A DNA stretch of 64,000 nt. It comes from an uncultured Bacteroidota bacterium. GTDB lineage: Bacteria > Bacteroidota > Bacteroidia > NS11-12g > UBA9320. Shown here in pieces: positions 1 to 64,000 of this stretch. The first letter of the stretch is position 1, and every line of letters begins with the position of its first letter. A model generated the notes under the pieces. That model was not told the DNA's origin, searched no databases, and saw only the letters and a program-made list of their open reading frames with translations. Where the stretch lies: contig CAKZLB010000040.1 of the NCBI GenBank assembly GCA_937124965.1, forward strand, positions 1 through 64,000, given 5' to 3'. The translations under genes were made by a program, and so were the position numbers.

Positions 1-329
1 CTTGCAACAGTTAGTTTTGCAAGCGCTTGAAAGTTCAGGTGAGATATATGATTAGCTGTTCTCGTTTTATTCGGAGAGAGTACACTACCTTCAAGAAAAT
101 AAGATATCGTTACTTCCTCACTTTCCGGACTAAGCAAATAACTCCGGCAGACACCTTCGTAAACAAAGTATTCCTTGTTGTTTCTTTTGCCTCTATTAAT
201 AAATAGGTCTCCTTTTTCATAAGCTTCAACTACAATTAAGTCACATATCAGATCTAATGACATCTCTGATACAGGAGACACTTTGTTGACTAATGGTCTT
301 GTACGTTCTTTAATCTGTTCGAAGTTCAT
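1..329 (-). CDS. Crp/Fnr-like cyclic-nucleotide-binding-domain regulator, cut by window edge
   Basis: A minus-strand reading frame opens with ATG at 329 (MNFEQIKERTRPLVNK) and stays open for 109 codons to the left edge, so only the N-terminal half is visible. It has the Crp/Fnr sensor-domain pattern: a stretch like YEKGDLFINRGKRNNKEYFV (charged entry strand, then a glycine turn) followed by YEGVCRSYLLSPESEEVTIS and a loop like YFLEGSVLSP. This is the fold in which many Bacteroidota one-component regulators bind an effector before a C-terminal HTH contacts DNA. The HTH lies outside the window. The ligand cannot be predicted. Confidence 0.75.
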   Translation of the reverse strand, partial: MNFEQIKERTRPLVNKVSPVSEMSLDLICDLIVVEAYEKGDLFINRGKRNNKEYFVYEGVCRSYLLSPESEEVTISYFLEGSVLSPNKTRTANHISHLNFQALAKLTVA

Positions 330-407
330 GATTATCTTTTAGTTGCAAAAGGTTTGAAGATGCACACTCTCTCACAGGGCATTGCGTATAGGTGTTGTTG
401 TAAAATG

Positions 408-1679
408 TTATTTACTTATATAATCACCAATTTTCTCAATGCTTAATAGTTCATATATCATGGTTTTTCCATTTTTACTTTTGGTAATAATACCTTTTTT
501 TTCGAGGTCTTTTAGGTCTCTTGTTGCAGTTTGTCTTACAATATCATGCTTTTTGGAGTAAATGGGCACGGTCATTTCAGCATGTGGTTTAACGAATAAG
601 TAACCTAACAAGTCTGCTTGTCTCTTGTTAAAACCCTTTTGAGTAAGTTCATAGGTTATTTCGGATGCTTTTTGACTTTCTGCCCTTTTTTTATCTCTAT
701 TTGTAATTAAACTTTGAAAGGCAACTCTTAAACTTTTCATGGAATACATAATGAAATAAGTTAAATCATTACCATCATACTCTGTTTTCAGAAATGCTTT
801 GACGTAACTTGTTTTAGAGTTCAGTATGGCTTTAGATATAGATATATGTTTTAATAAGGTGTAACCTTTTTTAATTAAGTACCAATAGAAAAGAGCTCTT
901 GCAGTTCTTCCATTTCCATCTCCAAATGGGTGTATATATCCAATCATAAAATGAAGAATTGAGGCTTTTATTATTGGATGATAAAATTCTTGTTCAGAAT
1001 TCACAAAGTTTATTAATTCATCAATCAAAACATTGACCTCAGAAAAATCAGGGGCAGTGTAAGCGATTTCTCCATCAATATGATCTTTAACATATATAGG
1101 GTGATCTCGAAATGTCCCAGAAAATTTTGAAGCATCAGTTTTTACGGTCATTATTTGATGAATGTCCAGAATTAGCTCAATTGATAAATCCTCTTCAAGT
1201 CTATTTTCAATTTCTCTTATCGCTCTAAAATTATTGATGATCATCTGTTCCGACTCGGTTCTAGGATTTCTTCCCGATTTTATCATCTCTCTAGCCAAAT
1301 CAGTTGTTGTAGCTGCTCCCTCAATTTGAGAAGAGGCAATTGCTTCTTCAATTAAAGAGTTTTTAAAGTATTCTTGCTGTTCTTGAAGAGTTATGGAGTT
1401 TTTGTAAAGACCACCAATTAACGTTAAATCAAAGTTGTGTAAATCTTCTTGTATGAATGAGTTTAGGTTAAATGAAAATTTATGTGTGCTGAAATACGGT
1501 CGTTTAGCACCTATTTGTCTATGAGTTTTTATTATTTCCCATGCCTTTATAGGAGTTTCAAATGGCAGATTTGGGCGGTGCTTAATTTCTGACCAATAGA
1601 GGTATCTTTTGTCAGATTCAGCCAAGAAAGGTTCCATTCCTTCTTTTGTTAAACAATCAATATATTTATTAAAATCCAT
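408..1679 (-). CDS. Fic/DOC family protein (predicted AMP-transferase) with C-terminal winged helix
   Basis: This 423-aa protein carries the full Fic catalytic motif HPFGDGNGRTAR at residues 250-261, where the His activates the target hydroxyl and the GNGR loop holds ATP phosphates. An N-terminal auto-inhibitory motif SSQIEG sits at 116-121; its Glu usually blocks the ATP gamma-phosphate (class II Fic). The C-terminal ~70 residues look like a winged helix (HDIVRQTATRDLKDLEKKG). The architecture matches the widespread Fic-wHTH proteins, which add AMP to proteins and can regulate themselves. There is no toxin-antitoxin partner beside it. Its upstream side carries two hairpin repeats (1714-1865), so it may be a mobile single-gene unit. 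Target unknown. Confidence 0.9.
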   Translation of the reverse strand: MDFNKYIDCLTKEGMEPFLAESDKRYLYWSEIKHRPNLPFETPIKAWEIIKTHRQIGAKRPYFSTHKFSFNLNSFIQEDLHNFDLTLIGGLYKNSITLQEQQEYFKNSLIEEAIASSQIEGAATTTDLAREMIKSGRNPRTESEQMIINNFRAIREIENRLEEDLSIELILDIHQIMTVKTDASKFSGTFRDHPIYVKDHIDGEIAYTAPDFSEVNVLIDELINFVNSEQEFYHPIIKASILHFMIGYIHPFGDGNGRTARALFYWYLIKKGYTLLKHISISKAILNSKTSYVKAFLKTEYDGNDLTYFIMYSMKSLRVAFQSLITNRDKKRAESQKASEITYELTQKGFNKRQADLLGYLFVKPHAEMTVPIYSKKHDIVRQTATRDLKDLEKKGIITKSKNGKTMIYELLSIEKIGDYISK

Positions 1680-1713
1680 TTTTTTTATATGAGGTGGATT
1701 TTCGATTTACATG

Positions 1714-1765
1714 GTATAACGTGTTAAATATAACACCAGATGTAACACGTGTTAACTCGTTATGC
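1714..1765. repeat. Inverted-repeat hairpin upstream of the fic gene
   Basis: The arms ATAACGTGTTAA (1716-1727) and TTAACTCGTTAT (1752-1763) are complementary at 11 of 12 positions. A G-C and a T-G pair extend them outward (GT at 1714, GC at 1764). The interior holds a 12-nt perfect palindrome TAACACGTGTTA (1743-1754), so two alternative folds are possible. The size and bulged-hairpin shape recall integron attC sites, but the canonical core boxes are not exact. Confidence 0.45.
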
Positions 1766-1799
1766 AATCATTTGGACAAGAAAGAACTACTTTTTTATG

Positions 1800-1865
1800 G
1801 TTTAACGGTTTGTGTATGGTCTCTTAGGATCCCTTAGGGTGCTATGCACTAAACACATGTTAGCC
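1800..1865. repeat. Imperfect hairpin, attC-like, between fic and esterase genes
   Basis: GTTTAAC at 1800-1806 fits the attC inverse-core pattern RYYYAAC. GTTAGCC at 1859-1865 approximates the core GTTRRRY with one mismatch. Between them the left arm (AACGGTTTGTGTATGG) and right arm (GCTATGCACTAAACACATGTTAG, read as its complement) pair with bulges around a CTTAGGATCCCTTAG centre. The length of 66 nt fits attC sites. No integrase is in the window, so assignment to an integron is inference only. Confidence 0.35.
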
Positions 1866-1870
1866 TTTTG

Positions 1871-3127
1871 TTATTTTTTGTTTAGAGCGTCAATTCTGTC
1901 TTTATAGTAATCGTCACCACTTAATTCATAGGCCTTGTTTAAGTATTTTAAGGCATTCTCTTTGTCGTTTTGAGATTCATAATACTCAGCCATCAAATCA
2001 TAAGCACTTGCACTTGTTGGATTATACTTAATATTCATTTCAAAAAACATGAACGCCTTCTTAGGTTGTCCCATTTGCATATTCATGTAGCCATAGCCAA
2101 TTAACATTTCGTCTATCATTGGTACAGTGGGAACACCAAAATGTTCGGTATATATTTGTTCCTGCTCTTTCAATAGCGAAACCAATTCTTCTAAAGGAGT
2201 TTCTGGATTATTATATTTTTGCGGAGATTTAAACTGATACCATTCAAAAAGAAATATCAGCCCATCTCTTATTGATGGTAACGGAACCGTACCATGTAAA
2301 TCTTCATTATAAACCTTCCATGAAAAATTTAATCCATTCTGTTTTTGAGATTTAGTATAATTTGAAAACTCAATGATTGAACGAGCAAACAAAGTAAATT
2401 CTGAAGAGTCATCCATAATATTCTCCATGGTTATTTCTTCATTCCACATATGAAGCTGCTCTGCTGCTAAAGACACATAAAGGGATTTGCCTTCATAACT
2501 TTCTGTACTCAGCTTTTCTTTTGCCTCCTTCAATAACTTTTGGTCGTCCCAGTCCAAACTTGGATCTATGGCTATATAATTTTGAAAGAGATGTTTATGA
2601 TTAACCAACATATTTATTGTAAATAAACCGGCATAAGAATGCCCAATTAAGGTACGATAGGCCATGGTTGGATACTTACTATCAATATATGGGATGAGTT
2701 CCCTCTCCATAAATTCAGTAAAGATTTCTGCACCTCCAGTTTCATTGTCCATTGCACTACCGCGTCTCATTTTTACCTGCGAAGTAGTTAAATCTCTTGT
2801 TCGGTTGCTGCGATTAGAAATCCCAACAAGTATCATGTGTGGGAGGTAATGCCCCCAATAATTACTATAAACAGCTTCTAAAGTGCTTTCTAGTGAAAAT
2901 CCATCCATTAGATAAATCACCGCATATTTTTCATCATTATCTGGCTTGTAGGTATCTGGTAATCTTACCCAGAAGTCACGGTTTTCATTTAAAGTTTTAG
3001 AAAATATGGAATCCACTATTCGATTTTGAAATTGGTCTGTTGAGGATGTAGTAGTTACTGCAACTGCATCTTGCTTTATACTTATAATCGATCCGATAAG
3101 TATTAATAAATTGATGTAATATTTCAT
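1871..3127 (-). CDS. Secreted alpha/beta hydrolase (BesA/esterase D-like) with C-terminal TPRs
   Basis: The 418-aa protein starts with an export signal (MKYYINLLILIGSIISI). The mature part has the putative-esterase fold (PF00756 type): a strand AVIYLMDG near 70 and the nucleophile elbow GHSYAG at 162-167 with Ser164. A catalytic His is likely in the DLHGTVPLPS stretch. Residues ~340-415 look like tetratricopeptide repeats (PKKAFMFFEMNIKYNPTSAS, then ENALKYLNKAYEL). Family members cleave ester bonds in siderophores or acyl substrates, in the periplasm or outside the cell. No siderophore genes are nearby, so the substrate is unknown. It is transcribed alone. Confidence 0.8.
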   Translation of the reverse strand: MKYYINLLILIGSIISIKQDAVAVTTTSSTDQFQNRIVDSIFSKTLNENRDFWVRLPDTYKPDNDEKYAVIYLMDGFSLESTLEAVYSNYWGHYLPHMILVGISNRSNRTRDLTTSQVKMRRGSAMDNETGGAEIFTEFMERELIPYIDSKYPTMAYRTLIGHSYAGLFTINMLVNHKHLFQNYIAIDPSLDWDDQKLLKEAKEKLSTESYEGKSLYVSLAAEQLHMWNEEITMENIMDDSSEFTLFARSIIEFSNYTKSQKQNGLNFSWKVYNEDLHGTVPLPSIRDGLIFLFEWYQFKSPQKYNNPETPLEELVSLLKEQEQIYTEHFGVPTVPMIDEMLIGYGYMNMQMGQPKKAFMFFEMNIKYNPTSASAYDLMAEYYESQNDKENALKYLNKAYELSGDDYYKDRIDALNKK

Positions 3128-3234
3128 ATTTTCTTTTTAATTTAAGTAAATCATTTTAGCTAAGAATTTACATTGGTTTATAGGTTGTTAATATTATTTC
3201 TTGAATAAACCAGAATTCACGTTAATCATTCAAT

Positions 3235-3969
3235 CTAGGCAAGAATATTCCAGCCTGCAAAGCCTACAATGGCATAAAATAAGTTGCTAAGAATATGAAT
3301 TAGAACTGTCATTTTTAAAGAGCCAGTAAGTATTAAGATCCAACCCCAAGTTGCACTATACAGAAAATACATGGGCCATAATATCATGGGACTATGACCA
3401 ACGGTAAAAACAATAGAAGTTATCAATATAGCAGCCCATGCAGGTATTTTCTTTGCTAGTGAAGATTGCAAATATCCTCTAAATACAACTTCTTCCATAA
3501 TAGGTCCAACAAGGAGTGCTAATAGTAAAAAACCAGACATTTCAAGTGCTCCTTCATTTATCTGGATGAAGCTAAACATTTTGGAGCCGCCTCCAATGAT
3601 TCCTTCGTGCCCAAGGGCAGGTAAGATCTCTGATCTATATATCCACGCTAAAAAGTGAGTTGATATTAATGCTGCTATAACCAAAAAAAGACCGTTGCTT
3701 TTTTTAATCTTACTTGGTTGAAGTCCTATCTTAGGATAAAAAGGTTCACCTATTCTACGGATATCCCACCAGAAAAAAGTAATTATCATAATGCCACTAA
3801 GCAATGCAGAAGCGAGCCCTAAGATATCGAGAGGAACTTCATTAGTAGGGGAAAAGAAATTAAACCCATAAGAGATAGCAATTCCGGCTAGGAGTTGACA
3901 TGCGTACATGATCACAATGGCCAGAATACCCCTTTTTATTGTTAATTGCTGATGAATGGTTTCTGTCAT
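3235..3969 (-). CDS. CPBP family intramembrane glutamic endopeptidase
   Basis: A 244-aa multi-pass membrane protein with all CPBP (Abi/Rce1) active-site motifs in order: EEVVFRG (Glu159, Glu160, Arg164), FTVGH (His192) and HILSN (His225, Asn229). These residues form the catalytic pocket buried in the membrane. The family includes prenyl-CaaX proteases and bacterial proteins tied to bacteriocin self-immunity, but no bacteriocin gene is seen here. It lies downstream of 4014-4712 on the same strand with a 44-bp gap, so co-transcription is possible. Substrate unknown. Confidence 0.88.
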   Translation of the reverse strand: MTETIHQQLTIKRGILAIVIMYACQLLAGIAISYGFNFFSPTNEVPLDILGLASALLSGIMIITFFWWDIRRIGEPFYPKIGLQPSKIKKSNGLFLVIAALISTHFLAWIYRSEILPALGHEGIIGGGSKMFSFIQINEGALEMSGFLLLALLVGPIMEEVVFRGYLQSSLAKKIPAWAAILITSIVFTVGHSPMILWPMYFLYSATWGWILILTGSLKMTVLIHILSNLFYAIVGFAGWNILA

Positions 3970-4013
3970 TTAGTTTTAAAATTAGCTAGTTATACATTTT
4001 AAAATTGTTATTT

Positions 4014-4712
4014 CTACTTCTTACCACCTTTAATAATCATCCATATCGCAAGTCCGAGTTCGCCAACGGTCATGGGTAAGGCCAATATCATCTCCAAGTT
4101 TTCTGTAAACACTGGATTGTAGTTCGCAAGTTTCAAGCTGCTTGTCAAACTATACGAAAATCCAGCAAGAAGCGCCAAGATCCACAATATTTTATGAATA
4201 CGTTGGTGGAGTTTCATTAGGTAACCGAGCAATAATATGTGCAATCCGAAAACGATAAGACCATAGGTCCAAATCTTCTCAAAAGAATTAAAATTAGACA
4301 GTAGCCAGTCATCTGAAACAATGTCGGATGTGATATTTCTAAATAGATACAATGTTCCAAAAATGAAAACGAGCGTATACCAAAATCTTAATATTCCGGA
4401 TATTGCTGCAATGATTCGATGGTCTTTGGCAAAGAACCTGTAAAATGTATAAGAGGCTATTACGTCTAGCACTTGTATGAAAACAAGTCCAGCTAGCATA
4501 GCTATGTATAATCCACGGTTGGATTGAATATGCGTCTGAAGAAAACCTTCTTGTTCAAGGGATGTAAATTCTGGCATTGCATATCCAAATACAAAGCCTG
4601 CTGCAATGGCCATGATTACAATGGTCCACCCAGTTATTCGTGCAATTAATCGTTGATTCATATGACTATGAGATTCTACTTTTTGGTCGTGTATTTTGCA
4701 TGTTGATACCAT
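4014..4712 (-). CDS. DUF4386 family membrane protein
   Basis: A 232-aa protein with about six hydrophobic segments; the opening (RLIARITGWTIVIMAIAAG) and overall layout match the DUF4386 family. Function is unknown in this family. The ATG at 4712 lies one base after the TAA of the upstream hydrolase gene (4714), which suggests translational coupling. An internal Met (residue 18, MNQRLIAR) is the alternative start and would give the length seen in relatives. It forms an apparent operon with 4714-5607 and perhaps 5641-6618. Confidence 0.7.
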   Translation of the reverse strand: MVSTCKIHDQKVESHSHMNQRLIARITGWTIVIMAIAAGFVFGYAMPEFTSLEQEGFLQTHIQSNRGLYIAMLAGLVFIQVLDVIASYTFYRFFAKDHRIIAAISGILRFWYTLVFIFGTLYLFRNITSDIVSDDWLLSNFNSFEKIWTYGLIVFGLHILLLGYLMKLHQRIHKILWILALLAGFSYSLTSSLKLANYNPVFTENLEMILALPMTVGELGLAIWMIIKGGKK

Positions 4713-4713
4713 G

Positions 4714-5607
4714 TTACTTTACTGATGTATTTGGGTTTTGTTGGTTTTCTAGATCTTTCAAAATCATGTCTTCAATCAACATATTATCGTTGTTCGATTG
4801 TACATGCTTAGAATTTTTGAGAAGTAAACTTGTCTTTATGGATGGTAATATTTGAGACGCTCTTTTGAGCATTTTTTCTCCTGGAAACAAGATGTCATTT
4901 TTTGCCGCAATCAGTGTGATTGGTGTTTTTATCTGTTTAGCCTTGTTGCTTGAAATGACGGGTACTTGTGTGAAGTCCATCGTAAAATGCATGAATACTT
5001 TTGATAAGTATTTAATCGCGAATTCGTCTCTATCCGTAAAAACATCCTTCAAAAAAGCCTCAACGAATTTGACTTTCTTTGATCGCATAAACCGTAACAT
5101 AGGAATGAATACGTTAAACAATGCTTTTATCGGGTTACCATTAACGATATATGCTGGCGCTGACAAATACACTTCTTTAATGTTGCTTTCATTGTGCTCG
5201 AGCGTTTTAAGAATCACTAAACCGCCAAAGGAAAATCCGGCCATGGTAACGTTCTCAATGTCGAGTTTAGTAATGACTTCATTCATCCATTTTCCATACG
5301 ATTGATCGTTCATGGATGGTCTGGTTTCAGAACTTTTATTGGGTTGAGCAATTACATCAACAGCAAAGACTCTGAACGACTTACTCAAATTTGGATAGGT
5401 TTCTAAAGCAATCGGTGCACATCCATTGGAGCCGTGAACGAGCACAATAGGTGGAGCTGATGGGTTTCCAGTTACAATTACATTCGTTTTACCAAAACTG
5501 GTTTCTACCTGAATATATTCAAACGCTATGGCAAGCTCGTTCAGTTTTTGATCGTATAGGTGCAATATTTCTTGCTTTCCTTCGGCTGATTTAAATAATG
5601 ATTTCAT
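4714..5607 (-). CDS. Alpha/beta hydrolase
   Basis: The 297-aa protein shows a complete hydrolase triad: oxyanion region LVHGSNG (57-62), nucleophile elbow GFSFGG (124-129, Ser126), acid Asp238 in AAKNDILFPGE and His268 in NSKHVQ. No signal peptide is visible, so it is probably cytoplasmic. The MRSKKVK... insertion near 174-195 is likely the cap domain. It sits 33 bp after the MDR oxidoreductase gene and one base before the DUF4386 gene, in the same orientation. This looks like a small three-gene operon. Substrate unknown. Confidence 0.85.
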   Translation of the reverse strand: MKSLFKSAEGKQEILHLYDQKLNELAIAFEYIQVETSFGKTNVIVTGNPSAPPIVLVHGSNGCAPIALETYPNLSKSFRVFAVDVIAQPNKSSETRPSMNDQSYGKWMNEVITKLDIENVTMAGFSFGGLVILKTLEHNESNIKEVYLSAPAYIVNGNPIKALFNVFIPMLRFMRSKKVKFVEAFLKDVFTDRDEFAIKYLSKVFMHFTMDFTQVPVISSNKAKQIKTPITLIAAKNDILFPGEKMLKRASQILPSIKTSLLLKNSKHVQSNNDNMLIEDMILKDLENQQNPNTSVK

Positions 5608-5640
5608 TTAACTTTTCTTATTTATTGCTGATTGATTCTA

Positions 5641-6618
5641 TTAACCGACAGGTTTTAAAACCACATTTCCTTTTTTGTGACCTTTTTCAACGTATCTGTG
5701 TGCATCCACTATTTCATCCAAGGGGTAGCTTCTATCGATAATTCCTTTCATATTACCAGCCTCAATAATGTCTATCAGAATATCAAGTAAACGTTTAGTT
5801 TCCTTAGCTGGCAAAGCACCAGTAGCAGAAAACTTTGCCTTTTTCTTACCAAACATAGAGGTACGCATCATGTCGCCCATCAATGGCATACCAAGAACTG
5901 GAGAAGCATAAATTCCGCTTTCTGTTAAGGCATCTTTGCATTCCGCGAATGATCTTACACCAACTGTATCGTAAATAAGGTCATAGGTGTTTTTGTTTGA
6001 AACAAAGTCGTTGTTGGTGTAGTCAATCACATGATCAGCACCAAGTTCTTTAACCAGTTGGATATTTTTTGTACTACAAACACCGGTCACCTCTGCTCCA
6101 AAATGCTTGGCAATTTGAACTGCTGCAGTACCTAAAGAGCCAGAAGCTCCATTAATCAGCACTTTTTGACCAGATTTAATATTTCCTAAATTGCATAAAA
6201 AGTTTAGTGAGGTGATGCCTCCATCGCCCATGCAGGCTGCTTCTTCGAAACTCAGGTTATCAGGCATTTTTGCCAGGATACCGTTTTCAGGTAACGCAAG
6301 GAATTCTGCATACGTCCCCATTGTATCAAGGCTTTCGCCAAATACCTTATCTCCTGGAATGAATTGAGTGACCTCAGATCCAACGTGTTCAATTACACCG
6401 GCAAAACCAGTTCCCCAAATTGGGTTCTTTGGTTTGGTAAGTCCGAGCATTAATCTTCCGACATAGGGCTTACCCGTTCGCATCATCGTATCTGCTTTTG
6501 TTACAGAAGAGGCATGAATTCGAATCAATACTTCATTGGGTTTAGCCGTTGGTTTGGCCACCTTATCAACTGTAAAAATTTCTGGTGAGCCGTACGCTGT
6601 TGTGATAATTGCTTTCAT
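5641..6618 (-). CDS. NAD(P)-dependent MDR-superfamily oxidoreductase (quinone reductase-like)
   Basis: This 325-aa protein has the MDR layout: an N-terminal GroES-like domain (PNEVLIRIHASSVTKAD, then GTGFAGVIEHVG) and a Rossmann domain with INGASGSLGTAAVQIAKHFG near 155-175. The usual structural and catalytic zinc cysteines are absent, which fits the zinc-free quinone oxidoreductase branch. It reduces or oxidises an unidentified small molecule with NAD(P)H. It is paralogous to 30814-31767. The gene is first in the apparent operon with the alpha/beta hydrolase and DUF4386 genes. The regulator gene at 6763-8679 lies directly upstream on the same strand, so it may control the operon (inference). 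Confidence 0.86.
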   Translation of the reverse strand: MKAIITTAYGSPEIFTVDKVAKPTAKPNEVLIRIHASSVTKADTMMRTGKPYVGRLMLGLTKPKNPIWGTGFAGVIEHVGSEVTQFIPGDKVFGESLDTMGTYAEFLALPENGILAKMPDNLSFEEAACMGDGGITSLNFLCNLGNIKSGQKVLINGASGSLGTAAVQIAKHFGAEVTGVCSTKNIQLVKELGADHVIDYTNNDFVSNKNTYDLIYDTVGVRSFAECKDALTESGIYASPVLGMPLMGDMMRTSMFGKKKAKFSATGALPAKETKRLLDILIDIIEAGNMKGIIDRSYPLDEIVDAHRYVEKGHKKGNVVLKPVG

Positions 6619-6762
6619 AATATCTAATTTTTTACAAGAGCAAATGTCAGGGTAGGGATGTTCCTATAGGTTCGTAATAATAATTAGAGGTTCGGAATTA
6701 CACATGCGAACCTTGTTTTATATGAAATAGGAAATCAATGTAATTGCAAGATGCAGCAAATA

Positions 6763-8679
6763 CTATAGTACGGTTTTAAGAAACTCCTTTGGGGTTTTGC
6801 CCGTTTCCTTCTTGAAGTAGGTATTGAATACCGATTTTGAGTTGAAACCACAGTCATAAGCAATTGCCATCAGCGTGAGGTTCGAATTGTCGGGGTGAAC
6901 GGCTGATTTTTTAAATGCTTCTACTCGATAATGATTGATGAATTCATTGAAGTTTTTGCCAAAACCATCATTCAACAACCAAGAAAGTTGGTTGGCGTTA
7001 ATGCCCAGTTGATCCGCTAACGAACGTAGTGTGAGTTCTGGGTTTAAATGTGGGTTTTCCGTTTTAATATGTTTCAACAACTTGTCTTTGTAGTGGTCAG
7101 CAGCTTCAGCATCTAGTAAGGCTTTTTTTGGTTTGTCTTTCGTTTTTAATTTGAATACATCTTCTGGAAACAGCTGCTTATGATACTGTTCATACCTCGG
7201 ATCGTTCTTAACTGGATTGACCACTGGGTCAGAATAACGAAGCAGTAGGAGGGGAGAACCCTCTTTTACGGCTTTTTCCACCCAATCAAATAGCTTGTCG
7301 TTCTGACAAGTTGCACCATATAACATAAATAAATATGAGTCTGCGGTAAAACCATCCTTTTCATTGGCAAGTTCTACTAATTGCTCGGTGTACGTTGCAG
7401 CTTCAGTCTGATTTCCCTTTAAGGTGTGAGCAAGTGTTAGTGATCCAATCATTTCGCCAGGAACAATTACTTGAGATGGGAGCGTTTCAAAGTAATGAAT
7501 GACGTCATCATACCTTCCCATTTTTAGTAAACACAGCGTTTTAACGTAATGGCAGGGAATGTTCAATGGATTCACGTCAAGACAACTATTTAATTGTTCT
7601 AAAGAGCTAGCATATTCTTCGAACATATAATCAAAATACGCACTGTAAAACTTTGTCTCTTGCGATAATGGGTCGATTCCTAACGCTATTTGTAGGTGCG
7701 TTTGAGCACTTTCCTTTTTTCCGCAAAGCACATATAGAAAAGACAGGAATTGTTGCGATTCAACATGACTAGGGTTGAGTGTAATGGCTTTGGTAGCCAT
7801 ATCGAAAGCCTTTCTAAAATTGTATTCTGTGAAGAAGGCCATATTGGCCAAAATATAATATGCACTCGGGAGTTCTTTGTCTAAACTTAATGCTTGATGG
7901 GTGAGTTGAGCACACTTGCCCCAACCTTCCTCGTAAGAGATCATTCCGGTAGTTGCCAAAAAGCTATAGGCATCGGCCATACCTACCATGGCTTCCGTAT
8001 GTGAGGAGTCTAAACTCAACGCTTCTTGATAGAATTCAATGGACTGTTTAACGCTTTCTGGGTTCCATTTATTCATGTGGAACCGCCCTTTTAAGAATAA
8101 GGTGTAAGCATCCAAGCTTTGAGTTTTCTGGTCAACTAAATGTTCCTGAATTTCAAAGTGACCAAAATGCTCACGTAAATGCTCAGCAATTAGGTGGCTT
8201 ATTTCATCTTGAACTTCGAAAATGTTGTCTAATGTTCTGTCCCAAGTCTCTGACCAAAAGTGAAAATCCTCTTTTGCCTCAATTAACTGTGCAGTTATGC
8301 GCATGGAGTTTCCTGCTAGTCGAACACTTCCTTCAAGAAGAGTCGAAACTCCCAACTCTTCCCCAATCTTCGTGATTGTGATATTCTTTCCTTTGAAATA
8401 GAACGCTGAGGTTCTTGACGTTACCTTTATTCCATCGATTTTCGCCAAAGCATTGATGATTTCTTCGGTAATGCCATCGCTAAAGTACTCGTTCTCTATA
8501 TCAGAACTCATGTTTACGAAAGGGAGTACGGCAATGGATTTATCCTTCAATGTTTTTACTTTAGAGGTAGAGGACAAAAATAGTATTTCTTGATAAGTGA
8601 AACGAAAATCAAGCGTTTTCACAGTTTTGCAATCGCACATACATTTTTTTGTCTGTTGGGTACTTGCCAGTGATTTCAT
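6763..8679 (-). CDS. TolB-N-like / TPR / AraC-type HTH regulator (paralog 1)
   Basis: A 638-aa protein with three parts. Residues ~45-170 match the TolB N-terminal-like domain found in bacterial cyclases and regulators (KSIAVLPFVNMSSDIENEYF, then DGITEEIINAL). Residues ~185-480 form tetratricopeptide repeats. Residues ~525-638 form an AraC-type double HTH (LRSLADQLGINANQLSWLLN, then DCGFNSKSVFNTYFKK and ETGKTPKEF). No membrane segment is evident. It is closely similar in every part to 18936-20750. The first ~45 residues have no counterpart in the paralog, so the true start may be a downstream TTG (before KDKSIAVLPF). It probably controls neighbouring genes; the signal is unknown. Confidence 0.85.
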   Translation of the reverse strand: MKSLASTQQTKKCMCDCKTVKTLDFRFTYQEILFLSSTSKVKTLKDKSIAVLPFVNMSSDIENEYFSDGITEEIINALAKIDGIKVTSRTSAFYFKGKNITITKIGEELGVSTLLEGSVRLAGNSMRITAQLIEAKEDFHFWSETWDRTLDNIFEVQDEISHLIAEHLREHFGHFEIQEHLVDQKTQSLDAYTLFLKGRFHMNKWNPESVKQSIEFYQEALSLDSSHTEAMVGMADAYSFLATTGMISYEEGWGKCAQLTHQALSLDKELPSAYYILANMAFFTEYNFRKAFDMATKAITLNPSHVESQQFLSFLYVLCGKKESAQTHLQIALGIDPLSQETKFYSAYFDYMFEEYASSLEQLNSCLDVNPLNIPCHYVKTLCLLKMGRYDDVIHYFETLPSQVIVPGEMIGSLTLAHTLKGNQTEAATYTEQLVELANEKDGFTADSYLFMLYGATCQNDKLFDWVEKAVKEGSPLLLLRYSDPVVNPVKNDPRYEQYHKQLFPEDVFKLKTKDKPKKALLDAEAADHYKDKLLKHIKTENPHLNPELTLRSLADQLGINANQLSWLLNDGFGKNFNEFINHYRVEAFKKSAVHPDNSNLTLMAIAYDCGFNSKSVFNTYFKKETGKTPKEFLKTVL

Positions 8680-8859
8680 TCTACTAGCGACGAGTGATTT
8701 ATGGAAGTGGTAGGGTATCGCAATTAGTATTCTTTTTGTTTATACCATAATTCGATAAACTTTTTTCTCCTTGTGATCTTTACGTTGTTTTCTTAACAAA
8801 AGTCAATGAAAACTAGAATTTGCAGAAACACTTTTGCACTGTAACAAAACGAAAACAAA

Positions 8860-9594
8860 ATGAATTTAAAAAAGAGTATCCTTTTAGGGTTGTGTGTATC
8901 AGTCCTAAATGTAGTTTGCCGGGCACAGAATGGCGGGCTAAAAGTTCAAAAGAACCTTGGGTTTGTAAACAACAAATATGCGTTGAAACACAATCTAAAA
9001 CTCAATGCAATTTCATTGCCGATGACAAGCACTTTTTCTGACTATGACAAAATCCACACGAAAAGCAGTTCTATTCTACGTCACTATAGTCTAACTAAAC
9101 CGACTGGCTTTTCAACGTTTTCTTTTAATCAAACTACGTTTAGCACAGGACTGAATGAAGGGAAAACAGGTCGATCGTTTAAAGACAGACGAAACCTCTA
9201 TTCAAGTATGTGGGCATTCGCATCATTGAATTATATCTATGCGGACTTAATTGGTTTAATGGATAAAAATACCTTGGCTCAATATCAAAGTGGTGTTGTA
9301 AATGGTATTGACATAACTCCAAATTTCTTAGGTACTGCCGCTGTCTTTATGCAAGTTCCATTAGCAAATGTTTTCCTTCCTCAAATAATTAAAAATGAAA
9401 GAACCTTACGTTGGGTGCAAATTGCATCAGGCACGTTAATGACGCTTGTACAGTCGGGTACTTTGTTCGTTGGAAAACCATCTCCATCTTATGCCGTTTT
9501 TTCAGCTTTTGAGATTGCTGCGACCGCTTTTATAACTATTGACGCTCTAAAGTGGAAACCTAAGTCAACCAAAAAACCTTTAAGTTTTAAATAG
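8860..9594 (+). CDS. DUF6326-like membrane protein with exported N-terminal extension
   Basis: The 244-aa product starts with a signal-like helix (KSILLGLCVSVLNVV). About 85 residues of polar, Ser/Thr-rich sequence follow. A four-helix membrane domain from ~112 onward opens with SSMWAFASLNYIYADLIGLM. That domain is clearly homologous to the next gene's entire product. I recognise the domain as the DUF6326 type, function unknown. The extension would face the periplasm. It is divergent from the TolB-N/TPR/AraC gene, with 180 bp between them as a shared control region. One base separates it from the next gene. Confidence 0.7.
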   Translation: MNLKKSILLGLCVSVLNVVCRAQNGGLKVQKNLGFVNNKYALKHNLKLNAISLPMTSTFSDYDKIHTKSSSILRHYSLTKPTGFSTFSFNQTTFSTGLNEGKTGRSFKDRRNLYSSMWAFASLNYIYADLIGLMDKNTLAQYQSGVVNGIDITPNFLGTAAVFMQVPLANVFLPQIIKNERTLRWVQIASGTLMTLVQSGTLFVGKPSPSYAVFSAFEIAATAFITIDALKWKPKSTKKPLSFK

Positions 9595-9595
9595 C

Positions 9596-10000
9596 ATGAT
9601 CAGCAAAAGAGACCTACTCAGCGCATTGTGGGTGTTTGTTACCTTAAACTATCTGTACTGCGATTTAATCGGTTTGATGGATTCAAATCTATTAAACCAA
9701 TATCTAACCGGAAATGTTGAAGGTTTAAAAGTAGATGAAAGCTTTTTATTCTTTGCAGGTGTCTTAATGGAAATTCCAATTCTTATGGTCCTTCTTTCAA
9801 AACTCCTTAGAAAGAAGGCAAATTGCTGGGCAAACATTGTTGCAGGAACGATAAAAACAATATTAATGATAGTGACACTCTTTATTGGAAAATTAACGCA
9901 TTACTATCTGTTTTTTGCCTCTATTGAAATAGCTACAACGACATTTATTGTCGGTTTTGCTCTGAGATGGTTAAGACAAAAGAGCATTGATACGGTTTAA
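9596..10000 (+). CDS. DUF6326 family membrane protein
   Basis: A 134-aa four-helix membrane protein (LWVFVTLNYLYCDLIGLMDS, then PILMVLLSKLL, then TIKTILMIVTLFIGK, then FFASIEIATTTFIVGFAL). It aligns end to end with the C-terminal half of the preceding product, so the pair is a tandem duplication in which only the first copy gained or kept an exported extension. ATG at 9596 is one base after the previous stop, so the genes are coupled. The stop TAA (9998-10000) overlaps the opposite-strand stop of the Crp/Fnr gene (9997-9999). Function unknown. Confidence 0.75.
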   Translation: MISKRDLLSALWVFVTLNYLYCDLIGLMDSNLLNQYLTGNVEGLKVDESFLFFAGVLMEIPILMVLLSKLLRKKANCWANIVAGTIKTILMIVTLFIGKLTHYYLFFASIEIATTTFIVGFALRWLRQKSIDTV

Positions 10001-10575
10001 CGTTGTTGAGCGAGCTTTTTTCGTATTCTGCTAAGTGACTCAGGTTTTACTCCGATATAAGACGCAACGTGATATTGTGCAACTCGTTGAAAAATATCAG
10101 GTCTTGCAGCTAAAAGATTTAAGTATCGTTTTTCTGGCTTATCGGTAAGATGGGATACCATTTGCTCCTGTTGCTTCTTAAAAACAGTTTCCATTATTTG
10201 ACGAGATACTCGTTCAAATTTTGGGAATTGTTTGAACAAATTCACTGCTTTATCTTCATCACCCACAACAACTATTGTATCTTCTTCACAAAGCAAATTG
10301 TATTTCGAAATTGATTTTCCTTCAATGCTTTCGAAGTTAATAATCCATTGTTCTTCTGTGAAAAAGTTTGTAGTGACTTCATTACCATCTACAATTTTAA
10401 ATTGTCTAACAAGCCCTTCCATAATGAAAAAACTGTCGTTTTCATATTGTCCTTCTTTTATAAGGTAGCTTCCTTTTTTTTTATGACTAACAACCATACT
10501 TTTTGAAAGAATCTGGCTTTCGTCAGAAGTTAAGTTTGTAATCTTTTGTAAATAGTTTATGAGTCTATTGTCCAT
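9997..10575 (-). CDS. Crp/Fnr family transcriptional regulator
   Basis: A 192-aa protein with a cNMP-binding-type beta-roll (KKKGSYLIKEGQYENDSFFI, then MEGLVRQF) at ~30-110. A long helix and a short C-terminal HTH follow, with the recognition segment QYHVASYIGVKPESLSRIRKK. The YIGV(K/T)PESLSRIRKK signature is typical of the short Bacteroidota Crp-like regulators, which usually lack the cAMP-contact residues of E. coli Crp. It is convergent with the DUF6326 pair, with overlapping stop codons. A nearby target is not obvious. Confidence 0.85.
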   Translation of the reverse strand: MDNRLINYLQKITNLTSDESQILSKSMVVSHKKKGSYLIKEGQYENDSFFIMEGLVRQFKIVDGNEVTTNFFTEEQWIINFESIEGKSISKYNLLCEEDTIVVVGDEDKAVNLFKQFPKFERVSRQIMETVFKKQQEQMVSHLTDKPEKRYLNLLAARPDIFQRVAQYHVASYIGVKPESLSRIRKKLAQQR

Positions 10576-10707
10576 TTATTCGTGTCTTCTATGCGAGTAT
10601 AACCGTTTATCTTCAGTCTATGCAGTTTTGATAGGAATGAAACTGTGATTACCAAATCTCATTGTAACTGGGGTCTTTTCCATAATATGACGAAAATCGA
10701 TTCTCTG

Positions 10708-11742
10708 CTACTTTTTGTTTCTAATAATTTTAACAATCCTTCGATTAATAATTTCAGATAAGTTCCAATTGTATAGGTCAGGGTCCGTCGTGCTGTAAAA
10801 TTCAACAACAACAGCATCAATATCTTTGTGGTATTTAGCAAAACTCTGGTATCCAGGTACCCATCCAGCATGATCATATTTATAAATCGAAGAATATATT
10901 TCTTGTTCACCTTGATCAAACAAACTACCATCATTTAATGCCCGTAAAAAGATTCCCACGTCTTCCGCGGTAGCAATCATACCATTCTCTTCTTCCTTTA
11001 AATCGTATGGATGCCCAATGTGATAACCACTCATAACATTGTCCATAGTTACTTCGCTTAACGATCCAAAGGTATTGGTGAGGTTTAGCGGTTTTAGTAT
11101 TTCTTGTTTTATAAATTGAAAGTTGTCGTAACCAAGTGCATCATTCATTATCTTGTTAATTAACAAATAATTCGTGTTGCAATACTCGTATCCTTTGTCA
11201 GGTTTAAAATTGGCTGGTTTGTCTAAAATCAATGCCAAACTCTCTTGATATGTCTCGGTTGGAGCAGCCCAAAAATTTGGCGCATCCGTATAATTTGGTA
11301 TTCCACTCCTATGTCGTACCATCATCCGCAATGTGATCTTGTCTGCATATTCAATTTTACCTTTTAGTTCAGGCAAATAATCTGCGATTGTTTTATCTAA
11401 AGAAAGTCGTCCATCACTCACTAATTTGGTAACAGCTACTGCATCATAAAGCTTGCTTATACTTGCAATCTTAAAAAGTGCCTTTGGCTTAGCAGGAATT
11501 TTAGTCTCACGATTATGCCAACCACTGGTAAAAAATGCCGGTGCTTTACCAGTTTGGTCAACATAAACAATCATTCCATCAAATCCGTGGCTTATGGCTT
11601 CATCTACCTGTTCTTGTATCGAATCTGGCAATGGAAGTATCCATGCTTTAACCAAAAGCCATGGCACGAAAAACATTGAAATTACTGTTCCAACAAGCAG
11701 CAATATTCTTATAATCTGTTTTGCAGTTTTATTTTTTTTCAT
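10708..11742 (-). CDS. Membrane-anchored serine hydrolase, class C beta-lactamase-like (paralog A)
   Basis: The 344-aa protein has an N-terminal membrane anchor (~11-33), then a penicillin-binding/beta-lactamase fold. The nucleophile motif is S94-I-S-K97 in FKIASISK, the second motif is YCN in EYCNTNYLL, and the third is HAG in YDHAGWVPGY. The motif HRSGIPNYTD is typical of this family (PF00144). Family members act as esterases, D-aminopeptidases or peptidoglycan hydrolases rather than true lactamases. The catalytic domain should face the periplasm. It is strongly similar to 13543-14571, which lies 1.8 kb upstream on the same strand. Confidence 0.88.
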   Translation of the reverse strand: MKKNKTAKQIIRILLLVGTVISMFFVPWLLVKAWILPLPDSIQEQVDEAISHGFDGMIVYVDQTGKAPAFFTSGWHNRETKIPAKPKALFKIASISKLYDAVAVTKLVSDGRLSLDKTIADYLPELKGKIEYADKITLRMMVRHRSGIPNYTDAPNFWAAPTETYQESLALILDKPANFKPDKGYEYCNTNYLLINKIMNDALGYDNFQFIKQEILKPLNLTNTFGSLSEVTMDNVMSGYHIGHPYDLKEEENGMIATAEDVGIFLRALNDGSLFDQGEQEIYSSIYKYDHAGWVPGYQSFAKYHKDIDAVVVEFYSTTDPDLYNWNLSEIINRRIVKIIRNKK

Positions 11743-11803
11743 TTTCCGTTTCAGTCTTCACTTTTGCATAAGGTAGTAATACTTTTAACAAGCTCTCTTG
11801 ATA

Positions 11804-12730
11804 CTAATTACAGGTCGGGTTTAATTCCTGATAATCAGATTTCATAACATAGGGGGTTTGACTATTGTCAATTTTTATACAAGTTAGCTCTGGATTTCTA
11901 TCTACTCTTAAATCAATCAATGCTACGTTTTTGCTAACATCGAGATGCATAAGAGAATTACTTGAAATATAAAGATGTGTTAAACCAGTGTTATTTTGAA
12001 GGTTGATATGCTCAATTTTGTTACCAGCAAGTAGTAACGTTTCTAATGATGTATTGGTGGTAAAATCAACCGTTTGAAGTTTGTTCGATGGCATAAAGAT
12101 GTGCTGAAGATTTGTTGCTCTGTCAGTATTAATAGATAGTAAATCATTATGACTAATATGCAAAATTTCTAAAGATTCGTTGTGAATGCTAAAATCCTCT
12201 AGGTAATTCCAAGATAAATCCAAGTCCTTTAAATGAATCAAATTAGATAGTCCAACAATTGAACTAGGAGAATTAAATTCATTAGACTGAAGGTCTATAA
12301 AAACTAGACGTGTATTTTTGCTTAAATCTATTGTAGTTAGTTCATTAGCGGTTAAATATAGCGTATCCAACATTGTATTGCAGCTTAAATCAACATGTTT
12401 AATATTTTGCATGGCAGCAGACAAAAATGTTAAGTTTGTAAAACCTTCTATCCCTGTTAAATCATTAATTTTACCAGAATTATTATCAAAATTTAAATCT
12501 AAAGCACGAGTTCTAGTAGCATCTGTTTTTAACATGAGTTGGTTAACAATGCCGTCTGAATCTATACCGAGCTCAATTAATTTGGTTTCAAAGTGAACAT
12601 CTGGTATGCTCAAGTATCTATCAACGATTGGCTCTGTTGTTTCCTCCACACTTGAACATGATGAAATAAGTGACAACGTTGTACTCATGATTAGGTAGGT
12701 AATTACCAATTTGGAAGTGATTTTTTTCAT
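11804..12730 (-). CDS. Leucine-rich-repeat lipoprotein
   Basis: The 308-aa product begins with a lipoprotein signal ending in LISSC (Cys25). From ~75 to 300 it carries about ten 20-22-residue leucine-rich repeats, such as LDTLYLTANELTTIDLSKNT. The phase L..L.L..N.L is the one of Bacteroidota surface LRR proteins. Such proteins usually mediate protein or surface contacts outside the cell. There is no T9SS domain, so anchoring is by lipid. It lies between the two serine-hydrolase paralogs. Binding partner unknown. Confidence 0.85.
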   Translation of the reverse strand: MKKITSKLVITYLIMSTTLSLISSCSSVEETTEPIVDRYLSIPDVHFETKLIELGIDSDGIVNQLMLKTDATRTRALDLNFDNNSGKINDLTGIEGFTNLTFLSAAMQNIKHVDLSCNTMLDTLYLTANELTTIDLSKNTRLVFIDLQSNEFNSPSSIVGLSNLIHLKDLDLSWNYLEDFSIHNESLEILHISHNDLLSINTDRATNLQHIFMPSNKLQTVDFTTNTSLETLLLAGNKIEHINLQNNTGLTHLYISSNSLMHLDVSKNVALIDLRVDRNPELTCIKIDNSQTPYVMKSDYQELNPTCN

Positions 12731-12986
12731 TTTGTTTTGATTGCTTAATAGTTGTTTTTATCGATACTTTGTTACTAGAAATGATTGTTCTGACATTCTG
12801 CTAAATCCATTCTAACGTTCAACATTATAGGTGTTTAAGTGCAGGTTATCTTGAAAATTATTGACTGTCAATTTTTGTTGGTCTACGAGGAATTTAAGTA
12901 CGCTTGTTATTTCTTGGGAGGACAGTTCCTCAGAGGAGTATTGAGGTGAAAATATGACGAAATAATCCTGAAAATAACTGAGACGA

Positions 12987-13532
12987 TCACAATCGATAAC
13001 CAATATTAAATTGAAATGCCAGGTTTAAATCTATTTCATCAAAAAGTTCTTGACGTTTAAAAGCGTCGTAAGGGATTTTAGATGATTTATTATAAGTAAA
13101 AGCTCCAATACACACATTGGTACTTATAAATGAATTTTTAAATGGATTAATTTCAAAACCATAACCTCCGTGAACGAATAAGTAATTGTAGGAGGTAGGA
13201 AAGTAGTTTTGTATTGCCCGTTTTACGTACGATATTCGAGATACAAAGTACAAGTTGAATTTTTGATCGAATCCATTTGGAAAACGTTTGTAGTTTATCT
13301 CACCGCTCACCAACTTTTGAGTTGTTCGATTAATTGGGTTAAACCCAACCCCAAGTTCAAACTGATTTTTTCCTTTATAATAAAGTGCGCTAGGCACTAC
13401 TCTAACGGGGTAAAGTTCTCCGTCTATGTTGGAGTTAATGGCAAAGCCAATCCCTTTTGGAGATTCTTGCGATTGTCCAAAGCTGATAAATGGAATCAAT
13501 GCAAGTATGTTTATTAGAAGGTATTGTTTCAT
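12987..13532 (-). CDS. Predicted outer-membrane beta-barrel protein, unknown function
   Basis: I place the start at 13532 (MKQYLLINILALIPFISFGQ), giving 181 aa with a clean signal peptide. An upstream extension to 13571 would overlap the serine-hydrolase gene and put residues before the signal. The mature part alternates polar and hydrophobic residues in short strands (KNQFELGVGFNPINR, then KFNLYFVSRISYV) and ends in FQFNIGYRL, consistent with a small barrel. It starts 10 bp after the serine-hydrolase stop, so the two are probably co-transcribed. No family recognised. Confidence 0.6.
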   Translation of the reverse strand: MKQYLLINILALIPFISFGQSQESPKGIGFAINSNIDGELYPVRVVPSALYYKGKNQFELGVGFNPINRTTQKLVSGEINYKRFPNGFDQKFNLYFVSRISYVKRAIQNYFPTSYNYLFVHGGYGFEINPFKNSFISTNVCIGAFTYNKSSKIPYDAFKRQELFDEIDLNLAFQFNIGYRL

Positions 13533-13542
13533 TTTTTGTGTA

Positions 13543-14571
13543 TTACTGATTGTTTTCAATAGCACTGACAATTTTGTTATACGTTCTTTCTAGTTCTAAC
13601 CAAAACCACTCACGACTGCTTGTGTTTACAAACTGGACAACCACAGCATCAATATCGCTATGATACCGTGCTATGCTAGTATATCCGTTGAGCCAACCTG
13701 TGTGTTCATATGCGTAAACAGACGAATAAACAGCCTGTTCCTCTTTGTTGAGTAATGTGCCATCAATTAATGCTCTGAGGAAGGTCCCAACGTCCTCCGC
13801 CGACGCAATCATGGAGCCTCCAGGTCGTGTGTGGTCTATTGATTTTAGATCAGTCTCAGATCCCACAAAGTATCCACTCATAACATCATTCGAGTCGACT
13901 TCACTGTATAAATTAAATGTATTTGTTAAACCCAGTGGGATCAATATCTCGTTTGTGATATAATCATGGTGAGAGTATCCTAATGTTCTATCCAAAATCT
14001 CTGCAATCAAGAGATAATTAGTATTGCTGTAGGAGTATTTTTTATCAGGTTTAAAATCCGCAGGTTTATCATAAATCAACGACACTGTTGTAATGTAACT
14101 TTCATCCGTTCCAGTTTCAAAACTATCTTCAAAGATGTATTCTGGAATTCCACTGCGATGCTGTAACATCATTTTAAGCGTGATCTGGTCTGCATTTTCA
14201 ATTTTTCCGTTAACTTCAGGAATCAAACTCGAAAGAGATTGATCTAGCGACAAAGATTTATTTGCGACTAGTTTAGCAGTGGCTGCAGCAATATAAAGCT
14301 TGCTTATACTAGCTATTTTGAATAAATCGTGTGGATCAGCTGGTATTTGTTTTTTTCGATTGTTTAAACCAGCACTGTAAAACGACGACTTGCCGGCTTG
14401 ATTTACATATACAATCATACCGTCAAATCCTCCATCCACGGCACTTTCCATTTCCGCTTCAATTGACTTAGGAATATAAAATAATGTCTTAGTACAACCA
14501 GTTAAAATAATTGGAAACAGAATAACTCCTAAATAGAATCGGCCCCATTTTTTCACTTTTCCTTTATACAT
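13543..14571 (-). CDS. Serine hydrolase lipoprotein, class C beta-lactamase-like (paralog B)
   Basis: The 342-aa protein carries a lipobox LTGC (Cys26) instead of paralog A's transmembrane anchor. It shares all catalytic motifs: S88-I-S-K91 in FKIASISK, YSN in YSYSNTNYLL, HRSGIPEY, and HTG in YEHTGWLNGY. Sequence similarity to 10708-11742 runs along the whole length, so they arose by duplication. Expected location is the periplasmic face of a membrane. The promoter should lie in the 295-bp gap above it. Substrate unknown. Confidence 0.88.
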   Translation of the reverse strand: MYKGKVKKWGRFYLGVILFPIILTGCTKTLFYIPKSIEAEMESAVDGGFDGMIVYVNQAGKSSFYSAGLNNRKKQIPADPHDLFKIASISKLYIAAATAKLVANKSLSLDQSLSSLIPEVNGKIENADQITLKMMLQHRSGIPEYIFEDSFETGTDESYITTVSLIYDKPADFKPDKKYSYSNTNYLLIAEILDRTLGYSHHDYITNEILIPLGLTNTFNLYSEVDSNDVMSGYFVGSETDLKSIDHTRPGGSMIASAEDVGTFLRALIDGTLLNKEEQAVYSSVYAYEHTGWLNGYTSIARYHSDIDAVVVQFVNTSSREWFWLELERTYNKIVSAIENNQ

Positions 14572-14866
14572 AATACTCGATACCCAAATCGTTCATGGAA
14601 TACTACTTCCATAATTTTGGTTTTTATTATGAGGCGAAGGTATGTTGAAGGCGACCTTCAGTCGTTCGAGATTATAATATAGAACTTATTTAATAAACAT
14701 AGAGCCAAACGAAGAGTCATTTTCCAAATAGTTTCAGTGGATCACCAGTTTTTTAGGTGGTCCAAGGTTGTTTAAAAGCATGAGTTTCGGACAGCAAAGA
14801 AAGGTGTAAAATAGAAAAAACAGTAAGGGGCTTCTCAAACCCTTACTGTTCTCAAAATGAGTTTAG
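14572..14866. other. Intergenic region between AraC cluster and serine hydrolase genes
   Basis: About 295 bp without a supportable gene. The only clear structure is the terminator hairpin at 14819-14850. The part near 14580-14660 should contain the promoter of the serine-hydrolase lipoprotein gene, but I see no convincing -33/-7 pair. Confidence 0.5.
14819..14850 (-). terminator. Rho-independent terminator
   Basis: AACAGTAAGGG (14819-14829) pairs perfectly with CCCTTACTGTT (14840-14850) around a 10-nt loop. An A-run at 14815-14820 reads as U-run on the minus strand. It lies just downstream of the 169-aa membrane protein gene and ends the SDR-AraC-membrane-protein operon. Confidence 0.85.
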
Positions 14867-15376
14867 TTATTGTTTAATTTCAATATCCATCATTTTTAAT
14901 TCTTTATGGTAGTCTTCAATTCTTGCATGTGCAGTACCATCAACTATTAAAATGATTATCAACATGGCAATTGTTGTAATGCTAATTGCTCTCCAAGTTG
15001 GTGAGTTAGTAAAAATTAGTAATAAGGCAGCTAGGATAATTAGAATTGGAATAACCTTAAATACAACTTTGTATTCTTTTAAGGTACTCTCCGAACGATC
15101 AATTTCCGATTGATAAAAAGCCGGAACGTCATTATTATATTCCTTTTCAAATTGTTTAACCCTTGATTTATTGGTGTAAAATAATCCGAGTCCTATAGTC
15201 ATAAGTAACAAACCTGCAACTAATGTTGGAATGATGTATGCCTTGGCTAAGTCTGTCTTTCCTAACTGCCAAAAACCAATACTGGCGATTAAAAATACGA
15301 TTCCAATTACGATGAAAAAGCGTGTAGAGAATACCTCGGCTTTCGCCCATTCCGTTGCTAATTTTAATAATTTCAT
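14867..15376 (-). CDS. Four-helix membrane protein of unknown function
   Basis: A 169-aa protein with two hydrophobic helix pairs (about 20-67 and 103-148) separated by a charged, probably cytosolic segment (NKSRVKQFEKEYNNDVPAF). It ends in a short acidic/basic tail. I do not recognise a characterised family. It starts 3 bp after the AraC regulator's stop codon and is followed by a strong terminator, so it is the last gene of an operon SDR - AraC - membrane protein. That linkage suggests it belongs to the response controlled by the regulator. Confidence 0.65.
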   Translation of the reverse strand: MKLLKLATEWAKAEVFSTRFFIVIGIVFLIASIGFWQLGKTDLAKAYIIPTLVAGLLLMTIGLGLFYTNKSRVKQFEKEYNNDVPAFYQSEIDRSESTLKEYKVVFKVIPILIILAALLLIFTNSPTWRAISITTIAMLIIILIVDGTAHARIEDYHKELKMMDIEIKQ

Positions 15377-15379
15377 GTC

Positions 15380-16291
15380 TTAATTCAATTTATATTTTTC
15401 TCTATATTCCGTTGGACTTATACCTTCTTTCTTTTTGAATAATCTCGAGAAATAGGGTGGATATTCAAATCCTAGTTCGTATGCTACTTCAGAAATGCTC
15501 TTTTTGGGTTGTAATAGTATGTTTTTTGCTTCGTCCATTAATTGCAAGTGCAGATGTTCAGTAGCGGTCTTGCCTGTTTCCTTTTTCAACGTATCACTTA
15601 AATACCGTTGTGAAACTGATAATTCATTTGCAATTTGCTCAATGGTTGGGATACCTCTTTCTTGCGATTGACCTGACTCTACATAGTCCGTTAAGTATGA
15701 ATTGAAGCGTTCCAACAAGTCATTCGATATTTCCTTTCGATCTATAAACTGTCTTTCGTAGAAACGATTTGCATATTTTAACAAAGTGTTCAATTGAGAA
15801 ATAATAATTTCTTTACTGAATACATCTTGATTGTTGTGATACTCAACTTCAATATTTTCTACAATCGATTCTATTTGCTTTTCTTCTTTTGGTGAGAGAT
15901 GTAACGCTTCATTTACGGAATATGAAAAGAAACCATATTTCTTGATTTGATGGGCTAAATCCGTTCCTTTTAAAAAATCTTGGTGAAAGTTTATTGAAAA
16001 GCCTTTTTGCTCAAAAACAACACTATTGTCCCATTGTAAAACTTGACGTGGTGCAATAAATATCAAGGCACCATTCGTGAAATCGTATTTCGTTCTCCCG
16101 TAGTTTAAATCCCCTTGCACGTACTTCTTAAAACTGATAGTATAGCAATCATTAGTAATGGGTGGCGAACTCTCTCTAGGGCAGGGCAAACTTCCATCAC
16201 CTTTTGAGTTGAATACGCTTAACATTGGATGCTCTGGTCGAGGAAGTTCTAAATATTGTAAATACGATGACAAGGTTTTAAAATGTTGCAT
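15380..16291 (-). CDS. AraC family transcriptional regulator
   Basis: A 303-aa protein with an N-terminal cupin-like sensor part (ALIFIAPRQVLQWDN, typical of arabinose-binding-domain regulators) and a C-terminal AraC double HTH: PTIEQIANELSVSQRYLSDT, then SISEVAYELGFEYPPYFSRLF with KKEGISPTEYREKY. It is cytoplasmic. It begins 9 bp after the SDR gene's stop and precedes the membrane protein gene by 3 bp. It probably controls the SDR gene and itself. In Bacteroidota such AraC-SDR pairs are common; the inducer is unknown. Confidence 0.9.
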   Translation of the reverse strand: MQHFKTLSSYLQYLELPRPEHPMLSVFNSKGDGSLPCPRESSPPITNDCYTISFKKYVQGDLNYGRTKYDFTNGALIFIAPRQVLQWDNSVVFEQKGFSINFHQDFLKGTDLAHQIKKYGFFSYSVNEALHLSPKEEKQIESIVENIEVEYHNNQDVFSKEIIISQLNTLLKYANRFYERQFIDRKEISNDLLERFNSYLTDYVESGQSQERGIPTIEQIANELSVSQRYLSDTLKKETGKTATEHLHLQLMDEAKNILLQPKKSISEVAYELGFEYPPYFSRLFKKKEGISPTEYREKYKLN

Positions 16292-16300
16292 AATACTAAT

Positions 16301-17251
16301 TTAGATATTCCACGTTACACCTGTTTCTTTTTCTGATATTTCCCATAGTCGATTAGCAACAACTTTGTCTTTGGCGTGCGGCTCTAATTTATGTGCTCCA
16401 ACTGGACCAATCCAATTGCTTCGCCCCGTCGGACCGTAAAAGTCATTTTGGTCTAGGTCTGTTTCAGTGGCACACATCAATTGTGGATAAGCGCCTTTTT
16501 CTGCAGTTTGGGTTAGCGGGGATAGTTTCATTAGATTAAAGATCAGTTTCATCATAAAACTACCACTTGTATTTATTAAGTTGGTTCTTGAAGAACCTGG
16601 ATGACAAGCATAAGCTTTAACATCTGATTTGCCTGTTGCCTTTAACCTATCTTGTAATTCATAGATTGTCATAATCTGCGCAAGCTTGCTCTGACTATAA
16701 GCATTATTAGGCGTGTAATCTTTATCCCAATTCAAGTCATCGAATTTAATGGTTTTAAGACCCATATCATATCCCATACTTCCAACAGTTACAATGCGTC
16801 CTTTGGATTTCTCTATGCGTGGAAAAAGCAGTGCTTGCAGTGTAAAATTTCCAAAATAGTTAGTTCCCATTTGACTTTCCCAGCCATCTACGGTTATCGT
16901 TTGTGATGGTACTTGGGCAATTGCGGCATTGCAAATTAATGCATCAATTTGAGGTACTTTTTCTAGAACCTCTTTTGCAGCTTTTTTTACAGATGACTGT
17001 TCAGCTAAATCCATTTTTATTGCCAAAACGTCTATGTGATTGCCAAGTTCTTCTTTTAACGTTTTTATGGTGGCTTCTGCTTTTTTGGGGTTCCGATTAA
17101 GCATTACGACTTTTGCTCCTTTTGATAGCAAAATTTTTGCTGCTTCGAACCCTGTTCCGCTTGTTGTGCCGGTTATAACGTACGTTTTACCATTCAAATC
17201 CCCAATTCTGTCTGGTGTCCATCCGTTTCTACCAAATTGATTTATTGTCAT
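16301..17251 (-). CDS. Short-chain dehydrogenase/reductase (protochlorophyllide-reductase-like)
   Basis: The 316-aa protein has the SDR cofactor motif TGTTSGTG (28-35), the NAA motif (108-110), catalytic Ser158 and the Y185-x3-K189 pair in YSQSK. The extended length and the CHPGSSRTNL segment are typical of the reductases often labelled protochlorophyllide-reductase-like. No chlorophyll synthesis is implied here. It should use NAD(P)H on an unidentified carbonyl or alcohol. It is the first gene of the SDR-AraC-membrane protein operon. Confidence 0.88.
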   Translation of the reverse strand: MTINQFGRNGWTPDRIGDLNGKTYVITGTTSGTGFEAAKILLSKGAKVVMLNRNPKKAEATIKTLKEELGNHIDVLAIKMDLAEQSSVKKAAKEVLEKVPQIDALICNAAIAQVPSQTITVDGWESQMGTNYFGNFTLQALLFPRIEKSKGRIVTVGSMGYDMGLKTIKFDDLNWDKDYTPNNAYSQSKLAQIMTIYELQDRLKATGKSDVKAYACHPGSSRTNLINTSGSFMMKLIFNLMKLSPLTQTAEKGAYPQLMCATETDLDQNDFYGPTGRSNWIGPVGAHKLEPHAKDKVVANRLWEISEKETGVTWNI

Positions 17252-17419
17252 CGTTTCTTTTATTTTATACTACAAAGATGGGGGTGAGGTAATCCAAACT
17301 CGATATACAGATTTTCGAATGTTGTATACATTTTGGTTTATTTTAAATTGGTAGAACGTTTAACAAAAAACAGGAGAACGTTCACACAATCAATGCTTAA
17401 GTATTTAGCATCATAAAAA

Positions 17420-17447
17420 AACGGTTCGAGTGTGCACCCGAACCGTT
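17420..17447 (-). terminator. Rho-independent terminator after the doxX-like gene
   Basis: AACGGTTCG (17420-17428) pairs with CGAACCGTT (17439-17447). A run of seven A at 17414-17420 gives the U-tract on the minus strand. It sits downstream of the DoxX-family gene. Confidence 0.8.
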
Positions 17448-17534
17448 ACTTATTTTGAATGATGTTTTATGTTGCTAATATCTCTGAAACTAGATTATTA
17501 TTTTGATTTGTCGCATTAACGTGACTAATCAAAA

Positions 17535-17930
17535 TTACTTTGGTTGAATCGGAACTTTTTTAAACCTTCCCCAAGCCACAAAAGAAGCTAGAGCTAAAAG
17601 TATAAAATTGGGTACAGGAGGTTCGCTCTGAGTTATGTGATAGATAGCGGCCATTATCATCACTGTTGCCAGTCCTAGAGCGGCAATGGGTGTAAGTATT
17701 GGTTTGATTCTTAACAAAGCTGGAAGAACTAAGCCAATTCCACCGAGTAATTCACTGATGCCGATAAATCGCACCATACCTTCAGAAAACGCGTCGACAA
17801 ATGACATTCCATTGGCAGCCAGTTCATTTATTGGCATTGTAGTTTTCATTAGTCCGGCCATAATAAACGCGGCAGCAAGAAGCCCCTGTGCGATCCACAA
17901 GGCAATGTTGAGTCCTTTTGATTTTTTCAT
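17535..17930 (-). CDS. DoxX family membrane protein
   Basis: A 131-aa protein with four membrane helices in the DoxX arrangement. The first helix ends in AAFIMAGLMKTTMP, then comes a loop with GMVRFIGISELLGGIGLVLPALL, the most conserved DoxX stretch. DoxX-like proteins are linked to thiosulfate:quinone oxidation in archaea and redox or thiol stress in bacteria, but most are uncharacterised. It follows the short Crp/Fnr gene by 92 bp on the same strand, so the regulator may control it. Confidence 0.85.
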   Translation of the reverse strand: MKKSKGLNIALWIAQGLLAAAFIMAGLMKTTMPINELAANGMSFVDAFSEGMVRFIGISELLGGIGLVLPALLRIKPILTPIAALGLATVMIMAAIYHITQSEPPVPNFILLALASFVAWGRFKKVPIQPK

Positions 17931-18022
17931 TTCTTTTATTCTTTTAATAATGAGGCAAAGGTCAAATGTTTCTCAACCAATTACATTAATGTACATTAAG
18001 AATTTCTAGAAATGGATATGTG

Positions 18023-18487
18023 CTATTTACGTGCTCTACTTCCTTTGGCTGCAGAAAGCGCTTCGGGCGTGATGCCTAGATAAGAGGCAATTAACTTTTG
18101 TGGAACGCGTTGCACGATATCGGGATATGTAGAAATAAAATGTTCGTAACGCTCTATGGCCGTTGCACTCATTAACATGATTATTCGTTTCTGTAGTACA
18201 CCTATTCGCTTGATCAGTTTTTCTGTGTCTGTGACAATTATTTCATCCTTATCCCGTTGAATAACAACAGAATCTTCAAGAACATCAATGAAAAGATCAG
18301 CTGGCACATCTGAGGAAACATTGTCAGTAATGATCCAACCTTCCGGAGCGAACATATAGATATGTTCCTTGCCTTTTGAGTCTATAGAGTAGCTGCGCAA
18401 CAATCCAGATTCGACTTGATAAACCTTACTGTTCAAGTCACCATTCCTCTGTAAAATTTGTCCTTTCTTTACCTTAATTATCTTCAA
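18023..18487 (-). CDS. Short Crp/Fnr-like regulator with TTG start
   Basis: The 154-aa protein has the Crp-type beta-roll (KVKKGQILQRNGDLNSKVYQ, then VESGLLRSYSIDSKGKEHIY) and a compact C-terminal HTH (PQKLIASYLGITPEALSAAK). An in-frame TAA lies five codons upstream of the first usable codon and no ATG is available, so TTG at 18487 is the likely start. It lacks the ~35 N-terminal residues seen in the Crp/Fnr protein at 9997-10575, though some relatives start at a similar place. It precedes the DoxX gene on the same strand. Confidence 0.75.
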   Translation of the reverse strand: MKIIKVKKGQILQRNGDLNSKVYQVESGLLRSYSIDSKGKEHIYMFAPEGWIITDNVSSDVPADLFIDVLEDSVVIQRDKDEIIVTDTEKLIKRIGVLQKRIIMLMSATAIERYEHFISTYPDIVQRVPQKLIASYLGITPEALSAAKGSRARK

Positions 18488-18935
18488 GATCTCGTTTTCG
18501 TATTAATGGTTTGCAACGTTATGGCTAAACTACGTTTTATTTTCAAACGTTGTGACTTTTGATAAAGATTAGCTTGTACTTTCTTGATTTAACCTCCAAT
18601 AATACAGCTAAATTTTCGGTGTATGAATTGATTTCGGAACACCTTAGAGGTTGTCACAAAGTGCAGTTTCACATCAGGTAATTCGCATTAAAACAAATGT
18701 ATGTTGATTAGTTCAATACCAATGGTGTTTTTACTCCACGCAGTTTTGTATAACTTGCAAGTATAAACGAGTTCGCTGTTCTGCCAATGTCTAAGGTAAC
18801 GTGCCTTAGAAGTATTGTTCACAGTGAGTTATCGGAAGTTTTAGTTTAGATAGTTTAATGTTGTTGCCAAGTAAAAGATAACTCATTATAAATTCACTGG
18901 AAGTGTGTAGGAGCCATAATAAAGTAATGTAGAAA
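18488..18935. other. Intergenic region with no supportable gene
   Basis: This 448-bp gap lies between a divergent pair, the short Crp/Fnr gene and the TolB-N/TPR/AraC gene. Reading frames here are short and show no family motif. It should contain both promoters. I saw no strong hairpin or clear -7 element in it. Confidence 0.5.
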
Positions 18936-20750
18936 ATGAGCAGCCATCTGCCTATACCATCATCCAACAAATCTATTGTGGTTCTCCCTTTTGTTAATAT
19001 GAGTGCCGACCCTGAAAACGAATATTTCAGTGATGGTATTACGGAAGAAATAATTAACGCACTCACCACTGTGAAAGGCTTGAAAGTAATTGCTCGCACT
19101 TCCTCGTTTGCATTTAAGAATAAAAATATTGATGTACGAACCATCGGTGATCAGTTAGGGGTGACTACTGTGTTGGAGGGCAGCGTTCGGAAAGTTGAGA
19201 ACAAAGTTCGTATTACTGTGCAGTTAGTTAGCACTATCGATGGCACTCATTATTGGTCCAGGAATTTCGATCGCGATTTCAAAGACATATTTGCACTTCA
19301 AGATGAAGTAAGTATGCTGATTGCTGACCAAATCCGTGAAAACTTTGGACATCTTGAAATTCCGTTATTCCCTGAAGAGAACCCAACTGAAAATATTGAA
19401 GCTTATGATTTATTCTTGAAAGGGAGTTATCATCTTAAAAGGAAAGACTTTGGCGACGTTAAAAAAGCAATGAATTTCTTCAAAGAAGCAATCTCAGTTG
19501 ACCCAAATTATGCAGAAGCCTATTCGTTTTTAGGAGAGTCATACATAAGCGCTGCAGCGGTTGGATTACTTACCACCCAAGAAGCACATGATTTAGCAAG
19601 AAACACTGCAGCAAAATCAATTGTTTTAAATGAGAAAAATGCACAGGGATATAAAGTACTTGCCTATATCAAACTTTTCTATGATTGGGATTGGGAACCG
19701 GCATTGACAGCATACAACAATGCACTTAAATACGGCCTTTCAGAACAAAATGAATTCATTTCCTATTATTATATTTTTATCGAAGAGGATTTCGAAAAAG
19801 CAATTAAAATAGCCAATAGAGTGACCGAAACGGATCCCCTGCATGTTTATACTCATTGGCAATTGGGTTTGACGTATTATTTTGCTCGCAGGTTTGAAGA
19901 ATCAATTACGGCATTTAATAAAGCATTAGAAATCGACTCGAATTATACGGAGGCACTTCGTTTTAGAGGATTGTGCAAGGGGTATTTAGGGAAATACAAT
20001 GAAGCCTTAGTTGATATTAATAAAGCCCTCGAAGTCACAAGTGGTCAAGGACCTGCTAACTTAGATTTATTAGTTGTAAAAATTCTCATGGGAAAAAAAG
20101 AAGAGGTGTCAGTTGTTATAAAAAAATCACAATACATGGACTCCTCTGACCCAGCGATTTTATATTCTCTCTTAAATATGCCAGATGAAGCCGTTTATTG
20201 GCTTAACAAAGGCTATGAAGAACGTTCGGTGAATTTGGTGACATTAAAGAATTATTGGGTGTGGGATAACCTTCGTAGCCATAGTCGTTTTCAGGAAATT
20301 TATAACGAAATGAATTTCCCCCCTTCCATAAAACACAAAAATATTCTTGAACCTGTAAACTTAACCCAGACAAATTCTATTACTAATCCTTTGTTAGATA
20401 AAAGTGAGATTGAACACTTTTTAGAACAATTAGATGGATTAATGAGTGAAGAATCAATGTATACAGACTCATCACTTTCATTAAGACAATTAGCAGAAAA
20501 ACTGGACTTGCATCCTAATAAACTATCATGGCTCCTCAATGAGCATATTGGTAAGAATTTCAATGAATACATTAATGCCTTCAGATTGACAACTTTCAAA
20601 GAAAAAGCATTAGACTCAAATAATGATCACCTAACACTATTAGGTCTAGCTTTTGAAAGTGGCTTTTCTTCAAAAACTGTGTTCAACGATTATTTTAAAA
20701 AATCAGAAGGAATAACCCCAAGAGTATGGGTGAAATCTTTTAAAAAATAA
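18936..20750 (+). CDS. TolB-N-like / TPR / AraC-type HTH regulator (paralog 2)
   Basis: A 604-aa protein with the same three-part design as 6763-8679. The TolB-N-like domain spans ~10-140 (KSIVVLPFVNMSADPENEYF). TPRs span ~150-450 (AMNFFKEAISVDPNYAEAYS, then SITAFNKALEIDSNYTEALR). The AraC HTH spans ~495-604 (LRQLAEKLDLHPNKLSWLLN, then ESGFSSKTVFNDYFKK). It starts directly with the TolB-N domain. An MFS transporter gene follows after 3 bp, so it probably regulates an export or uptake function encoded beside it. No membrane segment is evident. Confidence 0.87.
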   Translation: MSSHLPIPSSNKSIVVLPFVNMSADPENEYFSDGITEEIINALTTVKGLKVIARTSSFAFKNKNIDVRTIGDQLGVTTVLEGSVRKVENKVRITVQLVSTIDGTHYWSRNFDRDFKDIFALQDEVSMLIADQIRENFGHLEIPLFPEENPTENIEAYDLFLKGSYHLKRKDFGDVKKAMNFFKEAISVDPNYAEAYSFLGESYISAAAVGLLTTQEAHDLARNTAAKSIVLNEKNAQGYKVLAYIKLFYDWDWEPALTAYNNALKYGLSEQNEFISYYYIFIEEDFEKAIKIANRVTETDPLHVYTHWQLGLTYYFARRFEESITAFNKALEIDSNYTEALRFRGLCKGYLGKYNEALVDINKALEVTSGQGPANLDLLVVKILMGKKEEVSVVIKKSQYMDSSDPAILYSLLNMPDEAVYWLNKGYEERSVNLVTLKNYWVWDNLRSHSRFQEIYNEMNFPPSIKHKNILEPVNLTQTNSITNPLLDKSEIEHFLEQLDGLMSEESMYTDSSLSLRQLAEKLDLHPNKLSWLLNEHIGKNFNEYINAFRLTTFKEKALDSNNDHLTLLGLAFESGFSSKTVFNDYFKKSEGITPRVWVKSFKK

Positions 20751-20753
20751 ACT

Positions 20754-21989
20754 ATGAGTACGTTAACGAACACTAAGTTTACACTCTATCAATATCTTTT
20801 AGTGGGCATTCTTACATTGGTCTTATTCACTATTGTATTGGACTTTATGGTTGTGTCTGCGTTGTCGGCAGTTCTTCTTCCTAAACTAGAAATAACAACC
20901 AAACAGTTTGGTTTACTGGTGTCTGCATACCTTATTAGTGCCGGTATTTCGGCTTTTTTGTTTTCAGGTTATACGGACAAATTTGACAGGAAAAAATTAC
21001 TGTTATTTTTTTATTCTGGCTTTTTATTGGGTGTTGTAATTTGTGCTAATGCATCTTCATATCAATTATTGATTGTTGCCAGAATTATTACAGGCACATT
21101 TGGAGGTCTTGTTGGTTCGATTTGTTTTGCCATCGTTGCTGATTTATTTGATCCGAACCAAAGAGGAAGAGCGATGGGGATTATACAAATGGCTTCAGCA
21201 GGAAGTCAAATTTTGGGATTACCATTTGCGCTTTATCTGGCTACAGAATTTGATTGGCATTTAGCTTTTTGGTTGATTGCAGCTATCGGAATGATCGCAG
21301 TTTTTCTTGTTTTTCTGAAAATAAACCCAGTGAATTTGCATCTACAAGTAAGTAGAATGGGCAACCCATTACGCCATTCAGTAAAAATAATCAGCAATCG
21401 AAAATATTTAATAGTGTTTCTTAATAACACACTTTTGGTTACTGGAGATATAATCTTGATGACCTTTAGCTCTGCATTTTGCACCAACAACCTCGAAGTA
21501 AGTCTTGAAAACCTCCCCTTACTTTATGTAATAGCAGGGATAGCTACTTTTGTTTTCGCTCCGATTATTGGTCGTTTGACAGATAGGTATGGCAAACTAA
21601 ATGTTTTTGTAGCGGGTACAGTTATCTCTATGTTGGTGGTAGCAGTATTTACGAACTTAGGAGTAAGTCCTCTTTGGACAATTATCATTATTCATACTTT
21701 CATCTTTCTTGGTATAAACGCTAGAAGTATTTCATCTTCTGCAATAGGAACCGTCATTCCTGAGATAGAAGACCGAGGTGCATTTATGGCAGTTGACGCT
21801 TCTATACAACAAGCGGTTGGTGGTTTGGCCGCGGTTGCTGCTGGATTGATTGTATTTCAATCTGAAGATGGGATGATCCATAATTTCCCAAGATTGGGCT
21901 GGATAGTAATATCCATTATGATTTGTACAATCGGGGTCATGTACGCAATTGATCGAATTGTAAAAAGAAGGAATATCTCCTCAGAATAG
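20754..21989 (+). CDS. MFS transporter (drug/proton antiporter-like)
   Basis: A 411-aa protein with 12 predicted helices in two halves. The cytosolic loops carry MFS signatures: SGYTDKFDRKKLLLF between helices 2 and 3, and GRLTDRYGKLNVF between helices 8 and 9. A QRGRAMGIIQMASAGSQILG stretch in helices 4-5 resembles the DHA1 efflux branch. The substrate is not readable from sequence. It begins 3 bp after the TPR/AraC regulator gene, so expression is likely linked to that regulator. Confidence 0.88.
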   Translation: MSTLTNTKFTLYQYLLVGILTLVLFTIVLDFMVVSALSAVLLPKLEITTKQFGLLVSAYLISAGISAFLFSGYTDKFDRKKLLLFFYSGFLLGVVICANASSYQLLIVARIITGTFGGLVGSICFAIVADLFDPNQRGRAMGIIQMASAGSQILGLPFALYLATEFDWHLAFWLIAAIGMIAVFLVFLKINPVNLHLQVSRMGNPLRHSVKIISNRKYLIVFLNNTLLVTGDIILMTFSSAFCTNNLEVSLENLPLLYVIAGIATFVFAPIIGRLTDRYGKLNVFVAGTVISMLVVAVFTNLGVSPLWTIIIIHTFIFLGINARSISSSAIGTVIPEIEDRGAFMAVDASIQQAVGGLAAVAAGLIVFQSEDGMIHNFPRLGWIVISIMICTIGVMYAIDRIVKRRNISSE

Positions 21990-22220
21990 GGTTTAAATGT
22001 CTTAATTTCTGCTGTGTAACGAAGTCTCTGCACATCTATACTTATAATCAATAAGTACGGAACCTCACTATTAAGTCCGAAATATCATTTCAGGACGATT
22101 GGCCTATTTCCTCACTTCATCTTTGCCCTGTCAAATCGATAAAGCAGGGCCTTTACTAAAAAACAAAAACCAAAGGTGCTTTACTGAAAAGAAAAACTTA
22201 AAAAATTAAAATGTAGTATT

Positions 22221-22913
22221 ATGAAAACTCTAATTACAATTCTTTTATTTCTTAACGTAATTTGTTCTTTTGCTCAAATTAATCCTCCAGTATCTAAAGA
22301 CACTAACAGTGTTTTTGCTCAAACAAAATCACCAGTTGACGAAAAAGCTGAAGTAGAACACAAATACAGGATAATTATGCCTTATATTGTTCCAGATGAG
22401 CTTGCCTTCGGTTGGGGCAAGCGAACAAGTACTCAAATGGTGGAGTTTCATGTAAAACGCACCGTAGATAACAAGAACATCTTTGGGATAAAGTTTGCCA
22501 CCTGGCGATTATTTCAACCCATGGGAATCACTTGGTGGGATGGTGTTGTTGACAAAATAGAGTCTGGGACTGAATATTACGATGGATTTTTAAGGGAAAC
22601 AGGAATAGGTTTCTCCTACCAACGTATGCTTTGGAAAGGGCTATTTGCATCTGCAGAAATATTGCCACAGTTTCAAACCTACACGGATTTAGACGGTAAT
22701 AAAATCAAAAATGGATTTAAAGTTTACAACTCACTTCATTTGGGATACCATGCTGCATTTGGGAAGAAGAAACGATTTTTCGTTGAACCTCAAGTTCATT
22801 GCAACCAGTGGATGTTTGACAATAATTCTCCTGAAGGGTTTAAGGAGTTTGACGATAAATATGGAAACGTCTTTCTTTTTGAGCCAAATCTTTACTTAGG
22901 TTGGAAGTTCTAA
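22221..22913 (+). CDS. Predicted exported outer-membrane beta-barrel protein
   Basis: A 230-aa protein with a signal peptide (MKTLITILLFLNVICSFAQ). The mature part is aromatic-rich with amphipathic strands and ends in FEPNLYLGWKF. A terminal Phe after alternating residues is the usual barrel signal for BAM-dependent insertion. Tryptophan-rich segments (FATWRLFQPMGITWWDG) stand out. No family recognised. It is separated from the MFS gene by 231 bp and closed by a strong terminator, so it is probably a single transcription unit. Confidence 0.65.
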   Translation: MKTLITILLFLNVICSFAQINPPVSKDTNSVFAQTKSPVDEKAEVEHKYRIIMPYIVPDELAFGWGKRTSTQMVEFHVKRTVDNKNIFGIKFATWRLFQPMGITWWDGVVDKIESGTEYYDGFLRETGIGFSYQRMLWKGLFASAEILPQFQTYTDLDGNKIKNGFKVYNSLHLGYHAAFGKKKRFFVEPQVHCNQWMFDNNSPEGFKEFDDKYGNVFLFEPNLYLGWKF

Positions 22914-22922
22914 ACAAAGGTC

Positions 22923-22956
22923 TGACAAGTCAAGGATTGTAATTCTTGACTTGTCA
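22923..22956 (+). terminator. Strong hairpin terminator
   Basis: TGACAAGTCAAG (22923-22934) pairs perfectly with CTTGACTTGTCA (22945-22956) around a 10-nt loop. It lies ten bases after the barrel-protein stop codon. The U-tract is weak (CACACTTT), so it may act as an mRNA 3'-end stabiliser as well. Confidence 0.75.
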
Positions 22957-23317
22957 CACTTTAAGTCGCACACAACTCATGGCATCTAAACCAAAACGTT
23001 ACTATTTAAACCAAAAATAGGATTTTAATTACCCTAAATCTTTAAAGAAATAATTCAACGAACTAAACCCATGAAACTTTAGTTTCCGTTAGCAAGAACG
23101 AGAAAGCACTTTAAATAATTAAAAACACTCTATTATCTGGAAGCTTAATCGAGGTTACTTGAATCAAACGACAAAATGTCTTTAACTAATTGACACAATG
23201 ATGTTGGCTTATGTATTCAAAATGAGGGTCGAAGCTTAGTTGACGTTACAATGAGTTTATATATAATACTCAACGCAAAACTCTAAAATTAAAAACACAG
23301 TTAATGTGGTGTTAGCA
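22957..23317. other. Intergenic region between convergent genes, nothing recognised
   Basis: About 360 bp lie between convergent genes. No reading frame with family motifs and no further strong hairpin was found. It is very AT-rich and may be a decayed gene, but nothing in it proves this. Confidence 0.4.
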
Positions 23318-23923
23318 TTAGTCCAAACGACCTCTTAACAACCCTATCATTTTTCCGACACCTATACCAACGTAGGTAGTGTGTTTGTTTATTTGAATCA
23401 TTGGTGAAATGGTTATTCCATAAACACGTGTAAACGGAAATTCTATTTTTGGATTTAGAATAAGGCTAATCGTGTTGCGTTCGCGATAGTTCCATGAATA
23501 ATTTTCGTTCTCAAATCCCGAATCTAATTTTTTCCAATTTGCAGGTTCTGTTACAATTGTGTATCCTAATCCCACTGTTGCATTCAGCCGGATTGTTCCA
23601 TTCTGATTCAGATTGTAAACCTTTCCAACTCCAATTTGATAATTTTCTAAAAAGTCATATGGGTCAATTAGTCCAAGTAACGCAAGTCCAGATAAACCTG
23701 TGGAATAGTCATCTGGCTGTGATTTTGTTTTGCGAATATTCGCTGAATAACCCATTTTAACTGAGTATTTTTCTTTGAACACATAATTTAAGTTAAGGTC
23801 AAGGCCAATGTAATTTCCTACATTAAACTCACCAGTTGAATAAATTGCATGATTCTCATCGAATTGAGCATGCACGACGTTGATACTTATTGAAAGCAGT
23901 AAAAGAGATAATATTCGTTTCAT
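23318..23923 (-). CDS. Predicted exported outer-membrane beta-barrel protein
   Basis: I start at 23923 (MKRILSLLLLSISINVVHAQ), giving 201 aa with a normal signal peptide. The ten residues upstream in the longer frame precede the signal and are unlikely. The mature part has repeated amphipathic strands (YIGLDLNLNYVFKEKYSVKM, then TIRLNATVGLGYTIV, then ISLILNPKIEFPF), consistent with an 8-10-strand barrel. It ends in RGRLD rather than an aromatic residue. No family recognised; function unknown. Confidence 0.62.
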   Translation of the reverse strand: MKRILSLLLLSISINVVHAQFDENHAIYSTGEFNVGNYIGLDLNLNYVFKEKYSVKMGYSANIRKTKSQPDDYSTGLSGLALLGLIDPYDFLENYQIGVGKVYNLNQNGTIRLNATVGLGYTIVTEPANWKKLDSGFENENYSWNYRERNTISLILNPKIEFPFTRVYGITISPMIQINKHTTYVGIGVGKMIGLLRGRLD

Positions 23924-24007
23924 AGATGAACCAAAATGGCCACATACTTCCATGGCATTTTGATGAAATTGGTTTAAACTTCCACAAATATAATCAGTTA
24001 TTGTATT

Positions 24008-25096
24008 CTAAGGACTGACCAAATTTATACTAAAGTTGAAAAAGAGTGGGTTGGTTAAACTGTTTTCCATCACGTACGGCTGATCGCCAAAAAATCCTCT
24101 GAAGAATTCTTGCCCACCTTCTAAACGGTCTACATTAAAGCTGTAATTCGTGCGATACCCGAGCTTCGCCGACATCCAAATAAACCCTATTAACTGACGC
24201 TCGTATTTAAATCTAAAGCGCAATTCACTTTTTCGAATTTCTAAGTCGTTGTAAGGCTCAGAAAGCTCACTATCATTACCTATACGAAAGCTTGTTCCTT
24301 CTAAGTCAAAACCTACAAATAGCATACTTCTTGGGCTAAAATTATAACGCACATCACCTCTCGCGGGAAGTAACGATTCTATTCCCCACTTTCGGTTTGA
24401 ACTAGTCCAATTGTACATAAAGATTGGCAGGTAGTTTAATTCACCTGCTCTATATGTTTGTGAAACTCCTACTGCCCATTGTTTCGAGTCGGTCGGTTTC
24501 TTACCCCATAATAAGGCCACCGAATAGCGATTATAATTTAATGGTTGAAAATCTCCCAACGCATAGTCTCCATTCATTCCAGAAGCAACTCTACCAAGTA
24601 AAAATGTCGTTTCATTGAGTGGTTTGTATGCAGTCACCGAAAGATCAATGGTATTTAATCCATTTTCGCTTAAGGTTTTGTGAAGTGGGTGCGTAAGGTT
24701 ATCGGGACTTTGGTAATCATATTGAGAATTCCAAAAATCTAAACCTGCTTGAATTATAATATTATTCTTAGAAATGATGGGTATGTTAGCACCTAAGCGA
24801 AAACCATGTGTTGCGTTAAGCTGTTGATTAGAGCGTTCGAACATACCAAATGCACCAGCATCGATGTCATAACCTCCTTGAAAATCATACCCAACAGAGA
24901 TTAACTTATCAGGACTTTTACCATTTACTTTAACAGAAGCAAAGCGTTTAGCACTTTCATCTGCAAATTCTAAATTATCGTAAAGGCTATAATCCTCTTC
25001 CTCTTCAACTTGTGTTGAATCCGTTTGAGCAATGATTGTTGATAGTGGGAGGGAGAGGACAAACGCAAAAAGACAGGAAACCTTCAGGTACTTCAT
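24008..25096 (-). CDS. DUF6268-like outer-membrane beta-barrel protein
   Basis: The 362-aa protein has a signal peptide (KYLKVSCLFAFVLSLPLST) and then an acidic stretch (VEEEEDYSLYDNLEF). The rest is a long run of beta strands. The segments ANIPIISKNNIIIQAGLDFW and ESLLPARGDVRYNFSPRSML resemble DUF6268 outer-membrane proteins. The role of that family is unknown. It is 6 bp downstream of the DUF2147 gene, and the three genes 26099-24008 (lipoprotein, DUF2147, barrel) form a tight minus-strand operon. Confidence 0.7.
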   Translation of the reverse strand: MKYLKVSCLFAFVLSLPLSTIIAQTDSTQVEEEEDYSLYDNLEFADESAKRFASVKVNGKSPDKLISVGYDFQGGYDIDAGAFGMFERSNQQLNATHGFRLGANIPIISKNNIIIQAGLDFWNSQYDYQSPDNLTHPLHKTLSENGLNTIDLSVTAYKPLNETTFLLGRVASGMNGDYALGDFQPLNYNRYSVALLWGKKPTDSKQWAVGVSQTYRAGELNYLPIFMYNWTSSNRKWGIESLLPARGDVRYNFSPRSMLFVGFDLEGTSFRIGNDSELSEPYNDLEIRKSELRFRFKYERQLIGFIWMSAKLGYRTNYSFNVDRLEGGQEFFRGFFGDQPYVMENSLTNPLFFNFSINLVSP

Positions 25097-25102
25097 AGTT
25101 TC

Positions 25103-25570
25103 TTATTTCTTTTTAGAAGGAAGTTTTAACCTCTTCCAAACATCCGTTCTACCTAATGCAGAAATACCAATGTATCCACGAATATCTAATGTGTTTTCAT
25201 CCGACATTTTTATCGTACAACTGTATGTGCTTCCGTTCTCTGGATCATATATAGTTCCTTCCGACCATTCATCGTCACCAGAATACGTAAAGTCTTTTAA
25301 AATTCGATAACCTTTCAAAGGAGTGTTTCTGAGATTTTCGTCTGGGTTGTTTTTATCAACTTTCGGAGAACCAGTCTTTGGGTCGATAGGTTCTTTCAAC
25401 CAAACTATCTTACCGTAATACTTGTCACCTATTTTATCAATTTTCACCTTTACTTTTCCATTGGAAGGCTCCCAAATACCAGTTAATCGGTCACCGTCCG
25501 CATCGTTTTTAACCGTTGTAAAAGCAAAAAGCATTGCACTAAGTGCAGCAATAAGTATCGTTTTTTTCAT
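25103..25570 (-). CDS. DUF2147 domain secreted protein
   Basis: The 155-aa product has a signal peptide (KKTILIAALSAMLFAFTTV). The DUF2147 domain follows: GIWEPSNGKVKVKIDKIGD, then YYGKIVWLKEP, then GTIYDPENGSTYSCTIKMSD, with DIRGYIGISALGRTDVWKR at the end. The family is small, exported and lipocalin-like in shape, with no settled function. It is the middle gene of a three-gene operon with 2-bp and 6-bp spacing. Confidence 0.88.
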   Translation of the reverse strand: MKKTILIAALSAMLFAFTTVKNDADGDRLTGIWEPSNGKVKVKIDKIGDKYYGKIVWLKEPIDPKTGSPKVDKNNPDENLRNTPLKGYRILKDFTYSGDDEWSEGTIYDPENGSTYSCTIKMSDENTLDIRGYIGISALGRTDVWKRLKLPSKKK

Positions 25571-25571
25571 T

Positions 25572-26099
25572 TTAATTATTTTTAACTGTAATATCCATAA
25601 TCACTTGAGCGCCAATTTCTTCGATAAACGAATCTTCAATGAAATCCAGATCCAAAACTAGACTAAGTTTTTCTCCTTTGAAGTAATCAGCAATATCAAC
25701 TTCATCACTCAAGTCAAACACCAATTCTTGCGTTTTTGTTTCTATCGGATTTTTGATCGCAATCGTTTGCATGTCAACATCAGAACTAACCATTTGTATT
25801 GTAGCACTTGAAAATGAACTAAAGTCCATGTCATTTTCATCGTTTAGGATGACACGAACAGAGCTAATTTTTATTTCATCAATTTGATCCTTGCTTACAT
25901 CTTTTAGTCCGTCTAACGCGGAAAGGTCAACGCTATACTCAGCAATCAGACTGTTTGGGCCAGAAAAAAATGGTCCGGTAGCCGATGCTTCAAATGTAAC
26001 AGTACTTGGTGTTTCAGTTTTCGAACCACATGCTGCGCAGAACAACATAGCACCTATGATTACTAATAAATTGAATTGTCTATTTTTACTTTTATTCAT
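25572..26099 (-). CDS. Exported lipoprotein of unknown function
   Basis: A 175-aa product with a lipoprotein signal; the lipobox is FCAAC near residue 24. The mature part is acidic and beta-rich with no Cys pair or known motif (ISSVRVILNDENDMDFSSFS). I do not recognise the family. It is the first gene of the operon with DUF2147 and the barrel protein, 2 bp ahead of the DUF2147 start. The three products could act together at the cell envelope. Confidence 0.6.
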   Translation of the reverse strand: MNKSKNRQFNLLVIIGAMLFCAACGSKTETPSTVTFEASATGPFFSGPNSLIAEYSVDLSALDGLKDVSKDQIDEIKISSVRVILNDENDMDFSSFSSATIQMVSSDVDMQTIAIKNPIETKTQELVFDLSDEVDIADYFKGEKLSLVLDLDFIEDSFIEEIGAQVIMDITVKNN

Positions 26100-26306
26100 C
26101 TCTTTTTTGTTTGCCGTTGGATAATATTAATCAACATAATAAAAAGTTTAATACTATAAAATTACGATTGTGTTTATTTACGCATGTAATGGTAGCGAAA
26201 ATATGCATAAAGCAAATTAATAAAAACATCTAGGTTCTATAATTATCCATCGCTACACGCAAAGGAGTCTTAGTCATATGCGACGTCAAAATAGTGTTCA
26301 AAATAA

Positions 26307-26693
26307 TTACGTTACATTCAATTTAAGCTCTTTGAAACGAACAAGTAACGTTGGCTCATTGTCCTGAAGTTGTTTAGTATTACTACTAATAATCCTTTCA
26401 AGCCTCTGAAAAAGTTCAGGATTTTGTCGCCAAAAATGTGAATCGCTAGTCAATACAGAACTCAAAAGATCACCCTCATAATAATGACCTTCGGCCAGAA
26501 TGTTTTTGTTTAATACGTCAATAGCTATAGGAATCAAATAAAGTAGACCAATGTTTTGACCAATCATTATTCTAAAATCCTCTATTTCAAAGTTTTGGAT
26601 GGGCTTCTTTCGCAGAGTATGACAAGTTTTTATCAAATAGCTTTCCTCTGTCGTTTCAGGCCAAACATCATTTTCCAACTCTTCTAACGTCAT
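26307..26693 (-). CDS. CdiI-type contact-dependent inhibition immunity protein, orphan
   Basis: The 128-aa protein matches the CdiI_3-type immunity family from memory of its conserved pattern. It opens with TLEELENDVW. Then come SYLIKTCHTLRKKPIQNF, EIEDFRIMIGQNIGLLYLIP and LAEGHYYEGDLLSSVL. Such proteins bind and neutralise the C-terminal toxin domain of a contact-dependent or polymorphic toxin. No CdiA, CdiB, Rhs or other toxin gene is seen within the window, so it is an orphan. It could guard against toxins from neighbouring cells. It is probably cytoplasmic and transcribed alone. Confidence 0.8.
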   Translation of the reverse strand: MTLEELENDVWPETTEESYLIKTCHTLRKKPIQNFEIEDFRIMIGQNIGLLYLIPIAIDVLNKNILAEGHYYEGDLLSSVLTSDSHFWRQNPELFQRLERIISSNTKQLQDNEPTLLVRFKELKLNVT

Positions 26694-26911
26694 ATCATTT
26701 AAAAAGTATCAACGTTTCGATTATACATGTTTTCCGGTGATTATCACTAAATGTATTGACTTAAACACTTTTTAGAATAGAAATCACAGAATCAGAATTT
26801 GGATGATGCGAAAACTGTAATCATTCAAACCATACTATCTATAATATAAACAGAAGTCAAAATCACCTGTAAACCAACATTCAATGCAGGTGTTTTAAAA
26901 AAAAAATGGAC

Positions 26912-27688
26912 CTATTTATATGGTATTGATTTTAATATATGGGAAATTGCCTCTAACCGTGCAGTCGATTTTTTATTAGCATCAATGATATTCCAAGGCG
27001 CGTGTTCCGTATCCGTTTCCGCAAACATTTTGGTTTTGTACGCTGTATACTCATCCCAAAGGGCCTGTGCTTTTTCATCTACTGGAGTCATTTTCCATTG
27101 TTTTAGAGGACTGTTTTTGATCTCTTTAAACCGTCTTGCTTGTTCCTGCTTAGAAATGGAAAAATAAAACTTAATTAAGTACGTATCTGATTGCGTCAAC
27201 ATCTTCTCAAAATTATTTACTTGAGACATAAATGTGTTGTACTCTGTTTCAGTACAAAAACCATTCACAGGCTCAACGACTGCTCTGTTGTACCAACTTC
27301 TATCGAAAAATACAATCTCACCTGGTTTGGGTAGTTCGTTGATATAACGTTGAAAAAACCATTGATGTCGCTCGTCGGATGTAGGTATATTTAACGCTAC
27401 AATTTTGAAGTGTCGTGGGTTAATATGTTGTGTAATTCTTCGAATGGCTCCGCCTTTTCCCGCAGCATCTCTTCCTTCGAAAAGAACCACCACTTTTTTG
27501 TTTTCTTTAATTACCCAATGCTGAAGTTTGATTAACTCTTCTTGCTGATTTCTCAAGTTGAAAGCGTATTTAGTTTCTTCCAATGCTTTGGAAATGTCGG
27601 TATTTTTATTTCGCAGCAAAGCGTACAATCCTTGTTTAGAATTAAGCATTGCAACTTCCTCTTCTGTTAATGTTTGTTTTGTCATCAT
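26912..27688 (-). CDS. ppk2: Polyphosphate kinase 2 family protein (copy 1)
   Basis: I choose ATG at 27688 over the TTG two codons earlier; this gives a 258-aa product. It shows the PPK2 motifs: Walker A in EGRDAAGKGGAIRR, Walker B-like FFDRSWYNRAVVEPV, and lid arginines in QEQARRFKEIKNSPLKQWKM. PPK2 enzymes transfer phosphate from polyphosphate to ADP, GDP or AMP, or the reverse. The single-domain form fits the nucleoside-diphosphate type, but this is not certain. The start lies six bases after the stop of copy 2, so the two are co-transcribed. Confidence 0.9.
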   Translation of the reverse strand: MMTKQTLTEEEVAMLNSKQGLYALLRNKNTDISKALEETKYAFNLRNQQEELIKLQHWVIKENKKVVVLFEGRDAAGKGGAIRRITQHINPRHFKIVALNIPTSDERHQWFFQRYINELPKPGEIVFFDRSWYNRAVVEPVNGFCTETEYNTFMSQVNNFEKMLTQSDTYLIKFYFSISKQEQARRFKEIKNSPLKQWKMTPVDEKAQALWDEYTAYKTKMFAETDTEHAPWNIIDANKKSTARLEAISHILKSIPYK

Positions 27689-27694
27689 GTTCAA

Positions 27695-28543
27695 TTAAAT
27701 GTCAATTTGAATAGCACTTCGATGGTATCTCATAATCACGTTTGGATCTGGGAGTAAAGAAATATCCGATTCCCCTTTTTTATCGTAATCAAATAAGGAT
27801 AGAACATATCGCATGCTTTCTAAACGAGCTTCCTTTTTGTTGTTGGTTTTGACGATTACCCATGGACTGAAATTCGTATGGGTTTTGCTGAACATTTGTT
27901 CTTTAAAATGCGTGTACTTATCCCAAAGTTTCTGACCTTCCATGTCTACTGGACTGAACTTCCAGCGTTTTAGTGGGTTGCTTAATCGAGCATCAAAACG
28001 TTTTTTTTGCTCTTCTTTTGAAATTGAAAACCAAAACTTGATAATTATCAAATTGTCTTCATACAGTAAGTGCTCAAATTCAGGTACTTGAACCATAAAC
28101 TTATCATACTGTTCATCACTACAAAAACCCATAACCGGTTCTACAACAGCGCGGTTGTACCAGCTTCTGTCAAAAAAGACAATTTCTCCAGGATTTGGCA
28201 AAACCTTTATGTATCGTCTAAAGTACCACTGTCCACGTTCTACTTCCGTAGGTCTGGATAGTGCTACAACACGCGAAGTTCTTGGATTTAAGTGTTCTTT
28301 GAATCGTTTTATGGAGCCGCCTTTTCCCGCTGCATCTCGTCCTTCGAATATGATTGCTACTCGTTTGCCTTTATTGGCAATCCATTGTTGCAGATTCACG
28401 AATTCAGCTTGTAGCATAGATAGCTCAGCTTCGTATTTAAGTTTGTTTAAGGTTTTTTTGACTGGAAGACCAATTTTCTCTCCAATTTCAATGAGGTCTT
28501 TCCTCGTTTTTGCATTTATCAACTGCTCTGCGGTAAAACTCAT
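27695..28543 (-). CDS. ppk2: Polyphosphate kinase 2 family protein (copy 2)
   Basis: The 282-aa protein has Walker A in FEGRDAAGKGGSIKRF (67-80), FFDRSWYNRAVVEPV (~123-137) and the lid segment KEEQKKRFDARLSNPLKRWK. It is clearly homologous to the next gene, with about 20 extra N-terminal residues. Both copies keep all visible catalytic residues, so neither looks decayed. The pair may differ in nucleotide choice (for example one for AMP or one for diphosphates) or form a hetero-oligomer. This gene comes first in the two-gene operon. Confidence 0.9.
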   Translation of the reverse strand: MSFTAEQLINAKTRKDLIEIGEKIGLPVKKTLNKLKYEAELSMLQAEFVNLQQWIANKGKRVAIIFEGRDAAGKGGSIKRFKEHLNPRTSRVVALSRPTEVERGQWYFRRYIKVLPNPGEIVFFDRSWYNRAVVEPVMGFCSDEQYDKFMVQVPEFEHLLYEDNLIIIKFWFSISKEEQKKRFDARLSNPLKRWKFSPVDMEGQKLWDKYTHFKEQMFSKTHTNFSPWVIVKTNNKKEARLESMRYVLSLFDYDKKGESDISLLPDPNVIMRYHRSAIQIDI

Positions 28544-28763
28544 TCAGTGTACTTATTTGTTTAATTCTATTTTGTAAAAAGTGAAACGTCAAATAAAACA
28601 CAACTACAATGACTTAAGGAATTATGACTCAGTCAATATGTTATGCAATTTTGATAGTTTTAGATGTCGAAGTTACAAATAGTTCAAGTCGGCAAAGTGA
28701 AACCAGAAATGATATCCATCATGCTTTATTACATAGTTTATCATGTTTTTAAGGCTTCAATCA

Positions 28764-29297
28764 TCATTTCGACGAAATTCTCTCACCATAGGTATTGATC
28801 GTAAACCAGGTACTACTTTTCATACTCGTATGTTCTCCAGAAGACATTAACTCACAATCATAAGTAACCTGAGCTTTGCCATCGTTAAACTGATTTGCAC
28901 ATGCAAATTGAGGTTTAATAATGACCTTACCTTCGGCATTTGCAAAACCAATTTTGTTGTTTACAATAATTCTAAAAAGACCATCAGAAAGTCTATCTGG
29001 ACCCATGTCTGACCAATAAACATAAAACAATAATTTTCCTAAATTGTCGAGTGCTAAACATTGTCCATTTGTGTCTTGGACTATTGCCATTTTATCAGCG
29101 GTATCCGTATAGCAATAGAAATATCTACCAATCGAGATAATTGTGTCGCCATGTTGGTTTATATAACCAGATGGTGAACCTAATTCGCAAATTTCCTCAG
29201 TACAAATCCGAAATAAAGAGTCTTGCGATTGTTGTCCATAAGCCATTGAAAAGGCACCAGTTATTACAAACACAAAAAAGAAAAATGCATTTTTCAT
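28764..29297 (-). CDS. Exported WG-repeat protein
   Basis: A 177-aa protein with a signal peptide (KNAFFFFVFVITGAFSMAYG). It carries at least one good WG-type repeat, IGFANAEGKVIIKPQFACAN. A weaker one comes earlier (SGYINQHGDTIISIG). Two to three Cys are spread along it. WG repeats are thought to make small beta structures in envelope proteins; their function is poorly known. It is 3 bp downstream of the 121-aa membrane protein gene, so the two are probably one transcript. Confidence 0.7.
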   Translation of the reverse strand: MKNAFFFFVFVITGAFSMAYGQQSQDSLFRICTEEICELGSPSGYINQHGDTIISIGRYFYCYTDTADKMAIVQDTNGQCLALDNLGKLLFYVYWSDMGPDRLSDGLFRIIVNNKIGFANAEGKVIIKPQFACANQFNDGKAQVTYDCELMSSGEHTSMKSSTWFTINTYGERISSK

Positions 29298-29300
29298 GAA

Positions 29301-29666
29301 TTATTTCAGTTCTATCGCGTCTAGTTTTGTTTTAAGTTCTAAGTACGATCTTCCAATATCATGTCTCCAAACTTTTAATGCGTTTTCAATGCGTTCCTTC
29401 GCCTCATACAATTCAATTTTCGCTTGTTTTTGTGACCCAAGTAACATTGGCCAAAAGATCGGAATCAATAAATGTAAACCCATAACCAACCAAGAGATTT
29501 TGTACTGTTTTTGTTCAGAAGCAAGTTCCGTAATGGCATTTCGTAGATAGAGCTCTTTTGCCTTTTGAATTTCAGCATTGTCGAGTCCTTCGAGTCTTGC
29601 AAAAAATAGTGATAGTGACTCAGGAGTCATTAGATTAGATAAGGTGTCTTTGTTCTTGTTAGCCAT
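29301..29666 (-). CDS. Small membrane protein of unknown function
   Basis: A 121-aa protein with charged helical ends and one hydrophobic helix near 58-77 (SWLVMGLHLLIPIFWPMLLG). The C-terminal half is a helical, possibly coiled-coil segment (KQAKIELYEAKERIENALKV). I do not recognise it. It precedes the WG-repeat protein gene by 3 bp. Together these could be a small envelope pair. Confidence 0.55.
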   Translation of the reverse strand: MANKNKDTLSNLMTPESLSLFFARLEGLDNAEIQKAKELYLRNAITELASEQKQYKISWLVMGLHLLIPIFWPMLLGSQKQAKIELYEAKERIENALKVWRHDIGRSYLELKTKLDAIELK

Positions 29667-29792
29667 TGTTAGTTACAAACACATTTCTTGTAAAAGTAAG
29701 AATATTTTTCAGTTTGTGTTTCTAATAACCGTCTCTCGGAGTTCGTTTAATAAACTACATTTTCTATTTAATCAATTGATTGAATTACCGAC

Positions 29793-30326
29793 TCATAGTG
29801 ACTTGTAGCCCGTGTTGACCCAAACAATCGCTACTATCACACCAATAAATCCTCCTAATAAAGCACCCCAAATTGAACCACCGACCCAAGCATACCGAAG
29901 CATCTGTTTGGTTTCAGTTGGCACTTTATAAAACGCTGCTCGGTAAAATTCTGGGCTTAATGCTGCCAGTCCCATAGCAATGAGGCCACCTAATGTCCAG
30001 CATATGTATACGACCAAAACAGTTTTAAGTATGTGTGTTAACGCCAACGAATACGGCGCCTGTCCTTTCCATATTACCAAAAGACTGATTGTGAAAATAA
30101 GTGAAAATAGTATCCCATAAATCAAGCCTTCAAAAATACCTTGAGCAATAGATGCGGACCAAATACTGGTAAATTCCCATCCCAGAATATTTTGGTAGTA
30201 TTGTGGACTAACGTACCCGTTTATTGCGTTGGTGGAGGCACCGATAAATCCTCCGCAAAAAATACACGTGATGAGTATCTTAATTAATGGACCTACGGGT
30301 GAAATGAGTTTAGATGGTTTGTTCAC
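29793..30326 (-). CDS. Four-helix membrane protein of unknown function
   Basis: A 177-aa protein with about four hydrophobic segments (ILITCIFCGGFIGASTNAI, then GLIYGILFSLIFTISLLVIW, then VLVVYICWTLGGLIAMGLAA, then IWGALLGGFIGVIVAIVWV). Glycine-rich helices suggest tight packing. GTG at 30326 is the best start because a stop lies four codons upstream and no ATG intervenes. It follows 30336-30809 by 9 bp. Function unknown. Confidence 0.6.
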   Translation of the reverse strand: MNKPSKLISPVGPLIKILITCIFCGGFIGASTNAINGYVSPQYYQNILGWEFTSIWSASIAQGIFEGLIYGILFSLIFTISLLVIWKGQAPYSLALTHILKTVLVVYICWTLGGLIAMGLAALSPEFYRAAFYKVPTETKQMLRYAWVGGSIWGALLGGFIGVIVAIVWVNTGYKSL

Positions 30327-30335
30327 TTGTACAAA

Positions 30336-30809
30336 TTAAATATCTTGCGACGTTGAAGAAAATATCAATTCCAAGGTGTTGTCTAAAAAAATACCAGTTC
30401 TGAAATCGTTTTGAAATTGCTCCCATGATTTTATAAAGACATGCTTATTCTCTGAGTCTTTAATTGGATTAGGGAACTTGGTTAGATCAGTTTTATATTT
30501 CATTGGCATATCGGATGGTGTTATATTGTATTGATTTTTAAGGTATTGCAATAAGGTGTCTAAAGTAGCGAATGAGTATAAATAATTCTCCAAAAGATTT
30601 TCGCCATACAAATCTAAGCCGAATGAAATCCACTCCAAATCTAACTCGTACTTGTTATTTCGTGTATCAAAGATGATGCTTTTTCCTAAAACCATTCCTG
30701 AATAATTACTGAGATTTTCGTAACCAAGTAGAATACTTCCGCTAACTTGTTTAGCAATATAATCTTCTAGTTTTTGAAGTGATTGGAAATATTCGTTCTG
30801 AGACTTCAT
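30336..30809 (-). CDS. Hypothetical cytoplasmic protein
   Basis: A 157-aa soluble protein with no signal or membrane segment. It starts with a helical stretch (YFQSLQKLEDYIAKQ) and has an aromatic middle (WISFGLDLYGENLLENYLYS). I recognise no family; its size and composition resemble small immunity-like or SUKH-like proteins, but no diagnostic motif supports that. It lies between an MDR oxidoreductase gene (4 bp upstream) and a membrane protein gene (9 bp downstream), all on the minus strand. Confidence 0.55.
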   Translation of the reverse strand: MKSQNEYFQSLQKLEDYIAKQVSGSILLGYENLSNYSGMVLGKSIIFDTRNNKYELDLEWISFGLDLYGENLLENYLYSFATLDTLLQYLKNQYNITPSDMPMKYKTDLTKFPNPIKDSENKHVFIKSWEQFQNDFRTGIFLDNTLELIFSSTSQDI

Positions 30810-30813
30810 AAAG

Positions 30814-31767
30814 TTATTCTTCCTCCCAAACCATTGCTACTTTGCCACGAGTTCGCATGTCTTCAATGTAGCCGACTGCCTCCGGAATCTGCTTGTATGG
30901 AAACGTTTTTTCAATATGAACTTTAAGCTTACCTGTGTCCATGAACGAAGCTAACTTTTTTAAATCTTTGCTATTAGGCTTAGCTGTAAACTGTATTAAT
31001 TCATATTTGCTAACAACCGACGATAACAAAACTTTCATCATATGCAGCATAGTGGTAAAACCAATTAACACACCACGTTTACCTAAACGTTTAAAGTCCT
31101 TAAATCGTAGATTTCCATGAGTATCTAAAACCAAGTCATAGGTTTCATTATGGTCGTTGATGTTTTCTTTATCGTACGCAATAACCTTATCAGCTCCAAG
31201 ACTTTTAACAAACTCAACGTTTTTACTTGAGCACACAGCTGTTACCGTGGCACCGTAAATCTTCGCAATTTGAACCGCAAAGTGACCTACACCACCCGAA
31301 GACCCATTTATAAAAACCGATTGACCTTTTTGAATGTTCCCATGTTGAACAATAGCTTGAAATGCAGTGACGCCTGCGATTGGGGTACATGCTAAATCTT
31401 TGTAATTTAATGCATCAGGAATCAGCGCACACACCGTAGAGGGAACACAAACATACTCGGCAAATGCCCCTGCTTGCAGCGATTCTCCAAACACTCGATC
31501 GCCAATCACAAATGGTTCTACATTGTTTCCAACTTCTTTCACAATACCTGAAAAATCCGCCCCTAAAATGTTGTACTTGGGTTTAAACAAACCAAATGAA
31601 AACCGTGCAAAAAAGGGCTTACCGCGCAGAATGTGCCAATCAGCTGGATTTGCGGAATTGGCTTTAACGCGAATCAGTAGATGCCCATCTTTAACTGTTG
31701 GTTTCTCAACCTCTTCCATGGATAAAACTTCGGGACCTCCGTAGGAATATTTGGTAAATGCTTTCAT
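30814..31767 (-). CDS. NAD(P)-dependent MDR oxidoreductase (quinone reductase-like)
   Basis: The 317-aa protein has the zinc-free MDR pattern: DGHLLIRVKANSANPADWHI and GADFSGIVKEVGNNV in the GroES-like half, and INGSSGGVGHFAVQIAKIYG in the Rossmann half. It is paralogous to 5641-6618. The product should reduce an unidentified small molecule with NAD(P)H in the cytosol. It is the first gene of a close cluster with the two unknown genes below it. It shares no obvious pathway with them. Confidence 0.85.
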   Translation of the reverse strand: MKAFTKYSYGGPEVLSMEEVEKPTVKDGHLLIRVKANSANPADWHILRGKPFFARFSFGLFKPKYNILGADFSGIVKEVGNNVEPFVIGDRVFGESLQAGAFAEYVCVPSTVCALIPDALNYKDLACTPIAGVTAFQAIVQHGNIQKGQSVFINGSSGGVGHFAVQIAKIYGATVTAVCSSKNVEFVKSLGADKVIAYDKENINDHNETYDLVLDTHGNLRFKDFKRLGKRGVLIGFTTMLHMMKVLLSSVVSKYELIQFTAKPNSKDLKKLASFMDTGKLKVHIEKTFPYKQIPEAVGYIEDMRTRGKVAMVWEEE

Positions 31768-31800
31768 ATTATTGGTTACAAATGATGTATTGCGGTGATT

Positions 31801-32616
31801 TTAATAACACGCCCATGCAAAGGCTAATTCTGATGGATTATCTGGACTTTGGGTCAAATGAGCAATGCCAGAATCTCCAAACATATATGGAATATTGACT
31901 TCACTGTCTATTTGAAAAAATAATTCCATTTGAGCGTTGGTTCGTCTATCATTAGGATACTCTTCACCTTGAACCCAAAATGGCCATCCAAAGAGTTTGT
32001 CACCCTGAATAGTCTGACCAATCTCATGTTCATCCAAATAATCGAACAATTCTTCTGAAATTTCATAGTCAAAACCTAACGAATCCCACTCTTCATTAAT
32101 TGGGTAATCATCTTTTGCTGTCCATCCTGTAATCTCTTTTTCTTCATACACTTCATCAATGGTTGGCTTAATCAATGAACTAGGTTTTCCAATTTCAATT
32201 TTTCTACAACATACTGATTTTGAAAATGGGAGGTATGCTTCTAAATCTATTTCACAATGCTCAGGCTCGTAGCTTGTACAATAAAACACTTGAACAAGAC
32301 CATTTTCCTTTTTGTGAGGAAGTTCATCGAGATTAAGTTGCAAAAACAGCTGCATATTCTTTTTACAATTCGGACAAACAGGCCAATCAGTTTCATCACG
32401 CAAATAGGGATATCCACCAAACTTGCTAGTTGTAGAAAATGAACGGTCAACAACCTCAGTGTTAGGGATGTAAGCAACCCGTTTGTGTTTTTCAATTTTA
32501 GTCAAGAAATCCTGAGCTTCGGCAGCAAGCTTTTTCGAGTCCACCACATTTTTACGCTCTTTGTGGTCGTCTTTAGGCTCATTATTCTTACCAAACAAAT
32601 TTGAAAAAAATCCCAT
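31801..32616 (-). CDS. DUF1963 (YwqG-like) protein
   Basis: A 271-aa cytoplasmic protein. The DUF1963 core is visible as SKFGGYPYLRDETDWPVCPN, then QLFLQLNLDELPH, and LFGWPFWVQGEEYP near the end. A CPNC pair and further Cys (FYCTSYEPEHC, SVCC) could bind a metal. DUF1963 proteins are widespread, often near toxin or immunity genes, with no proven function. It is transcribed alone or with the MDR gene 33 bp downstream. Confidence 0.82.
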   Translation of the reverse strand: MGFFSNLFGKNNEPKDDHKERKNVVDSKKLAAEAQDFLTKIEKHKRVAYIPNTEVVDRSFSTTSKFGGYPYLRDETDWPVCPNCKKNMQLFLQLNLDELPHKKENGLVQVFYCTSYEPEHCEIDLEAYLPFSKSVCCRKIEIGKPSSLIKPTIDEVYEEKEITGWTAKDDYPINEEWDSLGFDYEISEELFDYLDEHEIGQTIQGDKLFGWPFWVQGEEYPNDRRTNAQMELFFQIDSEVNIPYMFGDSGIAHLTQSPDNPSELAFAWACY

Positions 32617-32717
32617 ATCTTTTATTTTATTCAGAACAATAATCGCATCGAAAATACATGTTTTGGTTACGCATAGACCATCAGCTGTAATTTTTTGATG
32701 AATCGTTGGTTAAAAAT

Positions 32718-33257
32718 CTACGAAATGAACGATTCTTGGTGCAATTCCCATCTGTTAACCTTTTGTTCAAAGTTGATTGATCCTGGGATAGTGGTGTATG
32801 TTTTAGACAGTGTAAAGCCTAATTTCTTTAAAGTTTTGTTGGGAGCATTATTGTGAGCGAATGGTTCACAAACAAGTTTTTGTAATTTAAGATGATTAAA
32901 AAAGTAGGGGAGAGACATACAAAATAATTCTGAACCAATTCCTTTTTGTCGATTTTCTTGATGCCAGATATGAAGATGTATTTTAGCCTCTTCACCGAAG
33001 CGAATATTATTGACATTGCAATGTCCGACAGCTTTCCCATTTAACTCCCAGATCATCGCGTAAGACGTTTTCTCATGGTAGTTGCAGTTTAGCTGATAAG
33101 TCAACATTTGCGTTAACTCATTTCGACTTGGCACTTTTTCTAAATCTACACCCATGCTCATTAAAAACTCTGGATCACAGTTTAGCCAATAGTCGGCTAT
33201 TAACTGAATGTCTTGACTTTCAATTTCACGAACGGTTGCGATAAAGGAATTAGGCAT
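32718..33257 (-). CDS. GNAT family N-acetyltransferase
   Basis: A 179-aa protein with the GNAT fold. Acetyl-CoA is bound by the loop in ENRQKGIGSELF (the R-x-x-G-x-G pattern). Downstream helices follow (KLQKLVCEPFAHNNAPNKTL, then KKLGF). This transfers acetyl from acetyl-CoA to an amine; the acceptor is unknown. It lies 12 bp downstream of the exported protein gene at 33270 on the same strand. Confidence 0.87.
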   Translation of the reverse strand: MPNSFIATVREIESQDIQLIADYWLNCDPEFLMSMGVDLEKVPSRNELTQMLTYQLNCNYHEKTSYAMIWELNGKAVGHCNVNNIRFGEEAKIHLHIWHQENRQKGIGSELFCMSLPYFFNHLKLQKLVCEPFAHNNAPNKTLKKLGFTLSKTYTTIPGSINFEQKVNRWELHQESFIS

Positions 33258-33269
33258 TTTTGGAATTAC

Positions 33270-33803
33270 TTATTCAAATTTAACATAGTCTAGTTTTATC
33301 ACTGACGATAGTTTACCATTAAAGTAAATCGTCTTTTTCGTTAACTTGTCCGCTACATTGTACGAAAAGTTCTCTACTTTCATGTTGCCATTTTTATACG
33401 TGTAGTGACAGCTAATAGGTTCTCCATCAGGTCTTAATGTTTTACATACGGAGATCGGCGGAGCCCAATAGACTTGCGCTTTTGTCCAAAACGGATAGTT
33501 ATATTTAGAGCTTTTCAGATTATGGAATTTGTCGTATTGAAACACGTACGATGCGTATTCAGAATAGTTATTTGTGAAGCTAAATCGTTTTTCAATTAAG
33601 TCACCCTCTTTGCTATAAAGCAGTTGATAATTTAAAACGGTATCCACTGGTTGCCCCGATGAATCATAGCGTATTGTATATTCTTTTATTTCCTGAATAC
33701 TATCCTTCGCAATGTCATAATAGTCATAGTTGGTTTCTTGACCATATGAATTGCACCATACGGATGGGAACACTAGCAGAAAGAGAATTAATCTAGGTTT
33801 CAT
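33270..33803 (-). CDS. Exported protein of unknown function
   Basis: I start at the internal ATG at 33803 (MKPRLILFLLVFPSVW), giving 177 aa with a clear signal peptide; the longer frame begins with a TTG and puts nine extra residues before it. The mature part resembles RHS-like or MORN-like beta repeats (YTIRYDSSGQPVDT, then YSKEGDLIEKRFSF, then YTYKNGNMKVENFSY). No certain family. It probably sits in the periplasm or on the outer membrane. Confidence 0.55.
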   Translation of the reverse strand: MKPRLILFLLVFPSVWCNSYGQETNYDYYDIAKDSIQEIKEYTIRYDSSGQPVDTVLNYQLLYSKEGDLIEKRFSFTNNYSEYASYVFQYDKFHNLKSSKYNYPFWTKAQVYWAPPISVCKTLRPDGEPISCHYTYKNGNMKVENFSYNVADKLTKKTIYFNGKLSSVIKLDYVKFE

Positions 33804-33899
33804 AATACGTTGAACGAGAGACTTGTTCAAAATTATATCAATTAACTTCTAAACGTTGATCAGGCTTGATGATTGATTGAATGACATCTCTCAAAGAAA

Positions 33900-34448
33900 T
33901 CACCAATCTAAAAATTGAAACTCTTTTTTTAGCTTTTGATTAAATTTTAGTTTTTGACCATTTTCTTTATAAAACCTCCAAGATCGATCTGGGTAAAAGA
34001 TATATTTTGAACTCTTACAACCACCAGAGCCGAGCCTCGTATGTACACTTTTAACGTTATAATCGCCAAAGGCTTTAATCGTACCATTTTTGTGATAATA
34101 GTACCAAGTACCATGTTTTATCAAATAGTACTTTTGAATCGCTTTAGTGCTACAGAACCAGTACCAATCGACTTGGAATTTACCTTCTGATTTTAGTTGT
34201 CCATTTTCGTAATATTCCTTCCACAAACCTATTTTTAAAGCAGAAATCGTTGAGTCAGCATTGACAAGAAAATGTCCAATTTGATAGGTAGAATCTTCAT
34301 TAGTATAAACAGTATCTAGTTGTTGAATTGCAATATCATTCTCGCCAACTAAAAAACTTATGCTATCATCAATCTCATAATCAAAGTCTTGTGCTAGTGT
34401 AATTGAGTTAACAATCATAAAAAAGAGTGTGAGAGAAAACAATTTCAT
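33900..34448 (-). CDS. Exported MORN-like (YwqK-type) repeat protein
   Basis: The 182-aa protein has a signal peptide (KLFSLTLFFMIVNSITLAQ). Repeats of the G-x-W-x-x-Y-x-x-N-G type are visible (GLWKEYYENGQLKSEGKF, then GTWYYYHKNGTIKAFGDY). A C-terminal variant is WRFYKENGQKLKF. Such repeats are seen in antitoxin-like YwqK and in many Bacteroidota envelope proteins. A CKSSK loop and other Cys are present. Function unknown. It shares no clear operon partner. Confidence 0.72.
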   Translation of the reverse strand: MKLFSLTLFFMIVNSITLAQDFDYEIDDSISFLVGENDIAIQQLDTVYTNEDSTYQIGHFLVNADSTISALKIGLWKEYYENGQLKSEGKFQVDWYWFCSTKAIQKYYLIKHGTWYYYHKNGTIKAFGDYNVKSVHTRLGSGGCKSSKYIFYPDRSWRFYKENGQKLKFNQKLKKEFQFLDW

Positions 34449-34477
34449 TCTAATGAATTGAATTAGATGCTAGTTTA

Positions 34478-35050
34478 TTACTTCTTCCTCCCAATTAACA
34501 AAATCGAATCATCAGCGTCAAACTCCTGGTAGTTTTCCAGCACTAATAAATCAAAATGTTCTTCAAAAAATCCTAATAAAGCCTTTTGAGTATGATACTT
34601 AACATACATTCCTTTAAATGTCTCATCGCCTTCGCCTTTCCAAAACGAATGACAGATTATGCCATTAGGGTTTAACAATTCCTTTTGTCGAAGTATGGAA
34701 GTCTTAAGCTCGTTATCAGTCAAATGATGGAGTACTTTGTTTGAATAGATTCCATCGAATTTGTTGTCAACTTTTAGTGTAGCAGCATCTAACATTATAA
34801 ATTCACCGTTGGGATTTGAAGATTTTAAATGATTTATAAATGCGTTAGAATTATCAGAGCCAGTTACTGAGTATGTTTTATTTAGGATGTTCCAATCAGT
34901 ACCAGGCCCAGACCCAATCTCTAAAAGTGTGGATTTTTTTGGCAAGAATGTTTTCAAGGAAGTAATGAGTTCGTTGCCACTAAAGCCTTCTGCAAGCTTA
35001 ATATATTCGTCTACCGACTCCTTTGTATGATAATATTTTTCTTCTTTCAT
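34478..35050 (-). CDS. Class I SAM-dependent methyltransferase
   Basis: A 190-aa protein with the SAM-binding motif I in LLEIGSGPGTDWNIL (~residues 58-72). An acidic residue in SVTGSDNSNAF and motif IV-like FDGIYSNKVLHHLT follow. This matches the Methyltransf_11/25 type. The methyl acceptor is not predictable. It lies 32 bp downstream of the DUF1572 gene on the same strand. Confidence 0.87.
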   Translation of the reverse strand: MKEEKYYHTKESVDEYIKLAEGFSGNELITSLKTFLPKKSTLLEIGSGPGTDWNILNKTYSVTGSDNSNAFINHLKSSNPNGEFIMLDAATLKVDNKFDGIYSNKVLHHLTDNELKTSILRQKELLNPNGIICHSFWKGEGDETFKGMYVKYHTQKALLGFFEEHFDLLVLENYQEFDADDSILLIGRKK

Positions 35051-35082
35051 AATTCACGAATAATCGTTGTAATCTATTGACA

Positions 35083-35655
35083 TTAAAGATCTTCAGTAAA
35101 ATGCTTTTGTGATTTTGGTTTTGAAAATTTCTCTGCATTATAAATGGACGATTTTCCCCTTGGAATCGACAATGATTCCCAGTGTTCACCGCTTAGAACT
35201 TTACCTAAAAAGACCATTTGACCAACATGATAACTGTAATGGCTCAATTGCCTATTAACGGCCTCAGGAATTGTATGACCCATGTTCCGTATATACACTA
35301 ATTCACTAAAGTTATTTTCGTTGATTGAGTCAATAGCATTAAATAAACATTGCCATCCTTGGTTCCAGCGTTTAAGTACCTCTGATCGACTATTCAAGTC
35401 TTCTAGTTCAAATTCTGCTTCGCGATTTCGCCACTCTTTTTCACCATCCGTGGTCCAGAAATCTGTCCATCGAGATAATTGATTACCAGCTATGTGCTTA
35501 GCAATTATTGCAATTGAATTTGTTTCTGGTTCTAACTCTTCAAAAAGTTGCTCATCTGACACTTGATTCATCGTTTTATCTCCAAGCGATTTGTAATATT
35601 CAAACTGCTTTTTGACACTGGTCAAATATTGATTTATAATGCTATTATTATCCAT
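35083..35655 (-). CDS. DUF1572 / DinB-like protein
   Basis: I choose ATG at 35655 (MDNNSIIN), which overlaps the Nnr stop by eight bases; an ATG at 35667 would overlap by twenty. The 190-aa product has the DinB-like four-helix pattern: AKHIAGNQLSRW, then GHTIPEAVNRQLSHYSYHVG. The His residues in KHIAGN and HYSYH sit where the DinB family binds metal. Relatives include thiol-dependent transferases; a substrate is not known. Coupled to nnr by the overlap. Confidence 0.8.
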   Translation of the reverse strand: MDNNSIINQYLTSVKKQFEYYKSLGDKTMNQVSDEQLFEELEPETNSIAIIAKHIAGNQLSRWTDFWTTDGEKEWRNREAEFELEDLNSRSEVLKRWNQGWQCLFNAIDSINENNFSELVYIRNMGHTIPEAVNRQLSHYSYHVGQMVFLGKVLSGEHWESLSIPRGKSSIYNAEKFSKPKSQKHFTEDL

Positions 35656-37144
35656 AGATTGTTTCATTGTATGCGTTACCTAAATTATTGATGATATCTG
35701 TGGCAAGTAACGATATTTCACCAACTTGTTTAGCGGCTAAATCACCAGCTAAGCCATGAATAAAGACACCGACTTTGCAAGCTTCAGAGGTTGTATACCC
35801 TTGTGCAACTAAACCAGTAATGATACCTGTTAGCACGTCGCCGCTACCTGCCGTTGCCATTCCTGGGTTACCTGTTGAATTGAAAGTGACCGTTCCGTTG
35901 GGCTCAACAATACACGAGTACGCACCTTTAATAATGATTGTACACCGATACAATGCACAAAATTGTCTGACGATTTCAATTTTATCAAAATCATTTTTCC
36001 ATTTACCAACCAATCTCTCCAATTCTTTTGGATGTGGAGTAAGGATGCAGTTTTCTGGTAAGTCATTGAACCAACTAGGATGATGAGACAGAATGTTAAT
36101 GGCATCAGCGTCAATGATTAATGGTTGATTATACATCAATAAGTCTTTGAAAAGCTGATGTGTTTCTGAATTTTGACCAATTCCAGGTCCAATACCAATG
36201 GTGTATTTATCGGGGGAAAATTTAACTGGTTTCATTAAATAATGTTCACCGGTGTTGCCTTCAACCATCGCTTCAGGTATACTTTGTTGTATTATATCAA
36301 TCCCACATTGAGGAGCATGCATAGATAATAGCCCAGTACCAGATCTCAGACAAGCCTTAGCTGCTAATACAGCAGCGCCCATTTTTCCTGAAGACCCTGC
36401 GACTAGCAGACTATGACCGAAGTTTCCTTTATGGGCAAATACATTTCTAGGTTTTATAAGCTTCTTAACCTCTGATTTTTCGATAAAATGAAAATCAGTC
36501 TGAAGAGTATTTTTGATTTTCGGATGTAAACCTATCGGTAAAACCACTAAGTCTCCAACAAATCGATGATTCATCGGCATCAGGTGCGCTCGTTTTATCG
36601 TTTCGAGTGATAATGTATAATCCGCTTCAACAACGTGATCGTCTGGTTGATTCGCTGAGTCACAAAACAAACCTGATGGAGTATCAATAGAGACAACTTG
36701 TGCTGGAGAGTTATTAATAGACTCTACAATTGAGTCGATTGGTGGCTCAATACTTCTTGTTAATCCTGATCCAAAAAGTGCATCTATAATGACGTCATAT
36801 TGCACAAAGTCAAATATTTTACGTTGTTCGGTTACAAGTTTAACATCAAAAAGCTTTTGGTGATTTATCTCAAATTCTGGAGAACCCTGTGGTTTAAGGT
36901 TGGCTACCAGACAAGTTACGGCATATCCATTATCTCTAAGCAGCCGTGTAATTGCCAAACCGTCGCCACCATTGTTTCCCTGTCCACACACTACCAACAT
37001 GCGCGTATTGTTTGGATATTTTTTTAGAAGCCAATTCGTACATTTTTGAGCGGCACGTTCCATTAAATTAATGGAAGAAATTGGCTCTTCACGAATCGTG
37101 AATGCGTCAATCTCGCGAATTTGTTGAGAAGTGAATAGTTTCAT
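35648..37144 (-). CDS. nnr: Bifunctional NAD(P)H-hydrate epimerase / ADP-dependent NAD(P)H-hydrate dehydratase
   Basis: A 498-aa fusion. The N-terminal YjeF_N domain (1-~210) has the epimerase motif VVCGQGNNGGDGLAI (51-65). The C-terminal ribokinase-like domain (~225-495) has AGSSGKMGAAVLAAKACLRS and the catalytic loop TGNPGMATAGSGDVLTG. The enzyme repairs hydrated NADH/NADPH, first epimerising the R-form and then dehydrating the S-form at the expense of ADP. It is cytosolic and conserved. The terminator at 37188-37223 lies just upstream, so its promoter must fall within about 45 bp. Confidence 0.95.
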   Translation of the reverse strand: MKLFTSQQIREIDAFTIREEPISSINLMERAAQKCTNWLLKKYPNNTRMLVVCGQGNNGGDGLAITRLLRDNGYAVTCLVANLKPQGSPEFEINHQKLFDVKLVTEQRKIFDFVQYDVIIDALFGSGLTRSIEPPIDSIVESINNSPAQVVSIDTPSGLFCDSANQPDDHVVEADYTLSLETIKRAHLMPMNHRFVGDLVVLPIGLHPKIKNTLQTDFHFIEKSEVKKLIKPRNVFAHKGNFGHSLLVAGSSGKMGAAVLAAKACLRSGTGLLSMHAPQCGIDIIQQSIPEAMVEGNTGEHYLMKPVKFSPDKYTIGIGPGIGQNSETHQLFKDLLMYNQPLIIDADAINILSHHPSWFNDLPENCILTPHPKELERLVGKWKNDFDKIEIVRQFCALYRCTIIIKGAYSCIVEPNGTVTFNSTGNPGMATAGSGDVLTGIITGLVAQGYTTSEACKVGVFIHGLAGDLAAKQVGEISLLATDIINNLGNAYNETIYG

Positions 37145-37187
37145 GAAGCATCGAAAGTTAAGAAATTATAGACGGTTTGAAAAAACA

Positions 37188-37223
37188 AAAAGGAGTTAAT
37201 TTCAAATGAAATCAACTCCTTTT
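37188..37223 (-). terminator. Rho-independent terminator after the MBL-rhodanese genes
   Basis: AAAAGGAGTT (37188-37197) pairs with AACTCCTTTT (37214-37223). The pairing extends inward through AATTTC/GAAATC to a four-base loop, giving about 16 bp. The flanking A-run at 37178-37190 gives a U-tract on the minus strand. It ends the tandem MBL-rhodanese transcript. Confidence 0.85.
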
Positions 37224-37287
37224 CATAAGGTGTTTAATACCTCAATTTCTCGTAGATGCTTTACACTTTCTAAAAAGTGATTTTCAA

Positions 37288-38697
37288 TTACAAGGTTGTA
37301 GGACAAACATAGTCGGTCTTTTTTAACTCCGTCTTTTTAATAGCATCAAATCCGCCAGCAACGTCTGTAAGGTTATGAAAACCACGTGCTTTTAATATAG
37401 ACGAAGCAATTACTGAACGGTATCCACCAGCGCAATGAACGTAAAAGTTTTCTTCTTTTGGAAGTGATGCTAAATGGTCGTTAAGAAATTCTAATGATGC
37501 ATGATAAGCACCTTCGACGTGCTCTGAAAGGTATTCACCGTCCTTACGAACGTCAACAATAGTTTGTTTATTCTCGGTTACTTCATTGGCAAAATCATCT
37601 GCAGAAATGGATCGTATTACATCGATTTCTCGTCCTTCTGCCTTCCATGCTTCAAATCCACCTTTCAAATACCCAATCGTATTATCAAAACCTACCCGAC
37701 TTAATCGAATGATTGCCTCTTTAACTTTAGTTTCGTCGGCAACCAAAAGAATCGGTTGCTTGATGTCTTTTATCAATGCACCAACCCAAGGTGCAAAACC
37801 TCCATTTAGACCAATAAAAATGCTTTGTGGTACAAAACCTTTCACAAACTCTGCTTGTGTGCGAACATCTAATATTATAGCATCAGTTTCATTGGCTGCT
37901 GCTTCAAACTCTTCTGGAGTCAGTGCAGCAGAACCTTTCGAAATCACTGTATCAATAGACTCGTAACCTTGTTTGTTTAAGGCAACGTTTAGAGGGAAGT
38001 ATGCAGGGGGAGGAGCTAAGCCATCAGTAACTTCTTTAATAAACTCTTCCTTTGTCATATCAGCTCGAAGAGCATAATTCATAGACTTTTGGTTTCCCAG
38101 CGTGTCTACGGTTTCTTTCATCATGTTTTTTCCGCAAGCCGAACCTGCGCCATGACCTGGGTATACAATCACATCATCTGAAAGTGGCATTATTTTATTT
38201 CGAAGGCTGTCGAACAATGTTCCTGCGAGTTGTTCCTGCGTCATATCAGCAGCTTTTTGCGCTAAATCCGGACGTCCTACATCACCTAAGAAAAGAGTAT
38301 CTCCAGAAAAAATGCAATGGTCTTTTCCATTCTCATCTTTCAACAAATACGTAGTACTTTCCATTGTATGACCGGGTGTATGCAGTGCTGTGACCGTAAC
38401 ATTTCCAATCGTAAAAACCTGATTATCATCTGCAACGATACAGTCGAAAGCTGGGTTAGCATTTGGACCATATACTATGTTGGCACCAGTTTTTTCTGCT
38501 AACGTGACATGACCACTGACGAAATCAGCGTGGAAATGTGTTTCAAAAATGTATTTAATGGTTGCTCCATCTTTTTCTGCTTGTTTGATGTAATCATCTA
38601 CTTCCCGCAGCGGGTCAATGATGGCTGCTTCTCCGTTTGAGACAATGTAATAAGCGCCCTGAGCTAAACACCCTGTGTAAATTTGTTCTATTTTCAT
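37288..38697 (-). CDS. MBL-fold hydrolase with two rhodanese domains (persulfide dioxygenase-like, copy 1)
   Basis: The 469-aa protein has an MBL-fold N-terminal half with ETHFHADFVSGH (His54, His56, Asp58), TPGHTMES, SGDTLFLGDVGRPDLAQ and YPGHGAGSACGKN. This resembles ETHE1-type persulfide dioxygenases. In the metal motif the usual DH is DF. Two rhodanese-like domains follow: the first (~265-360) has no catalytic Cys (VADE in the loop position), the second (~375-460) has Cys in VHCAGGYRS. A third Cys lies in a conserved C-terminal tail, YVCPTTL. Probable role: oxidation or transfer of sulfane sulfur in the cytosol. Confidence 0.88.
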   Translation of the reverse strand: MKIEQIYTGCLAQGAYYIVSNGEAAIIDPLREVDDYIKQAEKDGATIKYIFETHFHADFVSGHVTLAEKTGANIVYGPNANPAFDCIVADDNQVFTIGNVTVTALHTPGHTMESTTYLLKDENGKDHCIFSGDTLFLGDVGRPDLAQKAADMTQEQLAGTLFDSLRNKIMPLSDDVIVYPGHGAGSACGKNMMKETVDTLGNQKSMNYALRADMTKEEFIKEVTDGLAPPPAYFPLNVALNKQGYESIDTVISKGSAALTPEEFEAAANETDAIILDVRTQAEFVKGFVPQSIFIGLNGGFAPWVGALIKDIKQPILLVADETKVKEAIIRLSRVGFDNTIGYLKGGFEAWKAEGREIDVIRSISADDFANEVTENKQTIVDVRKDGEYLSEHVEGAYHASLEFLNDHLASLPKEENFYVHCAGGYRSVIASSILKARGFHNLTDVAGGFDAIKKTELKKTDYVCPTTL

Positions 38698-38719
38698 AGT
38701 GTCAAAATAAAGTTCAAAC

Positions 38720-40144
38720 TTACAGCATTGTTGTTGGACAAACGTACTCCGTCATTCGGAAAGTGTCCGACTTTTTGTTGATAGCGTTATAGCCTTTTTC
38801 TATGTTAATGATGTTTTTATATCCTTTTTTCTTGAGCAAAGAAGCAAATATCACAGATCGATAACCACCAGCGCAATGAATGTAAGACTCTGTATTTGTT
38901 GGTATTTTAGGCAACTGATCTTCGAAATAATCCAATGGAGTGTTTACTGCTTCTATTAGATGGGTGCTATTATACTCGCTTTCACGTCGAACATCTAAAA
39001 TATTAACCTCATTAGAAGAATATATGTCAGCAAACTCTTCTACGGAAACAGAAGGTATTGTGTCAATTGCCTTACCAGCATTTTTCCATGCGTCAAATCC
39101 TCCTTTTAGATATCCGAGGTGATTGTCGAAACCAATGCGCGCAAGACGAACGGCGACTTCTTCCTCACGGCCTTCATCAGCTATTATGACTATAGGTTGT
39201 TTCACGTCTTTAAGAACAGTGCCGACCCATGTGGCAAAACTACCGCTTATACCTATAAAGATTGAATTTGGAATAAATCCTTTAACAAATTCTTGCTCGT
39301 TTCGCGTATCAATTATGATAGCATTTGTTTCGTTGGTAATTGTTTCAAATTCTGCGATACTCAGCGCTTTTAATCCGCGTGTAACTACTGAGTCAATGCT
39401 ATCGTAACCTTGAATATTTAGTAAAACGTTTTGAGGGAAATAGGCAGGGGGAGGCGTTAATCCAGTGAGTACCTCTTGAAGAAATTCTTCTTCAGTCATG
39501 TCTGGTCGCAACGCATAGTTAGTTGCTTTTTGGTTGCCTAGTGTATCTGTAGTTTCTGAACTCATATTCTTACCACAAGCTGATCCTGCTCCATGACCAG
39601 GATATACAATAACGTCGTCATCAAGCGGCATTATTTTCTCCCGTAGAGATTTGTATAACATTTTTGCCAACTTAGTTTGAGTGAGTTCAGCAATCACTTT
39701 TTGAGCTAAATCTGGTCGTCCAACGTCTCCAATAAATAATGTGTCCCCGCTGAATAAAGCCTGCTGTTTTCCATCTTTATCAAGTAATAAAAAGCAGCTA
39801 CTCTCAGTCGTATGCCCGGGAGTATGTAGCAGTTTTATTGTTGCGTCTCCAAGGGGAAAGCTCTGATTATCTTGACCAACGGTGATGTCAAATCCAGTTT
39901 CCATTGTAGTTGGACCATAAATAATAGGAGCACCTGTTTTAGCAGACAAATCGATGTGACCACTTACAAAATCAGCATGAAAATGCGTTTCAAATACATA
40001 CTTAATTTTGGCATTTCGTTGCTCTGCCATATCAATGTACTGCTGAACTTCTCTTAATGGGTCTATGATTGCTGCTTCTCCATTCGATTCAATGTAGTAA
40101 GCTCCATGAGCTAAACAATTCGTGTATATCTGTTCGATTTTCAT
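38720..40144 (-). CDS. MBL-fold hydrolase with two rhodanese domains (persulfide dioxygenase-like, copy 2)
   Basis: The 474-aa product parallels copy 1 along its whole length: ETHFHADFVSGH, TPGHTTES, SGDTLFIGDVGRPDLAQ and YPGHGAGSACGKN in the MBL half. A Cys-less first rhodanese domain (IADE loop) and a Cys-bearing second (IHCAGGYRS) follow. The tail is YVCPTTML. The start is 193 bp from the divergent PLP enzyme gene. Copy 1 follows after 22 bp, so they are one operon. Both copies keep the same features, so neither looks decayed. Confidence 0.88.
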   Translation of the reverse strand: MKIEQIYTNCLAHGAYYIESNGEAAIIDPLREVQQYIDMAEQRNAKIKYVFETHFHADFVSGHIDLSAKTGAPIIYGPTTMETGFDITVGQDNQSFPLGDATIKLLHTPGHTTESSCFLLLDKDGKQQALFSGDTLFIGDVGRPDLAQKVIAELTQTKLAKMLYKSLREKIMPLDDDVIVYPGHGAGSACGKNMSSETTDTLGNQKATNYALRPDMTEEEFLQEVLTGLTPPPAYFPQNVLLNIQGYDSIDSVVTRGLKALSIAEFETITNETNAIIIDTRNEQEFVKGFIPNSIFIGISGSFATWVGTVLKDVKQPIVIIADEGREEEVAVRLARIGFDNHLGYLKGGFDAWKNAGKAIDTIPSVSVEEFADIYSSNEVNILDVRRESEYNSTHLIEAVNTPLDYFEDQLPKIPTNTESYIHCAGGYRSVIFASLLKKKGYKNIINIEKGYNAINKKSDTFRMTEYVCPTTML

Positions 40145-40322
40145 AAGTTAAAATATTAAATGTGTTATGTGTTAATTTGATAACAAAGGTAAGTGAAATA
40201 GGTAATGACTATATGATGATATGCATCACATTGAAACTTTTTGGATATGACAACCATCAGTTTATAGTTTAATCGGCTTGAAATCTTATTGGTAAAAAAG
40301 ACTGCTCTCTACTTGATACATT

Positions 40323-40330
40323 TATATTTG
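40323..40330 (+). promoter_or_regulatory. Bacteroidota -7 element upstream of the cystathionine enzyme gene
   Basis: TATATTTG fits TAnnTTTG exactly. It lies seven bases before the ATG at 40338, so transcription would start at or very near the first codon and the mRNA would be leaderless or nearly so. No convincing -33 element is at the usual spacing. An inverted pair TGATG/CATCA at 40214-40228 lies between the divergent genes and could be an operator. Confidence 0.5.
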
Positions 40331-40337
40331 CTGTAGA

Positions 40338-41477
40338 ATGAAATTCAACACAAAGACCATACACGCTGGAGTTCATCCCGATCCTGCTACAGGCGCAATC
40401 ATGACGCCAATATATCAGACATCCACCTATGCGCAACCAGGGCTAGGAGAGCATAAAGGATATGAGTATAGTAGAACACATAATCCAACACGAACACAAC
40501 TGCAGAACAACTTGGCTGCTCTAGAAAATGCTTCTCATGGTTTATGTTTTGCAAGCGGAATGGCTGCCATTGATGCTGTTATTAGATTGTTATCACCTGG
40601 CGACGAAGTGATTGCTACCAATGATTTGTATGGAGGATCGTATCGAATTTTTACAAAAATATTTGCTTCCTGTGGTATCAAATTTCACTTCGTTGACATG
40701 TCCAATCATGCCAACATTAAGGCGCATATAAACGATAAAACAAAGCTACTTTGGGTAGAAACACCGACAAATCCATTGTTAAAAATAATTGATATCGAGG
40801 CTGTTGCAACTATTGCAAAGGCGAGCAATGCGCTATTATGTGTAGACAATACCTTTGCATCACCGTACCTTCAAAGGCCAATAGATTTGGGCGCGGACAT
40901 CGTGATGCATTCGGTAACAAAATATATTAATGGACATTCTGATGTGGTAATGGGAGCATTAGTTTTTAACTCCAAAGATTTGTTAAAACGCCTTTCATTT
41001 ATTCAAAACAGTTGCGGTGCAGTACCAGGACCTCAGGATTGTTTTTTGGTTTTGCGTGGAATTAAAACACTTCACCTTCGAATGCAGAGGCATTGTGAGA
41101 ACGGAAAAAAGATCGCGCACTATTTAAAAACCCATCCCAAAGTGAGCAATGTTTATTGGCCAGGATTTGATTCACACCCTGGCCATGATATAGCTTCGAA
41201 ACAGATGGATGATTTTGGAGGTATGTTGTCGTTTTCAATAAAAGGCGACAAACTAGAAGATGCGCAGGCATTTATTAGTAAAACAAAACTTTTCACACTC
41301 GCTGAATCGTTGGGTGGTGTGGAATCACTTTGTGGACATCCTGCATCTATGACACACGCCGCTATTCCAAAAGAAGAAAGAGAAAAAGCTGGCCTTAAAG
41401 ATTCGTTAATACGTTTAAGTGTTGGTGTTGAGGATGTAGACGATTTAATTGACGATTTAAAACAAGCCATAGGATAA
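40338..41477 (+). CDS. Cystathionine gamma-synthase or gamma-lyase (PLP-dependent)
   Basis: A 379-aa Cys/Met-metabolism PLP enzyme. The PLP lysine is Lys195 in HSVTKYINGHSDVVMG. Other conserved segments are EYSRTHNPTR, FASGMAAIDAV, VETPTNPLL and LAESLGGVESLCGHPASMTH. Family members either join cysteine to an activated homoserine (gamma-synthase) or cleave cystathionine/cysteine (gamma-lyase, releasing H2S). Motifs alone do not settle which. It is divergent from two MBL-rhodanese genes likely to deal with sulfane sulfur, which mildly favours a cysteine- or H2S-linked role. Confidence 0.88.
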   Translation: MKFNTKTIHAGVHPDPATGAIMTPIYQTSTYAQPGLGEHKGYEYSRTHNPTRTQLQNNLAALENASHGLCFASGMAAIDAVIRLLSPGDEVIATNDLYGGSYRIFTKIFASCGIKFHFVDMSNHANIKAHINDKTKLLWVETPTNPLLKIIDIEAVATIAKASNALLCVDNTFASPYLQRPIDLGADIVMHSVTKYINGHSDVVMGALVFNSKDLLKRLSFIQNSCGAVPGPQDCFLVLRGIKTLHLRMQRHCENGKKIAHYLKTHPKVSNVYWPGFDSHPGHDIASKQMDDFGGMLSFSIKGDKLEDAQAFISKTKLFTLAESLGGVESLCGHPASMTHAAIPKEEREKAGLKDSLIRLSVGVEDVDDLIDDLKQAIG

Positions 41478-42187
41478 TGGGATTACTCGCTTTAGCAATT
41501 GCTCCAGGACTCGCAATTTGTATTTATATATTTTGGAAGGATAAATACGATCCAGAACCTAAGAAAATGCTGATTTGGGCATTCATACTTGGTATTCTGA
41601 GCATTATTCCTGCCGTTATTCTTGAAAATATGGTCGTGCGAAGCGGAATGATTTTTTCCGACAGTATCATAAAAACAGCGATATACTCTTTTGGCGGTGT
41701 AGCGATAATTGAAGAAGGTGTCAAATTCTTTGTTGTTTTTAGGTTTCTATATCCCAAAAAGGACTTTGATGAACCATTTGATGGAATTACGTATGCTGTA
41801 ATGGCGTCGATGGGTTTTGCCACGTTAGAGAATGTGGCATATGTTGTAGACAATGGTATTCCAACAGGTATTATGCGAATGTTCACTGCAGTGCCAGCAC
41901 ACGCATCTTTTGGGGTCATTATGGGGTACTTTATGGGTCTGGCTAAGTTTGATTCAGCCCGATCCAATACGAATTTAGCATTAGCATTGTTCGTTCCAGC
42001 AGTTTTACATGCTGCATATGATTTCCCATTATTACTTAACGAACAATTAGCTGAAGGATGGTCAAACGGGTATAAGCTGTTAGGAGCATTGGTGGCACTA
42101 GCGATTTCTGTCTTTTTGTCTTTCAGAGCAATTAAAATACATCAATATAACTCTCCTTTCAAGAACGATAAAGGCCTCAAAATTTAG
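41477..42187 (+). CDS. prsW: PrsW family intramembrane protease-like protein
   Basis: A 236-aa protein with about seven membrane helices. The PrsW motifs are present: IIEEGVKFFVVF (Glu79, Glu80, Lys83), FDGITYAVMASMGFATLENV (Glu118) and PAHASFGVIMGYFMG (His142). In Bacillus PrsW cuts an anti-sigma factor inside the membrane. ATG at 41477 overlaps the preceding TAA (41475-41477) by one base, so it is coupled to the cystathionine enzyme gene. No anti-sigma gene is nearby; its substrate is unknown. Confidence 0.88.
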   Translation: MGLLALAIAPGLAICIYIFWKDKYDPEPKKMLIWAFILGILSIIPAVILENMVVRSGMIFSDSIIKTAIYSFGGVAIIEEGVKFFVVFRFLYPKKDFDEPFDGITYAVMASMGFATLENVAYVVDNGIPTGIMRMFTAVPAHASFGVIMGYFMGLAKFDSARSNTNLALALFVPAVLHAAYDFPLLLNEQLAEGWSNGYKLLGALVALAISVFLSFRAIKIHQYNSPFKNDKGLKI

Positions 42188-42195
42188 GTGTATAA

Positions 42196-42984
42196 TTGAA
42201 TAGTAATTCTTTTAAGCAATTGTTGGATTCTTGGGTTGATCGTGTCAATTCCCAAGGATTTATAGCCAATGACCCAATTACAATACCACATCGCTTTTCG
42301 GTTAAACAAGATATTGAAATTGCTGGTTTTTTTGCCGCGATTATGGCTTGGGGGAGTCGCACTACCATCATAAACAAATGCTCGAACCTTTTAGAACGGA
42401 TGGATAATGAACCGTATGATTTTCTTAAAAATCACTCAAATCAAGAACTAAAAAAGTTAGAAGGATTTGTACACCGAACCCTTAACGATACAGACCTATT
42501 ATACTTAATTGATTTTTTATCACGGTGGTACGACGAACACAATAGTCTTGAAAATGCGTTTACTTCCAACTTAAACGCTCAAGACGCCACTGTGGAAAAT
42601 GGGTTGGTTGGTTTCTACAACCACGTTTTTAGCGCTTCTTATGCGCCAAAGAGAACACAAAAGCATATTGCTACGCCAGCGAAGAAATCTGCGTGTAAAA
42701 GGCTTAATATGTATTTGCGATGGATGGTGCGTTCTGATAACCGAAATGTTGATTTTGGCATTTGGAAGAATATCAAAACTAGCCAACTAATTTGTCCGCT
42801 TGATGTGCATGTGCACCGAGTGGCGTTAGGTTTAGGAATAATGAACCGAAAACAACCAGATTGGTTAGCGGCTATTGAACTTACTGAACAACTATCACGG
42901 TTTGACCCTGAGGATCCTGTAAAGTATGATTTTGCATTGTTTGGTATGGGAGTGTCTGGTGAACAAATACCAACGACTCTTTAA
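42196..42984 (+). CDS. DUF2400 / TIGR02757 family protein
   Basis: A 262-aa protein that begins with TTG at 42196 (NSNSFKQLLDSWVDRVN). Conserved DUF2400 segments follow: AAIMAWGSRTTIINKC, LYLIDFLSRWYDEH, NMYLRWMVRSDNRNVDFG, LICPLDVHVHRVALGLGI and VKYDFALFGMGVSG. The fold is thought to be related to helix-hairpin-helix DNA glycosylases, but no activity is proven. It follows prsW by 8 bp in the same operon and is closed by a bidirectional terminator. Confidence 0.85.
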   Translation: MNSNSFKQLLDSWVDRVNSQGFIANDPITIPHRFSVKQDIEIAGFFAAIMAWGSRTTIINKCSNLLERMDNEPYDFLKNHSNQELKKLEGFVHRTLNDTDLLYLIDFLSRWYDEHNSLENAFTSNLNAQDATVENGLVGFYNHVFSASYAPKRTQKHIATPAKKSACKRLNMYLRWMVRSDNRNVDFGIWKNIKTSQLICPLDVHVHRVALGLGIMNRKQPDWLAAIELTEQLSRFDPEDPVKYDFALFGMGVSGEQIPTTL

Positions 42985-43005
42985 ATAGAGTAATATCAGG
43001 AATAA

Positions 43006-43042
43006 AAAAAGAGGCTGCTTCCTCATGAAACAGCCTCTTTTT
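43006..43042. terminator. Bidirectional terminator between convergent genes
   Basis: AAAGAGGCTG (43008-43017) pairs perfectly with CAGCCTCTTT (43031-43040), with A-run and T-run flanks. It can stop transcripts from the DUF2400 side and from the T9SS protein on the other strand. Confidence 0.88.
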
Positions 43043-43059
43043 AAACAATTATAAACGGT

Positions 43060-45108
43060 TTAGTTAACCGTTAATGGTTTTGTGAATGTTCCAAACTCTG
43101 TAACTAATTGCACGTAGTATACTCCTTTTGAAAGGGCAGAAACGTCAACATCTACAGTGTTTTTTCCAGCGAATAAATTACCTGCATTTGTAGTAGCTAC
43201 TTCTTGACCAGAAATATTTAATACAGACACTTTAACATCCGAATTCTGAGTTAATTCAAAATCCAAAGACGTTGTTTTTGTAGCAGGGTTAGGATACAGC
43301 GTAAACTTACTTTCTGCAGTCATATCAAGAACGCTAAGGTTTTCTTGAGTAGCATACGCTGCTTGGTGAACAACTTTAGTAGATGCGTTTTGTACCCAAA
43401 CTGCAATAATTAAATCGTCGAACTCTTCAACAGAGTTGGTTGTATTGTGATTGATCCAATTTGCACTTTGTCCGTTTAGTGGTAAGGTGTAATCACCTTT
43501 AAAGTCCCACGTATACTGTTTTGTTACTTTAGTATCTTTTGTTAGGGTACCAAGGTTAACTCCAACACCACCTGTCATCATTTTTTTCATTACATGAGTG
43601 AATTCGTCTTCACCATTTGTTTTGATGTTTTCATAGGTCACTTTTTCCAAAATAGCAACGTGCAAAGTATTATTTCCTGTAAAGTCAGAAGCAGGATCTA
43701 TATCAACAGATACCTCAACATGTTTACCCCACATGACTGAAGTGGCTTTAATGTCCATGAATGCTGGCTCTGCAGTTGCTTGATCGTGTAAGTCTTGTGT
43801 AAATGAATTGGCGTTACTGTTCCAACCACCATCAATTTGCATGTTTGGAATAGAGTTTACAGCGTAATACGTTCTTCTTTCATTCGATTCAGCTGTACAA
43901 TATGGGTCACCCGTACTTGGCCAGCTTTGTTGAAATTTGATATACACACACTCATCCTCTTGAGGATCAATAATGTTGTGGAAATTAGTGTTCCCTGGAT
44001 TACATGGTCCGCATGTAGATGATGTAAATACTTCGTAAAGTGGTTTTTTTACATAAACTTTATCATGAACTCGGAAATCAAAGGTCAACGCATCATTCTC
44101 TTCATTCCCATCGGTTCCTTGATTAGGTAAAGACGTCCAAACTTTAATTGAGTAAGCCTCTGAAGTAGTTGGAACAAATGGTGTTGAATGTTCGAAGGTT
44201 GCATAGTCTCCACTTGGAATATTTACACCCGTTATATTTTGAGTTACTGTTGCACCGTTGTTAATTGAGTAGTTCAAGTCATAGCTTGTTAGAGCAGTTG
44301 CTCCACCATTTCTAAGTCTACCTTTAACCGCAATTGCTCCACCTGACAATTCATAGTCATTTTTCATATCAGTGCTAATCAACATGATATCGTTATCAGG
44401 TTGGTTACCAGGATAGAATGTGTAATATAAGTTGTCAATTGGTCTATTACTAGCACCAGCTTTTCCTTCAATTGTAGAATTACTTACGGTAATTGCAGTC
44501 GAACCATCGATTTGAATTCCCGCCATTACTTCTGTTTTACCATCGCACGACTGACCTGTTGATGTAACACATTGGTTACGTTGGTCAACAATATAAATTT
44601 TGTTTGTTCCTTCTTCTAAAACAATACTCCAGTACGCCCATCCATTTTGAATATTAGTATTTGTAGCAGTGTTCATTTGAACCCAGAACTGTCTGTTTGG
44701 TGAAGATCCAAAGGTTTTACTGATGATAAAATCACCACTTCCAATACCAAGACCCCAAATTGCTACAGTGTTGTCCGGAATACCTGCGTTTGGAAGAGCA
44801 GAAGGAGTTATTCCAGGAAACGTAGTTGGAGAACCAAACGTTAAGAAACCAGGAGCAACCTTACATGTGGTGTAATCGGTTCCATTAAAGTTGAAAGTAA
44901 AAGGAAGTGTGATGTCTCCAGACCAAGCCGAAGATGGCCCAGTGATAATTGTAGTCCATCCACTTGGCAAACCACCACCAGGAGGGTTTTCATTGTCTTC
45001 GTTAATCCCACCAGGATTCATGCTTACGTCCCAATCCAATTGGTAGTACTGTGAATACCCCGTCACACTGAGAAATACGGTACATGCTAAAAGTAAAATT
45101 TTTTTCAT
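43060..45108 (-). CDS. T9SS-exported Omp28/thioredoxin-like protein
   Basis: The 682-aa protein has a signal peptide (MKKILLLACTVFLSVTGYSQ). An adhesin-like beta region covers ~25-340. A thioredoxin-like domain near 345-470 holds the C-x-x-C motif TSSTCGPCNPGN and a proline loop NSIPNMQIDGG. The C-terminal ~75 residues are a type A T9SS sorting domain (KFTLYPNPATKTTSLDF, then LSKGVYYVQLVTEFG, ending KPLTVN). It is exported across the outer membrane and anchored. The family is linked to Omp28; the redox target is unknown. It ends at the bidirectional terminator. Confidence 0.9.
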   Translation of the reverse strand: MKKILLLACTVFLSVTGYSQYYQLDWDVSMNPGGINEDNENPPGGGLPSGWTTIITGPSSAWSGDITLPFTFNFNGTDYTTCKVAPGFLTFGSPTTFPGITPSALPNAGIPDNTVAIWGLGIGSGDFIISKTFGSSPNRQFWVQMNTATNTNIQNGWAYWSIVLEEGTNKIYIVDQRNQCVTSTGQSCDGKTEVMAGIQIDGSTAITVSNSTIEGKAGASNRPIDNLYYTFYPGNQPDNDIMLISTDMKNDYELSGGAIAVKGRLRNGGATALTSYDLNYSINNGATVTQNITGVNIPSGDYATFEHSTPFVPTTSEAYSIKVWTSLPNQGTDGNEENDALTFDFRVHDKVYVKKPLYEVFTSSTCGPCNPGNTNFHNIIDPQEDECVYIKFQQSWPSTGDPYCTAESNERRTYYAVNSIPNMQIDGGWNSNANSFTQDLHDQATAEPAFMDIKATSVMWGKHVEVSVDIDPASDFTGNNTLHVAILEKVTYENIKTNGEDEFTHVMKKMMTGGVGVNLGTLTKDTKVTKQYTWDFKGDYTLPLNGQSANWINHNTTNSVEEFDDLIIAVWVQNASTKVVHQAAYATQENLSVLDMTAESKFTLYPNPATKTTSLDFELTQNSDVKVSVLNISGQEVATTNAGNLFAGKNTVDVDVSALSKGVYYVQLVTEFGTFTKPLTVN

Positions 45109-45199
45109 TCTTTCTGTATAAAATTATGCATTAATAACTCCCTCAAAAATACATATTTTAGAATGAGAAATACACAGTACCTGTGGTCTCCAACAAAAA

Positions 45200-45784
45200 T
45201 TACAATAGTGCGGAAATTTCTTCCTGTAACTCAACTGATTTGTTAGTCGTATACCACGTATGAAGTTTAAGCTTAAACTCTTCAGCACTTTCAGTTTCGG
45301 AATTTTCTTTATGATGCAATAGCATTTCCTGTGCAGTTTTAGGCCTCGGGCCCCAAGTAAAAAGTACTTCGTTGTCTTGATTGACAGCAATTAGTTTTGG
45401 GATAGATCTTCCACCATTTGTCAGAAATGCATCCATTAATTCAAGGTTCTCGTCTCTCAAAACGATTTCCAACGAGATGTTTTCCGAGCTTTCAGTCATT
45501 TTGTTTATTGCGGGTAAGTTTTGTGCTGCGTCTCCACACCAAGCTTCTGAAATAACAATCCACCGCTGTTTTTCAGCAACTCTTGATAATGCTTTAATAG
45601 TGGAATCAGAAAGCTTAACCGTTTTATTCAATCGTTTCATTCTTCTGTGATTCAATTGTGTAAATTCAACAAGTGCTTCTGATTGATTGTCTCCTGTCGT
45701 TTTGCCAGCTTCGGCCAATGAAGTGGTTAGATTAAAATACTCTTCGTATGTGTACGTTGTTTGAAGTTTGTATGTAAATTTCAT
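45200..45784 (-). CDS. Thioredoxin family protein with single active-site Cys
   Basis: A 194-aa cytoplasmic protein. The thioredoxin-like active site is EAWCGDAAQNLPAIN with Cys83; the second Cys of the usual CxxC is replaced (CGDA). This fits the thioredoxin-like proteins common in Firmicutes and Bacteroidota (bacillithiol or monothiol type, or inactive redox), not a classical reductase. It lies 21 bp downstream of the cysteine desulfurase gene on the same strand, so it may work with persulfides made there (inference). Confidence 0.82.
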   Translation of the reverse strand: MKFTYKLQTTYTYEEYFNLTTSLAEAGKTTGDNQSEALVEFTQLNHRRMKRLNKTVKLSDSTIKALSRVAEKQRWIVISEAWCGDAAQNLPAINKMTESSENISLEIVLRDENLELMDAFLTNGGRSIPKLIAVNQDNEVLFTWGPRPKTAQEMLLHHKENSETESAEEFKLKLHTWYTTNKSVELQEEISALL

Positions 45785-45805
45785 TGATGATGAAGTGTTT
45801 TTGTT

Positions 45806-46963
45806 CTATGCTTCAACAGCTTCCGTGACTAAAAGTTTTGATAATGCCTTAACTGCAAAATCAACGTCATCTTTCGTTGTAAATCGTCCGAAAGAAAAAC
45901 GAACTGCCTGACGATCTGTATCGTGTTTAATAGCATTTAGCACGTGAGAACCCGTTGCAGCTCCAGAATTGCACGCTGACCCACCTGAACAACAAACACC
46001 CTCAATGTCTAATTGAAAAAGCAACAAAGCGTTATTTTTTTGTGGTGGGAGGGAACAACTTAACACAGTATACAATCCTCCTTCAAAACTTGTGTCGCCA
46101 TTAAACCGAATGCTCGGAATGTGTTCATTAAGTTGCAACATCATATATCGCTTAATATCATAAATGTGTCTTTGCTCTTCCTCGACATTTGTGAATGCTA
46201 GTTCAATTGCCTTAGCAAGGCCGACTATCCCTACAATATTCTCCGTTCCAGCACGATGGTTACTTTCTTGACCACCACCAGTAATCATTGGTTTTAGGTG
46301 TAATGATTTGTTTACGTATAAAAATCCAACACCTTTCGGACCATTTAATTTGTGCGCTGAACACGTTAAAAAATCTGCGCCAAAGTCCTTTACGTCAATT
46401 GCATAGTGCCCCATTGTTTGAACACTATCACTGTGAAACAAGCAGTTGTTTAATTTAGCAATGCGCGAAACGTTTTTGTAATCTATTAATGTTCCAATTT
46501 CATTATTAGCATGCATTAAAGAAATCAATGCATTAGGGTAGGATGCTGCAAGTTCCTCTAAATGATTCATATCGATAGCACCTAAACTATCTACATTTAC
46601 CAAATGTACGGCTACCAAACCTTTTACTTCAAGTTCTAAACTGGTTTCTAAAACTGCTTTATGTTCAATAGGTGAAGTAATAATGTGTTTTACACCAAGG
46701 TCGTTTACTGCACATCGTATAGCCATGTTGTCTGCTTCAGTACCCCCGGAGGTAAATACGATTTCTCTGGCTTCTGCATTAATGAGGTTCGCAATTTTTT
46801 TACGACTTGTTTCTAATGCAGCTTTTGCTCTTCTTCCTAAGCTATGTGTCGCTGATGGATTTCCATAGGTGGAAACCATAGTTTCTGTCATTACAGTTAT
46901 TACAGCTGGATCTAGTGGTGACGTAGCTGCATTGTCTAAATAGACTCTTTTAGTATCGGTCAT
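45806..46963 (-). CDS. Cysteine desulfurase (IscS/NifS class)
   Basis: A 385-aa PLP enzyme. The PLP lysine is Lys205 in SAHKLNGPKGVGFLY. His101 in SPIEHKAVLE and the catalytic Cys331 in CCSGGSACNSGAATGSH are present. The long loop around the Cys marks the IscS/NifS group rather than SufS. It moves sulfur from cysteine to a persulfide for iron-sulfur clusters and thio-modified tRNA. Together with the agmatinase upstream (10 bp) and the thioredoxin-like protein (21 bp downstream) it forms a three-gene minus-strand operon. Confidence 0.92.
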   Translation of the reverse strand: MTDTKRVYLDNAATSPLDPAVITVMTETMVSTYGNPSATHSLGRRAKAALETSRKKIANLINAEAREIVFTSGGTEADNMAIRCAVNDLGVKHIITSPIEHKAVLETSLELEVKGLVAVHLVNVDSLGAIDMNHLEELAASYPNALISLMHANNEIGTLIDYKNVSRIAKLNNCLFHSDSVQTMGHYAIDVKDFGADFLTCSAHKLNGPKGVGFLYVNKSLHLKPMITGGGQESNHRAGTENIVGIVGLAKAIELAFTNVEEEQRHIYDIKRYMMLQLNEHIPSIRFNGDTSFEGGLYTVLSCSLPPQKNNALLLFQLDIEGVCCSGGSACNSGAATGSHVLNAIKHDTDRQAVRFSFGRFTTKDDVDFAVKALSKLLVTEAVEA

Positions 46964-46973
46964 GTAATGTGTG

Positions 46974-47870
46974 TTATTTAAAATTATTGGTATTAAGGGT
47001 ACAATAGCCTAACACTTTGTAAGCAAGTTTTGCAAGGACGTATTGCGACTGAATTTGTCCATCAATAGGAGCGCATTCAACGATGTCGAACCCGACAACA
47101 TTTTTACGACTGCAAATTCCATTTAATAAAGTTAAAGTCTTCATGTAGTCTAATCCCCCAGGCTCTGGAGTTCCAACACCTGGAACAATGCTAGGATCCA
47201 AACCATCTGCATCAATCGTGATGTAAACATTTTCAGTGGTATGGGCTAAAATGGATTCAACCACAGTAGAAACGTTATCCAGTTGATGGGCGTAAAACGT
47301 TTGAATATTTGAGCTTGATTTAATAAGATTGGCTTCTTCAACACATTGGGCTCGTATTCCAACCTGACTTATTTTAACGTTTAATTCGTTTATTCTAGCC
47401 ATTACACTAGCGTGAGAATATTTGTTGTTATTGTACGATTCTCTTAAATCTGAATGGGCATCAATTTGTATTATTGAAACAGTCTGATCCAGATTGTGAA
47501 ACGCCTTGAAGATTCCAAACGTCACTGTATGTTCAGCGCCAAAAGATACTACAAACTTGTTGTTTGCAATATGTGTGTTCGTAGCATCTTCAATCAGCTT
47601 AATTGCATCTTGATCAATGGCATTCCCAAAAGATACTGGCTCAAGCGTTGCAATACCAAGCTGTTTGAACGTTTCTTGATCCAACTCTTCGTCATAAAAC
47701 TCTACGAAGTGAGAGGCTTCAATGATAGCTTTGGGACCATGTTTGGAACCCTCTTGGTACGATGAAGTGTGCTCGTAAGGCAACTGCTGTATTACAACCT
47801 TGCTTTGATCGTATGACGAAAGATTTTCGTCAATTCCCAAAAAGTTTTGTTCTGAGTTGTATACGTTCAC
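46974..47870 (-). CDS. speB: Agmatinase / ureohydrolase family protein
   Basis: A 298-aa protein with GTG at 47870 as start. The metal ligands are in order: His114 (GAEHTVTFG), Asp137-x-His139-x-Asp141 (IDAHSDLRES) and Asp220-x-Asp222 (ITIDADGLDPS). GTPEPGGL follows. This is the arginase/agmatinase fold with two Mn. Agmatinase makes putrescine and urea from agmatine. In Bacteroidota it often lies near elongation factor P, as here across a divergent gene. It starts the operon with cysteine desulfurase. Confidence 0.88.
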   Translation of the reverse strand: MNVYNSEQNFLGIDENLSSYDQSKVVIQQLPYEHTSSYQEGSKHGPKAIIEASHFVEFYDEELDQETFKQLGIATLEPVSFGNAIDQDAIKLIEDATNTHIANNKFVVSFGAEHTVTFGIFKAFHNLDQTVSIIQIDAHSDLRESYNNNKYSHASVMARINELNVKISQVGIRAQCVEEANLIKSSSNIQTFYAHQLDNVSTVVESILAHTTENVYITIDADGLDPSIVPGVGTPEPGGLDYMKTLTLLNGICSRKNVVGFDIVECAPIDGQIQSQYVLAKLAYKVLGYCTLNTNNFK

Positions 47871-47973
47871 TTTGCCAAATTTTACGCAAATTTATCATTA
47901 AGCACGAAGTTGTTATAAACATCGATTGAAATAAAAAAATAAAACCGCTTATTTGCATGAAGACTTTTGATAT

Positions 47974-48537
47974 ATGAAAACAACTAACAAAATTTTATTT
48001 CTTGTTGCACTTTTAGGTTTATTGTCAAGTTGCACTCAACGACGTTATAGTCAATTGACTGGTTTTCAGTTCAACAAAAAACAAAAAACGGAAAAAACAC
48101 GCCTGGTGCATTCAGGACATTTTGTGGAGAAAACAAAAGCTGATGTGATCGAAGATAATGTGGAATTGGTTGCCTGTGAGAATAATACAAAAGAAGTTGA
48201 GGAACAGAACACTAGTGAATCGGTCAATGATTCGAAGGCAAACATCTTTCAGCGAGGTTTTAAGTCAAAAAAGAAAGTAGCAAAGCTTTTAGTTTCTGAT
48301 AACAAGACAATCAAGACGTTTCAAAACGGTCTTAATCCAGTAAAACGGCACAAGAAAGTAAAGTCCGTTGCTAAGAGTAAGAGCAAGGATAGTGGATTGC
48401 TAAATATAATTTTAATAGTTGTATTAGCTCTATTAATAATTGCTTTGTTAGAGAGAATTATAGGACCTTGGCTGTCAGGAATTCTAGTCCTTGTAGTCCT
48501 GATAATACTTGTTCTGTATTTGCTTGGAAGCCTTTAA
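47974..48537 (+). CDS. Lipoprotein with C-terminal membrane helices, unknown function
   Basis: A 187-aa product. The lipobox is LLSSC (near residue 20). The middle is highly charged and Lys/Ser-rich (SKKKVAKLLVSDNKTIKT). The end holds two hydrophobic stretches (LLNIILIVVLALLIIALL and LSGILVLVVLIILVLYLLGS). This design, a lipid anchor plus membrane helices, is seen in poorly known Bacteroidota proteins. It is divergent from agmatinase and abuts the efp stop codon at 48537/48538. Confidence 0.6.
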   Translation: MKTTNKILFLVALLGLLSSCTQRRYSQLTGFQFNKKQKTEKTRLVHSGHFVEKTKADVIEDNVELVACENNTKEVEEQNTSESVNDSKANIFQRGFKSKKKVAKLLVSDNKTIKTFQNGLNPVKRHKKVKSVAKSKSKDSGLLNIILIVVLALLIIALLERIIGPWLSGILVLVVLIILVLYLLGSL

Positions 48538-49101
48538 TTAGTCTTTAGCTCTTTCGACATATTCGCCAGTTCGTGTGTCTACCTTTATTTTCTCGCCTTG
48601 TGCTACGAATAAAGGCACTTGAACAATTGCTCCTGTTTCCAACGTTGCTGGTTTTAGCGGGTTGTTTGCTGTGTCTCCTTTAATTCCTGGTTCGCTATAC
48701 GTAATCTCTAAAACTACATGATTCGGAGCGTCAGCCATGACTGGGTTTCCTTCGTCCATGTAAACAGTGATCATCATTTCTTCTTTGATAAACTGCATGG
48801 CGCTACCTAACATTGTTTCTGCAATCTGAACTTGTTCAAAAGTCTCAGTATCCATCAACACTAAGTTGTCTCCTTCTTTGTACAGGTATTGCATTTCTTT
48901 TTCATCAATTCGAACAACATCAATCGATTCTCCAGATCGAAACCTGTTCTCTGTAGATTTACCTGTTATAGCGTTTTTCATTTTTACTTGATAAAATGCT
49001 CCACCTTTTCCAGGCATTGTATGTTGATATTCTACTACTCTACAAAGTTGTCCTTGATGTCTGATAAACAAGCCTCTTGATAAATCTGATGTATTCGCCA
49101 T
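48538..49101 (-). CDS. efp: Elongation factor P
   Basis: A 187-aa protein with the three-barrel EF-P pattern. The tip loop reads MPGKGGAFYQVKMKN with Lys32, the position modified in some bacteria. Other typical segments are LMDTETFEQ and YSEPGIKGDTANN. EF-P enters stalled ribosomes and speeds peptide bonds at polyproline stretches. It is cytosolic and conserved. The gene abuts the convergent lipoprotein gene with no gap. Confidence 0.97.
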   Translation of the reverse strand: MANTSDLSRGLFIRHQGQLCRVVEYQHTMPGKGGAFYQVKMKNAITGKSTENRFRSGESIDVVRIDEKEMQYLYKEGDNLVLMDTETFEQVQIAETMLGSAMQFIKEEMMITVYMDEGNPVMADAPNHVVLEITYSEPGIKGDTANNPLKPATLETGAIVQVPLFVAQGEKIKVDTRTGEYVERAKD

Positions 49102-49136
49102 GATGTTCTTTTTTCGACAAAAATAGAATTCTAAAT

Positions 49137-49718
49137 TTAAGAATGAAGCGACATCGCTTTAGCGTTAATAAAACAGTTTTCCATATCATTAAAGGCTTGC
49201 TTGGCCCAAGCAATAGCTTCGTCCTGTTCTTCCTTCGTTTCAAGAGTATTCAGTTCCGCAAGAAACTCTTTCCAATTTGGCATAAGCAATGGTCCATACC
49301 CTTTGTAAAAATGAAAGCCTAATCCCGTTAAGTTTGGGTTCAGTTGAAGCTGTTTTGATATCATGGCTCCGCCTAAGGTAGAGCCTTCGATTACATACAT
49401 CCTACCATAAAACTGAGCTTTGGTTAAGGCAGGTGCAAGTGCGACACAAGAAATTGTCGCTGGATCAATTCCTAATTCTTTTAAATCCAATAACAACAAA
49501 CTGATTTTTGCTCGTTTGTTCAGATTTAATGCTTCGACATTGACTAAGCTATCTTGCCATTCTTTCTCCCAACTAGATATGTACATATAGTTTGCTACAA
49601 CTAGTTCTGTATACTGTCGAAGTGTAAGGGTTTTCTCCATTATTTCTCGTCCATAACTGTGCTTTTCTGCATTTTTGTGATCGACGTTTGTTGTACTTTT
49701 GATTGTCTCTTGAAACAT
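49137..49718 (-). CDS. Biliverdin-producing heme oxygenase
   Basis: A 193-aa protein with the bacterial heme oxygenase (HemO/BphO) layout. A likely heme-ligand His lies in TNVDHKNAEKHSYG near the N-terminus. The distal helix glycines are in YVIEGSTLGGAMISKQLQ. It opens heme to biliverdin, iron and CO using reductant. No heme receptor or bacteriophytochrome is seen beside it. It shares no operon partner; its ATG at 49718 faces the B12 locus divergently, with about 400 bp between. Confidence 0.85.
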   Translation of the reverse strand: MFQETIKSTTNVDHKNAEKHSYGREIMEKTLTLRQYTELVVANYMYISSWEKEWQDSLVNVEALNLNKRAKISLLLLDLKELGIDPATISCVALAPALTKAQFYGRMYVIEGSTLGGAMISKQLQLNPNLTGLGFHFYKGYGPLLMPNWKEFLAELNTLETKEEQDEAIAWAKQAFNDMENCFINAKAMSLHS

Positions 49719-49879
49719 TATTTAGAATCATTAAAAATAGTGGCGCAATGATAAGAAAGATATTTGAAACGAAAAATTTGATTCAAACTTTTATGTGTTG
49801 ATATTCAAGTACAAGATTTGAAATTAATAGTTTGTTAATAAAAAATGAGTTGATATCAATTTCCAACGAATACCTTTGA

Positions 49880-50095
49880 AGTAGATTTTGGTTCGTGTTG
49901 TATTTACTATCAAGACGATGAAAATGGGAAAAAGGTGAAAAACCTTTACTGTACCCGCAGCTGTAAACTCAATAAGTTGGGAAACATTCTTTTGTCACTG
50001 TTAGCCGTTGGTTAATGGGAAGACGTTTCTCAGAGTAAGTCAGAAGACCTGCCAAGATTAGCAAGTGCAATGTTTTCGGGTTAAAAACAAAGCAG
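49880..50095 (+). ncRNA. Cobalamin (adenosylcobalamin-type) riboswitch
   Basis: The aptamer's conserved pieces are in order: GGTGAAAAACC at 49934-49944, GTACCCGCAGCTGTAA at 49951-49966, the GTCACTG segment near 49994, and the B12 box AGTCAGAAGACCTGCC at 50038-50053. It lies in the leader of the BtuB-like gene. B12 binding normally closes the ribosome site or triggers termination, so the downstream uptake genes are made when cobalamin is scarce. The first and last bases are estimates. Confidence 0.95.
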
Positions 50096-50114
50096 GTTTG
50101 TCAAATAGAATCGA

Positions 50115-51926
50115 TTGATTTTACGTCTAGTTTTAGTAGGAACGTTTACCCTGTTGTCCGTTATATTTTCATTCGGACAAGTAGATTCTGTGCTCTTAGA
50201 TAGCGCATTTATTCATGTGCGCCAAAAAAAGCACTTAGTTACATTAAACGAAACTGAAAAATATCAAACAGAATCGCTATCCACTATTTTACGTGAAAAT
50301 GCTTCGGTTTATGTAAAGCCAAGTTCAGGAAATTCATTATCGTCTCTTTCTATAAGAGGAGGTACAGCCGAACAAACCGCAATTTTGTGGAATGGTTTAA
50401 GTCTTCAGAACACATTAAATGGAACAGTCGATTTGGCAATAGTACCAACACTGGCTTTTGATGAAATAGCGTTTAACGCTAATGAATCGACGAATAGTGG
50501 AGGAGGATATATTGCAGGAAGTATTGATCTGAAAAATGGTAGTATTGATACAACTATTCTTTCCAAATCATATGTTCAGTATGGATCTTTCGGAAATTTG
50601 TCAGTAACCGAACAAATTGCCATTGCACATAAAAAGTCGAGTTATGGGCTATCTTTATTCAATGCTACTGCAACAAACGATTACCCTTATAACAAGAATA
50701 ATAACAACCGCCTTGAACATGCGTCCTCAGTAAACCAAGGCATTCTCTTTGAGAGGCAACAGCGGTTTTCGAAATCTAATCCATGGAATCTTAGGCTATG
50801 GATGCAACAGAGTGATAGGCAGATTCCAGCTACTATACTTGAGGGGCAATCAAAAAAATATCAGGCCGATAAAAGTATTCGTGTGCAAAGTGATTGGTCG
50901 TTTCAAAAGAAAAAAAACAGTCTAAAGCTAAACGTTGGAAGTTTTTACGAAACACTCCAATATAGAGATTCAATCTCTAAAATATTCTCGGATTACTCGT
51001 TTCTAAATTCATCTTTTTTAGCACATTACGTGTATGATCACAGCAAAAAACTTACAATTGGCGCTGATGCTGAATTAAGAAATTTTACTGGAAATGCTGA
51101 CACTTTTTATAATCAAAACAGAGTTGAAATAGCCGAGGCGCTTCATGTATCATTTAAAATGAAACGATTTCGCTTAAACAGTAGCGTTCGCTTTGTTCAA
51201 TATTCTAACTCGCAAGACCAACCATTGCTTTTTGCTATGAACACTACTTATGATGTTAAACGGAATTGGTCAATTACATCCTCTTTTTCAACAAATTACC
51301 GTATGCCAACTTTTAATAGTTTGTATTGGAATCCGGGAGGAAATGCCTCACTTTTATCAGAGAGAAGTACGAATTGGGAAATTGGTGCCCACTACAAGAC
51401 AATGCGCTTTAAGTCGGATATTATTCTTTATTCGAATTACATCAACGATCAAATACGTTGGCTACCAGGCTCTGATGGGATTTTTGAAGCACAGCAAATA
51501 GTAGGTTCTACACAATGGAATCGAGGAGTAGAAGTCAGCAATAAACTTGCGTTGAAGAATTTAACTTTTTACATCAATGGGGCATATGTGCGCTCCACAA
51601 ACCTAAAAAACGACAACCAGTATCAACAAACTCAGGTGCCGCTAATCCAATATACTACGGGTTTTCAATATTCATTAAAACAATGGGCATTTTCGTACAA
51701 CAGCTCATATTTAGGAAAAAGGTTTATTGATATCGAAAATACTCTATTCTTACCTTCTGTCTTACTGCATAATGTTGCAATAAAGAGGGATATAAAGTCG
51801 CTTATACTCACGCTAGGAGTTAGGAATGTTGCAAACGTGTATTACACGGTTTTACCATTTATGCCTAACGCACCTAGAAATTATTACTTCAACGCATCCT
51901 ATAAAATTCACAAAAAAAAGAAATGA
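50115..51926 (+). CDS. btuB: BtuB-like TonB-dependent cobalamin receptor
   Basis: A 603-aa receptor starting with TTG at 50115, followed by a signal peptide (LVLVGTFTLLSVIFSFGQ). The plug domain (~40-165) has SLSIRGGTAEQTAILWNGLS and the strand pair SGGGYIAGSIDLKN. The 22-strand barrel follows to the end (AYVRSTNLKNDNQYQ, then NYYFNASYKIHKKKK). It imports cobalamin across the outer membrane with energy from TonB-ExbBD. The cobalamin riboswitch directly upstream is the strongest functional evidence. It is shorter than many BtuB-type receptors and ends in a Lys tail. Confidence 0.92.
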   Translation: MILRLVLVGTFTLLSVIFSFGQVDSVLLDSAFIHVRQKKHLVTLNETEKYQTESLSTILRENASVYVKPSSGNSLSSLSIRGGTAEQTAILWNGLSLQNTLNGTVDLAIVPTLAFDEIAFNANESTNSGGGYIAGSIDLKNGSIDTTILSKSYVQYGSFGNLSVTEQIAIAHKKSSYGLSLFNATATNDYPYNKNNNNRLEHASSVNQGILFERQQRFSKSNPWNLRLWMQQSDRQIPATILEGQSKKYQADKSIRVQSDWSFQKKKNSLKLNVGSFYETLQYRDSISKIFSDYSFLNSSFLAHYVYDHSKKLTIGADAELRNFTGNADTFYNQNRVEIAEALHVSFKMKRFRLNSSVRFVQYSNSQDQPLLFAMNTTYDVKRNWSITSSFSTNYRMPTFNSLYWNPGGNASLLSERSTNWEIGAHYKTMRFKSDIILYSNYINDQIRWLPGSDGIFEAQQIVGSTQWNRGVEVSNKLALKNLTFYINGAYVRSTNLKNDNQYQQTQVPLIQYTTGFQYSLKQWAFSYNSSYLGKRFIDIENTLFLPSVLLHNVAIKRDIKSLILTLGVRNVANVYYTVLPFMPNAPRNYYFNASYKIHKKKK

Positions 51927-53563
51927 AAAAATTCACCTTAATCACATTATTTATTTTAGCATTTGCTTTGTCATACGGACAAAATAAACTTAGCTGGACC
52001 AGTACCTTTGAGACCGTAAACCTTGGAAAAGCAGATACATTTTGGAATGGTTCTGACGAATCAGAAGGCTTTTTAAATGGTCGTGCTTTTTACAGAAATA
52101 TCTATGATACAACGTACAACGTATGGAGTGGGGTATCGGTTTCGAGTATGACAGATACAACAACCACCGGTTATACAAATCAATATAGTTCTATCACTGG
52201 TTCTGGGGTGAATTATTCAAAACAATACGCGGTCATTGGAACAGAAGCGATTGTTGTTCTCGATACAGCTGATGTAATAGATGGATGTTATGTTACAAAT
52301 GGAACCTATGCAGCTCGAAGCATGGAAAATGGAGATGGCTTTGCTAAAAAGTTTGGAGGAACTTCTGGTAATGATCCAGACTTTTTTCGAATTATTGCTA
52401 CTGGATATATTGGTAAGGATTCAAATGTTACTTCCTTCTATTTAGCAGATTTTCGTTTCAATGATAATACAGAGGATTACATAATAACGGATTGGATGTA
52501 CTTTGATTTAGCCGTGTTAGGTGATGTAGATTCAATTCGGTTTACCTTGGAAAGCTCCGATACTGGCCAATACGGTATGAATACACCAGGCTTTTTCTGT
52601 TTGGATAATTTTAATGCTGAACAGCTTCAACAGTCAGGCTATGGTATTTCGAATTACTGGTTTGATCAGTATATTCCAAACGATAGTTTTGAAAATGGTG
52701 CCAATTACAACGGTGGTTTTCGATTTGGTCAAGTATTTTTTAAAAATGATTATAATCCAACATGGCAAAGTTGGTCGGGTTGGTCAATATCATCCATGAA
52801 AGATTCAATTAACGGAAATTATAGCAATCAATATAGTTCGATAACTGGTGGTGGGGCTGGTGGCTCACAAGGCTACCTAGTTGGGTATTCAGATGCGTCC
52901 ATATACTTTCCGTATTCGAACGAATTCACGTTTAACCCGTTAATTGTTAGAGAGTATCGAATGAAAGTAAGCAACTCAACCTATGGTTATAAAACTATGA
53001 AGGATGGAAATAATTTTGCGAAAAAATTCGGTGGAGATTCTGGCGATGATAAGGATTTTCTCGTATTGAAAGCTTGCGCTATTTCGTACGATGGTAGTAC
53101 GTCTGATACCTTAGAGCACTATTTAGCTGATTACAGATTTGATGATAATTCTAAAGACTATATCCTAAACGATTGGGCAACTTTTGATCTACATGATATC
53201 CTATTCAATCAAACGATAGTGCGCTTAGATTTTTGGATTGAAGGTAGTGACACCGGTCAATATGGTTTGAACACTCCAGCCTATTTTTGTGTGGATCAGA
53301 TGCTTCCAATGTTCGGATCTGTTAAGGATAAAAAAGTAGAAGTTCATCTTTCAATCTTTCCGAACCCTGTTTCTGACAAGCTTTATTTGGACATAGATGC
53401 ACGTGTTTCGGAAGTTCAAATTATTGATATTCAGGGAAATATGCATCAAGAGTACAACGGCTCGAGATCAATGTTTGATATTTCTAATTTGGCAAATGGT
53501 GTGTATTTTATTCGTTTAAACACCGATAAAGGTATAGTTTCGAAACAGTTTATTAAAAAATGA
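51923..53563 (+). CDS. Tandem DUF4465 T9SS-exported surface protein (BtuH-like by inference)
   Basis: The 546-aa protein has a signal peptide (KKFTLITLFILAFALSYGQ) and two DUF4465 units. The first spans ~20-235 (FETVNLGKADTFWNGSDES, then KFGGTSGNDPDFFRI). The second spans ~245-460 (WFDQYIPNDSFENGANYN, then KFGGDSGDDKDFLVL). Both keep SSxTDTxxxxYxNQYSSITG-like and SSDTGQYGxNTPxxFC segments. A type A T9SS sorting domain ends it (LSIFPNPVSDKLYLDI, then NGVYFIRLNTDKG). From Bacteroides B12 loci DUF4465 proteins are thought to bind cobalamin at the surface. ATG overlaps the receptor stop as ATGA. Confidence 0.85.
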   Translation: MKKFTLITLFILAFALSYGQNKLSWTSTFETVNLGKADTFWNGSDESEGFLNGRAFYRNIYDTTYNVWSGVSVSSMTDTTTTGYTNQYSSITGSGVNYSKQYAVIGTEAIVVLDTADVIDGCYVTNGTYAARSMENGDGFAKKFGGTSGNDPDFFRIIATGYIGKDSNVTSFYLADFRFNDNTEDYIITDWMYFDLAVLGDVDSIRFTLESSDTGQYGMNTPGFFCLDNFNAEQLQQSGYGISNYWFDQYIPNDSFENGANYNGGFRFGQVFFKNDYNPTWQSWSGWSISSMKDSINGNYSNQYSSITGGGAGGSQGYLVGYSDASIYFPYSNEFTFNPLIVREYRMKVSNSTYGYKTMKDGNNFAKKFGGDSGDDKDFLVLKACAISYDGSTSDTLEHYLADYRFDDNSKDYILNDWATFDLHDILFNQTIVRLDFWIEGSDTGQYGLNTPAYFCVDQMLPMFGSVKDKKVEVHLSIFPNPVSDKLYLDIDARVSEVQIIDIQGNMHQEYNGSRSMFDISNLANGVYFIRLNTDKGIVSKQFIKK

Positions 53564-54522
53564 GATTAGTCCAATGTATTTGTTTGGTGATTCTACCATT
53601 TTATTCTTTTTGCCAGTATGACCCAGCTGGAGGAGAAACAGGGAGTAATGCAATTCATCGTGATAACGGATCATTAAGTTACTGGGGAGATTCGGTGATC
53701 GTTGAACGCGGTTCTGCTAAAATTGGGGATGTAAAAGCCGTTGAAGTAACACTTGGCTCTGCTTCCGATGCTCTGGGAAAGCCTGATAATTATACGATTA
53801 GTCTAGGAGACGGAGGTAAGGCAACCTACTTCTTCGAACGTACTATTCAAAACATCCAAGGTCCCGATTTCGTAGTTTTTGAAAATGGATTTGAATGGGC
53901 AGGAGGGTACTTTCTTGAATTGGCTTTTGTGGAGGTAAGTAGTGATGGAAAAAACTTTGTACGATTTCCATCGAAATCTGCTGCAGATACTGCCAAACAA
54001 ATTGAAAACCTTAGTTATATGGAGTGTGTCTGGTATCATAACTTAGCTGGAAAACACCAAGCACCTTTCGGGACACCTTTCGATTTAGACGAACTTAAAG
54101 ATTCTCAAAATATTGATATAACGTCAATTTCACACATTCGTATAGTCGATGTTATAGGATGCCTAAACGATAGTTTCGCAACATACGATAGTGATGGTAA
54201 AAAAATCAATGATCCATGGCCAACCAACTTTGAATCTAGCGGTTTTGATTTGGATGCAATTGGTGTTTTGCAATTTTCGTTATCCGACAAAAAAGACGCA
54301 CATAAACGTTTTGTTTTACGCAATCCAGTGAATATAGGTCAGAGAATTCCTTTTACTATTCCATGTGAATCGTACGAAATTGTTAACGAAATGGGGCAGG
54401 TGTTATTGACAGGAAATCAGTCATATTTTACCATACCAACCCACTGGAAACCTGGCATCTATTATGTTCGACTTACATCAAACAATTCAATTTATACTCA
54501 AAAAATATGCGTCTTGGATTAA
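53560..54522 (+). CDS. T9SS-tagged surface protein of B12 locus, uncharacterised
   Basis: A 320-aa protein with a signal peptide (VQCICLVILPFYSFCQ). The core has GETGSNAIHRDNGSLSYWGD, then KPDNYTISLGDGGKATYFFE, DFVVFENGFEWAGGYF and SSGFDLDAIGVLQ. This pattern is familiar from unnamed surface proteins; its role is not known. The last ~70 residues resemble a type A T9SS sorting domain (RNPVNIGQRIPFTI, then KPGIYYVRLTSNNS), so it is likely exported and anchored. ATG overlaps the preceding stop as ATGA, so it belongs to the B12 uptake operon. A cobalamin-related function is inference from position. Confidence 0.75.
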   Translation: MRLVQCICLVILPFYSFCQYDPAGGETGSNAIHRDNGSLSYWGDSVIVERGSAKIGDVKAVEVTLGSASDALGKPDNYTISLGDGGKATYFFERTIQNIQGPDFVVFENGFEWAGGYFLELAFVEVSSDGKNFVRFPSKSAADTAKQIENLSYMECVWYHNLAGKHQAPFGTPFDLDELKDSQNIDITSISHIRIVDVIGCLNDSFATYDSDGKKINDPWPTNFESSGFDLDAIGVLQFSLSDKKDAHKRFVLRNPVNIGQRIPFTIPCESYEIVNEMGQVLLTGNQSYFTIPTHWKPGIYYVRLTSNNSIYTQKICVLD

Positions 54523-55526
54523 CATTATTAATATCATTAGCAATCATATCCTGTGACGACAATAGTGTTGTACCTCCAAATCCAGGAAATATTTCTGCCG
54601 CTGATGTTTTGGTTGCGAATGAAGGTGGATTTCAACGTGGTAATGCCAGTTTAGGTCTTTATAATGTCTTGGAAAATGTTTACGAAACATCGATTTATCA
54701 GAATAATAACAATGAGCCTTTAGGCGATGTACTGCAATCAATTAATACGTTGAATGGTCAGTATTGGCTAGTCTTAAATAATTCAGGAAAAATCGTCATC
54801 ATAGACTCAATATCACTCAAAAAAGTAGACCAAATAAATGGATTGGTTTCGCCTCGTTTTATCCAATTTTCAAGTAATGGTAAAAAGGCGTTTGTATCGG
54901 ATTTATATGGCGACGAAATTACAGTGATAAATACAACTTCGAGAGCTATAACAAACCGAATTTCGCTGGATGGATGGGCAGATCAAATGGCACGAATTGG
55001 TCAACAAATTTATGTTGCAAACCGAGAGAAGCCCTATGTTTATGTAATAAGCGAAGTGTCAGAAACTGTTGTGGATAGCATCATGATTCCAAATAATCCA
55101 AACAGTTTGATTTGGTTACGTGACAGTCTCATTGGAGTTTTGTGTGAAGGAAAGTTAGGAAGTTCAGATCGTACCAAATTTCAAGTTATTCATGTTGGAC
55201 AGAAGACCTTACTAAAGGAACATACATTTGACGAAGGAGTAAAGCCAAGTTTGCTTCGAAAGAGTCCAAGAAATGGAAACATTTACTGTGCATTTAAAGG
55301 AATTCACTACATAGATCCTGTCGATTTCGAGTATCAATACAAAACCATAGATTTACCAGATGCTAACGTGTATGGTTTTGATATTGACCCATCAAATGGA
55401 AATATGTATGTTAGCGACGCAAAAGATTATGTTCAGAAAAGTACTGTTCGAGTCTACTCTAATTCTGAAGATTTCAAACAAGAATTTACAGCAGGAGTCA
55501 TTTGTAATCAATTAATTTTTCGCTAA
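54507..55526 (+). CDS. btuG: BtuG-like beta-propeller surface lipoprotein
   Basis: The 339-aa product has a lipobox LAIISC (Cys16) and a YncE/DUF5074-like seven-bladed propeller pattern (VLVANEGGFQRGNASLGLY, then SNGKKAFVSDLYGDEITVIN, then GNIYCAFKGIHYIDP). In Bacteroides BtuG is a propeller lipoprotein that binds cobalamin and caps BtuB. Here the same pairing appears behind the same riboswitch. The start overlaps the preceding gene by 16 bp. The BtuG identity rests on fold pattern and context rather than on known ligand residues. Confidence 0.8.
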   Translation: MRLGLTLLISLAIISCDDNSVVPPNPGNISAADVLVANEGGFQRGNASLGLYNVLENVYETSIYQNNNNEPLGDVLQSINTLNGQYWLVLNNSGKIVIIDSISLKKVDQINGLVSPRFIQFSSNGKKAFVSDLYGDEITVINTTSRAITNRISLDGWADQMARIGQQIYVANREKPYVYVISEVSETVVDSIMIPNNPNSLIWLRDSLIGVLCEGKLGSSDRTKFQVIHVGQKTLLKEHTFDEGVKPSLLRKSPRNGNIYCAFKGIHYIDPVDFEYQYKTIDLPDANVYGFDIDPSNGNMYVSDAKDYVQKSTVRVYSNSEDFKQEFTAGVICNQLIFR

Positions 55527-55551
55527 AACAGAAAAACCTCTTTTGTGTTAA

Positions 55552-55571
55552 TTACATGTATATACATGTAA
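55552..55571. promoter_or_regulatory. 20-bp perfect palindrome, candidate operator
   Basis: TTACATGTATATACATGTAA reads the same on both strands with no spacer. It starts 26 bases after the BtuG-like stop and ends 17 bases before the pirin ATG. ACATGT occurs twice in it. The length, symmetry and position next to a -7 element suggest an operator for a dimeric repressor or activator. No poly-T follows, so it is not a terminator. Confidence 0.65.
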
Positions 55572-55576
55572 ATTAG

Positions 55577-55584
55577 TACATTTG
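55577..55584 (+). promoter_or_regulatory. Bacteroidota -7 element upstream of the pirin gene
   Basis: TACATTTG matches TAnnTTTG. It ends four bases before the ATG at 55589, which predicts a transcript starting at the ATG itself (leaderless) or an alternative internal start. The palindrome lies just upstream, where a bound protein would block or recruit polymerase. A -33 element at normal spacing is not clear. Confidence 0.5.
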
Positions 55585-55588
55585 ATTT

Positions 55589-56722
55589 ATGGACAAGAGT
55601 AGGAGAAACTTTTTGAAGAAGACAGGATTAGCTGCATCAGGCGTGTTGATTGGCTCTGCTTCAAACGTTGTAAAATCAGAAGAAGATAAAAAGGAAGAGA
55701 TTATGGCGATCAAGAAAATAAGACCTTTAGGTTTTCAGTGGGAGACGCAAGACCCATTTTTATTCTGTGTGCATCACGAAGATTTGTATCCAGAAGGAAA
55801 TGATAATCAAGGACCTAATGCAAGTCTTCAAGGTAGGCAGTTAGGACAAGATTTTATTATTAAAGATGGATGGAGAATGTACCATGGAAAAAATGTTCCT
55901 GGTTTTCCTGGCCATCCACATCGCGGATTTGAAACTATTACTGTAGTTCGAGACGGTTATGTTGATCACGCTGATTCGTTGGGAGGTGCTGCACGATACG
56001 GTCATGGAGATGTACAATGGATGACGGCTGGAAAGGGGTTACAACATTCTGAAATGTTTCCTCTATTACATCCTGATAAAGGAAATAGAATGGAGCTTTT
56101 TCAAATTTGGTTGAACCTGCCAAAGAAAAGCAAAATGGTAAATCCATATTTCAAGATGAATTGGAGTGAGGACATGCCAATCATCGAACAAAAAGATAAA
56201 AACAACAAAAAGATCCAGATAGAGGTTCTTGCTGGAAAGTTTGGAGATAAATCAGCACCGTCGGCAAATCCTGACTCTTGGGCAGCGGATGATTCGAATC
56301 ATGTGGCGATTTATGCGTTTAAATTTGAAGCGGGAGCCGAGTTTGTAATTCCCAAAACAGAAAAGGGAGTAAATCGAAGCTTGTACTTTTTTGAAGGAAA
56401 ATCACTGACGATTGAAGATCAACCTTTGGCAAGTTACCACGCTGCTGACGTCGATGAACGTGTTGATTTACATATAATTAATGGCGAAACAGACGGACAA
56501 ATTTTACTTTTACAAGGCAAGCCCTTAAATGAACCAGTAGTTCAACATGGGCCGTTTGTTATGAATACTCGCGAAGAGGTTCAGCAAGCATTCTTAGACT
56601 ATCAAAAAACTGGTTTTGGAGGATGGCCTTGGTCGTCGCACGACCCAGTGCATGGAAGTGAAATAAAACGATTTGCAAAACACCCAGACGGAAAAGAAGA
56701 AGTTCGCGAAGAATCTAATTAA
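55589..56722 (+). CDS. Pirin family protein with Tat signal
   Basis: The 377-aa product opens with a twin-arginine signal (MDKSRRNFLKKTGLAASGV). The pirin cupin domains follow from ~40. The conserved metal-ligand stretch is GHPHRGFETITVV, then DSLGGAARYGHGDVQWMTAGKG and LQHSEMF. Pirins use a bound Fe; some oxidise flavonoids or other aromatics, others act in regulation. A Tat signal would send it folded to the periplasm, which is unusual for the family. An internal Met39 (MAIKKIRPLG) could give a cytosolic form. It sits behind a palindrome and -7 element, so it is separate from the B12 operon. Confidence 0.88.
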   Translation: MDKSRRNFLKKTGLAASGVLIGSASNVVKSEEDKKEEIMAIKKIRPLGFQWETQDPFLFCVHHEDLYPEGNDNQGPNASLQGRQLGQDFIIKDGWRMYHGKNVPGFPGHPHRGFETITVVRDGYVDHADSLGGAARYGHGDVQWMTAGKGLQHSEMFPLLHPDKGNRMELFQIWLNLPKKSKMVNPYFKMNWSEDMPIIEQKDKNNKKIQIEVLAGKFGDKSAPSANPDSWAADDSNHVAIYAFKFEAGAEFVIPKTEKGVNRSLYFFEGKSLTIEDQPLASYHAADVDERVDLHIINGETDGQILLLQGKPLNEPVVQHGPFVMNTREEVQQAFLDYQKTGFGGWPWSSHDPVHGSEIKRFAKHPDGKEEVREESN

Positions 56723-56772
56723 TAAGAATTTTATTCTTCATTCGTTCGTCAAAATCTGTTACTTTGCTGTAA

Positions 56773-58554
56773 ATGGTTAAACGGTCGATTGGTTCGCTTC
56801 TATTGGTTCTAATTGCAGTCTTCTGTCGTGCCGACGGTAATTTTCTGAAAAAGCAAGCTTCTAAAAAAGCCAAAATTGACTCAATAGAATTTCTAATTAG
56901 CAGAGGTGATGCATTTTTAGAACACGAAGACTCTACTCAGTCAGCACTAGTTTACCTAAAAGAAGCTTATTTTCTTTCTGAGCGAGCGGACTACATATCG
57001 GGGATCACACGATCTGCCAATTTATTAGGGAGTTGCTACGTGCAAGTTGCAGAGTTCGCTAAAGCAACTTCTAAGTTTTATACTGCCATGAGATATGCTC
57101 AAAGCGTCAATGATTCGATCAACGTATCAAAGGCTTACAGAGGGCTCGGTATAGTGAATTACAGCATGGCTAATTGGAATAATGCTCTTAGTCATTTCAA
57201 AAAAGCTAAAAAATATAGCCAATCACATAAAAATCCGTCTGAACAGTCCGTAGTCGATTATTTAACTGGCTTGTGTTATTACAATTTGGAATACTACGAC
57301 GTTGCGCTTACATATTTGGACAAAGCAGATAGCATTGCGAAATCATCAAAAGATAATGGTCGACTATTGGAGATAAGGCTTTATAAGAACCACATTACAG
57401 TGGCACAAGGGAAGATAGAAGGGGTTATAGACGAATACGACTCATTAATCCAACGGTTTGAAGAAACGGATGAGCCTATTGGTGTTTGTTATGCATTAAA
57501 AGGAAAAGCAAAAGCGCATGCTACCCAGGGTAATTATGATAAGGCCTTAAGCCCAATTTTAAAATCGCTAGAATTAGCACGCAGTATTCAATTAGAATAT
57601 CCAATGCTGCCCATTTTAGAGTCTGTGGTCAAAGTACATTATGAGCTGGGAATGTATAAAGAATCTTCAGAGTACCTGATGGAGCTGCAGAGCTTAAAGG
57701 AATCTATGATTAGTAACCAGACGTCTACTGACGTAGCACTTATCCGAGCAGATTTTGAGTTTCTTGAACGAGAAGCCGATTACACCGCTCAAATTGACGA
57801 AAAAAACCAAGAGCGTCAATTGTTAATGTTAGTGTTATTTGGTTTATTTATAATCATACTTGTTACTTTTTTCGCTTTTAGAAGTGTCGCTCGCGAACGC
57901 AAAAGGTCAGATATGTTATTGAATAATATTTTACCTGAAGAGACTGCCAAAGAGTTAAAAGTAAACGGAGTTGCAACAGCGAAAGCACACAGTGAAGTTT
58001 CTATTGTATTTGCTGATATTCAAAACTTTACAACAATTGCTAGTACACTAGAGCCAAGAGTTTTGGTTAAGATGTTGGATTCATACTTTAGTGCATTTGA
58101 CGAAATTGTTCAACAATATGGCATCGAAAAAATCAAAACCATTGGTGATGCATACATGTTTGTATCCGGTTTGGATAGTTCAACTAAAGACAATGCAAGT
58201 CGCGCCGTAAGTGCGTCGTTGGATATGATTCAAAAAGTGAATGATATAAACGAAGAAATGCAGGAAAAATATGGGAAGGTATTTTCTTTTAGATTTGGAA
58301 TGCATACTGGCAAAACAGTTTCTGGGGTGGTGGGTAAAATCAAGTATGCTTTCGACATTTGGGGTGATTCCGTCAATATTGCTGCACGCATGGAACAAAG
58401 CAGTGTCGCAGGTAAACTTAATGTCTCAGAGTCGACCTATTCGTTAATAAAAAATGATTTTAAATGCATTCCTCGTGGAGATTTAGAGGTGAAGAACAAA
58501 GGTAGTATGCACATGTACTTTGTTGACAGTAAACCTATTCAAAAAGAGTTATAA
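56773..58554 (+). CDS. TPR / membrane / class III nucleotide cyclase
   Basis: A 593-aa protein. N-terminal signal (~5-20) and tetratricopeptide repeats (~30-340, such as NNALSHFKKAKKYSQSHKNP) are periplasmic. One membrane helix lies near 355-375 (LLMLVLFGLFIIILVTFFAF). The class III cyclase domain (~395-590) has metal Asp in VFADIQNFTTIAS and TIGDAYMFVSGL, and the purine-side motif FDIWGDSVNIAARME. An Asp in DIWGDS favours ATP over GTP, though this is not proof. It probably senses an envelope signal through the TPRs and makes cAMP inside. Confidence 0.88.
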   Translation: MVKRSIGSLLLVLIAVFCRADGNFLKKQASKKAKIDSIEFLISRGDAFLEHEDSTQSALVYLKEAYFLSERADYISGITRSANLLGSCYVQVAEFAKATSKFYTAMRYAQSVNDSINVSKAYRGLGIVNYSMANWNNALSHFKKAKKYSQSHKNPSEQSVVDYLTGLCYYNLEYYDVALTYLDKADSIAKSSKDNGRLLEIRLYKNHITVAQGKIEGVIDEYDSLIQRFEETDEPIGVCYALKGKAKAHATQGNYDKALSPILKSLELARSIQLEYPMLPILESVVKVHYELGMYKESSEYLMELQSLKESMISNQTSTDVALIRADFEFLEREADYTAQIDEKNQERQLLMLVLFGLFIIILVTFFAFRSVARERKRSDMLLNNILPEETAKELKVNGVATAKAHSEVSIVFADIQNFTTIASTLEPRVLVKMLDSYFSAFDEIVQQYGIEKIKTIGDAYMFVSGLDSSTKDNASRAVSASLDMIQKVNDINEEMQEKYGKVFSFRFGMHTGKTVSGVVGKIKYAFDIWGDSVNIAARMEQSSVAGKLNVSESTYSLIKNDFKCIPRGDLEVKNKGSMHMYFVDSKPIQKEL

Positions 58555-58575
58555 AGGTTAGTTTGGTTTACTTTT

Positions 58576-59013
58576 CTATTTGCACATGTTCGGACAAAAA
58601 GCTGCAGTTCCTGTGCGTAATACCATGTTTGATGTAGTTTTTGGATAGAATATTAACCCAATCTTTTGATCTCCATTTGCCTCAGTAGTGAGGTAAAAAC
58701 TATACTTTATCAAGTCATCACTACTCGACCCGGTAATTCCACGAAGCATTTTTCTGCCAATTACTCCTCCCGTTGTTGTATTAACTGGTAAGTTGTTTCC
58801 AGTTACAAAATCAGTTGAGTACAATGAAATCATTGGATTGGCAATCGCTGTGCTTATCATTTCACCATCAACTGCTGGATTATCATCTGCGGAAACAATT
58901 TTACCAGGTTCACTTATATTGTTCTTTGATTGCAGGGTACCTACGTTCAAGAATAGAAAACTGATTATTAGACCTAGTCCTAAACCAGCAAAAAATTTCA
59001 AATTAGACTTCAT
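58576..59013 (-). CDS. Small exported protein, unknown function
   Basis: I start at 59013 (MKSNLKFFAGLGLGLIISFL), giving 145 aa with a clear signal or membrane helix; the longer frame adds 14 residues before it. The mature part has DGEMISTAIANPMISLYSTD, then SDDLIKYSFYLTTEANGDQK, and ends in CPNMCK with a C-x-x-x-C pair at the very end. I recognise no family. It is transcribed alone and converges on the cyclase gene. Confidence 0.55.
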   Translation of the reverse strand: MKSNLKFFAGLGLGLIISFLFLNVGTLQSKNNISEPGKIVSADDNPAVDGEMISTAIANPMISLYSTDFVTGNNLPVNTTTGGVIGRKMLRGITGSSSDDLIKYSFYLTTEANGDQKIGLIFYPKTTSNMVLRTGTAAFCPNMCK

Positions 59014-59272
59014 TTTAATAATTTTAGTTATTTCAAAGTTATTCTTATTATTCATATAGGCATGTTTTGTACATAAAAATATGATTAACAGCGAGTTGCA
59101 CAGATTTTTGTGTGTGATTATAAATCAGATTAACATTCTTTCAGAAAACGAGATTAATCGGAATGTATTGAGGTCGGTAATGTTTTAAACCATATTAAAG
59201 GCATGACAAAAAAAGCCACGAATAGCACGGATGCTTCTAAAATGGGATTCAATTCGTAAAATAAAGCAAAAA

Positions 59273-59296
59273 AAAACCCCGCAATTGCGAGGTTTT
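59273..59296 (-). terminator. Terminator after tRNA-Ser
   Basis: A-rich AAAACC(C)CGCA pairs with TGCGAGGTTTT around a short AATT centre, with one bulge. The run of A before it (59268-59276) reads as a U-tract on the minus strand. It lies just beyond the tRNA's 3' end. Confidence 0.75.
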
Positions 59297-59299
59297 ATG

Positions 59300-59384
59300 C
59301 GGAGAAAGAGGGATTCGAACCCCCGGAGGTGTGACCCTCGCTTGTTTTCAAGACAAGTGCATTCGACCACTCTGCCATTTCTCC
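59300..59384 (-). tRNA. tRNA-Ser (anticodon UGA)
   Basis: On the minus strand a cloverleaf is readable. The acceptor GGAGAAA pairs with TTTCTCC, with discriminator G. The anticodon arm is CTTGT-loop-ACAAG with the anticodon TGA in positions 59350-59348. The variable arm is long, as in serine tRNAs, and the T-arm has GGTTCGAATCC. CCA is not encoded. It reads UCA and probably related serine codons. Confidence 0.95.
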
Positions 59385-59445
59385 GTTTAGCGGTTGCAAA
59401 AGTAAAATTTCAATATTTCACTGGCAACATTTATTTGCAAAAAAT

Positions 59446-60279
59446 TTATTTACCTAAGAAATAATTCTTATTCTGCTTCTTATCAGACTCGATTGCTTTC
59501 ATTTCAGCCCTGTCAATACTGCTATTCAATTCAAAACCTACCAATAACATAATGCAGTTGAAATAAATAAATAACATAAGGACTAATATCGTTCCTATAG
59601 ATCCGTATAATTTATTGTAACTGTTAAAGTTGTTTACATAAAACGTGAAGCCAAACGACGCAATCAGTGATAAAATCGTAGCTAGCGTGGACCCAACACT
59701 AAAAAAGTTCCATTCTGCAACTCGACTGCTTCCAAAGTAATATAGTGCAGAATAAATAAAGTACAACAATGCATACAGAGAGGCAAATTGGACAAGTTGT
59801 AGCATATAGTAGTTTACTTGTTCATTTAAAACATCTTGTTTTTTTAACCACGATATTGTTAGAGTGATGTACGTGATTAACGCTACACTGGCAAGAACAA
59901 TTATTGCAACCAAAATGGTTAAACCTATACTTCGCATTCTTGCCAAATACCACGATCTACGATCAGAGACTGCAGCATATTTATCAAAGGCAGTCATCAT
60001 TGTATTAAATGCATTACTACTAAAAAAAAGAGCTAAAAAGAAACCAACCGAAAGCAGGCTTAAGTTCTGATTATTTAGAATATCATCGATGGTGCTTAGT
60101 AAAACCTCGAAGGCATTTGCGGGCAATAAGCGTTTAATTTGAATTAAAAGGTCGTCCTGAAAAGTCTCACTTGGTATGTAGGCAATAACCGTAAATAGAA
60201 AAATGATCGCTGGGAATAAAGCCAGAAAGAAATTAAATGCCAATGAAGATGCTCTAAGCATTAAGTCTGCATCAAACAA
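59446..60279 (-). CDS. YihY/BrkB family inner-membrane protein
   Basis: The stated range begins at a TTG (60279), giving 277 aa with six membrane helices and the family core ASSLAFNFFLALFPAIIFLF. Family members span the inner membrane; their function is unclear (the BrkB name comes from serum resistance, not enzyme activity). The frame stays open another 50 codons upstream (to 60429) and that stretch aligns with the usual N-terminus, NWLKRHSFPGFKGRSIYDV. So the real start is probably upstream, at a non-standard codon. See the separate entry for 60280-60429. Confidence 0.85.
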   Translation of the reverse strand: MFDADLMLRASSLAFNFFLALFPAIIFLFTVIAYIPSETFQDDLLIQIKRLLPANAFEVLLSTIDDILNNQNLSLLSVGFFLALFFSSNAFNTMMTAFDKYAAVSDRRSWYLARMRSIGLTILVAIIVLASVALITYITLTISWLKKQDVLNEQVNYYMLQLVQFASLYALLYFIYSALYYFGSSRVAEWNFFSVGSTLATILSLIASFGFTFYVNNFNSYNKLYGSIGTILVLMLFIYFNCIMLLVGFELNSSIDRAEMKAIESDKKQNKNYFLGK

Positions 60280-60429
60280 AGAGTCTATAAAAAACTTGCC
60301 AACGTCATAAATAGACCGTCCTTTAAACCCAGGAAAGCTATGTCTCTTAAGCCAATTAGTTACTGGGATTAAGCGCTTTTCAATTTTGGCTTGATATTTT
60401 TCTAAGAGATTGATAACAGATTCTTTACG
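60280..60429 (-). other. In-frame N-terminal extension of the YihY/BrkB gene lacking ATG/GTG/TTG
   Basis: Codons from 60429 down to 60280 translate to a family-like N-terminus (KIEKRLIPVTNWLKRHSFPG). A TGA just upstream bounds it. No ATG, GTG or TTG occurs in this stretch. Candidate starts are ATC at 60414-60412 or ATT at 60384-60382. A -7 element (TATATTTG, minus strand, 60440-60433) lies just above. Alternatively, a one-base sequence error or frameshift hides an upstream ATG. Confidence 0.6.
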
Positions 60430-60432
60430 TCA

Positions 60433-60440
60433 CAAATATA
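60433..60440 (-). promoter_or_regulatory. Bacteroidota -7 element upstream of the YihY/BrkB gene
   Basis: On the minus strand the sequence is TATATTTG (plus strand CAAATATA), an exact TAnnTTTG. It predicts transcription from about 60425-60430, just ahead of the open extension. This places the translation start within the extension and argues against the far TTG. Confidence 0.5.
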
Positions 60441-60511
60441 CATGGACAAATTGGCAATAATTAATGTCAATATTAACCTTTAAATCATGTGGAATTGGTT
60501 TAGAATGGTAA

Positions 60512-60519
60512 TACTTTTG
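60512..60519 (+). promoter_or_regulatory. Bacteroidota -7 element upstream of serC
   Basis: TACTTTTG fits TAnnTTTG. It lies 21 bases before the serC ATG (60541), which allows a short ordinary leader. TTG at 60495-60497 could be part of a -33 element, though the spacing (14 bases) is short. Confidence 0.55.
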
Positions 60520-60540
60520 CGCCAACGAAAAACAATAAAA

Positions 60541-61590
60541 ATGAATAAGGTTCACAATTTTTCTGCGGGTCCAGCAATTCTACCTCAAGAAGCAATTAAT
60601 GCTGGTGTCGAAGCACTTCAAAATTTTGCAAACACCGGCTTGTCAATCCTGGAAGTTTCTCATAGAAGCAAAGAGTATGTTGCTGTGATGGATGAAGCTA
60701 GAAGCTTAGTGAAAAAGTTGTGGGGGCTTAATGATGATTACGAAGTATTGTATTTACAGGGTGGAGCAAGTACCCAATTTTTGATGGTTGCATATAACGT
60801 ATTAGCAAAAAAAGCAGGATATATTGATACAGGTGTTTGGGCTTCTAAAGCAATAAAAGAAGCAAAAATGTTTGGGGAGGCTGATGTGTTGGCATCCAGT
60901 AAAGATAAAAACTATTCATACATTCCTACGGATTACCAAATTCCTCAAGATATTGATTATTTGCACTTTACAAGTAACAATACTATTTATGGGAGCCAGT
61001 TTCAGCAATTTCCAGAAACATCGGTTCCATTGATTTGTGATATGAGTTCGGATATTTTTAGCCGAAAAATCGATGCAACGAAGTTTGATCTTATATACGC
61101 TGGAGCTCAAAAGAATTTAGGTCCTGCTGGAGCAACATTAGTGGTAGTGAAAAAGGAAATTTTAGGAAAAGTATCACGACAAATTCCTTCTATGATGGAC
61201 TACAATGTTCATATCAGCAAAGACTCAATGTTTAATACACCACCAGCATTTCCTGTATACGTTGTTTTGCAAACGTTGAAATGGATAGACAGATTAGGAA
61301 TTGATCAGGTCGAAGCAAGAAATACAGCAAAAGCTGATTTGTTGTACCAAGAAATTGACAATAATGAATTGTTTGTTGGTACAGTTCGAAAAGAAGATAG
61401 AAGTAAAATGAATGCTACCTTTTTGCTAAACGATGATTCAAGAAATGAAGCGTTTTTAGCAGCCTGTCAGGAAGCAAATATTAGCGGAATAAAAGGGCAC
61501 CGCTCCGTAGGAGGTTTTAGAGCTTCGATGTATAATGCCTTAGAACTTGATAGCGTAAAAGCGCTGGTAAACGTAATGCAAACTTTTTAA
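60541..61590 (+). CDS. serC: Phosphoserine aminotransferase
   Basis: I start at ATG 60541 (MNKVHNFSAGPAILPQEAIN), giving 349 aa, close to the usual length; an upstream ATG (60487) would add 18 non-conserved residues and precede the promoter element. Conserved segments are VHNFSAGPAILP, SHRSKEYVAVMDEA, YLQGGASTQF and the PLP Lys in YAGAQKNLGPAGATLV. It converts 3-phosphohydroxypyruvate and glutamate to phosphoserine. It is the first gene of a serC-serA-DUF1015 operon, with 1-bp spacing to serA. Confidence 0.95.
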   Translation: MNKVHNFSAGPAILPQEAINAGVEALQNFANTGLSILEVSHRSKEYVAVMDEARSLVKKLWGLNDDYEVLYLQGGASTQFLMVAYNVLAKKAGYIDTGVWASKAIKEAKMFGEADVLASSKDKNYSYIPTDYQIPQDIDYLHFTSNNTIYGSQFQQFPETSVPLICDMSSDIFSRKIDATKFDLIYAGAQKNLGPAGATLVVVKKEILGKVSRQIPSMMDYNVHISKDSMFNTPPAFPVYVVLQTLKWIDRLGIDQVEARNTAKADLLYQEIDNNELFVGTVRKEDRSKMNATFLLNDDSRNEAFLAACQEANISGIKGHRSVGGFRASMYNALELDSVKALVNVMQTF

Positions 61591-61591
61591 G

Positions 61592-62554
61592 ATGAAAAAA
61601 ATACTAGTTAACGACGGAATTCACCCTACTGGGAAAAGATTATTAGAAGAGGCTGGTTTTGAGGTAGATATGAACACAATACCTCAAGAAGAGTTAATGA
61701 ATAAACTTAACAGTTATGATGCTGTTTTGGTTAGAAGTGCGACAAAAATTCGTACCGAATTAATTGATGCTTCGCCAAATATTAAACTAATAGGTCGAGG
61801 AGGAGTTGGTCTTGATAATATAGATGTAGACTATGCAAAGTCAAAAGGCATTGAGGTAATTAATACCCCAGCGGCGTCTTCAAATAGTGTTGCCGAATTG
61901 GTTTTTGCTCACCTTTTATCAGGAATTCGCTTTCTTAATAAAACAAATCGAGAAATGGCTAGCACGGAGTTCGGCCGTTTTAAAGAGTTGAAAAAAGAAA
62001 CGTCTAAAGGACAAGAGTTATTTGGAAAAACTATTGGAATAATCGGTTTTGGTAGAATTGGTAAAGAAGCTGCAAGAATTGCGATTGGTGCAGGCATGAA
62101 TGTCATTGCCTTCGATCCTTTTATTAAATCCGATACAAGTTCAGTTGATTTAAAGTTTCATGCTTCATTAAATCTTCCAAGTGTTCAGGCACAAGTAAAG
62201 ATGGTTGACAAATCTACTCTTCTAAAAGAGAGTGATTTTGTAACCTTGCACATTCCTGGTGGAGGAGAAACTGTGATTGGTGAAAATGAATTTGCCATGA
62301 TGAAAAAGGGTTCTGTTTTAGTAAACTGTGCTCGAGGTGGAGTTGTTGACGAATCAGCGATGAACAAAGCACTTGAGTCAGGACATGTTGCAGCCGTTGG
62401 TGTTGATGTGTTTGAAACTGAGCCACCAGTCTACATGGACTTCTTTACTCGCGACAACGTTTCTTTGTCTCCTCATATTGGAGCTGCAACAAGTGAGGCT
62501 CAAGAAAGAATTGGTGAAGAACTCGCTGCTAAAATCATTGCTTATTTTGCATAA
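61592..62554 (+). CDS. serA: D-3-phosphoglycerate dehydrogenase
   Basis: A 320-aa D-2-hydroxyacid dehydrogenase. The NAD motif is GFGRIGKEAARIAIGAGMNV. Active-site segments are VNCARGGVVDE (Arg), FETEPPVYMDFF (Glu) and LSPHIGAATSEAQERI (His). It lacks the C-terminal ACT domain of E. coli SerA, as in many Bacteroidota short forms, so serine feedback may be absent. It oxidises 3-phosphoglycerate to phosphohydroxypyruvate. It begins one base after serC, so the two enzymes of the pathway are made together. Confidence 0.93.
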   Translation: MKKILVNDGIHPTGKRLLEEAGFEVDMNTIPQEELMNKLNSYDAVLVRSATKIRTELIDASPNIKLIGRGGVGLDNIDVDYAKSKGIEVINTPAASSNSVAELVFAHLLSGIRFLNKTNREMASTEFGRFKELKKETSKGQELFGKTIGIIGFGRIGKEAARIAIGAGMNVIAFDPFIKSDTSSVDLKFHASLNLPSVQAQVKMVDKSTLLKESDFVTLHIPGGGETVIGENEFAMMKKGSVLVNCARGGVVDESAMNKALESGHVAAVGVDVFETEPPVYMDFFTRDNVSLSPHIGAATSEAQERIGEELAAKIIAYFA

Positions 62555-62563
62555 CAATTTCGA

Positions 62564-63754
62564 GTGCCAAAACTAAATCCATTTCAAGCCTTACAGGCAA
62601 AACCAGAATATATTAGCCAAGTTACTGCTAACTCTGCAAATTTTGATTCAGATTCTGAAATTGCCGCAGAACTGAAGAAAAATCCGCTGTCGTTTTTGCA
62701 CGTCACCAGAAATCACCTTCTGCGCAGTGAAAATGTCCAATCTTTGTCCACTTTGTTCGAGAATTCAAAAGAGTATTTTTCTCAATTAATTGAAAAAGAA
62801 ATAGTTAAGCCTACTGAAGGTGATATATTTTACGTATACAGGCAGACCCACGACGATGTTTCACATACAGGAATTATTGGACTTTGTGATATTGTGGATT
62901 ATCAACGCAACAGAATTCGCAAACACGAACATACAAGACCAAGTACTGAAATGTTTGTTGCTAACTTGATGGAAACGGTTAATATGATAGGTGAACCACT
63001 TTTATTAAGTCACCATCATAAACAGTCATTAGAAGATTTGCTTCGATGGGTAATTCAAACTGAGCCAAATATTTCTTTTGAGAAAAAAGGGAAAGGACAT
63101 CAGATATGGGTAATAAACGATCCAGATATTATCCGTGCTATTCAAACAGAGGTTGGAGCAATGGAAGACTTCTATATCATGGATGGTCACCATAGAGCTG
63201 CGAGCGTTTCAAACTTATACCACGAATCTGAAGATGAATCGAAACGATACTGTATGGCATATTTGCTAGACTCTAGTCAACTTAAAATCAGCTCGTTTCA
63301 TAGGCTAGTTAAAGTAGATTCTATGAATGACGTTGTACTTTTCGAACAATTGAGAAGTCATTTTTGGGTTGAAGAGGTTCCTGATTATGCAGTTCATCCA
63401 GAGCATAAAGGAGAGTTTATATTAAAGTGTTCGTCAGGAAGTTACAGGCTTCAATTAAAAGAAGCTCGTGAGCAATTAGATGTTAGAGAGCTCGAGAATC
63501 ACGTTTTGTCAAACATCTTTCAAATTTCAGATTCAAGGTTAGATGATCGAATATCGTTTATAAGTACTCAAGATGAGCTAACCGATGCTATCATTGAGTC
63601 ACAATTGCCAAACACCTATCTATTTCTGCTTCATCCATGCACATTTGAGGATATAGCGTTAATTTCCGATAATGACGAATTCATGCCACCAAAGAGTACA
63701 TTTGTTGAACCGAAATGCGATTCAGGTCTCTTTATTCAGCCATACGGAGAATAG
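62564..63754 (+). CDS. DUF1015 family protein
   Basis: A 396-aa protein beginning with GTG at 62564 (PKLNPFQALQAKP), 9 bp after serA. It has the DUF1015 features: PLSFLHVTRNHLL, YVYRQTHDDVSHTGIIGL, EHTRPSTEMFVANL and YIMDGHHRAASV. The family often lies with serA and serC in Bacteroidota and other phyla; a role as a serine kinase-like or accessory enzyme in serine metabolism has been suggested but is not settled here. Cytosolic. Confidence 0.9.
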   Translation: MPKLNPFQALQAKPEYISQVTANSANFDSDSEIAAELKKNPLSFLHVTRNHLLRSENVQSLSTLFENSKEYFSQLIEKEIVKPTEGDIFYVYRQTHDDVSHTGIIGLCDIVDYQRNRIRKHEHTRPSTEMFVANLMETVNMIGEPLLLSHHHKQSLEDLLRWVIQTEPNISFEKKGKGHQIWVINDPDIIRAIQTEVGAMEDFYIMDGHHRAASVSNLYHESEDESKRYCMAYLLDSSQLKISSFHRLVKVDSMNDVVLFEQLRSHFWVEEVPDYAVHPEHKGEFILKCSSGSYRLQLKEAREQLDVRELENHVLSNIFQISDSRLDDRISFISTQDELTDAIIESQLPNTYLFLLHPCTFEDIALISDNDEFMPPKSTFVEPKCDSGLFIQPYGE

Positions 63755-63861
63755 GCAACCATAAGTTGATTGCTCTAACCGTGCAGAAAATCATTGAAAT
63801 CACAGCTCTAGTTTAAGGCTGTTCAAACACATTAAAAGATAAATTGTGATTTTAAATTAAG

Positions 63862-63880
63862 ACCTCTGAATCACAGAGGT
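63862..63880. terminator. Terminator hairpin after the serine operon
   Basis: ACCTCTG (63862-63868) pairs with CAGAGGT (63874-63880), followed by TTTT. It lies about 100 bp beyond the DUF1015 stop and faces the convergent gene at the window's end, so it may serve both. Confidence 0.65.
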
Positions 63881-63899
63881 TTTAAGAAGTTTGTTGGCA

Positions 63900-64000
63900 T
63901 TAAGCAACTACTTGCTTAGACTCGATAGCCTTTCTGTAATAGCTATAACCAGCAAATAGGGCCACAGAAATCACAACATTTCCTAGTAAGGTCATCTTGT
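63900..64000 (-). CDS. Partial membrane protein at window edge
   Basis: A minus-strand frame ends in TAA at 63900-63902 and stays open to the right edge, translating to a single hydrophobic helix (NVVISVALFAGYSYY) and a polar tail (KAIESKQVVA). An internal ATG at 63995 could start a 31-aa protein, but it may equally be the C-terminal end of a longer membrane protein outside the window. No family can be named. Confidence 0.4.
   Translation of the reverse strand, partial: KMTLLGNVVISVALFAGYSYYRKAIESKQVVA

Follow-up and report, generated by a model that had tools for sequence, protein, structure and literature searches.

Results

Organization of the locus

The window (the whole stretch of DNA analysed, 64,000 nucleotides from an uncultured Bacteroidota bacterium) contains a cobalamin riboswitch upstream of four open reading frames, all on the + strand and overlapping successively by 4, 4 and 16 bases. 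The features of the locus are as follows.

49850..49878, + strand: TTG-N18-TACCTTTG (-33 and -7 boxes), a candidate Bacteroidota-type promoter read from the sequence and abutting the aptamer
49872..50070, + strand: cobalamin riboswitch aptamer, RF00174 (cmscan, 94.0 bits, E 4.3e-22)
50115..51926, + strand: btuB-like TonB-dependent receptor, 603 aa, TTG start proposed
51923..53563, + strand: btuJ-like protein, 546 aa, with a signal peptide, two DUF4465 domains and a T9SS tail
52112..52612, + strand: DUF4465 domain 1, 165.5 bits, HI loop NTPGFF
52760..53299, + strand: DUF4465 domain 2, 150.5 bits, HI loop NTPAYF
53354..53560, + strand: T9SS sorting tail of the DUF4465 protein (TIGR04183, 54.3 bits; Pfam Por_Secre_tail, 47 bits)
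53560..54522, + strand: G3 (provisional name), 320 aa, predicted BtuH-like domain with a T9SS tail
53608..54288, + strand: G3 domain, residues 17-243, modelled alone (AF2, pLDDT 94.6, pTM 0.92)
53884-53892, + strand: near-invariant N109-x-F111 of G3
54364..54507, + strand: T9SS sorting tail of G3, residues 269-316 (TIGR04183)
54507..55526, + strand: btuG-like beta-propeller surface lipoprotein, 339 aa
54552-54554, + strand: lipobox cysteine of BtuG (LAIISC, then DDN), read from the sequence

Regulatory region

The results of the cmscan search showed that the RF00174 match covers the full model (1-189) and that its score is far above the gathering score of 31.5 bits, which confirmed the riboswitch called by the first-pass annotation. 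It is the only cobalamin riboswitch of the 4.09-Mb genome. All riboswitch counts given here come from cmscan only, because a B12-box regular expression was overly strict and overlooked known riboswitches. Positions 49850..49878 are taken to be a promoter on the Bacteroidota consensus; of the 27 cobalamin riboswitches checked, 20, among them that of the window, have a TAnnTTTG box at the 5' edge of the aptamer. Folding of the aptamer and leader RNA gave a stability no greater than that of shuffled sequences (z 0.04), and scans for sigma-70 promoters and terminators returned matches at chance level only.

The receptor, the propeller and the DUF4465 protein

The product of the first gene has the plug and barrel of a TonB-dependent receptor (Pfam PF00593 and PF07715), and its best NCBIfam match was TIGR01779 (TonB-B12, E 1.5e-20), under the equivalog cut-off of that model. 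Comparison with the PDB matched this receptor to BtuB of the BtuBG complexes 8p97, 8p98 and 8bmx (E about 4e-24) and the propeller to BtuG in 8bmx, 8bmy and others (E 1e-31), while the propeller also matched DUF5074 in Pfam (PF16819, 41 bits). The pair proposed from the sequence, a BtuB-like receptor and a BtuG-like lipoprotein, thus corresponds to solved complexes.

The two PF14717 domains of the DUF4465 protein scored 302 bits together, and its tail scored 50.4 bits against TIGR04183 (cut-off 23) in the NCBIfam scan, in agreement with the tandem, T9SS-tagged protein described by the first-pass annotation. The best PDB matches were 9hmu and 9fct (BtuJ1), with E-values of 1e-20 to 2e-17; neither this protein nor the propeller aligned best to a family tied to another ligand. 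The B12-contacting tyrosine of the HI loop (NTPAY) is kept in domain 2, which has the canonical B12-binding motif, and is replaced by a phenylalanine in domain 1. DUF4465 is the BtuJ family, eight divergent members of which bind B12, one of them from Fluviicola taffensis (PMC13398666), and T9SS tags were found on 229 of 824 DUF4465 sequences (PMC12751083). The protein is an operon member with a T9SS tail, as proposed, but it belongs to an accessory family already described, and its T9SS tag is not new because such tags were already published. It resembles that family (IPR027828) in its full PF14717 domains, its canonical HI loop (in domain 2) and its T9SS tail, found on part of the family, and differs in its tandem two-domain arrangement and in the phenylalanine of domain 1.

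Type IX secretion signals

The tail of G3 scored 29.4 bits against TIGR04183 (cut-off 23) and 17.5 bits against Pfam Por_Secre_tail, under the cut-off of 27. At the level of the family the assignment is firm: Por_Secre_tail matched 14 of 18 G3 relatives (best 1.4e-14). By structure, the tail of G3 matched the T9SS tail 8glk (Z 8.7). The second T9SS-tagged protein of the earlier reading therefore stands. The genome encodes the translocon component searched, SprA (2362 bits), and at least 150 T9SS tails. Both proteins of the window have the signal peptide and C-terminal sorting domain of T9SS type A cargo (TIGR04183) but are predicted to bind a vitamin, whereas the usual examples of such cargo are proteases and polysaccharide enzymes.

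G3 and its predicted fold

G3, the new element of the operon and its most interesting part, consists of a signal peptide, one domain and the T9SS tail. Searches of Pfam and the PDB by sequence matched the tail only; they placed the domain itself in no Pfam family and gave it no relative in the PDB. The model of the domain ranked first with BtuH (7biz; Z 12.5, rmsd 3.0, 161 residues aligned) and second with the H-domain of BtuGH (8blw_B, residues 392-660; Z 11.7, rmsd 3.4, 165 residues aligned), these being the two solved BtuH B12-binding domains, and a separate full-length model again placed 7biz first (Z 11.1). The predicted fold of G3 is thus BtuH-like.

No significant similarity between G3 and BtuH was detected by BLASTP. 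Profile alignment (hhalign) gave a P-value of 4.5e-4, compared with 0.017 to 0.8 for the controls, in a weak alignment (probability of 33%, 37 columns) that places N399 and F401 of BtuH2 on N109 and F111 of G3. These are two of the B12-contact residues of BtuH2 (Q333, N399, F401, H476, Y510, W511, W577 and L578), and they are the only two that could be mapped onto G3, where N109 is present in 91 of 91 and F111 in 88 of 91 sequences. Earlier hhalign comparisons with three BtuH sequences scored weakly; the one full-length sequence aligned through the tails only, and the domain sequences gave the same N399/F401 register. G3 differs from BtuH in being small and single-domain, in having a T9SS tail and in lacking the N-terminal Ig domains and the lipid anchor. 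From the predicted fold and the position of the N-x-F motif, we infer that G3 binds B12.

Genomic context of G3 relatives

We found at least 481 relatives of G3. Among the 78 G3-related loci examined, 72 lie beside B12-uptake genes or 3' of a cobalamin riboswitch; BtuB, BtuG or DUF4465 is encoded at most four genes away on the same strand in 60, and the G3 relative carries a T9SS tail in 75. A cobalamin riboswitch was present upstream in 12 of the 18 G3 loci without nearby BtuB, BtuG or DUF4465, and at one locus (L183) the G3 relative is under a cobalamin riboswitch without an adjoining gene on the same strand. G3 is therefore linked to B12 by its regulation.

This linkage bears on an alternative that we consider unlikely while giving it some weight, namely that G3 accompanies the B12 operon without binding B12 and is a purely structural or a carbohydrate-binding (CBM32 or F5/8C-like) protein exported by the T9SS. 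The BtuH fold is distantly CBM32-like, the first entries after the two BtuH domains in the ranking of the G3 model start at Z 10.0 and include CBM32 domains up to that score, the best Foldseek E-values were those of galactose oxidase and F5/8C-type domains, and homology of G3 to BtuH is not seen at the sequence level. However, all of the CBM32 entries ranked below both BtuH domains, the residues N109 and F111 coincide with B12 contacts in the weak profile alignment, and riboswitches control G3 genes that have no other adjacent B12 gene. Considerably less probable is a role as the counterpart of BtuL, a protein of B12 loci that has an effect on the release of vesicles and no B12 binding (PMC12751083); BtuL is, like G3, a surface accessory of a riboswitch operon, but the structural match of G3 is to the BtuH domain. 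Import of another corrinoid-like or tetrapyrrole ligand such as heme is very improbable: a Heme_oxygenase Pfam match is found upstream (49137-49718, minus strand) and the receptor matches the hemoglobin-receptor model TIGR01786, but less well than TonB-B12, the heme-oxygenase-like gene is divergent from the operon, and the cobalamin riboswitch and the structural matches of BtuB, BtuG and BtuJ argue against heme.

Conservation of the operon

The gene order BtuB, DUF4465-T9SS, (G3), BtuG-lipoprotein was found repeatedly throughout the taxonomic order, with a cobalamin riboswitch at all eight of the loci that were scanned. The first-pass annotation had seen a variant of the surface-capture machine in a T9SS lineage; the variant itself is upheld by the T9SS tails on the H and J equivalents, but the operon design is found across T9SS-bearing Bacteroidota and is not restricted to the lineage of the window.

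Inner membrane transport

The genome encodes the B12-dependent enzymes MetH, methylmalonyl-CoA mutase and IcmF. BtuFCD was found neither in the locus nor in the genome, where the search for a FecCD permease (BtuC) returned only a 38-bit cross-match to an ABC permease whose gene set resembles that of a metal (Mn/Zn-type) ABC transporter. With BtuFCD not found, the pathway has a gap at the inner membrane. BtuC is present in 2 of 38 genomes of the window's family, compared with 64 of 70 of the sister family.

Three candidates for this step were rejected. A gene of about 605 aa, similar to ABC exporters, lies just 3' of the operon in several sister genera; being single-copy in 27 of the 27 genomes tested, BtuC-bearing ones included, it resembles a housekeeping gene of the MsbA type. 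ABC_membrane_2 (PF06472), the family of Rv1819c/ABCD4, is absent from the genome of the window and from 65 of 65 genomes of the order searched. A stand-alone BtuF-like protein of 266 aa is encoded in the genome, and no signal peptide was seen in it by eye.

Discussion

Our results support the reading of this operon as a riboswitch-controlled surface B12 uptake system in which two of the accessory proteins travel as T9SS cargo, BtuG being the only lipoprotein. It is very probably the B12 (cobamide) scavenging operon of the organism, with BtuB and BtuG as the importer and BtuJ and the BtuH-like G3 exported by the T9SS for capture. The riboswitch would permit expression of the operon at low intracellular cobalamin. 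BtuB, the TonB-dependent channel, and BtuG, its lipoprotein lid, would form the outer-membrane importer, while the tandem BtuJ and G3 would be exported by the type IX system via their C-terminal tails and then be attached to the surface or released. Both proteins would catch cobamides and hand them off to the BtuG lid, which would load BtuB.

Since G3 has a BtuH-like predicted fold, the set of the window matches the G, H and J components of Bacteroides, which would be retained with H and J delivered by the T9SS in place of lipid anchors. The loci of Bacteroides thetaiotaomicron (btuB-btuG-btuH-btuJ-btuK-btuL, with the BtuBG 'pedal-bin') share with the window the cobalamin riboswitch, BtuB with its BtuG lid, BtuJ and the BtuH-like fold. 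They differ from it in the lipid anchors of H and J, in the Ig domains of BtuH and in BtuFCD, and the BtuJ of the window is tandem.

A bolder reading, with the balance somewhat against it, is that G3 is the founding member of a riboswitch-controlled family, spread over the phylum, of B12-capture proteins of BtuH fold delivered by the T9SS, some of which might be released as diffusible scavengers like haemophores, and that the inner-membrane B12 carrier of the window's family is not BtuFCD. The missing BtuFCD turns the inner-membrane step into a defined question.

B12 is contested by the members of most microbial communities, and studies of its surface capture by Bacteroidota have focused on lipoproteins from gut Bacteroides. 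Should G3 bind B12, many hypothetical proteins with T9SS sorting domains from aquatic, soil and animal-associated Bacteroidota would gain a function, BtuH, published without known structural homologs, would gain a distant relative, and vitamin capture would be an added role of the T9SS. Capture proteins that are released rather than anchored would alter the sharing or theft of B12.

Riboswitch and operon layout

The first-pass annotation had placed a cobalamin riboswitch ahead of four overlapping genes, and the covariance-model check agreed, with a score of 94.0 bits against a gathering threshold of 31.5. This copy is the only cobalamin riboswitch in the 4.09-Mb genome, and the four genes 3' of it overlap successively by 4, 4 and 16 bases.

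49137-49718 (-), heme-oxygenase-like protein (PF01126, 45 bits), divergent from the operon
49850-49878, Bacteroidota-type promoter TTG-N18-TACCTTTG, adjoining the riboswitch
49872-50070, cobalamin riboswitch
53560-54522 (+), G3, the third gene of the operon

A TAnnTTTG box was found at the equivalent position in 20 of the 27 cobalamin riboswitches examined, including that of the window. Relatives carry a divergent gene of comparable length in the position of the heme-oxygenase-like gene.

DUF4465 was present in 77 of the 108 genomes of the window's order, mostly as a tandem form in the window's family and as a single domain in the sister family. The usual gene order was BtuB, DUF4465 with a sorting tail, G3 in some loci, then the BtuG lipoprotein, with a riboswitch at all eight loci that were scanned. 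The proposal of a surface-capture variant in a lineage with type IX secretion (T9SS) holds in its main interpretation, but the operon type is widespread and not unique.

BtuB, BtuG and DUF4465 proteins

The alignments bore out the earlier naming of the receptor, the propeller lipoprotein and the tandem DUF4465 protein. The top solved relatives of the receptor were the BtuB proteins of BtuBG complexes, those of the lipoprotein encoded last were BtuG proteins (E about 1e-31), and the two DUF4465 domains of the second gene product were related to BtuJ1 and D5EK51. DUF4465 proteins of distant clades, including one of Fluviicola taffensis, bind B12 (PMC13398666). The HI loop of domain 2 (NTPAYF) keeps the key tyrosine, while that of domain 1 reads NTPGFF; because phenylalanine at this position is also common in single-domain members of the order, it need not signal a loss of B12 binding.

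Predicted export by the type IX route

The DUF4465 protein and G3 both carry C-terminal sorting domains with no convincing lipobox, and the genome encodes SprA and at least 150 sorting tails. A tail without a lipobox was found in 85 of 95 DUF4465 proteins surveyed; Bacteroides-like and Flavobacterium-like members were lipoproteins without a tail. DUF4465 with a T9SS tail (IPR026444) has already been published for 229 of 824 sequences (PMC12751083).

Distribution of G3 and its linkage to B12

Searches with G3 (320 aa) gave, apart from a weak tail, no Pfam domain, and sequence comparison turned up no relative in the PDB. The scan of species genomes found at least 481 relatives across Bacteroidota, a few in records labelled as other phyla. 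We fetched the 80 best-scoring loci, 78 of which had a called G3 frame, and the fractions of these 78 given below may not extend to more remote members. A T9SS tail was present in 75, and 60 had BtuB, BtuG or DUF4465 as a same-strand gene no more than four genes away. A cobalamin riboswitch was located upstream in 12 of the 18 loci without such a neighbour, so 72 of the 78 are linked to B12; it was also found in all 13 neighbour-bearing loci scanned.

At one locus (L183:3059-4036), a cobalamin riboswitch directly precedes G3, which has no neighbour on its strand and may therefore be regulated separately. At another (L187), a G3 homologue without a B12 neighbour (6983-7948) has a TPP riboswitch (6458-6546) a short way upstream, on the other strand. 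In a record titled Phycisphaerae bacterium (L180:6968-7948), DUF4465 and G3 are adjacent and both without T9SS tails, and this G3 ends, by eye, in a dockerin-like stretch.

Likeness of G3 to BtuH

A model of the G3 domain built from 69 sequences (pLDDT 94.6, pTM 0.92) was compared with PDB chains in a second look by VIA-align, and the top two were the two solved BtuH domains: 7biz (BtuH2) scored Z 12.5, and residues 392-660 of 8blw_B, which form the H-domain of BtuG1, scored Z 11.7. CBM32 domains came next, at Z 10.0 or less. A separate full-length model of lower confidence again placed 7biz first (Z 11.1). Foldseek's own ranking had 8blw_B at rank 11 and did not include 7biz among its first 50. 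One profile comparison of G3 with BtuH gave a P of 4.5e-4, while controls ranged from 0.017 to 0.8, and aligned SLGDGG...DFVVFENGF of G3 with SLGGFGG...DFSIQGNAF of BtuH. Asn399 and Phe401 of BtuH2 touch the phosphate and the lower ligand of B12 (PMC8941943). The motif, together with a slight shift in numbering, places them on the N and F of GNAF, which align with N109 and F111 of G3, present in 91 and 88 of 91 sequences, respectively. From model and sequence, we read G3 as a putative BtuH-like B12 binder exported by T9SS.

Other candidate exported proteins

A T9SS-tagged protein of about 395 aa often precedes G3 in Bacteroidales loci (e.g., L121:5811-7004; similar genes in L125, L132, L137, L146, L150, L154, L164, L181 and L188), with a cobalamin riboswitch upstream in those scanned (L121, L125, L132, L146, L150, L154, L181 and L188). 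The L121 protein has tandem domains of DUF4430 (PF14478, 51 bits), which we take to be a transcobalamin-like family; the L132 protein fell below threshold in this search. The group may add another class of exported B12 binders. T9SS-tagged proteins that we read as beta-propeller-like lie just upstream of G3 and BtuB at L124:5709-7001, L127:4486-5754, L144:5490-7004 and L185:586-1899. Since the BtuG profile matches the L127 protein, its sequence suggests that BtuG-like proteins exported by T9SS exist. Two loci (L097:4741-8566 and L098:4973-8769) hold three BtuH-domain genes in succession, then a DUF4465 lipoprotein without a T9SS tail; no BtuB was seen among the neighbouring genes.

The inner-membrane step

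The window's genome encodes the B12 users MetH, methylmalonyl-CoA mutase and IcmF. A true BtuC, defined as a FecCD match above 100 bits, was found in 2 of the 38 genomes of the window's family versus 64 of 70 in the sister family; the other 36 lack it, yet a DUF4465 gene is present in 31 of the 38. The sole FecCD match in the window's genome was to an ABC permease of an apparent metal transporter operon and counts as a cross-hit. Draft-assembly gaps are an unlikely cause, because the pattern of absence is so consistent. Two replacement candidates were rejected: an ABC exporter-like gene of about 605 aa, downstream of the operon in several sister genera, was single-copy in all 27 genomes tested, BtuC-bearing ones included, and ABC_membrane_2 (PF06472) was absent from the window's genome and from all 65 genomes of the order searched.

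Proposed mechanism

The following steps are inferred beyond the sequence facts. Scarce cobalamin would relieve the riboswitch, BtuB and BtuG would form the outer-membrane importer as they do in Bacteroides (PMC10404256), and the BtuJ-like and BtuH-like capture proteins, carried by T9SS to the surface or the medium, would pass B12 on to BtuG. What the analysis chiefly adds is that G3, on its predicted fold and sequence, can be assigned to the B12 regulon as a probable BtuH-like protein exported by T9SS.
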